Assembly: GCA_903921785.1 (NCBI GenBank)
Contig: CAIXRH010000267.1
Location: 1 to 35,349, forward strand
DNA length: 35,349 bases
Origin: an uncultured Pseudomonadota bacterium
Lineage (GTDB): Bacteria > Myxococcota_A > UBA796 > SXON01
Direction: 5' to 3'
Shown here: in pieces, positions 1 through 35,349 of the stretch
Layout of the letters: each line of letters opens with the position of its first letter
Position numbering within the stretch: the stretch's first letter is position 1
Position numbers and translations under genes: made by a program
Notes under the pieces: generated by a model
The model's database searches: none
Told to the model about the DNA's origin: nothing
The model's input: only the letters and a program-made list of their open reading frames with translations

Positions 1-158
1 CGCCGTCCGCCCCGTCCGCTCCCACGACGCCGTCGGCCCCCAGCGCACCGTCTCGTCCGAGCGCGCCGGCGGCGCCGAGCGCGCCGGCGGCGCCGAGTAC
101 GCCGAGCGCACCGACGGCCCCGAGCGCTCCGGCAACCCCGAAGAAGCCCGGGAGCTGA
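1..158 (+). CDS. C-terminal end of a Pro/Ser/Ala-rich protein (partial)
   Basis: The frame that starts at base 3 is open from the window edge to a TGA at 156-158. It encodes about 51 residues of Pro-Ser-Ala-Pro repeats (PSAP, PAAP, PTAP) and ends in ATPKKPGS. An exact 18-bp tandem duplication at 60-77 and 78-95 underlies part of the repeat. This looks like the disordered, low-complexity tail of a larger protein, perhaps a linker or wall-spanning stalk. No domain is visible and the function cannot be told from this fragment. The frame choice rests on the regular repeat and on a GC-rich inverted repeat just after the stop; other frames are also open here because GC is so high. Confidence 0.55.
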   Translation, partial: PSAPSAPTTPSAPSAPSRPSAPAAPSAPAAPSTPSAPTAPSAPATPKKPGS

Positions 159-162
159 GCCG

Positions 163-192
163 GACCGCGCCACCCGGCAGGGAGGCGCGGTC
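163..192 (+). terminator. GC-rich hairpin just after the first stop codon
   Basis: A perfect 9-bp inverted repeat, GACCGCGCC at 163-171 and GGCGCGGTC at 184-192, has a 12-nt loop and starts 5 nt after the TGA at 156-158. The palindrome GCGGTACCGC follows at 194-203. There is no T-tract, so this is a candidate terminator or mRNA-end stabiliser, not a classical intrinsic terminator. The rest of 204-416 shows nothing I can name. Confidence 0.4.
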
Positions 193-416
193 GGCGGTAC
201 CGCAGGCGGAACCACCCCCGGCGCCCTCGGCGGCGCCCGGGCTCGCCCACCCATGCTTCGCCTCCGCGGCGCTGCGCGAGGGACCGGACCCCGCGCGGGA
301 GCGGGAGCGGAGGCGGCGCCCGCAACGGGGAGGCCAGGCCCGTGCCCCCCTTGATCCCCACCCAACGGGGGACCCCGCGCGCCGCCGGGGACCCACCGTT
401 CGCGGCGTCCACCGGT

Positions 417-422
417 TAGCGG
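417..422 (+). promoter_or_regulatory. -10-like element TAGCGG, leaderless start of the HTH-SspB gene
   Basis: TAGCGG sits exactly 6 nt before the GTG at 429, the spacing seen at six other genes in this window. It favours GTG 429 over the in-frame GTG at 423. No Shine-Dalgarno sequence is present and no convincing -35 is seen. Confidence 0.45.
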
Positions 423-428
423 GTGCCC

Positions 429-1103
429 GTGCCTCGCCCCTCCGAACCGCTCCTGAAGCTCCTCCGCGACGCGCTCCAGAAGCGCGGCCTCTCCACCAGC
501 GAGCTCGCCGCCCGCACCAGCCTCGATCGGGGCGAGCTCAAGCGGAAGCTCTCCGGTGCGGAGGACCTCAGCGTAGACCAGTTCATCGCCCTCGCCAACG
601 CGCTGGAGCTCCAGAAGGAGCTCGCGGGGCTCGTGGGCATGGAGGAGGAGCCGGAGCCGATCCGCGGGCCCGCGGTGCACACGCTGCGCACGGCGTCCGC
701 CGCCGCGGTCGTCGAGCCGCCCCCGCCGGGTCCGGATCCGCTGGCGAACCCGGCGGAGGAGCTGTTCAAAGGCGGGTTCGCCTGGGGCCTGGACATGATG
801 GTGCACTTCGACGCCAAGCAGCTTGGTGGCTCCGGTGTGCCGGAGTCCGTCCTCCGGAAGTTCCCGGATGTGCTGCCGATCCGCTTCGATCCGCGGTTCC
901 ACCGACACAACGCCCCGAAGTACTTCGAGGATGGGGTCACGGTCTTCCTGTCGTTCGACGCGAAGCGGGAGTGTTCGTTCCCCTGGGCCGCCTTCCGAGC
1001 GGTGAACTTCACCATCCCGGCCGACGCGGTGGCCCCCCCGCCTCCACCAGAGCCTCCTGCACCCCCGCCGCGTCCGGTGCTCCGCCTGGTCCGGGACGAA
1101 TGA
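429..1103 (+). CDS. HTH (XRE-type) protein fused to an SspB-like ClpXP adaptor domain
   Basis: The protein has 224 residues from GTG 429 (GTG 423 would add two). Residues about 5-60 form an XRE-type helix-turn-helix (LSTSELAARTSLDRGELKRK). After an acidic/proline linker, residues about 115-195 follow the SspB pattern: a beta strand MMVHFDA, then GVPESVL, and then LSFDAKRECSFPWAAF, which matches the strand-plus-PW.A signature of delta-proteobacterial SspB-like proteins. A proline-rich linker leads to the C-terminus RPVLRLVRDE. E. coli SspB ends in RPALRVVK, the tail that docks on the ClpX N-domain. I infer a DNA-bound or DNA-guided adaptor that hands substrates to ClpXP. The stop overlaps the next start (ATGA at 1100-1103). 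The domain calls rest on pattern reading; the SspB call is moderately sure and the substrate is unknown. Confidence 0.7.
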   Translation: MPRPSEPLLKLLRDALQKRGLSTSELAARTSLDRGELKRKLSGAEDLSVDQFIALANALELQKELAGLVGMEEEPEPIRGPAVHTLRTASAAAVVEPPPPGPDPLANPAEELFKGGFAWGLDMMVHFDAKQLGGSGVPESVLRKFPDVLPIRFDPRFHRHNAPKYFEDGVTVFLSFDAKRECSFPWAAFRAVNFTIPADAVAPPPPPEPPAPPPRPVLRLVRDE

Positions 1104-2521
1104 ACCGCCCGCGACTGAGCCGCGCCGGCCGGGTCGCCATGGGCGTCGCGATAGCGCTCGCCGCCTGCCACACTACCGCGGCGCCCCGAACAACGGCCGG
1201 ATCGGACGGGGGAAAGCGGCGGGCCGAGCCGGTCGTCGCCGCGCCTCCGGCCGCCACCGCCCCGCTCCCGCCCGCCGTGGCCGTCGCAGGCCCGTTCTCG
1301 TTGGGGATCAACGAGGCGCTCGCCGTGCCGATGCGCTTTCGCAAGGACATGTCCGGTGATCGGCTCGGGGCGATGATCGAAGACGATGCGGGCAAGGTGC
1401 GCACGCTCGGGGGCACCTGGGTGCGCGGACACACCGCGAACTTCCCCCGGACCTCCTGCGCGGACCTCGGCGCCGGCGGCCCCGGCTCCGCCGAGATGGA
1501 CCTCTGGGTGAAGACGCTCGGCAGCGACCTCCACGGGCTGGCGATGCTCGGTCCCTGGCCGGGCAACGCCACGGCCAACCGCACCGAAAACTACGTGCCG
1601 GCCGACCTCCCCGCGTACTCCGCCTGCATCACGGCCCTCGTCGAGCGCTACGACGGCGACGGGGTGGACGACATGCCCGGCCTGGTCCAACCGGTGAAAT
1701 ACTGGGAGTTCGACAACGAGCCCGACCTCAAGAACAGCCAGGTCGCCCGAGACGCCGTGCGGGACTACGACCCGACCACCTTCTGCACGCCCACCGAGTA
1801 CGCGAAGGTGTTGCTGGCCACGCGCGAGGCCGTGCGGGCGGCGGACCCGACCGCGAAGCTCCTGGCGCTCGGCTTGTACCGGCCCTATGCGGAGCAGGGG
1901 CAGGCCTACGCCAAGGCCGTCCTCGCCGTGCCGGGCGCGGCCGACGCGTTCGACGTGGTGTCCCTGCACACCTACCACGACGACGACGGCGAGCGCCTCG
2001 CCGGCGCCATCCGCACCTTTCGCACCTTGGTGCCCGGAAAGCCGATCTGGATCACCGAGGCGAGCGTCACCACCGCCACTGGCGAAGACGACCAGGGGCG
2101 GCGGGTCGCGGCCTACGTCGCCCAGGCGGCGGCGGCCGGGGCGGAGCGGCTGTTCTGGCACACGCTCGCCGATCCGCCGGAGCGTCCGAGCGGACGCGGG
2201 GGCGGAGGCCCCGGCGGCGGTCACGCTCCCGGCGGACACTTCGCCACCAACTCGCTGCTGCGCGGGATCGAAGGTGGAACCGAAGAGAAGCCCGCGGGCG
2301 CGGTCTATCGGCACCTCGCCGCGCGCCTCGCCACGGACGACCTCTTCGGCGCCACGCTCGACGGAGAAGGAGCGGCAAAGCTACGCTCTGGCGCGGTCTT
2401 GCTGTTCGCGGGCAGTCGGCTCGCCGCGGCGGGGGGCACCGACCTTCGCACCGGGGACGTGATCGCGGCCGGCGCCACGGCCACTGCGCCGGCCTGGCTC
2501 AACGCTCCGCCGAAGCCGTAG
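1100..2521 (+). CDS. Lipoprotein glycoside hydrolase, clan GH-A (GH39/GH5-like)
   Basis: The protein has 473 residues. The ATG overlaps the preceding stop by 4 nt, so translation is probably coupled. The N-terminus has an Arg-rich n-region, a hydrophobic stretch and the lipobox LAAC (residues about 22-25), which predicts a lipoprotein. The rest reads as a TIM-barrel glycosidase: WEFDNEP supplies the acid/base Glu207 and WITEAS the nucleophile Glu320, the strand-4/strand-7 arrangement of clan GH-A retaining enzymes. VVSLHTYHDDD between them matches a substrate-binding strand. A Gly/Pro-rich insertion lies near residues 355-380. The exact family and substrate cannot be assigned. A GH31 lipoprotein follows downstream, so a role in breaking down exogenous polysaccharide or oligosaccharide is plausible. 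Confidence 0.72.
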   Translation: MNRPRLSRAGRVAMGVAIALAACHTTAAPRTTAGSDGGKRRAEPVVAAPPAATAPLPPAVAVAGPFSLGINEALAVPMRFRKDMSGDRLGAMIEDDAGKVRTLGGTWVRGHTANFPRTSCADLGAGGPGSAEMDLWVKTLGSDLHGLAMLGPWPGNATANRTENYVPADLPAYSACITALVERYDGDGVDDMPGLVQPVKYWEFDNEPDLKNSQVARDAVRDYDPTTFCTPTEYAKVLLATREAVRAADPTAKLLALGLYRPYAEQGQAYAKAVLAVPGAADAFDVVSLHTYHDDDGERLAGAIRTFRTLVPGKPIWITEASVTTATGEDDQGRRVAAYVAQAAAAGAERLFWHTLADPPERPSGRGGGGPGGGHAPGGHFATNSLLRGIEGGTEEKPAGAVYRHLAARLATDDLFGATLDGEGAAKLRSGAVLLFAGSRLAAAGGTDLRTGDVIAAGATATAPAWLNAPPKP

Positions 2522-2678
2522 CGGCGCCCACACCGACCGTGACACCGCGGGACGTGACGATCCGCTCCCGGGTGTCTACCCTGTGGCCCATGCGCTTCAA
2601 GGCCTCCCCCATGGTCGTCGCCGTCGCCCTCGGGCTGCTCAACCCGGTGATCCTGGAGGACATGGGGACGCGGCGGGA

Positions 2679-2684
2679 TAGTTC
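2679..2684 (+). promoter_or_regulatory. -10-like element TAGTTC, leaderless start of the GH31 gene
   Basis: The element lies 6 nt before ATG 2691 in the context GGGATAGTTC. It resembles the GTGGATAGA context found before the starts at 12937 and 34055. No Shine-Dalgarno sequence is visible. It suggests that GH31 has its own promoter in the 169-nt gap after the GH-A gene. Confidence 0.45.
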
Positions 2685-2690
2685 GCGCGT

Positions 2691-4937
2691 ATGCAGCTCC
2701 TCCTCCTCGTCGGTTGCCTCGGCTCCGTCCAGCTCGGCGACCTCCAGGTTGCCGAACGAGAAGACGGCGGGCTCGACGTCTCGCGGTACACGGGAAAGCC
2801 GCTCGTAAGCGACCTTCGTTTCGCGGTCGGCCGCGGAGACGAAGCCTACGAGATGCAGGCCGGCAGCTACCGGCAGACCGCCGGGGACACGACCTGGACC
2901 CCGGTGCACCTCGCCAACCGCCAGGGCGAGATGCTCTGGACCTTCGAGCTGCTCGACGAGGCGAACACCCCCGTCGGCTCGGTGACGATCTCGCCCGCGG
3001 CCAGCTCCACCCTGGCGGTGCAGGTCCAGGCGTTCGACGGCAACCGCGTCCGGTTCGACGCCGCCTGCACCGGGGACGACCACTTCGTCGGCGGCGGCGA
3101 ACACGCGTGGGACACCGACCACGTCGGCGAGGCCTTCGACCTCTGGGTGAGCGAGCCGGGCATCGGCAAGGTGGAGACCGACGATCAGCCCGACGACTGG
3201 TTCATCACCGGCACCCGCCACGCGTCGAGCTACCCCGACCCGTTCTTCATCCGCCCGGAGCCGGTGAGCGTGCTCGCGCAGACCAACGCCCGCGTGAGCG
3301 TGGACCTGTGCACCGGCGACCGCTGGCGTCTCGACGTGGCCGATGCAGCCGCCACCTGGCTCATCAGCGACGCCGACACGGCGCTGGAGCTGGTGCAAGA
3401 GCACGCGGTGATGCGCGGCACCCCCGCGTTGCCGCCCGACTGGGCGTTTGGCACGTGGGCGGACGCGATCCGCGGGGCGGACCGGGTGCGCGCCGTGGTC
3501 GCCGAGCTCCGCGAGGCCGGGGCCTCCGCCAGCGTCATCTGGAGCGAAGACTGGCGCGGCGGCGAGGACCTCGCCTTCGGCTACCACCCGAAGCCCGAGT
3601 GGGCGGTGGACGAGACGCTCTACCCCGACCCCTCCGGCATCGACGCCGAGATGGAGGCCGCCGGCTTCAAGTGGTTGGCGTACTTCGCGCCGTTCCTGGT
3701 GGAAGGCACCGCCGCCTGGGACGAAGGCGTGCCGTACGCGATCCAGGACGACAAGGGCGAGCCCTACACGTTCCTCGGCCCGTCCCTGGAGGACACGACG
3801 ACGGTCGACCTCACCCGCAGCGCCGGGTACGCCTGGGCCGTGGGCAAGATGGAGGCCGCGGCCGACGTAGGTTTTGACGGGTGGATGGCCGACTACGGCG
3901 AGTGGCTCCCCCCCGACGCCGTGCTCGACAACGGGGACCCGCTCGGCGGCCACAACGACTGGCCCCTGGCATGGCAGAGCGCCAGCGCCGAGGCGCTCGA
4001 TGGCCGCGACGCCACCTTCTTCGCCCGCTCGGGCTGGAGCGGCAGCCCGGTATACGCCCCCGTCCACTGGCCCGGCGACCAGCGCACCAGCTTCGACGCG
4101 GACGACGGCCTCCCCTCCGTGGTCCCCCTCATGCTGGGGGACGCGATCGCCGGCGTGCCGTTCACCGGCTCCGACGTGGCCGGGTACCAGTCGGTCGGCA
4201 ACGACCCGAGCACGAAGGAGCTGTGGATGCGCTGGGCGGCGCTCGGCGCCTACAGCCCGGTCTTCCGCACCCACCACGGTGCGTTCTCCGACGACGACTG
4301 GCAGTTCGACTCCGACGCCGAGACCCTCGCCACCTTCGCCAGCCTCAGCCAGGATCACGCGCGGCTGTTCCCCTACCTGCGCGGGCTCGCGGAGGAGGCC
4401 GCGGCGATCGGCACGCCGCTGGTCCGGCCGCTCTTCCTCCACCACCCCAGGGAGAGCTGGGGTCGCACGGACGCGTGGTTGCTCGGGCCGAACCTCCTGG
4501 TCGCCCCGGTGCTGGAGGCGGGCGTCACCTCCCGTCAGGTCGACCTGCCGAGCGACACCAGCTGGTTCTCCTGGGCGGACGGGAGCCCGCAGGAGAGCGG
4601 CGAAAAGGACGCGCCGCTGGGCACGATCCCGGTCTTCGCGCCGGCGGGAGCGGTCATCCCCACCTTCGCCGAGGCGCCCGACTCGCTCGTCGCCGGCCCG
4701 ATCGACGGCATCACCACCCTCGCGGACGTGGAGGGCGCGCGCGTCATCCACGTCTTTGCGGGCGCAAAGGGCAGCTTCACCGAGGCGGACGGCACGGTCT
4801 ACACGTCGGACGGCAAGGCCACCGCGCCCGGCGAGGCCAGCTACACGCTCACCAGCGGCACGATCACCGCAGGCGGGCTCACGCTCACCATCGAGGGCAC
4901 GGTGGAGCGGGCGTACACCGTGAAGGTCTGGGACTGA
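2691..4937 (+). CDS. Lipoprotein glycoside hydrolase family 31, YihQ-like subgroup
   Basis: The protein has 748 residues. The N-terminus MQLLLLVGC carries a lipobox (LVGC), so the mature enzyme is probably lipid-anchored outside the cytoplasm. The catalytic barrel has WMADYGEWLP with nucleophile Asp401, and WPGDQ with acid/base Asp463; SDVAGY (Tyr499), RWAALGAYSPVFRTH and DDWQFDSDAE follow. This order is that of the E. coli YihQ (sulfoquinovosidase) branch of GH31. From memory of YihQ, the sulfonate-binding Gln (QDW) is Glu here (EDW), and the Arg of its FGKR stretch is absent (FGYH). I therefore expect an alpha-glycosidase of another specificity. A beta-sandwich typical of GH31 follows the barrel. 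The gene is next to another lipoprotein glycosidase. Confidence 0.8.
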   Translation: MQLLLLVGCLGSVQLGDLQVAEREDGGLDVSRYTGKPLVSDLRFAVGRGDEAYEMQAGSYRQTAGDTTWTPVHLANRQGEMLWTFELLDEANTPVGSVTISPAASSTLAVQVQAFDGNRVRFDAACTGDDHFVGGGEHAWDTDHVGEAFDLWVSEPGIGKVETDDQPDDWFITGTRHASSYPDPFFIRPEPVSVLAQTNARVSVDLCTGDRWRLDVADAAATWLISDADTALELVQEHAVMRGTPALPPDWAFGTWADAIRGADRVRAVVAELREAGASASVIWSEDWRGGEDLAFGYHPKPEWAVDETLYPDPSGIDAEMEAAGFKWLAYFAPFLVEGTAAWDEGVPYAIQDDKGEPYTFLGPSLEDTTTVDLTRSAGYAWAVGKMEAAADVGFDGWMADYGEWLPPDAVLDNGDPLGGHNDWPLAWQSASAEALDGRDATFFARSGWSGSPVYAPVHWPGDQRTSFDADDGLPSVVPLMLGDAIAGVPFTGSDVAGYQSVGNDPSTKELWMRWAALGAYSPVFRTHHGAFSDDDWQFDSDAETLATFASLSQDHARLFPYLRGLAEEAAAIGTPLVRPLFLHHPRESWGRTDAWLLGPNLLVAPVLEAGVTSRQVDLPSDTSWFSWADGSPQESGEKDAPLGTIPVFAPAGAVIPTFAEAPDSLVAGPIDGITTLADVEGARVIHVFAGAKGSFTEADGTVYTSDGKATAPGEASYTLTSGTITAGGLTLTIEGTVERAYTVKVWD

Positions 4938-4956
4938 ACCCGACCGGCCGTGATCA

Positions 4957-4984
4957 CCGCTCGCCCGGCGAGGACGCGGCGCCG
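4957..4984 (+). repeat. 28-bp direct repeat, copy 1
   Basis: It is identical over 28 nt to 5276-5303 in the same orientation. It begins CCGCTCGCCC and ends GGCGCCG. The first copy starts 20 nt after the GH31 stop. Confidence 0.85.
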
Positions 4985-5042
4985 AGGGGGCGGGATTCCC
5001 GGCGTCGCGAGCTTTGCCACTGTTGCCTCGGCGAACGTGGGG

Positions 5043-5064
5043 GTTGGCGCTGGGTCCTGCCGCC
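5043..5064 (+). repeat. 22-bp dispersed repeat, copy 1
   Basis: It is identical over 22 nt to 35317-35338, about 30 kb away in the same orientation. It begins GTTGGCGCTG and ends CTGCCGCC. The flanks are also loosely alike (CC-CGGC about 18 nt upstream in both), so the full element may be longer. Confidence 0.75.
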
Positions 5065-5072
5065 ACCATCGA

Positions 5073-5096
5073 CGGGCGGTCGCTGCGCTCCGCCCG
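5073..5096. other. Hairpin in the repeat-rich intergenic region
   Basis: CGGGCGG (5073-5079) pairs with CCGCCCG (5090-5096) around a 10-nt loop. It lies 135 nt after the GH31 stop and has no T-tract. It could help end GH31 transcription, but it may simply be part of the repeat element. Confidence 0.35.
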
Positions 5097-5275
5097 CCGC
5101 TGGCGACGTCACCCGCCCCGTCAACTCACCCTGAACCGTCGGCGAACAACGACAAGGTTTTCACGCGGCGCCGGGAAGCCCGCGTGGCTTGCTGCACGGA
5201 CTCGCTCCGCGTCGCCGCGACGTGCAATCGATCTTCATCAGCCGCGCACGGTATGATACGGTTTGACCCTGAGTT

Positions 5276-5303
5276 CCGCTCGCCCGGCGAGGACGCGGCG
5301 CCG
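5276..5303 (+). repeat. 28-bp direct repeat, copy 2
   Basis: It is identical over 28 nt to 4957-4984, with 291 nt between the copies. There are only two copies and no regular spacing, so it is not a CRISPR array. Confidence 0.85.
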
Positions 5304-5351
5304 CCCCGTAGGCCGCGAAGGGTCCGCCCCGCCAAGCTCTCTTTTTGGGTA

Positions 5352-5368
5352 ACGGGCCAGCGGCCCGT
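5352..5368. other. Perfect 7-bp hairpin
   Basis: ACGGGCC (5352-5358), loop AGC and GGCCCGT (5362-5368) form a perfect stem. A T-tract lies on the 5' side of the plus strand (5342-5346), so neither strand has the hairpin-then-U-tract order of an intrinsic terminator. Confidence 0.4.
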
Positions 5369-5437
5369 ATCGCCCGCGATGCTCGCTCCCGCTCGCCCGA
5401 TCCCGTGGTTCGTATGGGCAGGGCGCCGCCGCGGCCA

Positions 5438-5511
5438 GCGATGGAAGTGGAGCGCGGACGGTCGTTGCGCCTGGCCCCCTCGCCGCCGGGCACCGAGGGT
5501 GGTTGGCGCCC
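5438..5511 (+). repeat. 74-bp dispersed element, copy A
   Basis: It aligns without gaps to the reverse complement of 15549-15622, with 67 of 74 bases identical by my count. It starts GCGATGGAAG and ends GGTTGGCGCCC. It lies 75 nt downstream of the TSP3-repeat gene, antisense to that gene. It is probably an intergenic repeat family of this genome. Confidence 0.8.
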
Positions 5512-5586
5512 TGAACCCCGTCAACACCGGCGCCCCCGTCGCTCGCAGCGACGAGGGTCACCGTGGCGGTCGGCTCCCGCCGCGCT

Positions 5587-6774
5587 TCAGCGCCGCCGAC
5601 GCCGCGCCGCGACCGCACCCGCGATCGCCACCCCGAGCACCCCGCCCCCGAGGCCGAGGCCGCACTGGCCGCCGCCGCCGATGAGCGAGTCGAAGTCGCA
5701 GTAGTCGCCCTTGCCGTCGCCGTCGGTGTCGGCCTGGTCGGGGTCGGCCACGTCGGGACAGACATCGCACGCATCGCCGATGCCGTCTTCGTCGGAGTCG
5801 GCGTTGGTCGCGTCGACCGTGTCGGGGCAGAGGTCGCAGAGGTTGCCGACGCCATCGCCGTCGTCGTCCTTCTGGGCGCCGTCCTTGGTGGTCGGGCAGA
5901 CGTCGCAGGCGTCGCCGATCCCGTCCGCGTCGGAGTCCTTGTTTGAAGCATCCACGGTCAGCGGGCAGGTGTCGCACGCGTCGCCCACGCCGTCGACGTC
6001 GCCGTCGGCCTGGTCGCGGTTGTACATCGCGCCGCAGTTGTCGCAGTCGTCGCCCACGCCGTCCACGTCGGAGTCGGTCTGGGCGACCGAGCTCAGCGGG
6101 CAGAGGTCGCAGGCGTCGCCGTCGCCATCGCCGTCGCTGTCGGCCTGGTCAGGGTTGGCGACGTTCTGGCAGTTGTCGCAGGCGTCGCCGTGCTTGTCGT
6201 TGTCGAGGTCGTCCTGGTTGTCCACCAGGGCGAGGCACACGTCGCACACGTCGCCGGCGCCGTCGCCGTCTTCGTCGGCCTGATCCTCGTTGTCGTCGAA
6301 CGGGCAGTTGTCGCAGGCGTCCCCGAACGTGTCGGCGTCGCTGTTGGTCTGCTCGTGGTTCTCCACCTCGGGGCAGTCATCGCAGGCGTCGCCGATGTAG
6401 TCGCAGTCCGAGTCGGCCTGATCCGAGTTGAAGTCGGTCGGGCAGTTGTCGCACGCCAGGGTGACCGTGATGTCCGGGTAGGGCGAACCCTCCGGGAAGT
6501 CCTTCGCGCCGGCGGAGAAGCCGTCGAAGTCCACGTCGAGGTCGATGACCGGGTAGCTACAGCCGTAGCTCGAATAGTCGTAGTAGTAGTCGGTGTTGGG
6601 GTACGGGAGCCCCGAGCCGTCCACCGTGGTCTGGCAGATCGGATCGGACAGGTCCACGAGCTTCTCTCGGGACACGTCCACGTTGTTGCAGTTCAGATCC
6701 TGCGTGAGGATGTTCTCGCAGGTGTCGTCGGCGAGGGCGGTAGCGAGGAGCCCCGCGAGCCAGAGGGCGACCAT
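5587..6774 (-). CDS. Thrombospondin type-3 repeat surface protein with MYXO-CTERM-like tail
   Basis: The protein has 395 residues. The signal peptide MVALWLAGLLATALA is followed by a Cys-containing N-terminal region with a Tyr-rich stretch (NTDYYYDYSSY). About 11 tandem repeats of the type CDNCP...DQADSDGDGxGDA follow, each about 23 residues with Asp-rich calcium loops and paired Cys. The C-terminus has GGGGQCGLGLGGG, a hydrophobic segment and RRRRR, which fits the MYXO-CTERM sorting pattern (conserved Cys, transmembrane helix, Arg cluster). In that system the tail is processed and the protein goes to the surface; the sorting protease is not in this window. The start overlaps the OmpA-gene stop (TGATG, 6772-6776) with GGAGGAGA upstream. 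An elongated, calcium-stiffened surface protein is inferred; the ligand is unknown. Confidence 0.82.
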   Translation of the reverse strand: MVALWLAGLLATALADDTCENILTQDLNCNNVDVSREKLVDLSDPICQTTVDGSGLPYPNTDYYYDYSSYGCSYPVIDLDVDFDGFSAGAKDFPEGSPYPDITVTLACDNCPTDFNSDQADSDCDYIGDACDDCPEVENHEQTNSDADTFGDACDNCPFDDNEDQADEDGDGAGDVCDVCLALVDNQDDLDNDKHGDACDNCQNVANPDQADSDGDGDGDACDLCPLSSVAQTDSDVDGVGDDCDNCGAMYNRDQADGDVDGVGDACDTCPLTVDASNKDSDADGIGDACDVCPTTKDGAQKDDDGDGVGNLCDLCPDTVDATNADSDEDGIGDACDVCPDVADPDQADTDGDGKGDYCDFDSLIGGGGQCGLGLGGGVLGVAIAGAVAARRRRR

Positions 6775-8249
6775 CAGTTCTCCTCCTGATCGATTTCGAG
6801 GCCCTTGTCCTTCGCAGGCGGGCCAGGCGGCGGGGTGGTCTGGGCGGGCGGGCCGGGGATCGTGCGGGTCTCGCCGTTCCAGGGCAGGGTGATCTCGGTG
6901 TCCCAACCCGGGTTGAACTCTCCGGGAGCGAGGCGCTTGGCGATGGAGAAGACCACGCGGCGGTTGGCGGCATCGTCGCCGATCTTCACCGGGCGAACCT
7001 CACCATACGCGCGGTACGCGAGGCGGGAGGGGGCCACGCCGCTCTCCACGAGCTCGCGGAAGACCGCCTCGGCGCGCTTGGCGGAGAGCGCGTAGTTGTA
7101 CTCGAACGAACCTTCTCCGGAGGCGTGCCCCTCGATGATGAGCGACTGGATGTCGGCGTTCTCGGAGAGGAGCTTCGCCACGAAGTCCAGCGTGGGCTGG
7201 GACTCGGGGAGGATCTGGTCGGTGCCGAGGCCGAACTGGATCGGGTCCCGGATGACGATCTCCTTCTGGGTGACCACCGCGAGCTCCTTCGGCTTCTCGG
7301 GCTCGGGGGGCGGCTCGGGCTCGGGAGCCTCGACGATCTTGTCGAGATCGGCGTCGGTGACCGTGCTCTGGAAGACGGGGGCGGGCGTGTTGTCGACCAC
7401 CTTCTCTTCGACCGGGGTCTTGTTGTAGGTGACGCCCGCCATCACCCGCAGGTCGGTGGCGCCGTAGCCGGCGGTGAGCCCGCGACCGCCGTAGAGATCG
7501 ACGGACCACTCCTTGGTGGCCTTGTACTGGGCGCCCGCGAGCACCTCCAGGGGCACACTCGCATCCGACGCGTAGTCGGACTCCAGGCCCACGCGCGTCA
7601 GCATCAGCACGTGGGGGCGGAGCTTGTCCTTGAGCAGGCCGTAGCTCACGTCCACCGCGGCGCTGAACTCCTGGCCGGCGGCGAGGGTCTGCTGCGTGGT
7701 GACCGGACCGCGGATGACGAAGCCGAGGTCGGCGGCGACACGCAGGTCCCCCGGCTTCACCGCCACCGACACGCCCGGCACGAACCGGGGGTTGATCTCG
7801 CCGAGGTAATGATCGGCGGAGGAGATGGGCACCAGCAGGTCGCCATGGGCGCCCACCGCGACCATCTTGTTGTTGAGAATCTCGTAGCGGACGCCGGCCG
7901 AGAGGTCTCCCGTGCCGAACCCATCGCCCGAGAGCTCGTCGATCTGGCTGCCCCAGGAGTACGCCAGGGGCAGCGAGGCGCGGATGGCGAGGCGCTTGGA
8001 CACGTCCATCGAGGCGCCGAGCTGGGCGTCGAAGCGGTTGGCGACCACCGCGCCGACCTCCTTCTCATCCACCACCAGCACCAACGGATTCATCTCGTAC
8101 TGCATGAAGATGCCAGCACGAATGTGGCCCTTCCGCTGAACCTCGGGCGCGTCGAGCCCCGGGGGCGCCGACGAGAAGCCCGTACGCGCCATCTCGATGT
8201 CGAGCGAGTACCCCCCGGCGTGGGCCAGGGCAGCCATGAGCAGGAACAA
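6774..8249 (-). CDS. OmpA-family outer-membrane protein
   Basis: The protein has 491 residues. The start is TTG 8249, the only in-frame start that leaves a signal peptide (MFLLMAALAHA); GGAGG lies 4 nt upstream. The next ATG (8237) would leave only six residues of leader. Residues about 12-300 look like a beta-barrel with alternating polar and hydrophobic strands. A Pro/Glu linker (EAPEPEPPPEPEKPKE) follows, then an OmpA C-terminal domain: IQFGLGTDQILPES, IIEGHASGEGSFEYNYALSAKRAEAV, RAYGEVRP and ANRRVVFSI. That domain binds peptidoglycan in known family members. After it comes a short Pro-rich tail. It is coupled by a 1-nt overlap to the TSP3-repeat gene, so the two probably act together at the envelope. 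Confidence 0.85.
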   Translation of the reverse strand: MFLLMAALAHAGGYSLDIEMARTGFSSAPPGLDAPEVQRKGHIRAGIFMQYEMNPLVLVVDEKEVGAVVANRFDAQLGASMDVSKRLAIRASLPLAYSWGSQIDELSGDGFGTGDLSAGVRYEILNNKMVAVGAHGDLLVPISSADHYLGEINPRFVPGVSVAVKPGDLRVAADLGFVIRGPVTTQQTLAAGQEFSAAVDVSYGLLKDKLRPHVLMLTRVGLESDYASDASVPLEVLAGAQYKATKEWSVDLYGGRGLTAGYGATDLRVMAGVTYNKTPVEEKVVDNTPAPVFQSTVTDADLDKIVEAPEPEPPPEPEKPKELAVVTQKEIVIRDPIQFGLGTDQILPESQPTLDFVAKLLSENADIQSLIIEGHASGEGSFEYNYALSAKRAEAVFRELVESGVAPSRLAYRAYGEVRPVKIGDDAANRRVVFSIAKRLAPGEFNPGWDTEITLPWNGETRTIPGPPAQTTPPPGPPAKDKGLEIDQEEN

Positions 8250-8500
8250 TTCGCCTCCGCGAACGACAGGGCCCCAGGTAGCGGGTCGGGGGGCTTCCGG
8301 CCAGCCTGAGGGCGCGTGCGCAGCGCCGGCTCGCTACGCAAATCGGGCGGCCGCTACCGCTGCGACGCGTTGTTCCCGCTCGCGTTGGTGCGATGCGCGG
8401 GCGCCACGACGGCGAGGAGCTGCGCCAGGATCTTCCGCGCGACCGCCCGCAACCCGAGCTCCCCCCGGAGCAGCTGCCCGAGCCGACGCCCCGTCGCCAC
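8250..8500. other. 251-nt intergenic gap upstream of the OmpA gene
   Basis: No coding frame or RNA is recognised. On the minus strand there are TA-starting hexamers (for example TACCTG, about 25 nt before TTG 8249), so a separate promoter for the OmpA-TSP3 pair is possible. None stands out enough to call. Confidence 0.3.
8254..8258 (-). promoter_or_regulatory. Ribosome binding site GGAGG deciding a TTG start
   Basis: GGAGG on the minus strand lies 4 nt upstream of TTG 8249 and supports this rare start for the OmpA gene. Confidence 0.5.
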
Positions 8501-11329
8501 TCAGAGCCCCACCGTGATCTCGGCGTACACGCTGCGTCCGGGCTGCGGCATCGCCGAGTCGGTCGCGTCGTCTCCGGTAGGCCAGCTCACCTGCCAGTCG
8601 AGGAGGTTTCGCACGCCGAGGGCCCAGTCCAGCTTCAGGCTCGGCACCGCGCCGGTGAGCGTGGCGTCCCAGAGCAGGGCGGGCGGGGTGGTGTCGCCGT
8701 CGTCGCCGAGCCGGCCGGTCTCGAACCGGAGCCGCGAGGAGCCGTTGACCTGGCCTGGGAGCAGCGGCGCCGCCGCCTTCAGCGATCCAAGGTACAACGG
8801 GCTGTTGGTGAGCGGGTCGTCGGCGAGCAGGTCCCCGGACGACGCGCGCTGGACCGACTGCGCCAACGCCACCATCCAGCCGCCGCGCCAGTCCCGCCGC
8901 AGCTCCACCTCCGCGCCGGCCGTCTGCACCGAGCTGGACTGGTTCGCGTAGACGAGGATGCCGTCGCCGCCTTCGTCGAGCGAGATGAGGTCGTCGATGT
9001 GGTCGTAGTACACGCTGGTCACCAACGAGCCGACCTCGCCGAACCGCGCGGTGTACTCCAACTCCCCCGTGAGGATCGTCTCGGGGACGAGCGAGGTCGG
9101 CGCCCGCTGGGTCACCCCGTCGTCGTTGTAGAACAGCTCGTACGGTGACGGCGCGCGGAACGCCCGACCGGCGAGGAGCTTCACCGTGTGGTTCTCCGCC
9201 GGCCGCAGGATCACCGCCGCGCGCGGGTTCACGGTGGCCCCGACCGAGCTGAACCAGTCCAGCCGCGCGCCGACGGACGCCGTGAGCGCCTTCCCGGCGT
9301 CGGCCTCCGCCACCGCGTACACGCCCGCGCTCTGGTAGATCGGGGTTTCATCCAGGTACGTGCCCTGGTCGTCGCGGCCGGTGAGCTCCGTTTGCACGTG
9401 GGCGTCGCCGGTGGCGCCGCCGGTGAGTCGGAACCAGGGCGCCACGGTGGCCGCCACCCGGGCTTCCGCGCCGAGCCACGTGCCGTCCCAGCGGTCCCGA
9501 ACGGCATAGCTGCCGCCGCCCTCCTCCTGGGTGTAGGGGTACACCCCCGCGAAGTCGTAACGGTCCACGTAGATTCGGGAGTAGAGCTGGGCGCGGGCGC
9601 CGAGGTGGGGCTCGTAGCGCAGCTCCGCGAAGGCGCGGGTGTCTTCGCTCTGGGCGCGGGGATCGCCCGGGATGGTCTCGTAGGCCCCGGTCGGAACGCG
9701 CTTGTCCCGGTAGTTCGCGTACACCTCGCCCGTCCACGGGCCGCTCCACACCTTCCCCCGCGCGCCGGCGGCTTCGGCCGAGTCGACCCAGGCGGCGTCC
9801 GCGGCCGTGGTGTTCATCGTCAGCCCGAGGTCCGGGGGGTCACCCTGGGCGAGCACCCCGTCCGCCGAGAGCCACCACCCGCCCTCGTCGCCGAACTTCC
9901 CCGAGGCGCTCCCGCGCGCTCGAGCCGCGGCGGGCGCGCCGGCCGCCAGCGACACATGGGAGCCGCGGGTGCTCTCGCGCTCGCGAGTGACCACGTTGAC
10001 CACCCCGAAGAACGCGTTGGACCCGTACAAGGCGCTGCCCGGGCCGCGCACCACCTCGATCCGCTCGACGTCCATGAGGTCGGGGAGGCCGTCGGCGCCC
10101 ACGTAGGAGCCCCCGAGCTGGTCGTCGTTGAGCGAGTGGCCGTCGAAGGTGGTCAGCAGCCGGTTGCCGTAGTCGCCGGGGCGGGAGAACCCGCGCACGC
10201 CGAGGTACTCGTACACCCGGTCGTTGCTCTGGTAGAACCCACGGGTTCCGCCGAGCGCGTCGTAGAGGCTCTGGTACCCGAAGGCGCGGATCTCCTCGGC
10301 GGAGATCAGCGTGACGCTCGCCGGGGCGTCCTCCACCGACTGCGTCTGCCGGCTCGCGGCCGTGACCTCCTGGAGCGGACGGAGCGCGGCGGCCACGCTC
10401 ACGCGCCCGTCGGCGTCGACCTCCACGGCCTGCTCATACGCGCGGTAGCCGGGCAGGCTCACCCGGAGCTGATGGTGCCCCGCCGGCACGCTCGGGAGCA
10501 CCGCCGGGGTGAACCCGGCCGCCTCCCCGTCGATCTCGATGAGCGCGCCCTTCTCCAGGGCGTCGACCACCACGGTGCCAGTGACCAGCGGCAGCTCCAC
10601 GACCGCGGGCACCTCGGCGTTCTCGCTGACCTGCACCAGCTGGCGCGCGGTGCGGTAGCCGGGCGCGCTCACGATGAGCATGTGGTTGCCCACGCCGAGG
10701 CGGGCGTCGCAGGGAACGGCGCAGGTGGGATCGGCGTCCTCGGCGTCCACCCGAACGATCGCGCCCTCGGGCTTGCCGGAGACCTTCACCGAGCCGAGCA
10801 CCGGCTGGAGTTGGAGGTCTGCGGCGACCTCCTTTCCGACCTGGGCCTTCACGTTGGTGGTCTGCGCTTCGTAGTAGCCCTCCGCGCGGAGGATGACGGT
10901 GTGCGCGCCGGGCTCCACGGCGAGCACGCGCGGGCTGGTGCCGCGGGCGCCGAGGTCCACCCGATCCAGGTAGATGCTGGCGCCTGGCGGGTCGCTGTCC
11001 ACGCGGACGAGCGCGACGCGCGGCCGGATGCGGGCGATCGCCTCGCGCGCCGCGGCCTGCTTCGCGGGATCGGTCTCCAGCGCGAGGTAGTCGTTGTAGT
11101 GACGGAACGCTTCGGGGAACCTCCCCATCTGTTCGTACACCAGCGCGATGTTGAAGCCGACGTTGCGGTTGGGCACCAGCCGGTTCGACGCGAGCAGGTG
11201 CTCCAGCGCGTCGTCGTAGTCGTGGTGCTGGTAGGCGGCGACGCCGAGGCGGAACTCGAGGTCGGCCTCCTCGGCGAGGTCGAGGCCAGGGTCGGCGGCG
11301 AGGGCCGCGCGGAAGAGCAGCATCCACAT
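8501..11329 (-). CDS. TonB-dependent receptor with N-terminal TPR and three PEGA-like domains
   Basis: The protein has 942 residues. A short signal peptide (MWMLLFRAALAA) is followed by TPR-type helices (about 20-100; EFRLGVAAYQHHDYDDALEH). Three PEGA-like beta domains follow: about 105-175 (DSDPPGASIYLDRVDLG), about 178-250 (GKPEGAIVRVDAEDADP, with two Cys) and about 252-320 (EKGALIEIDGEAAGFTPAVL). Then come LQEVTAASRQTQS, which may hold the TonB box, a plug domain (about 330-450; DAPASVTLISAEEIRAFGY, YLGVRGFSRPGDYGNR, IEVVRGPGSALYGSNAFFGV) and a barrel of about 490 residues ending YAEITVGL. Receptors often carry one N-terminal domain; TPR plus three PEGA modules is unusual. It starts 3 nt after the PEGA kinase gene, so the two are co-transcribed. 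The substrate is unknown. Confidence 0.82.
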   Translation of the reverse strand: MWMLLFRAALAADPGLDLAEEADLEFRLGVAAYQHHDYDDALEHLLASNRLVPNRNVGFNIALVYEQMGRFPEAFRHYNDYLALETDPAKQAAAREAIARIRPRVALVRVDSDPPGASIYLDRVDLGARGTSPRVLAVEPGAHTVILRAEGYYEAQTTNVKAQVGKEVAADLQLQPVLGSVKVSGKPEGAIVRVDAEDADPTCAVPCDARLGVGNHMLIVSAPGYRTARQLVQVSENAEVPAVVELPLVTGTVVVDALEKGALIEIDGEAAGFTPAVLPSVPAGHHQLRVSLPGYRAYEQAVEVDADGRVSVAAALRPLQEVTAASRQTQSVEDAPASVTLISAEEIRAFGYQSLYDALGGTRGFYQSNDRVYEYLGVRGFSRPGDYGNRLLTTFDGHSLNDDQLGGSYVGADGLPDLMDVERIEVVRGPGSALYGSNAFFGVVNVVTRERESTRGSHVSLAAGAPAAARARGSASGKFGDEGGWWLSADGVLAQGDPPDLGLTMNTTAADAAWVDSAEAAGARGKVWSGPWTGEVYANYRDKRVPTGAYETIPGDPRAQSEDTRAFAELRYEPHLGARAQLYSRIYVDRYDFAGVYPYTQEEGGGSYAVRDRWDGTWLGAEARVAATVAPWFRLTGGATGDAHVQTELTGRDDQGTYLDETPIYQSAGVYAVAEADAGKALTASVGARLDWFSSVGATVNPRAAVILRPAENHTVKLLAGRAFRAPSPYELFYNDDGVTQRAPTSLVPETILTGELEYTARFGEVGSLVTSVYYDHIDDLISLDEGGDGILVYANQSSSVQTAGAEVELRRDWRGGWMVALAQSVQRASSGDLLADDPLTNSPLYLGSLKAAAPLLPGQVNGSSRLRFETGRLGDDGDTTPPALLWDATLTGAVPSLKLDWALGVRNLLDWQVSWPTGDDATDSAMPQPGRSVYAEITVGL

Positions 11330-11332
11330 GGT

Positions 11333-12880
11333 TCAGCGCTCCATGCGCAGGCCATCGCCCGGCGGCGGCTGCGCGGGCGGACGTTTGCCCTCCGCGCGCT
11401 CCAGGCTGACCGCCACGGCGCCGTCCGGATCGGCGGCCTCCACGGTGACGGTGCGGCGTTTGTAGCCGGCGCGCACGAGCTCCACGGCGGCGCTCGTCTC
11501 CCCGAGCGGGAACGCCACGGTGTAAGGGGTGACCCCGACGGCCTTGCCGTCGATGCGCACCTCGGCACCCGCGGGGTCGCTGGTGAGGCGGACCTCGATG
11601 GGGGCGGCAAGGACCGGGGCGGTCGTGCCCCCGCTCCCGCCACCCGCGCCCGCACCGGCGGCACCGGCACCTGAACCGGCCGGCATCGTCCCGTTGCTCC
11701 CGCCCGCGTCCACGCTGGCCCCACCCCCAGCGCCAGCCGTCGACCCACCGCCCGCGAGGACAGCGCCAGGATCGTCAGGGAGCGGCGCGACCGGGTCCCG
11801 CGTGAGCCACCACACCCCGACGGCGGCGAGCACCAGAAAAATGGCCACCACCCCGGCGACGCCCACCGCAGCCACCAGCAGCCCGCCCGAACGAACGGTG
11901 CCCGGCGGGAGCGTGCCCATGCCCGTCGGCTGGGTGACCGTCTCCATCGGCAGGACCACGTCCAGGGTGGAGTCCGGCCCATCGACCGCACGAAACGGCC
12001 GCAGGGCGGCCAGGAGGGCGTCCGCGTCCGGGTAGCGTGCCGCCGGGTCCTTCTCCAGAAGCCGCCGCACCACCGCCTCGAGGCCGGCCGGCACCTGGTG
12101 ACGCGGGAGGAACGGCGGGAGCGGGTCGTTGAGGTGCATCAACAACGTGCGCATCGGCTCGTTGGACGAAAACGGCGCCGCGCCGGTGAGCAACTCCCAG
12201 AGGACGATGCCGAGGGCATAGAGGTCGGACCGACCGTCCACCGGCTGCTGGCGGATCTGCTCCGGGGCGGTGTACCGCGGCGAACCCACGAAGCTGCCGT
12301 CCGTCGTCAGCGACTCGGCCTCTTGCGCGAGCACCTTCGCCACGCCGAAGTCGAGCACCTTCACCGACTCGCCTTCGTCGGTCTGCATCAGCATGACGTT
12401 GCTGGGCTTGAGGTCCCGGTGAACCACGCCCGCGGCGTGCGCCTCGCGGAGGGAACGGGTGATCTCGTAGACCACCCGAGCGGCCCGCGGCGGCGTGAAC
12501 GGGCCCTCGCTTCGGAGCACCTGCGCGAGCGTGCGCCCGCGGACGAGCTCCATGACGATGTAGAAGGTAGGGTCGCCTCCCACGTCGATCGAGCCGTAGT
12601 CGTAGACGCTCACCGTGTTCGGGTGCGCGAGGCGGGCGCAGGTAGCCGCTTCGAGCAGGAACCGCTTCTCCAGGGCCGTCTCATCGAGGGCGGAGCCCAG
12701 CACCGGCCGCGTGAGGATCTTGAGCGCCACCTCACGCCCGAGAGGGAGCTGCTCCGCCCGGTAGATCCTCCCCATTCCGCCACGCGCCACCAACTCCACC
12801 ATCCGGTACTTGCCGGCCACCACGGCGCCCGCGAGCGGGTCGCCCGCGGGCATCGCAGAGTCAGTGGGCGGGTTGCGCAC
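11333..12880 (-). CDS. Transmembrane Ser/Thr protein kinase with PEGA domain
   Basis: The protein has 515 residues from GTG 12880, chosen because TACTTT lies 6 nt upstream; ATG 12853 is the alternative. The kinase domain spans about 24-295: Gly loop VARGGMGRIY, Lys54 in VALK, HRDLKPSN (Asp156), DFG (177-179) and APE (205-207), all intact. It is therefore a PknB/PASTA-type (Hanks) kinase that should be active. A transmembrane helix (about 332-359) is followed by a Gly/Ala/Ser-rich linker and a PEGA domain (about 427-495; LTSDPAGAEVRIDGKAVGVTP) on the far side of the membrane. The tail is Pro/Arg-rich. The downstream gene encodes a receptor that also has PEGA domains, which suggests shared ligand or surface contacts. 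Phosphorylation targets are unknown. Confidence 0.92.
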   Translation of the reverse strand: MRNPPTDSAMPAGDPLAGAVVAGKYRMVELVARGGMGRIYRAEQLPLGREVALKILTRPVLGSALDETALEKRFLLEAATCARLAHPNTVSVYDYGSIDVGGDPTFYIVMELVRGRTLAQVLRSEGPFTPPRAARVVYEITRSLREAHAAGVVHRDLKPSNVMLMQTDEGESVKVLDFGVAKVLAQEAESLTTDGSFVGSPRYTAPEQIRQQPVDGRSDLYALGIVLWELLTGAAPFSSNEPMRTLLMHLNDPLPPFLPRHQVPAGLEAVVRRLLEKDPAARYPDADALLAALRPFRAVDGPDSTLDVVLPMETVTQPTGMGTLPPGTVRSGGLLVAAVGVAGVVAIFLVLAAVGVWWLTRDPVAPLPDDPGAVLAGGGSTAGAGGGASVDAGGSNGTMPAGSGAGAAGAGAGGGSGGTTAPVLAAPIEVRLTSDPAGAEVRIDGKAVGVTPYTVAFPLGETSAAVELVRAGYKRRTVTVEAADPDGAVAVSLERAEGKRPPAQPPPGDGLRMER

Positions 12881-12886
12881 GTCACG

Positions 12887-12892
12887 AAAGTA
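12887..12892 (-). promoter_or_regulatory. -10-like element TACTTT, leaderless start of the kinase gene
   Basis: It lies 6 nt upstream of GTG 12880. The hexamer matches the TANNNT pattern. With 12925-12930 it forms a compact divergent promoter region of 56 nt between two start codons. Confidence 0.5.
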
Positions 12893-12924
12893 GCACAGTG
12901 CACGTCGAGCGGGACTTCCGTGGA

Positions 12925-12930
12925 TAGAAG
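12925..12930 (+). promoter_or_regulatory. -10-like element TAGAAG, leaderless start of the VTT gene
   Basis: It lies 6 nt upstream of GTG 12937. The context CGTGGATAGA (12919-12928) is identical to that at 34036-34045 before the MFS gene. Confidence 0.5.
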
Positions 12931-12936
12931 AGGCCC

Positions 12937-13515
12937 GTGCCTGACCCCACCGCTGACCCCGCCGAGATGAGCGCCCGCCAGATGTTGCTCCGCGTGGGGG
13001 GCTTCGCCGCGGTCCTGCTCGCGGGGGTCTTCGTGGTGGGAACCGTGTTCCGCGAACCGCTTTCTTCGGCGGGCGACGCGCTGGTGACCGCCGCCGGGCT
13101 CCCCGGGCTCGCCGCCCTGGTCGTGGCGTGCGATCCCCTCCCCGGCCTCGGCTTTCAACCCGGGCTACTCCTCGGCACGGCGGCCGCCGTTCCCGCGTGG
13201 GCGCTGTTCCTGATCACGGCGGCCTCCTCGTCCGCGTCGAGCGCAGCCGGTTGGTTCCTCGGCCACCACGGGAAGAACAACGATGTTCTACGCCGGTTCC
13301 TCCACACCACGGGCGCGCTGGGCGCGGTGTCGAAGTGGGGGGCGCGGGCGGTGGCCCTGGCTTCGGTCACCCCGCTTCCGTACGGGCTCGCCACCGTCGC
13401 GGCGGGGCTCACGGGGCTGCCGTTCCGGGTGTTCTTCGTGGCGTCGCTGGCGCGGTGGGTGAAGATCGCCTTGTCGCTCCTGGCGATCCAGGCCGGCTGG
13501 AACCTCGGCGGGTGA
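12937..13515 (+). CDS. VTT/DedA (SNARE-associated)-like membrane protein
   Basis: The protein has 192 residues. The GTG start is favoured by the element 6 nt upstream; ATG 12967 is an alternative. It has about five hydrophobic segments, with the first at about 17-37. The core ASSSASSAAGWFLGHHG followed by ARAVALASVTPLPYGLATVAAGLTGLPFRVF matches the VTT/YqaA pattern: a small-residue-rich re-entrant segment, then a conserved Pro and Gly-rich helix. Family members act in lipid scrambling or envelope homeostasis; E. coli DedA proteins affect undecaprenyl-phosphate recycling. It is divergent from the kinase operon and convergent with the peroxiredoxin-like gene. Its role here is unknown. Confidence 0.7.
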   Translation: MPDPTADPAEMSARQMLLRVGGFAAVLLAGVFVVGTVFREPLSSAGDALVTAAGLPGLAALVVACDPLPGLGFQPGLLLGTAAAVPAWALFLITAASSSASSAAGWFLGHHGKNNDVLRRFLHTTGALGAVSKWGARAVALASVTPLPYGLATVAAGLTGLPFRVFFVASLARWVKIALSLLAIQAGWNLGG

Positions 13516-13659
13516 GCCGCGGCGCGGCGGCCACGCGGCCCCGGCTCCGAAGGACGCTGCGGCGGGCTGGACCCGACGAGCCAGGACCCCGGGGGAGCGG
13601 GAGCGACCAGTACGCTGTCGCGCGGCCGGACCCCGCATCCCTCCTTGGTCTTTTCCCGA

Positions 13660-14190
13660 CTACATCGCTCCACGAGTGGCGCGCTGCAGCGCTTCGACCG
13701 ATCGGAGCACGGCCTCCACGCTCGGCCGACCGCGGTTGGAGAGCCGCACCTTCCGCTCGGGGTTGAGCAGGTAGAGCGCCGAGAGTCGCACCGGCTGGAG
13801 CGGCAGTTGCAAGCACGCGCCAAACATTCGCGCCACCGGACCGCCCCGGTCGGTGAGCATCGGGAACTCCAGGCCGAGCTCCTTCGCAAGCGCCGACTGA
13901 ACCGGCCCTTCGGCGGGGTGGATCGCGAACACCTTCACGTTGAGCCGGGCGAACTCGGCGAGGTGCGCCTGCAGCGCCTGGAGCTCGGCGCGGTCGAGCG
14001 GATCGGCCCCGTCGCTGTAGAAGAAAAGCACGGACCAATGCCGGCCATGGCGATGCCAGGAGTCGTCCCAGGACTGGAGGTGCCACTCCGGGGCGGTCTC
14101 CCCCTCGGGGAGAAGCGCCGGGTAGAGGCGGTCGCGGAGGGTGTCCTGGACGGGCGCCGGGAGGCGGCGGAGGGTCGAACGCAGTCCCAT
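13660..14190 (-). CDS. Peroxiredoxin-fold protein lacking the peroxidatic cysteine
   Basis: The protein has 176 residues. The AhpC/TSA pattern is clear: GETAPEWHLQSW near the N-terminus, the strand WSVLFFYSDGADPLDRAEL, then VKVFAIHPAEGPVQSALAKELGLEFPMLTD, a late ALYLLNPERKV and a helix VLRSVEALQ. In active peroxiredoxins the loop after the FYP strand reads like TPGCT. Here it is GADPLDRAEL, with no Cys. The only Cys is in FGACLQ, near residue 123. Peroxidase activity is therefore doubtful, and a binding or regulatory role is possible. The start is ATG 14190, with TAGCCG 6 nt upstream partly within the stop codon of the DUF2330 gene. No signal peptide is seen, so it is cytoplasmic. Confidence 0.72.
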   Translation of the reverse strand: MGLRSTLRRLPAPVQDTLRDRLYPALLPEGETAPEWHLQSWDDSWHRHGRHWSVLFFYSDGADPLDRAELQALQAHLAEFARLNVKVFAIHPAEGPVQSALAKELGLEFPMLTDRGGPVARMFGACLQLPLQPVRLSALYLLNPERKVRLSNRGRPSVEAVLRSVEALQRATRGAM

Positions 14191-14196
14191 GGCCCG

Positions 14197-14202
14197 CGGC
14201 TA
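14197..14202 (-). promoter_or_regulatory. -10-like element TAGCCG before the peroxiredoxin-fold gene
   Basis: It lies 6 nt upstream of ATG 14190. Its TAG is also the stop codon of the DUF2330 gene (14200-14202), so this is the least independent member of the set. Confidence 0.35.
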
Positions 14203-15477
14203 ACGCGCCCGACGGCGGCGGGAGGTGAGGCCCCCCACCACAGCGAGCCAGAGGAGCCCCGCACCGGCCGAACCAGCCCCACAGCCACACTCCGGACGGG
14301 CGCCGGTGGGCGTCCACACGTCGTCGCTCCCGGAGTCGCGCGTACCGGCGGTGTCGTCACAGCTCCCGGGGTCATCCACGTAGCCCTGCCCGCACACGGG
14401 GAAGCGGTCTTCGAGCAGAGGATTGTACTCGATATACCTCAGCTGCTTGCTCCCGGTGGACGCCCCCGCGTACAGCACGAGGTCCTGCGTGGCCTGCTCC
14501 GGCGTGTAGCGGATGTGGAGTCGAGTGAACGTGTAGGCGTAGCCGTAGTGGTAGTCCGGGGTGAAGCCCATCGAGGCGAGGTCCGTCTCGGTGAGGGTGC
14601 CGTCGGGCGTGCACGGGTCACAGTTGCCGTTGTCCCAGGCGTATTCGGTGATCCAGTGGGCCTCCCCGGTGGTGGGCAGGGCGGCGTCGATGAGCCCGTC
14701 CACGTACTCGCCGAAGTTGGTGTCGGTGGGCAGCATGCAGTCGGTCTCGATCGTCGACTGCGGGTAGTTCGCGATGGCCAACTGCCCGGCGCCCAGGTCC
14801 GTGGCGCCGAAGATGGTGAGGTCCTGCGCGCCCGGGGAGTTGAGGGTGCCGAGCCGGATCGGCAGGGAGCCACCGGTATCCGCGTAGATGAGCTGGAGCG
14901 GCGAGAGCCGGTCGCCGTCCACCACGCCTGCGTCGGCGCGGACCTGGGCGGCGAGGAAATAGGAGCCGCCCGCGATGTACTCGGCGAGGAGGTCCGCGGA
15001 GGCGGAGGGCACGGTGTACCCGTTTCCCTGGAGCCAGGACACCAGGGAGGAGGACTCCGTGGAGGAGAGGATCACCACGTTGTACTCGCCGACGACGTAC
15101 TGGGCCTCGACGACCGTGGCGGTGTCTTCTTCGCCGCCGCCACCGTCCGCACCGGAGTCTGCATAGTCGGCCGTGTCGACCTCGAAGTCTTCACAATCAT
15201 AGGAGACGAGGCGCGCGGCGCTGTAGCCGATGAGGTGGTCAAAAACGGCAGGGTCCACCACGTGGATCGACTCTTCGGGCAGCACCGACGGCACCGGGAT
15301 GACCATCGCGAAGTCCCCGACGTTGCCGTGGATGTCGTTGGCCATCGTGAGCGTCGTAAGCCCAGCCTGCTGGACCACGCTCACGTAGCTCCCGCTGTTG
15401 GTGGGCGCGTCGTCCCCGACCGAGACGAAGGTGCCACAGAACGCCGAGGCGGCGGGGATCAGGAGCGAGAGGAGCAC
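14200..15477 (-). CDS. DUF2330 exported protein with MYXO-CTERM tail
   Basis: The protein has 425 residues from GTG 15477 (signal peptide MLLSLLIPAASA); the alternative ATG 15531 gives a longer leader. The mature N-terminus FCGTFVSVGDDAPTNSGSYV, then LTMANDIHGNVGDFAMVIPV and VFDHLIGYSAARLVSYD are the hallmarks of DUF2330 proteins, common in myxobacteria and of unknown function. A Gly/Asp/Glu-rich loop (residues about 100-115) separates two halves. Several Cys pairs occur in the C-terminal half (NCDPC, CGQGYVDDPGSC). The C-terminus has ECGCGAG, a hydrophobic helix and RRRRAR, a good MYXO-CTERM signal, so surface display is expected. The gene follows TruD after 198 nt that include a 74-bp dispersed element. 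Confidence 0.85.
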   Translation of the reverse strand: MLLSLLIPAASAFCGTFVSVGDDAPTNSGSYVSVVQQAGLTTLTMANDIHGNVGDFAMVIPVPSVLPEESIHVVDPAVFDHLIGYSAARLVSYDCEDFEVDTADYADSGADGGGGEEDTATVVEAQYVVGEYNVVILSSTESSSLVSWLQGNGYTVPSASADLLAEYIAGGSYFLAAQVRADAGVVDGDRLSPLQLIYADTGGSLPIRLGTLNSPGAQDLTIFGATDLGAGQLAIANYPQSTIETDCMLPTDTNFGEYVDGLIDAALPTTGEAHWITEYAWDNGNCDPCTPDGTLTETDLASMGFTPDYHYGYAYTFTRLHIRYTPEQATQDLVLYAGASTGSKQLRYIEYNPLLEDRFPVCGQGYVDDPGSCDDTAGTRDSGSDDVWTPTGARPECGCGAGSAGAGLLWLAVVGGLTSRRRRAR

Positions 15478-15498
15478 GGCAGTACCCGGAGTGCGGCC

Positions 15499-15504
15499 AC
15501 CATA
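15499..15504 (-). promoter_or_regulatory. -10-like element TATGGT of the DUF2330 gene
   Basis: It lies 21 nt upstream of GTG 15477, the same spacing as at 17930-17935 and 31084-31089. It supports GTG 15477 over ATG 15531, whose reading frame would run through it. Confidence 0.4.
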
Positions 15505-15548
15505 GCCGAGGGTCGGGGCTCCGTCTGCCATCGGGATGGGAGAGACGG

Positions 15549-15622
15549 GGGCGCCAACCACCGTCGGTGCCCGGCGGGGAGGGCGTCAGGCGCAACGACC
15601 GTCAGCCCTCCGCTTCCATCGC
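15549..15622 (-). repeat. 74-bp dispersed element, copy B
   Basis: Its reverse complement matches 5438-5511 over 74 nt without gaps, about 90% identical by hand count. It starts 54 nt downstream of the TruD stop, in the sense of TruD transcription. Confidence 0.8.
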
Positions 15623-15675
15623 CCGGCTCCGCGAGGTCGGCGCCAGAACGGGCGGGCTGGCCGCGGGGCCGCCGC

Positions 15676-16938
15676 CTACAGCAGCTCGGCGAGGAGCGAC
15701 GTGGCGTACACGCCGGGTGCGAGGGTCACCGTAAGGGTGAAGCCGTCCGGGTGTGGGCTGATCGCGGCGTCGAGCGGGCGCGCGGCCAGCGGGCGGCGGT
15801 CGCCAGGGAGGATCCGGGCGACCCGCTCCAGCTCGTCCAAGCCCACGCCCGAAGCGTGGAGTGCGCCTTCTTCGAGCGCGAGCGCGGCGCCACGCGGCCA
15901 GCGCATCCGCGCGCCGAAGAGCGGGCCGGTGGCCACGCCTTCTTCGAAGAGATCGCCGTCGTAGAGGCGGGGCCCGCGCATGTCGAGCACGTGGTTGAAC
16001 CCCCCGGCCTGCCAGGCGAGGAGCGCGAAACGTTTGCGGACGTTGTCCATCGGCTCGGCGGTGCCGAGGAGCACGGCGCGGCCAAGCTCGGGCAGGTCGT
16101 TCGCGGTTCGCTGCGGGCCGAAGCGGTTGGGGAACCGCACGAGCTTCGCGAGACGGGCCGCGGCGACGGCTGCATCTCCGCCGCGGACGATGATGACGAA
16201 GCGGTTGCCCTCGAGCGCGCCGGGGCGGAGCGGCTCGCGTGTCTCCCCCGCCGCGACGAGCGTGAGCCCCGGCGGCATCTCCCGGAGCCGCCGCCCGTTG
16301 ACGATGGTGAAGCGCTGCTCGGCCACGGCGTCGCGATCCTTCAGCCCGGACCAGGCGACGTCCTCGGTCTGCACGTCTGCCGCCCGGGCGAGCCGGCGCG
16401 CGACCTCCGGGGTGTCGAGCCCCTGTCGGCGCACGCGCACCCATTGCACGCCGCGGCCGGGCGGGCAGCCGAACGGCAGCTCCTCGACCACGAAGTCGCC
16501 GTTCTGCACCTTGTAGCGGCCGCCGGCGCCCGCGCCCTCGAGCCAGCGGCGCACCTCGGCGTCGACGGCGAAGCCCTGGGCAGGCGCGCTCACCGGCGCC
16601 GCCGCCCGCACGCCCCGGAAGACCTTGGGCGGCGGGCCGCCCCCGCCTCGGGGAGGCCGTGCAGCGGCCGGTGCCGAACGCTCCGGCTCCGGCAGCGGGC
16701 GGCCGGCGTTGCCCAGCGGACGCTCGCCGTCCCGGGAGGGACGATCGCCGCCGGTAGGCCGGCCATCCCGCGATGGCCGCTCCCACTCGCGAGGCGGTCG
16801 CCCGCCGTCCGGGCGAGGCCCGCTGCGTGGCGCCCCCTCGTCCCGTGGCCGCCCACCGTCCGGACGGGGGCCGGTTCGCGGCCGCCCGTCGCCGCCGTCG
16901 CGTCGCCCGCCGCCTTTTCCTCCTCGGCGCTCAGCCAT
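15676..16938 (-). CDS. truD: tRNA pseudouridine synthase D with disordered RG-rich N-terminal extension
   Basis: The protein has 420 residues. About 110 N-terminal residues are low-complexity Arg/Gly/Pro/Asp (RPDGGRP-type repeats) with no fold visible. The core begins near residue 120: KVQNGDFVVEELP (TruD N-terminal motif), SGLKDRDAVAEQRF with catalytic Asp201, GNRFVIIVRG, and FPNRFGPQR, the conserved NxFGxQR-type motif. It ends complete at APGVYATSLLAELL. E. coli TruD has about 350 residues; here the core is about 300, so the inserted TRUD-specific domain is shortened. TruD makes pseudouridine 13 in tRNA-Glu. The basic extension may bind RNA. The start lies inside the 3' end of the MDR gene (8-nt overlap), so the two are co-translated. 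Confidence 0.85.
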   Translation of the reverse strand: MAERRGGKGGGRRDGGDGRPRTGPRPDGGRPRDEGAPRSGPRPDGGRPPREWERPSRDGRPTGGDRPSRDGERPLGNAGRPLPEPERSAPAAARPPRGGGGPPPKVFRGVRAAAPVSAPAQGFAVDAEVRRWLEGAGAGGRYKVQNGDFVVEELPFGCPPGRGVQWVRVRRQGLDTPEVARRLARAADVQTEDVAWSGLKDRDAVAEQRFTIVNGRRLREMPPGLTLVAAGETREPLRPGALEGNRFVIIVRGGDAAVAAARLAKLVRFPNRFGPQRTANDLPELGRAVLLGTAEPMDNVRKRFALLAWQAGGFNHVLDMRGPRLYDGDLFEEGVATGPLFGARMRWPRGAALALEEGALHASGVGLDELERVARILPGDRRPLAARPLDAAISPHPDGFTLTVTLAPGVYATSLLAELL

Positions 16939-17908
16939 GGGAGAGGTCCTGCGCCACCACCACCTTGCCCACCACTTCGCGGCGTTCGAGCACGGCGTGG
17001 GCGCCCCCCAGCCGCGACATCGGGAGCACGGCGTGCATCACCGGCCGGATCGCCCCGGCCTTGACCAGGTCCCAGGCTCGGATCATGTCCGCGTTCGAGC
17101 CCATGGTGGAGCCGAGGACGTCGATCTGTTTGAAGAACAGCGCGCGGAGGTTCAGCGGCACCTCCGCGCCGCCGGTGGCCCCGCAGCACACCAGGCGACC
17201 GCCCCAGCGCAGCGCGCGCATGCTGGCGGACCACGCGGCGCCGCCGACCGTCTCCACCACGACGTCGACCTCGCGGACGCCGACCGCGTCGTACGCCCAG
17301 GCCTTCGCGCCGAGCGCCTCCACCGCCGCACGTTTCTCGGGCGAGCTGGCGGTGGCGTGCACCTCGCAGCCCCACGCGAGGGCGAGCTGGATCGCCATGA
17401 CGCCCACGCCGGAGCCTCCGGCCTGGATCAGCACCCGCTCACCCCGCTGGAGGCCCGCCCGCACCACGAGCATGTGGTAGGCGGTGAGCAGCGCGAGCGG
17501 CAGGGATGCCGCCTCCGCCGAGGACATTCCTGCCGGGATCGGCAACGTTTGCCAGGCGGGGACGACGATGCGCTCCGCGCAGCCACCGTTGGCGCTCTCG
17601 CCGCGAATGCGGAAGTTGCGACAGCGGTTCTGGCGACCATCGAGGCAGGCGGCGCAGCCGCCGCAGCCCCAGCTGGGGTGCAGCACCACGGGCTGTCCGC
17701 CGACCGTGCCGGCCACGTCGCTCCCCGGCACCCGGGGCAGGTGGAAGTCGTGGCCGGGAACGCCGCGGCGCACCCACACGTCGAGGTGGTTGAGGCCCAC
17801 GTGGGTCACCTCGATCACCACCTCGCCCGGCGCCGCCTGCGGCTCGGGCAGGACCTCTGGCCGCAGCACCTCCGGACCCCCATGCTCGCGGATGACGATG
17901 GCGTTCAT
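16931..17908 (-). CDS. Zinc-type MDR alcohol dehydrogenase / quinone oxidoreductase-like protein
   Basis: The protein has 325 residues and is full length for the medium-chain dehydrogenase/reductase family. MNAIVIREHGGPEVL is the typical quinone-oxidoreductase start. GLNHLDVWVRRG and PGSDVAGTV follow, then a structural-zinc cluster GCGGCAACLDGRQNRC with four Cys. The Rossmann motif AGGSGVGVMAIQLA binds NAD(P). The catalytic-zinc Cys of classical alcohol dehydrogenases is replaced (HVGLNHLD), as in the QOR branch. The substrate is unknown. The start ATG 17908 has a strong Shine-Dalgarno sequence (GGGGGAGGAGG), and TAGCCG lies 21 nt upstream. The gene is divergent from the histidine kinase operon and overlaps truD. 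Confidence 0.88.
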   Translation of the reverse strand: MNAIVIREHGGPEVLRPEVLPEPQAAPGEVVIEVTHVGLNHLDVWVRRGVPGHDFHLPRVPGSDVAGTVGGQPVVLHPSWGCGGCAACLDGRQNRCRNFRIRGESANGGCAERIVVPAWQTLPIPAGMSSAEAASLPLALLTAYHMLVVRAGLQRGERVLIQAGGSGVGVMAIQLALAWGCEVHATASSPEKRAAVEALGAKAWAYDAVGVREVDVVVETVGGAAWSASMRALRWGGRLVCCGATGGAEVPLNLRALFFKQIDVLGSTMGSNADMIRAWDLVKAGAIRPVMHAVLPMSRLGGAHAVLERREVVGKVVVAQDLSHG

Positions 17909-17929
17909 CGGACCTCCTCCCCCGGGAGA

Positions 17930-17935
17930 CGGCTA
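17930..17935 (-). promoter_or_regulatory. -10-like element TAGCCG, leadered promoter of the MDR gene
   Basis: It lies 21 nt upstream of ATG 17908 in the context CGTTAGCCG, with GGGGGAGGAGG between element and start. The predicted 5' leader is about 14-15 nt. Confidence 0.45.
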
Positions 17936-17964
17936 ACGGGGAGCGTCCTCGGGCGCCGCCGCGC

Positions 17965-17970
17965 TACGTT
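17965..17970 (+). promoter_or_regulatory. -10-like element TACGTT, leaderless start of the histidine kinase operon
   Basis: It lies 6 nt upstream of GTG 17977 and matches TANNNT. No Shine-Dalgarno sequence is present. It should drive the five-gene operon 17977-23447. Confidence 0.5.
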
Positions 17971-17976
17971 CCTGGC

Positions 17977-20070
17977 GTGGCTGCCCCTCCCCGCCTCGGT
18001 CCGCTCGTCCTCCTCCGGCGTCTCCTCGACGCCCGGCGGGGCGATCCGCGCGCCCGGGAGGACCTCTACCACCTCCGCGGCGTGCTCAACTTCGTCCTGT
18101 TGTTCGCCGCGACCATCGGCCTCCCCGGCCTGCTCCTCGCCTACTACGGCGTGGCCGGCATCCGCGCCCAGCGCGACGCCGGCGCTGCCCAGGTGGCCCA
18201 CGACGCGGAGGTCGCCGCCGACGCGATGTCCGCCCAGGTCGCCACCGAATTCAAGAGTTTCGAAGAACAGGCGCTCTCGCGGCTGAACACCGGGAAGTCG
18301 ATGCACAGCCGGCCGAGCGAGATGTCGCCGGCGCTGCGGGTGGTCTACCGGGTGGACATGAAGAACAACGCCCTGGCGGGTCCGTTCCTGCGTGGCGAGT
18401 CGGAGGTGGCGCCCGACGCCCCCTGGCGGCAGTCGGCGGCGTGGCGCGCCGCCGCCGCGTCGGAGGCGGCGGGGGCCTTCGGGAAGGCCGCCAGCGCGTT
18501 CGGGACGCTCGCCCACCGCGCGCCCGAGCCCGAAGCCCAGGGAGATGCCCTCTTCGCCCACGGTCGCTGCCTGCTCCGCGCGGGGGACGTTCGGAGCGCG
18601 GAGCTCACCTTCGGGGAGGTCGAGCGCAACTGGCGGGCCGTGCGCACGGAGGAGGGGTTCCGTCTCGGCGATCTCGCCAGGTTCAAGCTGGCGGAGATCG
18701 CCCTGGCCCGCGACCCTTCGGAGGGCTCGGTTCTGCTGCGGCGGCTGCTCGACTCGCTGCTCGCCGAGGAGTGGACCCTGGGTGAAGGTGGCGAAGCCGC
18801 GGTGAGCCGTGGCGTCCTCGACAACCTCGCCACCACCCCCACCAACCCCGACGAGATCGCCCGCCTCCGGGAAACGGTGGACGACCGCCAGTCCCAGCTC
18901 TACTGGGCCGGCCGGCTCGAAGGCGAGTTCGACAGCCTGGGCGCCAAGGGCCGGCTCCTCAAGCAGTCGCCGGGCACCTTCAGCTACCGGATGACCGAGA
19001 GCGCCCTCTGGGCGATGACCTGGACCGAGACCGACCAGTACATCTTCGCGTTCGACGCCGATATCCTGCTCCACCACCTCCGTGGCCTCGGCGCCGGAAC
19101 GCTCGGCGCGAACGCGGACGTGGCGGTCACGATCCTCGCCGCCGACGAAGACCCGCCCCGGGACATCCGCGTGAGACGCCCCCTGGCCCGCGCACCGCAG
19201 TGGTCCATCGTCGCCTACCCCCGGGATCCCGAGGCGCTCTCCCACCGGCAGGCCGACGACGTGCGGCGTGGGCTCGGGATCGTGCTGCTCTCGGTGGGCA
19301 TGATCGTGGTCGGGGCGTTTCTCACGCTTCGACTCGTCCGCCGCGAGCTCGACGCGGCACGCGCAAAGAGCGACTTCGCGGCTAATGTCTCCCACGAGCT
19401 CCGCTCCCCGATCACCCAGATCCGCCTGAAGGCCGAGGCGCTGCAGCTCGGGCTCGCCGACTCCCCCGAGGCGCAGGCGCGGCACTACGACGTGATCGTC
19501 CGCGAGGCCGAGCGGCTCTCGCGGATGGTCGACAACATGCTCGACTTTGCGGCGATCGAGCGGGGACAGAAGCGGTACAACCTCAAGCCCGGCGACCTCT
19601 CGGTCACCGTGCAGAACGTCGTGGAGACCGCCCGCGTGGCGATGGAAACCCGCGCGATGACCATCGAGGAGAGCTACCCGGAAGACCTGCCTCCGGTCTG
19701 GCACGATCCCGACGCCGTCGCGCAGGTGGTCGTAAACCTGTTGTCAAACGCGGCCAAGTATGGGCAGGAAGCCGGCTGGATCGGCGTGGTCGTCCGCGTA
19801 CGCGGCGACGAGGTGCTCGTGGAGGTTACCGATCGCGGCATCGGGATCGATCCCTCCGAAACCCAGGCGATCTTTGAGCAGTATTACCGGAGCAACGATC
19901 CGGCCGCCCGGCGGAAAAAGGGCACGGGCATCGGCTTGACGATCGTGAAGTACATCATGGAAGCGCACGGAGGCTCGGTCACCGTGCGCTCGACACACGG
20001 AGTGGGGACCACCTTCGTGCTCCACTTCCCGATAAAGCGTCCCCCAGGGCTGGACCGGCAAGGAGCCTAG
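17977..20070 (+). CDS. Sensor histidine kinase with TPR-like extracytoplasmic domain
   Basis: The protein has 697 residues. Transmembrane helices lie at about 37-60 and about 432-452. The 370-residue region between them contains TPR-like helices (about 140-230; AAGAFGKAASAFGTLAHRAPEPEAQGDALF is the clearest stretch) instead of a common sensory fold. The cytoplasmic part has SDFAANVSHELRSPITQIR with phospho-acceptor His473 (HisKA), then the ATPase: VVNLLSNAAKYG (N box), DRGIGI (G1), FEQYYRS (F box) and GTGIGLTI (G2). All motifs are intact, so kinase activity is expected. The gene is followed after 5 nt by a response regulator, so the pair forms a two-component system. The signal is unknown; a TPR sensor suggests recognition of a protein or peptide. 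Confidence 0.93.
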   Translation: MAAPPRLGPLVLLRRLLDARRGDPRAREDLYHLRGVLNFVLLFAATIGLPGLLLAYYGVAGIRAQRDAGAAQVAHDAEVAADAMSAQVATEFKSFEEQALSRLNTGKSMHSRPSEMSPALRVVYRVDMKNNALAGPFLRGESEVAPDAPWRQSAAWRAAAASEAAGAFGKAASAFGTLAHRAPEPEAQGDALFAHGRCLLRAGDVRSAELTFGEVERNWRAVRTEEGFRLGDLARFKLAEIALARDPSEGSVLLRRLLDSLLAEEWTLGEGGEAAVSRGVLDNLATTPTNPDEIARLRETVDDRQSQLYWAGRLEGEFDSLGAKGRLLKQSPGTFSYRMTESALWAMTWTETDQYIFAFDADILLHHLRGLGAGTLGANADVAVTILAADEDPPRDIRVRRPLARAPQWSIVAYPRDPEALSHRQADDVRRGLGIVLLSVGMIVVGAFLTLRLVRRELDAARAKSDFAANVSHELRSPITQIRLKAEALQLGLADSPEAQARHYDVIVREAERLSRMVDNMLDFAAIERGQKRYNLKPGDLSVTVQNVVETARVAMETRAMTIEESYPEDLPPVWHDPDAVAQVVVNLLSNAAKYGQEAGWIGVVVRVRGDEVLVEVTDRGIGIDPSETQAIFEQYYRSNDPAARRKKGTGIGLTIVKYIMEAHGGSVTVRSTHGVGTTFVLHFPIKRPPGLDRQGA

Positions 20071-20075
20071 CAACG

Positions 20076-20777
20076 ATGGCGCGTATTCTGTTCGTAGAGG
20101 ATGAAGAAGATCTGCTGAGCTCGCTCGTGGCTTTCTTCACGCGGGAGGGCTTCGAGGTCTTCCACGCGCGCGGCGGCGACAGCGCGATCCAGCTCGCCTC
20201 GAGGCTCCGCCCCGACATCGCGGTGCTCGACGTGATGCTCCACGAAGGCCCCGAGGGCCCGGGCGGGAAGGACGGCTTCGAGGTGCTCCGGGCGCTGCGC
20301 GACCGGGGTTTTGTCGGGCCGGTCATCTTCCTCACCGCCCGCACGCTGGAGCACGACAAGCTCCTGGCGTTCGACCTGGGCGCCGACGACTACATCACCA
20401 AGCCGTTCTCGCTCCTGGAGCTCCGCGCCCGTGTACGCGCCGCGCTCAAGCGGGCGGGCGGCGGCAAGTCGGTCTACCGCTACGGCCGCGTGGAGGTCGA
20501 TCTCGACAACTACGTGATCCGCCACGGCGACGAGATGGAGCGCCTCTCCAACCGCGAGCAGGAGCTCCTGAAGTACCTCATCGAGCACCGCGGGAAGGTG
20601 CTCCAGCGCGACGAGCTGCTGACCAGCATCTGGAAGTACAGCGCCGGCGTGACCACCCGCACGGTGGACACCCACATCCTCAACGTCCGAAAGAAGCTGC
20701 GGGACGACGCCTCCGAGCCCGCCTTCATCGAGACGCTCCACGGCATCGGGTACAAGTTCATCGCCCAGGAGCACTGA
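20076..20777 (+). CDS. OmpR/PhoB-family response regulator
   Basis: The protein has 233 residues. The receiver domain (about 1-120) has the acidic pair in VEDEED, phospho-acceptor Asp52 in VLDVML, Thr87 and Lys109 (YITKPF). The loop after Asp52 carries an insertion of about 8 residues (HEGPEGPGGK) before the usual DGFEVL. The C-terminal winged helix (about 130-233) shows LSNREQELLKYLIEHRGKV, TRTVDTHILNVRKKL and the final GIGYKF, typical of OmpR/PhoB. AAGGAG lies 10 nt upstream of the ATG. It is the likely partner of the upstream kinase. Its target promoters are unknown, possibly its own operon. Confidence 0.95.
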   Translation: MARILFVEDEEDLLSSLVAFFTREGFEVFHARGGDSAIQLASRLRPDIAVLDVMLHEGPEGPGGKDGFEVLRALRDRGFVGPVIFLTARTLEHDKLLAFDLGADDYITKPFSLLELRARVRAALKRAGGGKSVYRYGRVEVDLDNYVIRHGDEMERLSNREQELLKYLIEHRGKVLQRDELLTSIWKYSAGVTTRTVDTHILNVRKKLRDDASEPAFIETLHGIGYKFIAQEH

Positions 20778-21562
20778 TGCTCGCGGTGATCGCCGCCTCC
20801 TGGGCCGCCGACCCCGCCACCGACTGGGGAACGCTCTACGACGCCCGGTTCGTGGAGATCGCCTACGGGAGCCCCGAGAACGCGGTGAAGCTCTATGAGG
20901 CGCTGCGGGAGGATCGCACCGCCGCCGACCCGCTCTTCGCCACCACCAGCTACTGGCTCGGGCGCGCCGAGCTGGAGACGGGGGACATCGACCACGCCCT
21001 GCGCGACCTCGAAGCTGCGGCCGCCGATCCCACGTACCGCGACGCCTCCTTGGCCCTCGAGGAAGAAGCCCAGCTCCGGCTCTCTCCGGTGGGCGGCCTC
21101 CCCGCCCAGTGGACCTTCGACACCTCGGAGTTCCCCGCCGTGCGCGGCTGGTCAGGCACCGGGCGCGGGGACGCGACGATCACCGAGGTGGAAGGCCGGA
21201 GCGTCTTCGCCTGGTCCACCACGGTGCGCCCCGGCGAGCCCGACCGGATCACCCTCCGCTTCGGGGAGGCGCTCCACCCGCGCGAGCTGAGCTTCTCGGC
21301 GCGCGCCAGCACCGACGACGCCGTGCTGCGGCTGGTCGTGCTCGACCAGTGGGGCGCACGGTGGGTCTCCGACGGCGTGGCCCTCGGCCGAACCTGGACC
21401 GAGCTGCACTTCCGGATGGCCGAACTGGTGCCCGCCACGCTCACCCCCGGACCTACCGAGCTGGGCCGCGTGGTGGACGTCATCCTCGAAGACATCACCG
21501 GGGAGCGCAGCGATGTGCGCGGCGTGAACACCCTGCTGCTGGACGATGTGGTCGCGAACTGA
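20777..21562 (+). CDS. Exported protein: TPR-like helices plus CBM/galactose-binding-like beta domain
   Basis: The protein has 261 residues. The short signal peptide [10 protein letters not shown] is followed by helices of TPR type (about 25-95; [37 protein letters not shown]). The second half (about 105-261) is a beta-sandwich pattern like CBM11/CIA30-type galactose-binding folds: [56 protein letters not shown]. The start overlaps the response-regulator stop by 1 nt (TGATG). Because the kinase sensor also has TPR-like helices, this protein is a candidate periplasmic partner for it; that is inference from context alone. Confidence 0.6.
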
Positions 21563-22674
21563 TGCTGCGCGTGCAGAAGTACGGAGGTTCTTCGGTCGCC
21601 GACGTGGCGCGGGTGCGGCGCGTGGCCGAGCGCGTGGCCACGGCGGTGCGCGCTGGCGATCAGGTGGTGGTCGTCGTGTCCGCCATGGGCAACACCACCA
21701 ACGAGCTCCTGGCGTTGGCCCGTGAGGTCACGCGGACGCCCGGGCGCCGCGAGCTCGACATGCTCATTTCGGTCGGGGAGCGTGTCTCGATGGCGCTGCT
21801 CGCGATGGCGCTGCATGAGCTCGGGATCCCCGCCCGGAGCTTCACCGGCAGCCAGTCCGGGATCATCACCGACGAAGCCCACGCCAGCGCCCGGGTGGTC
21901 GAAGTGCGGCCCGACCGCGTCCGCGAAGCGCTCGCCGCCGGAGAAGTCGCCATCGTCGCCGGGTTCCAGGGAGTAAGCCGCGCCCGCGAGGTCACCACCC
22001 TCGGCCGCGGCGGCAGCGACACCACGGCGGTCGTCCTCGCCGCCGCCCTCCACGCCGACGAGTGCGAGATCTGCTCCGACGTGGACGGCATCTGGTCCGC
22101 CGACCCCCGCGCCGTCCCCACCGCCATCAAGCTCGACCAGCTCACCCTGGACGAAGCGTTGGCGATGGCGCGAAATGGTGCGAAGGTGCTCTACGAAGAT
22201 GCCGTGGCCTGGGCGCACCGCGAGGGCATCACGCTCCGCGCCAGCGCCACGGCAAACGACGGCGGCGGGACCCTGGTCGTGCCGGCGCGAGGCGAAGATC
22301 GTGTCGCGGCCATCGTGAGCGACACTCAGCTCGGCCTCGGCCCCCTGGCGCTGCTCGACTCGCTCCCAGGCCCCGGCGTCCGCGCGGCCGGCCCCTGGGG
22401 GGTCCTGGTGGATCTACGCAACCTTCACGCCCCGGTGGAGGCGTTGGTGGCGGTCGCCTCCGTGGCGGTCGTCGGCGCGCGCATCGGCGCCGATCCCCGG
22501 CGTCTCGCCTCGGTACTCGCCGCGACGCGTCACCACCTCGACGGCGAGCCCGAGGGCTGGTGGGCCAGCGCTGACGCGGTGGTGATGGTTGTCAAAACTT
22601 CGGTCGCCGCGTCGCTGGAACGTCACCTGCACTTTTCTTTCGTCGACCGGTCCGGTATCAGCGGATCGCCATGA
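21562..22674 (+). CDS. lysC: Aspartate kinase with divergent regulatory domain
   Basis: The protein has 370 residues. The catalytic domain (about 1-235) is clear: [15 protein letters not shown] (nucleotide-binding start), [42 protein letters not shown] and [13 protein letters not shown]. It phosphorylates L-aspartate, the first step to lysine, threonine, methionine and diaminopimelate. The C-terminal 135 residues should hold two ACT domains. One is poorly recognisable ([14 protein letters not shown]), and the second keeps only an outline ([39 protein letters not shown]). Typical LysC has about 400-410 residues. Feedback inhibition may therefore be altered. The start overlaps the upstream stop by 1 nt; the end overlaps pssA by 4 nt. 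Confidence 0.9.
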
Positions 22675-23447
22675 TCCGACAGTTCCTCAACCCGCCGAAC
22701 TGGTTCAGCGCGGCGAGCCTGTTCTGCGGGCTGTACGCCATCTTCCTCGCCGGCGGCCCCAAAGCCGACGCAGGGACGTTCTACCAGGCCGGGCTCATGG
22801 TGTTCTACGCCGGCTTGTTCGATGCGCTCGACGGTCGCGTGGCCCGCCTCACCGGCACCGGCAGCGCGTTCGGCGTCCAGCTCGACTCGCTGATCGACGT
22901 GATCAGCTTCGGCGTGGCCCCCTCCACGTTGGTCTACTTCTGGAAGCTCCACGAGCTCGGCCCGGTCGGCGTGTTCGGCGCGTTCTTCTTCATGCTTTGC
23001 GGCTCGTTCCGCCTGGCGCGCTTCAACATCATGTCCGACGGCAAGGTGCACACCTTCGGTCCTGGCTCCACCATCACGGTCACCGGGGGCACGCTCGCGG
23101 CGCTCGTGATGTGGCAGGCGGGCGGCACGGGGCTGCAGCTCAGCGCCGAGCAGCTGATGGCGGCCTCGGTGGTGATGGCGGTGCTCATGGTGTCGAGCGT
23201 CCCGTACCGCACGATGAAGTCGCTGCGTCGAAACGCACGAACCCTGGCGGGCGTCACCATCTTCGCCGGCGCGTTCATCTACATGGGCGTCACCTACGAC
23301 ATCTCCACGGTCCTCGCCACGTTTGGCACGGTGGCCCTGCTGAGCGGTCCAGTAGAGTTCGTGGTGGCCTTCCCCGTTCGGCGTAAGCGGAAGCGCATGG
23401 GCCTCGACCCGCTCACCGGCGCCGCCATCGAGCCCGAGCAGCGGTAG
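22671..23447 (+). CDS. pssA: CDP-diacylglycerol--serine O-phosphatidyltransferase
   Basis: The protein has 258 residues and is an integral membrane enzyme with about 7-8 hydrophobic segments. It starts [14 protein letters not shown], the usual PssA opening. The CDP-alcohol phosphotransferase signature D-G-x2-A-R-x8-G-x3-D-x3-D is complete ([11 protein letters not shown], then GVQLDSLID). It condenses CDP-diacylglycerol with serine to phosphatidylserine, the precursor of phosphatidylethanolamine. After the core, [12 protein letters not shown] and VPYRTMKSL match the bacterial type-II PssA. The C-terminal tail is basic and cytoplasmic. The start lies in the aspartate-kinase stop (ATGA), and it is the last gene of the two-component operon. 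Confidence 0.92.
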
Positions 23448-24121
23448 TCGCAGGCGGGCGGTGCCCGCGCGCGAAGCGGACTCCGTGCGAGCGGGGCCCG
23501 AGTTGAGCGCAATGTCGAAGCGAGGTGCAGCGAACCGCGTCGTGCGGACGAGGAGCGGCTCGCACCTACGCGGCGGACGTGACGGGGTGCCGAGCGCAGG
23601 CGGGGGCGCCGCGCGCGCGGCGGGCGGGGCAGGAGCGCCAGCTCCGGGCGGGACCGCAGGTTCCTGGCGGCCATGGTGGCGCCAGACCGACGTCGGCGCT
23701 CCGCTCCACCGCCCCAGGCGCCGGCGGGCAAAGCCCGCCGTGAACCGTCATCGTCCTTCGACCGGCCCCCGTTCCCGCGGCCGCGGCTCGACGAGCGGAC
23801 CCGGCCAAGGGGGCCGGGAGGCCCCGGCGGCGCCCGCCCGGGGAGCCATGCCCGTGCCAAAGATCTACGATAAACAACGGTGTGGGAAACCCCAAACCCC
23901 GGGATCGACACAGCGTCGGATCGAGCGCCCCGGCCCACCACAACGCGAGAGGCCGGTCGCCTCCCCGCTCACCGCGGCCCTGCCGCCGAGACCAGCGCCA
24001 TCGACGTCAACGTCGTCGACGCCGATGACCGCCGACGTCCGCGCCATCGACGTCCGCGACGCGACCGCTCGAACCGGCATCGTCGACGCCTCGTCCCGGA
24101 CGCACCCGCTTCGAAGGCAAG
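23448..24121. other. 674-nt convergent intergenic region
   Basis: The region lies between the 3' ends of pssA (+) and the macroglobulin C-terminal gene (-). Frames are open on both strands, but their translations are low-complexity Arg/Ala/Pro and match no family I recognise. Visible structure: a hairpin at 23722-23740, a less GC-rich island at about 23858-23925 (AAAGATCTACGATAAACAAC), and GACGTC-rich short repeats at about 24000-24060. No gene is called. Confidence 0.55.
23722..23740. terminator. 8-bp GC hairpin, possible bidirectional terminator
   Basis: CGGCGGGC (23722-23729), loop AAA and GCCCGCCG (23733-23740) form a perfect stem. It lies between convergent genes, but 275 nt from the pssA stop, and has no T-tract on either side. 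Confidence 0.35.
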
Positions 24122-26383
24122 CTATTGCCCGATCAACCACCGCGACGGGACGGCCAACGCCACGGCCTCCTCGCCCACGTAGACCCGCGTGGGGCCGCTG
24201 CTGAGCTGGCCGGAGAGCGCCGGAATCACCGGCAGATCCCCCTCCCAGCCCCCGCTCGGCACGCCCCGCAGCGTCAGGTAGCCCTCCGCGGCCTCCCAGG
24301 CGCCGAAGCCGGCAGCGCTGACCACGCTGTCCATGCCCGCCGGATCGGGATGCACGCCCGCGGGCAGGCCCACCCGCACGTCCGCCGCGACGTCGGTGGG
24401 CACCGCGATCCGAAGGTGCAACGCCGCGACCTGGCCCACCTTCGCGCTCGACGGAACCGCCGTGGCGACCTCCGCCGGGCCGCCGGACGTGGCCGCCCAG
24501 GGCCCGTACGACCGCGCCCGCCACGTGTAGACCAACCCCGGCGCCGCCGTTGCCGTGCGGACCTCAACCTTCGCCGCCGCGCCGCTCCACGGTGCACGCA
24601 GGGTGATCGCGGCGTGCCCCTGATCGGTGGCGACGCTGGCCTGCGCGGCGACCTGGCCGTCCACCGAAAGCTCGACCGCCGCAGACTTCGGAGCGTCCAA
24701 GGTGAAGACCGTGGAGAGCGCCCGGAGCGCCACGAGGCTCGCGCGCCCATCGCCCCAGCCGCCCCACGGGCTGCGCAACGCGAGGAGGCCGGTGGCCAGC
24801 GCCTTGGCGTCCTCATCGTGAGCGGCGAGCGCGAGCGCGGCCACCGCGGTGGCCTCCGCGTCGCTCACCCGCAGGCCATCCCCGCGGACCGCGCCTGCGG
24901 CCGGCAGGTGGGCTCCGTTGGTGTCCCGCACGAGGGCCGCGGTGACCTTCGCGGTGAGCCGCTCCACCAACTCCGGGTCCTTGATGGCCCCCGAGGCCAG
25001 CGCCCAGGCGGCGAGGTACGGGTCCTCCAGCCGGGAGACATTTCGGGCAAACGCCCCTTCTGCCCGCACGCGCACCGAGTCGTCCGCGCCGGCGGCACGC
25101 GCGCACGCGGCGGTCTCGGCCAGCGTACCGTCGATGTTCGTGGCCCCGACGAGCCAGGTGCCGTCGGGCGCCTGCTCTCGGCGCACCTGCTCGACCATTC
25201 GGTCGCGCAGGTCGCGCTCCAGCGTGTGCTCGGGTGCGTCGCGGAGGGCCTCGGCCAGGAGGCAGGCGGTGCGGGTGTCCGGCGCGCGGCCCGCGCGGGT
25301 GATCGGCAGCCAGCTCCGGATCCGGAGCGTTCGAAGGGCCTCAGGGTCCACATCGGTCTTGTCGAGCGTGGCGCCCGCGAGCGCAAGCGCGAAGCGGTAG
25401 CTCGCGTCCGACACGCCCGGCGACGGCAGACGCATGTCCTCCATGGGGATCACCCCGCCGCCGACGATCTCCTCCCGCAGCACGCTGGTCGCCCCGGCCC
25501 AGACCGTGACCACGATCTCGCCATCCGGACCGGTGTTTCCCGCCGGCACCTCCACGACCGCGCCGCCGACCGCGCCGGCCCCGCTCACGTCCGCCGGGCT
25601 CCCAGCGGGCCGAATCGGCAGCGTACGCTCTACGGTGTCCACCGAGCCGAACTGGGCGTGCACGGAGGCAATCCCAGAGCGTTCGGCGGTCACCGACACC
25701 CGCTGGGTGGCGCTGCCGCCCGCCGGCACCTTGAGGTTGCCGTGGCCGGCGCCGCTCGCCCCAACCACCGACACGTCGAGCGCCGCGGAGAGGTCCCCAT
25801 CGGTGGTGTTCATCACCTGGATCGGCAGCTCCACCCGATCTCCGGCGTACAGCGAGCCGGGCACCACCACATCCACGTAGGCCGGCAAGGTGGAGAGCAC
25901 GCTGAGCTCCGCGCCGCCCTGGGCGCCCTCCCGCGTCCACCCCAAACCGAGCACGCGCCAGGTGGTGAGGGAGTCGGGGACCGGGAAGGTGACCGTGGCG
26001 GTGCCCGTCGCGTCGGTCTGGACCGACGGAAGCCACAAGAAGCTCTCCGGGAACCAGCTCCGGGTGGGGGCCGGCTCGGCGGACTCCTTGTCCTTCTCCG
26101 CGCCGTTGAGCGCTTCCGTAGGGGCCGCAGCGACCTCCGCCCTCGTGATCCCCACCGCCTTGTCCATGGCCACGCCATCCATCTCGTCCATCTTGCGGCC
26201 CATCCCGCCCAGCCCGGGCGCGGCACCGCCGCCGCCCATCCCCGACCCCCGGGCGCCGAAGCCGCCGCTGGGCGCCTCCTCCTGCATCGGGGCGACCGAG
26301 GGGCTCATCGGCGCCTCCTTCTCGGAGCGGGACATGTCCGCGCAGGAGACGAGCGCGAGCAGCAGACTGAAACGGGCGTTCAT
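24122..26383 (-). CDS. Alpha-2-macroglobulin C-terminal half, lipoprotein, thioester motif absent
   Basis: The protein has 753 residues. MNARFSLLLALVSC carries a lipobox (LVSC). Residues about 25-110 are Gly/Met/Glu-rich and probably disordered (RGSGMGGGG). The A2M domain begins with SWFPESFLWLPSVQTDATG and TVTFPVPDSLTTWRVLGLGWT, followed by MG-type beta domains. An alpha/alpha-toroid-like helical region (about 340-560) matches the thioester domain of the family. The thioester motif CxEQ expected near its start is missing; the stretch there reads MRLPSPGVSDASYRFALA. A receptor-binding-like beta domain ends the protein. Bacterial macroglobulins trap proteases at the cell surface. The ATG overlaps the stop of the N-terminal half, so the two proteins are probably made together and associate. 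Confidence 0.8.
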   Translation of the reverse strand: MNARFSLLLALVSCADMSRSEKEAPMSPSVAPMQEEAPSGGFGARGSGMGGGGAAPGLGGMGRKMDEMDGVAMDKAVGITRAEVAAAPTEALNGAEKDKESAEPAPTRSWFPESFLWLPSVQTDATGTATVTFPVPDSLTTWRVLGLGWTREGAQGGAELSVLSTLPAYVDVVVPGSLYAGDRVELPIQVMNTTDGDLSAALDVSVVGASGAGHGNLKVPAGGSATQRVSVTAERSGIASVHAQFGSVDTVERTLPIRPAGSPADVSGAGAVGGAVVEVPAGNTGPDGEIVVTVWAGATSVLREEIVGGGVIPMEDMRLPSPGVSDASYRFALALAGATLDKTDVDPEALRTLRIRSWLPITRAGRAPDTRTACLLAEALRDAPEHTLERDLRDRMVEQVRREQAPDGTWLVGATNIDGTLAETAACARAAGADDSVRVRAEGAFARNVSRLEDPYLAAWALASGAIKDPELVERLTAKVTAALVRDTNGAHLPAAGAVRGDGLRVSDAEATAVAALALAAHDEDAKALATGLLALRSPWGGWGDGRASLVALRALSTVFTLDAPKSAAVELSVDGQVAAQASVATDQGHAAITLRAPWSGAAAKVEVRTATAAPGLVYTWRARSYGPWAATSGGPAEVATAVPSSAKVGQVAALHLRIAVPTDVAADVRVGLPAGVHPDPAGMDSVVSAAGFGAWEAAEGYLTLRGVPSGGWEGDLPVIPALSGQLSSGPTRVYVGEEAVALAVPSRWLIGQ

Positions 26384-29376
26384 GGGGCCTCCGTCGCGAC
26401 GTACACCGACCAGTTCTCCACATCCTCGGGCAGGTGGCTCGCATCCGCGACGACCACCCGCGGATCGACCAGCGCTTGTAGATCGCCAGGCAGCGCGCTC
26501 AGATGCAGGGGCCGACCGAAGGGGTCGGTGGCCGGGTGTTTCGCCAGGGTCTCCTCCCAGAGGCGCACCATGCGTTCGGCGGTCATCAGGTCGCTGGCCG
26601 CAGCGGACTTCTCCCACGCCCGTTCGGCGGTACGCAGCTCCGCATACTGGGCATAGAAGCTCGCAGAGAGCGGCGTCTCCACGTCGGGCGTGCCCGACGC
26701 GGAGGTGGTCACGCTGTCCGCCGCTGGCGAGGTGGGCGGCAGGCCCGAGATGCGGAGCACGGTAGCCTGCAGGGCAAAGTCCCCCTGGATCTGGCCGGTC
26801 TGGAGGGCCTTGGCGTCCAAAACCCCGAACGCCGGGGAGTCGCTGGTCGCGAGCACCGTGGTGCCCGCCCAGTCATCCGGCGCTGGGAGCGTGGCCAAGG
26901 CGGACATCGTCGAGTCCACGCCGCTGATGGTCACCCCCGCCGCCGTGGGCGAGCCATGGTTGGTGGTCGTGACCGTGAGCGAGCCCTCGCCGCCCGGCGT
27001 CCAGGCCGTGGGGTTGGTGAGCGCCACGTGCAGCTCCGCCTTCGGGCGGACGTACAGGACGGCCTTCGCGCCCTGCCACTCGACCGTGCCGAAGCCCGAG
27101 GCGTCTGGCGGGATGGTGAGGGTGCCCGCCCGGTTGTTTGGATCGAAGGGGAACTTCACCATCAACCGGTCGCCCTGCATGAGCGAGAAGCCGTCGGGGA
27201 ACCAGCCGGTGAAGCCGGGGCCGCGCACCGCGGTGAGCTGAACCTCATCCCCCGGCGCGACGACCACCTCAGAGAACCGAAGCCGCAGGTCGGGCACGGT
27301 GCCCTCGTGCATGCGCAGCGTCGTCTGACCGACGCCCTCCACCTTCACCAGGTACGCGAAGCCCGGCCAGGAAGCGGGGCTGGTGCGCGACGCTTCGTCG
27401 GAGCTACCCTCGAAGGAGCTGACGGAGACGAGCCCCGCGGCGGCGGTGTCCGCTGGGGATTCGAGGGTGACGCCCGAGAGCGCCCGACTGACACACGCTG
27501 CCGTGGTCGCCAGACCCGCCTCGCCCTCGTGGCGCACCTCGGACACCCGGATGGCCCGACTGCCGGGGGTCGTCTCCCACAACCACGCCGCCGGAAGGTC
27601 GCCGCCAACTGTGGAGGAGGCACACCCGCGAGCGAGATGCACCGCGTCGAGCAACGGGTCCGTCACTTCGGCGACGCCGGAGAACGTGGACACGTCGGCG
27701 CTGAGGGAGGGACCACCCGGATCGTTGAGCGTGAGCGAGCCGCTCACCACCCGACTGCCGCGCACCGCGATGCCGCCGCCGGCGTTCTGGCGAAGGCAGG
27801 TGAGCACGTACCCCGGGAGGTTGTCGGCCCACACTCCGTCCACTCGGCCACCGCTGACGCGGAAGGTCACCGAGTCGGAGATGCCTCCGTCCACGAAGCG
27901 GGCGCAGGGCGCCCAGGCCACCCGGAGGCGATCCGCGGCCTGGCGAAGCTCGAGATCGGTGCCCCCGTCCGTGACGTCGGTGAGCTCGCCCAGCTCGATC
28001 GGCGCGGGCGGAGCGGGGGGACGGATCGGCAACGCGGGCTCGGTGACCGTGACCGGCTGGCCTGGGTCGACCTGAACGCGGGCCACCGCGTCGGCGTCCG
28101 TAGCGGCATCCACGCCGGGATCCCGAGGGTCCCACTCGCGGCGCAGGTGCACCTTGGCGTTGGGCAGCGGCGCGCCGTCGGGCGTGGTGACCCGCAGATA
28201 GAGGCGATTGTTGGTGTCGGCGACCAGGCCGTCGGCGAGCTCGGTGACCGCCTCCACGGCGATCGCATCCTCGCTCAGCAACAGCGACGTGCTCCCCGAC
28301 GCGGACTCCCCGGCCTCCTCCGTGACCGTAGCGCTCAGGGTGAGGGTGACCTTCCCGACGAGGTCTTCCGGAATGGCAGGGAGGGCGTAGGTGAAGGCAC
28401 CCTGGGCGTCCGTACGGGTGACGACCTCCTCGAGCCACGCGCTCGGGGGCGGCCAGTCGCCGACCGGCCAGAGCTTGAGCCGCACGTCTGCGTTGCGGAC
28501 GGCCGCGCCGGAGGCGTACCGGGCCACACCCTTCACGGTGGGCTGGCTGGCCTTGCCCCACCACGACTTCGCGGGGGTGAGCGCCACCGTGAAGCGCGGG
28601 AGGCGGAACGGGCGGACTTCAAAGGTGCGGCGGGTGGTGAGCTCGCCGCTGAGGAACGAGGCGGACCAGAGACCCGGCTCCGCGTCCTCCGGGAGGGGGA
28701 AGGTCGTGGAGACCACGCCCATTGCCTCGGTTGCGCCCTTTTCCTCGTAGACCAGCTCGCCCGACTGGTCGAAGAACTGCCAGCGGCCGGGGCGACCTTC
28801 GGCGGGGGCCAGGGAGCCGGCCTCGAGCACCACGGCGCGCACGCGGACGGTCTGCCCCGGCTTGTAGAGAGGCGCGTCGGTGAGCAGGTGCTCGAGCGCC
28901 GGGCGGTAAAGCGGCAGGGGCGCGTCCTGCACGAGGTCTGCGCTGGGGACGTTGGCCTTCACCCGGAGGAGGTAGTCGCCGTCCGGGATATCCTTCGGGA
29001 GAAACACGGATGCGGACATGCCGCCGGAGCCGTCGGCCGTCCAGCCCTTCTCGGGCTCCAGCGGGGACTCCTTCCCCGCCGGATCGACCAGAAACAAGGA
29101 GGGGGACATCCGCCGGAGCGGGCGGATATCGATCGGGTTGAGCTGCTCGTCGTAGAGCTGGCCCAGCCCCTGCACGTACACCGAGCCGCGGACGCCGCGA
29201 CCCAGCCCCGAGGCGCTGACCGAGAGGTAGGGCAGCACGCCGGCCGGGCACCGCTCGACCATGACGCCATCCTTGAACAGCGTGCGCCAGCAGGGACCGA
29301 GGAGCCCCACGCAGGTGACCACCGCCGAAGCCCCCAAGAGGAGCAGCCCGATCAGGACCTTCTTCCACGTACGCAT
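26380..29376 (-). CDS. Alpha-2-macroglobulin N-terminal half, membrane-anchored
   Basis: The protein has 998 residues from ATG 29376, preceded by the Shine-Dalgarno-like GAGGTGGTG; the upstream ATG 29442 lacks one. RTWKKVLIGLLLLGASAVV is an N-terminal signal anchor; a lipobox is not convincing (VVTC). MG domains follow: LLTDAPLYKPGQTVRVRAV is the MG2 hallmark, then FEVRPFRLPRFTVALTP and PTVKGVARYASGAAVRNADV (MG3), and further MG-like repeats (TPDGAPLPNAKVHLRREW). Residues about 470-700 include Cys pairs and may be a bait-like or inserted region. The last 300 residues (VVVAPGDEVQL, AKAVLYVRPKAELHV) are further beta-rich macroglobulin segments. The protein stops before the A2M/thioester part, which the next gene encodes. 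Whole bacterial A2M proteins have about 1500-1900 residues; the sum here (about 1750) fits. Confidence 0.78.
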   Translation of the reverse strand: MRTWKKVLIGLLLLGASAVVTCVGLLGPCWRTLFKDGVMVERCPAGVLPYLSVSASGLGRGVRGSVYVQGLGQLYDEQLNPIDIRPLRRMSPSLFLVDPAGKESPLEPEKGWTADGSGGMSASVFLPKDIPDGDYLLRVKANVPSADLVQDAPLPLYRPALEHLLTDAPLYKPGQTVRVRAVVLEAGSLAPAEGRPGRWQFFDQSGELVYEEKGATEAMGVVSTTFPLPEDAEPGLWSASFLSGELTTRRTFEVRPFRLPRFTVALTPAKSWWGKASQPTVKGVARYASGAAVRNADVRLKLWPVGDWPPPSAWLEEVVTRTDAQGAFTYALPAIPEDLVGKVTLTLSATVTEEAGESASGSTSLLLSEDAIAVEAVTELADGLVADTNNRLYLRVTTPDGAPLPNAKVHLRREWDPRDPGVDAATDADAVARVQVDPGQPVTVTEPALPIRPPAPPAPIELGELTDVTDGGTDLELRQAADRLRVAWAPCARFVDGGISDSVTFRVSGGRVDGVWADNLPGYVLTCLRQNAGGGIAVRGSRVVSGSLTLNDPGGPSLSADVSTFSGVAEVTDPLLDAVHLARGCASSTVGGDLPAAWLWETTPGSRAIRVSEVRHEGEAGLATTAACVSRALSGVTLESPADTAAAGLVSVSSFEGSSDEASRTSPASWPGFAYLVKVEGVGQTTLRMHEGTVPDLRLRFSEVVVAPGDEVQLTAVRGPGFTGWFPDGFSLMQGDRLMVKFPFDPNNRAGTLTIPPDASGFGTVEWQGAKAVLYVRPKAELHVALTNPTAWTPGGEGSLTVTTTNHGSPTAAGVTISGVDSTMSALATLPAPDDWAGTTVLATSDSPAFGVLDAKALQTGQIQGDFALQATVLRISGLPPTSPAADSVTTSASGTPDVETPLSASFYAQYAELRTAERAWEKSAAASDLMTAERMVRLWEETLAKHPATDPFGRPLHLSALPGDLQALVDPRVVVADASHLPEDVENWSVYVATEAP

Positions 29377-29493
29377 CACCACCTCGCCCAGCGCCGCAAC
29401 GAACGGCGCCGGCCCATTCACCTTACGCCGCCAGCCGGACAAAAAATGGCGGGATCGGAAAAAAGGACGCGGCGGGGTGTCGCGGAGGGGCCG

Positions 29494-31062
29494 CTACCCC
29501 TCGATGCCGAGGAGCTTCCCGAGGATCACCCGGTCGCCCTGAACGGCGGTGCGCTGCATGTAGAAGCTGAGCCCGCGCTCCCCGCCGAGCTCCTCGCCGC
29601 CCCCCGCCCGCCCCGGCCCGCCGTGGATGCACGACGGCAGCACCATCCCCGGCGCCGACACCTGATCGGCGACCTTGGAAGAAGTGAGCATGAAGCGACC
29701 GAGCCAGGGAGATGCCTCAACCAGAACGGTGCCGAGCCACGCGCGGTCGTCGCTGTAGGCGGTGGACATCAAGCTGCCCTGGCCACGGGCGAGCGCCGCC
29801 GCGCCTTCGGACGCGGACCCGTCGTAGGGGAGGATCGAGACGTTCGGACCGAACACTTCGAGGTCGTGCACAGCGCCCGCCGCCGCGCTCTCCATGCGGA
29901 TGACGGTCGGCGCCACGAAGAAGCCCTTGCCCACCGGGGCGTCCTTGCCGTCCACCCGCTGGCCATTCCCGGTGATGAACCGACCGTTCGCCGCCAGGGT
30001 GTTGATGCCGGCGAGCACGTCGCGGAGCTGGGAGGCGGTGCTGACCGGACCCATGGTGACGCCGTCGACGAGCGGGTTGCCCACGGTCGTGGCGGCGAGC
30101 TGCTCCAGGAGCGCCTCTTCGAAGGCCTCGACGAGCGGCTCGGGGACGATCACCCGGCGGATGGCCGTGCACTTCTGTCCGGCCTTCTGGGTCATGTCGG
30201 TGGCGACGTGGCGCACCGCCGTGCTCCAGAGCTCGGAGCCGATCTCCACGTCCGGCGCGAGCAGCGCAGCGTTGAGCGAATCCGCCTCGACGTTCACGCG
30301 GACGCCACGCTCGGCGAAGCCCGGGGTGTTGCGGAGCATCGCGCCCGTGGCGTTGCTGCCGGTGAACGCCAGGGAGTCCTGCGGACCGAGGCGCCGGAGG
30401 AGGTCGCCGGTTGAGCCGCAGACGAGCTGGAACGCGCCTTCGGGGAGCAGCCCGCTCTGCGCGAGCAGCTCGGTCATGCGGAAGGTGACCAGCGCCGTGG
30501 CGGTGGCCGGCTTGGAGATGATCGGGGCGCCCGCGAGCCACGCCACCGCCGCCTTCTCGAAGGTGCCCCATGCGGGGAAGTTGAAGGCGTTGATGTGCAC
30601 CGCGACGCCCGGGCGGGGGAGCCAGAGGTGCTGACCGCCGAAGCGGGGGGCGCGGGTGAGCTGGGCGAGCTCGCCGTCGAGGATCCACGGGCGATCCCCC
30701 AGCTTCGCGGCCATGGCCTCGCCGGTCGCCGCGTAGGCACCGAGGGTGCCGATGGCGCCGTCCACGTCGAACTTCGCGTCGCCGCGGGTGTTGCCGCCGT
30801 TGAGCTGCGCGAGGTCGAGGAGCTCCTCGCGGTTGGCGTGGAAGAGCTTCTGGACGCCCTTGATCAGCGCCGCGCGCTGGGCCCAGGAGAGCTTCCGCAG
30901 CTCCGCGCCGGCGGCGCGTGCGTGGTCGAGCGCGGCGCCGAAGTCCAGGCCCTCGCTGGTGGCCTCAGCGATCACCTCTTCCGAGGCGGGGTTCACCAGA
31001 CGGGCGGGGGTACCGGAGCCATCGAACCAGCGGCCGGCGACGTACGACTTCAGGCGCACCAT
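29494..31062 (-). CDS. PaaZ/BoxD-like CoA-semialdehyde dehydrogenase (ALDH family)
   Basis: The protein has 522 residues. YVAGRW at the start, GVAVHINAFNFPAWGTFEKA, ISKPATATA, LAFTGSNATG, VNVEADSLN with Glu259, and KAGQKCTAIRR with catalytic Cys298 give a complete ALDH. The C-terminal IHGGPGRAGGGEELGG and YMQRTAVQG are characteristic of the PaaZ aldehyde-dehydrogenase domain and of BoxD. Both oxidise a CoA-linked semialdehyde in aerobic phenylacetyl-CoA or benzoyl-CoA breakdown. PaaZ also carries a hydratase domain, absent here, so a stand-alone BoxD-type enzyme is a good alternative. No other pathway gene is in the window. The gene has its own leadered promoter-like element 21 nt upstream. 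Confidence 0.85.
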   Translation of the reverse strand: MVRLKSYVAGRWFDGSGTPARLVNPASEEVIAEATSEGLDFGAALDHARAAGAELRKLSWAQRAALIKGVQKLFHANREELLDLAQLNGGNTRGDAKFDVDGAIGTLGAYAATGEAMAAKLGDRPWILDGELAQLTRAPRFGGQHLWLPRPGVAVHINAFNFPAWGTFEKAAVAWLAGAPIISKPATATALVTFRMTELLAQSGLLPEGAFQLVCGSTGDLLRRLGPQDSLAFTGSNATGAMLRNTPGFAERGVRVNVEADSLNAALLAPDVEIGSELWSTAVRHVATDMTQKAGQKCTAIRRVIVPEPLVEAFEEALLEQLAATTVGNPLVDGVTMGPVSTASQLRDVLAGINTLAANGRFITGNGQRVDGKDAPVGKGFFVAPTVIRMESAAAGAVHDLEVFGPNVSILPYDGSASEGAAALARGQGSLMSTAYSDDRAWLGTVLVEASPWLGRFMLTSSKVADQVSAPGMVLPSCIHGGPGRAGGGEELGGERGLSFYMQRTAVQGDRVILGKLLGIEG

Positions 31063-31083
31063 GGGGGTCCTCGGGGGCCCGCC

Positions 31084-31089
31084 CCGCTA
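31084..31089 (-). promoter_or_regulatory. -10-like element TAGCGG, leadered promoter of the ALDH gene
   Basis: It lies 21 nt upstream of ATG 31062 in the context GGTTAGCGG, identical to 414-422 on the plus strand. GAGGA lies between it and the start. Confidence 0.45.
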
Positions 31090-31115
31090 ACCCGCACGCG
31101 CGCCCACGTGCCGCC

Positions 31116-33977
31116 CTACTCCTCGCAGATGTAGCGGAACGTGTCGGTGCAGGTCTCGTCGTTCCAGGAGTAGTCGGTCGTCCACCGGCCGAGCTGCATG
31201 CAGTCTTCGTTGTGACCGGAGTCATTCGGCTCGCCCGAATGCCAGTTGGTGTAGGTCGACGTGTCCCCGTTGGACCACAACCACGTGCCCTCGGTGACCG
31301 TGTCGGCGTAGCCCGTCCACCACTTGCCCAGGTACAAGGTGTAGGCCGTGCTGGCGACCCAGGTGTTCTCGGGATCGTCGTTGATGGCGACGAGATCGTA
31401 GCCGTACGTCAGGCAGGACGTGCGGGCAGCAGCGACGGCGAGGCCCGACGTGCAGAACATGTACGCATGGCCCCCGTACTCGTCGGTCGTGCAGGGGCAG
31501 ACGCTGCCTTCGTCCTTGTTCCCATCGCAGTTGTTGTCGACCGTGTCGCAGACCTCGGCGTCGGCGGGGCTGATGGCGGCGTCGCCGTCTTCGCAGTCGG
31601 TGGAGCTCGCCACGTAGCCGACGGGGGCCGAACAGCTGGCGGTGCTGACGGAAGGGTCCCCGTAGCCGTCGCCGTCGGTATCGGCGTACCAGGTGGTGCT
31701 CCCGGTGGAGCCGGCTTCGTCCACGGAGCCGTCGCAGTCGTCGTCGAGGCCGTTGCAGCTCTCGGTGGCGAGCGGGTGGACCGAGGCGCGGGTGTCGTCA
31801 CAATCGGTGGAGTCGGACGAGAAGCCGGCGGGCAAGGAGCAGGAGGTGGTGGTGAGCCCCGCGTCGCCGTAGCCATCCCCGTCCGCGTCGCCGTACCAGA
31901 TCGAGCCCACGCCGTCATCGACGAGGCCGTCGCAATCATCGTCGACGGAGTTGCAGACCTCCGTGCCGGCGGGGCTCACCGCCGCGTCGCCATCGTCGCA
32001 ATCGGAGCTGTCCGCCACGTAGCCCGCGGGCGCAGCGCAGCTCTTGGAGACGCTGCCAGGATCGCCGTAGGTGTCGCCGTCGGCGTCAGCGTACCAGAGC
32101 CCGGCGTCGACCGCCTCGTCGTCCACGACACCATCGCAGTCCTGGTCGACCGAATCGCAGGTCTCGACGGCCCCCGGGTGGACGGACGCGTCGCTGTCGA
32201 GGCAGTCGGTGCTGTCGGCGACGTAGCCCGCCGGCTGGTCACAATCGACCACGGAAGACGCCGCGTCGCCGTAGGTGTCGCCGTCCGTGTCGGCGTACCA
32301 GTTCGACGCGTCCACCGCGGCGTCCTCGTCGATCGTTCCATCGCAGTTGTCATCGATCGTATTGCAGAGTTCGGTGGCGGCCGGGCTGACCGCGGCGGAG
32401 GTGTCGTCGCAGTCCGTGCCATCGGCGACGTACCCGGCGGGCGCCGTACACGAGGTGACGCTCACCCCGGCATCCCCGTAGCGGTCACCGTCGGCGTCGG
32501 CGTACCAGTCGGTGGCGCCGCCGGCGCCGGCCTCATCGATCGCGCCGTCGCAGTCGTCGTCGACGCCGTTACAAAGCTCCGTCTGGGCCGGATTCACGTC
32601 CGCCGCGGCGTCGTCGCAATCGGTGGCGTCCGCCACGTAGCCGACCGGCGCGGCGCAGCCGAGAGCCGTCGAGCCGGCGTCGCCGAAGGAGTCGCCGTCG
32701 GCGTCCGCGTACCAGGTGGCGGCGTCGGTCGCCGTCGCTTCGTCCACCGTACCGTCGCAGTTGTCGTCGACGCCGTCGCAGACCTCCGCGGCGCCCGGGT
32801 AGACCGCGGCGTTGGTGTCGTCGCACTCCTCGCAGGCGACGAAGCCGTCGCCGTCGCCGTCCACGACGCCGGTGCTCCCGTCGCAATTGTAGTCGTTCGG
32901 ATCGGTGCAGTCCGACTCCACCGCGGCGGGATTGTAGGCGGTGTCCGCGTCGTTGCAGTCGCCGCCGAGCGCCACGGTGCCCGCGGGCGCTTCACAGGCG
33001 GAAGTGGCGAGACTGTCGTCGCCGTACCCGTCGCCATCCGCGTCGGTGTACCACGTAGCGGCAGACGCCGCGTCCAGGCTGTCGTCCGCGTCATCGATCA
33101 GGCCGTCACAGTCGTCATCCGTTCCGTTACAGACCTCGGTTGCACCAGGGTTGATGTCGTAGCGAGCGTCGTCACAGTCGGTGTTGTCCTGGACCCATCC
33201 CGGGCCAGGATCGCAATAGGTGGCAGGGCTGTTCGGGTCGCCGAAGCCGTCCCCGTCGAGGTCGGCATAGACGAGCGTGCCGTCCGTGGTGTCGACCGGG
33301 TAGTCGGCGTCGTCAACGAGGCCGTCGCAGTCGTCGTCCACGCCGTCGCAGACCTCCGACGCTCCAGGGTTCACCGCGGCGTCCCCGTCGTCGCACTCCT
33401 CGCACGCCGCGAAGCCGTCCGCGTCGTTGTCTGCGAAGCCGACCGAACCGTCGCAGTTGTAGTCGTTGGGGTCCTCGCAGTCCTCTTCCGTCGCGCCCGG
33501 GTTGTAGGCCGGATCGGCGTCATTGCAGTCCCCGCCGACGTCCACCAGACCGTCCGGTTGGGTGCAGTCGTACAGGATCGAGGCGTCGTCTCCGTAGCCG
33601 TCCCGGTCGGCGTCGGTGTACCAGGCGGTCGACTCCAGGCCGTTGTCGACCGTGCCGTCGCAGTCGTTGTCGAGCTTGTCGCAGACGTCGTCGGCACCGG
33701 GGAAGATCGCGGCGTTGCCGTCGTCGCAGTCGTCGCCGACCTCGGCGAAGCCCTCCGGACGGGTGCACGCGGAGTCCCCCGTGGACGGGTCGCCGTGGCC
33801 GTCCTTGTCGGCGTCGGCGTAGTACGTGACGGCGGCGCCGATCCGCGGATCTTCGTCGTCGCAGTCGTCGTTCTCGTTGACGCCGTCCTCGTCTACGTCC
33901 TGAAGGAACTTCGTGGAGCCTTCCTCGCGACAGGCGAGGGTGAAGGCGCTCAACAGCAGGAGGGTCGTGGTACGCAT
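31116..33977 (-). CDS. MopE-type repeat lipoprotein with C-terminal C-type lectin domain
   Basis: The protein has 953 residues. MRTTTLLLLSAFTLAC carries a lipobox (TLAC). About 12 tandem Asp/Cys-rich repeats follow (residues about 25-825), each near 70 residues: WYADADGDGYGD, C.AP.GYV, DCDD....V.PGA.E.CN..DDDCDG..D. This is the MopE metal-binding repeat pattern. Two shorter repeats with CEECDD follow the repeats that contain DPNDYNCDGS, so repeats 2-3 and 5-6 look like a duplicated block. The last 125 residues form a C-type lectin: YGGHAYMFCTS, WWTGYADTVTEGTWLW, GEPNDSGHNEDC and WNDETCTDTFRYIC. EPN plus WND is the calcium site of mannose-type lectins. A lipid-anchored stalk presenting a sugar-binding head is inferred. 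Confidence 0.88.
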   Translation of the reverse strand: MRTTTLLLLSAFTLACREEGSTKFLQDVDEDGVNENDDCDDEDPRIGAAVTYYADADKDGHGDPSTGDSACTRPEGFAEVGDDCDDGNAAIFPGADDVCDKLDNDCDGTVDNGLESTAWYTDADRDGYGDDASILYDCTQPDGLVDVGGDCNDADPAYNPGATEEDCEDPNDYNCDGSVGFADNDADGFAACEECDDGDAAVNPGASEVCDGVDDDCDGLVDDADYPVDTTDGTLVYADLDGDGFGDPNSPATYCDPGPGWVQDNTDCDDARYDINPGATEVCNGTDDDCDGLIDDADDSLDAASAATWYTDADGDGYGDDSLATSACEAPAGTVALGGDCNDADTAYNPAAVESDCTDPNDYNCDGSTGVVDGDGDGFVACEECDDTNAAVYPGAAEVCDGVDDNCDGTVDEATATDAATWYADADGDSFGDAGSTALGCAAPVGYVADATDCDDAAADVNPAQTELCNGVDDDCDGAIDEAGAGGATDWYADADGDRYGDAGVSVTSCTAPAGYVADGTDCDDTSAAVSPAATELCNTIDDNCDGTIDEDAAVDASNWYADTDGDTYGDAASSVVDCDQPAGYVADSTDCLDSDASVHPGAVETCDSVDQDCDGVVDDEAVDAGLWYADADGDTYGDPGSVSKSCAAPAGYVADSSDCDDGDAAVSPAGTEVCNSVDDDCDGLVDDGVGSIWYGDADGDGYGDAGLTTTSCSLPAGFSSDSTDCDDTRASVHPLATESCNGLDDDCDGSVDEAGSTGSTTWYADTDGDGYGDPSVSTASCSAPVGYVASSTDCEDGDAAISPADAEVCDTVDNNCDGNKDEGSVCPCTTDEYGGHAYMFCTSGLAVAAARTSCLTYGYDLVAINDDPENTWVASTAYTLYLGKWWTGYADTVTEGTWLWSNGDTSTYTNWHSGEPNDSGHNEDCMQLGRWTTDYSWNDETCTDTFRYICEE

Positions 33978-33997
33978 GGACGTCCGGCGAGGTCTCC

Positions 33998-34003
33998 AGT
34001 TTA
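33998..34003 (-). promoter_or_regulatory. -10-like element TAAACT of the MopE-lectin gene
   Basis: It lies 20 nt upstream of ATG 33977, with GGAGA just after it. It is the closest of this set to a TANNNT consensus among the leadered genes. Confidence 0.45.
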
Positions 34004-34041
34004 GCGTCCCGCGCCGCGAGGCGGGGTGACGATCGCGTGGA

Positions 34042-34047
34042 TAGATG
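34042..34047 (+). promoter_or_regulatory. -10-like element TAGATG, leaderless start of the MFS gene
   Basis: It lies 7 nt upstream of GTG 34055. The 10-nt context CGTGGATAGA at 34036-34045 is identical to that before the VTT gene at 12919-12928. Confidence 0.5.
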
Positions 34048-34054
34048 CCGGCCG

Positions 34055-35212
34055 GTGCGCCTGACCCCCCATCGCGTGTTCTACGCCCTGCAGCTGGGCT
34101 CGATGGCGGCGCTCCTGCCGCTGCTGGGGGGGCGGCTGGAGGCCGCTGGTCTCGACGGGCTCACGATCGGGCTCCTGATGGCCATGCTGCCCGCCGGCCG
34201 ACTGGTCGCGGCGCCACTCTGGGCGTTCGTGGCGGATCGATACCGGCTCGGCGGGGCCATCCTCCGCCTGGCCTCGGTGGCCAGCGCGGTGGCCGGAATG
34301 GCGCTCGCCCGGACCGACGACGTGGCCACGGTAGCGATCACGCTGTTCGTTTTCTCCGCGATCCGCGCCCCGATCGGGGCCATCCTCGACAGCTTCGTCC
34401 TTCGGGAGCTGGCGGACGCCGGTCGTCCCAGCAGCGACTACGGACGGGTGCGCTTGTGGGGCAGCTTCGGGTTCCTCGCCGGCGTGGCCGTGGCCAGCCT
34501 CGCGTCCCGCATCGGCCTCCCCCCTCACCTGCTGGCGGACGCCACCCTGCTCGGCGCCGCCGCCACCTCCTTCGCCTTCCCCTGGCGCGGCGAGGGGGGC
34601 CCGGCACCCATCCTGCCCGCACTACGGGCCCTGGCCGCCGAACGTTTCCTGGTTCCCCTGCTCGCCGCCGGCGCCCTCCAGGCGATGACGATGTCGGTGT
34701 ACGACACGTTTTATTCGGTACATATCCGGGCGTTGGGACTCCCTGATCCGGTGGCAGGCGCGTCGATCGCCGTCGGCGTTACCGGTGAGATGTTGCTCAT
34801 GGCCAGCGCGGCACGGGTGCTCGGGCGAATGGGCCCTGCGCGCGGACTGCTCCTGGCCACACTCACCGGCATCCCCAGGTGGATCCTCACCGCGACGCTA
34901 CACGACCCGGTCTTGCTCGTCGCAACCCAGGCGCTCCACGCCATCGGCTTCGGGGCGTTCTGGCTGAGCGGAGTCCAGCGCATGCAGCAGTCGGCTCCGC
35001 GTGAAATCTCCGCCTCGGCGCAGGCCTTGTGGGCGGCCGCCACCTATGGCTTCGGCGCGCTGGTCGGAGCGGGTCTCGCGGGGTGGGCCCGGCACAGCCT
35101 GGGCTCGGCGGGAATCTTCGAGTTCCTGGCGGCCGCGGCCGTCCTGGCCAGCGCGTGCGCCGCGTGGCTGGTGCGGGCGGAAGCGCCGCGCCCCGCCATG
35201 CCCGCCGACTGA
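34055..35212 (+). CDS. Major facilitator superfamily transporter, HcaT/PPP-like
   Basis: The protein has 385 residues from GTG 34055, set by the promoter-like element 7 nt upstream; GTG 34037 would start inside it. About 12 hydrophobic segments are visible. The loop after helix 4 has SDYGRVRLWGSFGFL, the conserved Y-G-R-x-R-x-W-G-S motif of the LacY/HcaT (phenylpropionate permease) branch of MFS. APLWAFVADRYR in the loop after helix 2 matches the MFS motif A position. The substrate is unknown. The PaaZ/BoxD-like enzyme lies about 3 kb away on the other strand, which is too weak to link them. The TGA at 35210-35212 is followed by a non-coding tail. Confidence 0.85.
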   Translation: MRLTPHRVFYALQLGSMAALLPLLGGRLEAAGLDGLTIGLLMAMLPAGRLVAAPLWAFVADRYRLGGAILRLASVASAVAGMALARTDDVATVAITLFVFSAIRAPIGAILDSFVLRELADAGRPSSDYGRVRLWGSFGFLAGVAVASLASRIGLPPHLLADATLLGAAATSFAFPWRGEGGPAPILPALRALAAERFLVPLLAAGALQAMTMSVYDTFYSVHIRALGLPDPVAGASIAVGVTGEMLLMASAARVLGRMGPARGLLLATLTGIPRWILTATLHDPVLLVATQALHAIGFGAFWLSGVQRMQQSAPREISASAQALWAAATYGFGALVGAGLAGWARHSLGSAGIFEFLAAAAVLASACAAWLVRAEAPRPAMPAD

Positions 35213-35316
35213 TACCGAACGACCATGATCCAGCTCGCCCGGCCAAACGCGGCGCGGGGGGCCGTGGGGTTCCGCGACACGCCCTGTCGGCGACGGGGCT
35301 CCCCGGCATGGTCGGC

Positions 35317-35338
35317 GTTGGCGCTGGGTCCTGCCGCC
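35317..35338 (+). repeat. 22-bp dispersed repeat, copy 2
   Basis: It is identical over 22 nt to 5043-5064. It lies in the non-coding tail 35213-35349, whose right end is cut by the window. Confidence 0.75.
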
Positions 35339-35349
35339 GTCGGCCGGAG

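Follow-up and report, generated by a model that had tools for sequence, protein, structure and literature searches.

A probable SspB-family ClpXP adaptor with an N-terminal XRE-type HTH domain, found across related genomes of a bacterial order

The window, meaning the whole 35,349-nt stretch of DNA analyzed here, encodes what is probably a true SspB-family ClpXP adaptor that has gained an N-terminal XRE-type DNA-binding domain and is the sole SspB detected in most genomes of its order. SspB is the textbook stand-alone adaptor, handing tagged proteins to the ClpXP protease, and no description of an HTH-SspB fusion was found in the literature searched. Because the only SspB of this order is apparently fused to an HTH, there may be a physical link between the control of genes and the destruction of proteins in these bacteria. 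A whole order apparently using only HTH-fused SspB would have a single molecule for both general delivery of tagged proteins and DNA binding, and promoter-directed local proteolysis would become directly testable with such a protein.

Homology gives good support to the predicted adaptor role. In the mechanism we propose, the SspB-type domain and the C-terminal tail would deliver substrates to ClpXP through tag binding and ClpX docking, and the HTH, carried on a flexible linker, would bind DNA. Such binding would most likely regulate the adaptor's own operon; more speculatively, it may in addition recruit ClpXP and substrate there.

Gene and domain architecture

The open reading frame is 224–226 aa long depending on whether translation starts at GTG 429 or at GTG 423. 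The former is favored because homologues share the N-terminal consensus M-x-R-P-S-[DE]-P-L-L, so that both the reading frame and its start are retained from a preliminary description of this DNA. The features discussed below are as follows.

3–158, plus strand: 3' end of an upstream ORF (stop at 156–158), PSAP-rich with a Pro-rich tail ending ATPKKPGS; the window starts inside this ORF
429–1103, plus strand: HTH-SspB fusion gene, 224 aa, GTG start (alternative GTG at 423), with the family-wide N-terminal consensus
444–632, plus strand: XRE/Cro-C1-type HTH domain, residues 6–68, recognition helix DRGELKRKLSG
648–722, plus strand: disordered linker 1, residues 74–98
735–1016, plus strand: SspB-fold domain, residues 103–196, from fold and profile evidence
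1017–1067, plus strand: Pro-rich linker 2, residues 197–213, from sequence
1068–1100, plus strand: ClpX-docking-type tail PRPVLRLVRDE, LR-hydrophobic-hydrophobic invariant in 30 of 30 homologues
1100–2521, plus strand: glycosidase-like lipoprotein gene (Glyco_hydro_cc/weak GH44), its start overlapping the fusion stop (ATGA)

A full-length AlphaFold2 model, built with the family alignment as input, had a pLDDT of 84, with the HTH and SspB domains mostly above 90 and linker 1 below 50. All 30 distinct homologous sequences have the same architecture: an HTH, then the conserved domain, then the tail, with a variable linker on either side of the conserved domain. Mean column entropy in this set was lowest in the tail (0.48 bits), intermediate in the HTH (1.39) and the SspB domain (1.47), and highest in linker 1 (2.08) and linker 2 (2.21).

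The SspB domain, its tail and its partners

Single-sequence searches of Pfam, NCBIfam, and PDB found no SspB in the window protein, which is not evidence against the assignment because such searches are insensitive. The PF04386 profile likewise returned nothing over its cut-off from the window's own genome or class, since the fused form is too divergent; one of 22 fused family members matches it (E 0.003), and the window protein itself does not. At the level of structure, a Foldseek search with the full-length model placed SspB at PDB ranks 1–7 (Caulobacter 2qaz/2qas, 1yfn, 8et3, and Agrobacterium 2nys). VIA-align with the same model returned HTH matches only, and the SspB domain was therefore modeled alone (pLDDT 91.8). 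For this domain-only model, SspB took Foldseek ranks 1–17 with probability 1.00, the other matches listed reaching at most 0.41. SspB entries also took VIA-align ranks 1–12 (for 2qaz, Z 10.0 and rmsd 2.8 over 89 residues), with a score of 7.8 for the next entry, a designed barrel, and of 6.0 after it.

Profile comparisons extend this result to the sequence level, where a domain profile of the fused family picks up 2qas (E 0.008). Over the SspB part, HHalign of the fused family against the stand-alone SspB set of the phylum reached 97.3% with E 2.5e-11. PF04386 matches six of these stand-alone proteins, five of them above its cut-off, with E values from 1.4e-5 to 3e-11, and a profile of the stand-alone set recovers E. 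coli SspB 8et3 (E 1.2e-8). Profile links connect the fused family, the stand-alone proteins, and PF04386, which makes this homology and more than a shared fold; judged by these links, the fused protein is a divergent SspB variant rather than a plain PF04386 member. The preliminary description had proposed an SspB-like domain that could be checked by profile match and by superposing a predicted structure on SspB; both a profile match and the fold were detected and the structure superposes, confirming the domain despite the silence of Pfam on the single sequence. Compared with SspB of E. coli, H. influenzae, and Caulobacter (PF04386), the fused protein shares the SspB fold, a flexible C-terminal linker, and the LR-hydrophobic-hydrophobic tail, but it adds the N-terminal XRE HTH, is only about 20% identical, falls below the PF04386 cut-off, and in some members carries extra residues after LRLV.

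The tail of E. coli SspB reads RPALRVVK. An L-R-[LVI]-[VIL] motif lies at the extreme C-terminus (within the last few residues) of all 30 aligned homologues, where its composition-based chance occurrence is about 0.0009 per sequence. The proline linker and the SspB-type tail RPVLRLVRDE, both noted earlier, thus hold up, and every aligned homologue retains an L-R-x-V-type ending. The tail is missing from one SspB-like protein of the same class (L129); an SspB-like domain can therefore exist without ClpX docking, which counts against the adaptor reading.

The ClpX zinc-binding domain, which engages the SspB tail (PMC12373786), was present in 13 of 13 genomes examined, and in 30 of 38 genomes tmRNA exceeded the Rfam cut-off. 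The tmRNA tag of the window's own genome is (A)ANNSDHFSEALAA, and the native ssrA tag sequence is AANNSDHFSEALAA; in this genus the tag placement by ARAGORN was wrong, and the tag was instead taken from direct reading of the sequence. Because this tag starts with AANN and that of E. coli with AAND, tag binding is not predictable by simple identity.

Distribution and origin of the fused form

The preliminary description had proposed looking for the fusion in related genomes, and homologues of the protein were found in 49 of 58, including 26 of the 27 of good quality. Aligned homologues are approximately 36–63% identical to the window protein. When genome contigs were scanned for close relatives of the protein, a single locus turned up, and a plasmid search gave zero homologues of the fusion.

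More broadly, the SspB-domain profile matches 129 of 379 genomes of the phylum. Among 20 phylum loci examined, those outside the order mostly encode HTH-less proteins, many ending in LRVVK, LKLV, or similar. Two families of the same class (f8 and f9) have SspB-like proteins of 134–164 aa without an HTH, ending in HLRVVK, HLRIVK, HLRLVD, or HLKLVK. The earlier remark that SspB normally occurs as a stand-alone protein holds within this phylum. The stand-alone proteins of the phylum and class (L081-L085, L116-L134) share the same domain with the fused form through continuous profile links, and many have an LRVVK-type tail, but they lack the HTH and have different neighbors; two of them (L081, L084), for instance, have a conserved upstream gene that contains a vWA-like segment, as read from sequence. 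A second SspB-like domain was seen at L133 (G031:C285), inside a 450-aa open frame ending in HLSLVE.

Nearly all matching genomes of the order carry one SspB copy, and the fused form appears to be the only SspB in most of them. In a phylogenetic tree, a strongly supported branch sets apart all the fused domains along with the stand-alone, tail-less L129, which has a long branch and an unsure placement. Given this grouping and the single copy in nearly all matching genomes of the order, a one-time fusion that displaced the stand-alone adaptor is the most likely history. A fused copy outside the class (G273) may represent transfer or contamination.

The HTH domain and the gene neighborhood

Residues 6–68 form an all-helical domain in the AlphaFold2 model (pLDDT ~95). 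By itself, the window protein has only weak HTH matches in Pfam, all below cut-off (HTH_31, E 5e-4); across the family, HTH_26 or HTH_3 matches 21 of 22 members at E ≤ 1, with a best E of 7e-7. Fold and family profiles together corroborate the XRE-type HTH that had been read from the sequence. In VIA-align, the structures that it matches best are those of restriction controller proteins (3g5g; Z 10.7, 2.2 Å over 70 residues). The HTH fold and an LDR recognition-helix motif are shared with the XRE/Cro-C1 controllers C.AhdI and C.Esp1396I, which regulate restriction-modification genes and, unlike the HTH of the fusion, are free-standing proteins. In the recognition helix R34, L41, and G43 are invariant, R34 in 30 of 30 homologues. 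R34 aligns with the Arg of the LDR motif in C.AhdI and is presumably equivalent to R35 of C.Esp1396I. The latter is a base-binding recognition-helix residue (PMC4041747). From the invariant recognition-helix Arg, we infer that the HTH would bind DNA.

The net charge of the HTH is low (−3 to +2 across homologues), and the domain could instead be a protein-binding module. A loss of DNA binding, leaving the HTH solely a dimerization or client-binding module on an otherwise ordinary SspB, would agree with this charge, with the weak Pfam scores of the window protein, and with an alignment of the upstream regions of ten congeners in which no conserved palindromic operator was seen. However, R34 and K/R38 are invariant over deeply diverged homologues, and we consider this loss of DNA binding unlikely. 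A GTTAG/GATAG element shortly 5' of the start (window 410–428) recurs in congeners and may be the −10 element of a leaderless promoter.

The ORF end upstream of the fusion gene most likely encodes the last part of a gpV/VgrG-type spike protein, the body of which would be on another contig of the same genome (G000:C350), the join being presumed. That contig carries a spike pair (L155, L156) and ends in the Gly-rich tail of spike2. The contigs of several congeners also break near the repetitive spike tail. A relative (G003, L064) has the spikes and the fusion in this order without a break, and there 34 nt separate the stop of spike2 from the start of the fusion. Of the 13 loci with enough upstream sequence, 10 (L064, L069, L071-L074, L076, L078, L080, and L031, from families f1, f2, f3, f4, and f6) have one or two PF04717 spike genes upstream of the fusion, and some of these also have PAAR and a methyltransferase-like gene. 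The conserved spike island stands apart from the sheath genes. A contractile sheath was found in 29 of 29 relatives. In most relatives there are two adjacent sheath genes (open frames of ~600 and 400 aa), as on G000:C97 (L163), which suggests that the order has a conserved contractile injection system.

These neighbors raise the possibility that the fusion is part of the injection system or a turnover factor for it, delivering spike or effector proteins to ClpXP or controlling expression. The spikes in five families, the short distance in G003, and the ubiquity of the sheath favor this reading. We nevertheless regard it as doubtful: three loci (L070, L075, L077) have no spikes upstream, yet the fused protein is conserved there; the sheath genes of the window's own genome are on contigs other than the window's; and same-class stand-alone SspBs have other neighbors. 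The link between fusion and injection system is suggestive, not universal. A DNA-anchored adaptor is a similarly tentative extension of the SspB-family adaptor, in which the HTH would set SspB at chosen promoters where tagged proteins or clients are destroyed, coupling transcription to proteolysis and possibly controlling the injection system.

A role primarily as a transcription factor, in which the SspB domain would sense tagged peptides or ClpX occupancy so that proteolytic load alters DNA binding and ClpXP delivery is secondary, accords with the C-terminal sensor domains common in XRE regulators, with the invariant recognition-helix Arg, and with retention of both SspB fold and tail, but it is quite improbable, as loss of delivery would leave most genomes with zero SspB adaptors and the conserved tail is the delivery element of known SspB. 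On the 3' side of the fusion, the lipoprotein gene is followed by a GH31 glycosidase at window positions 2691–4937, an order that is the same in the congeners examined.
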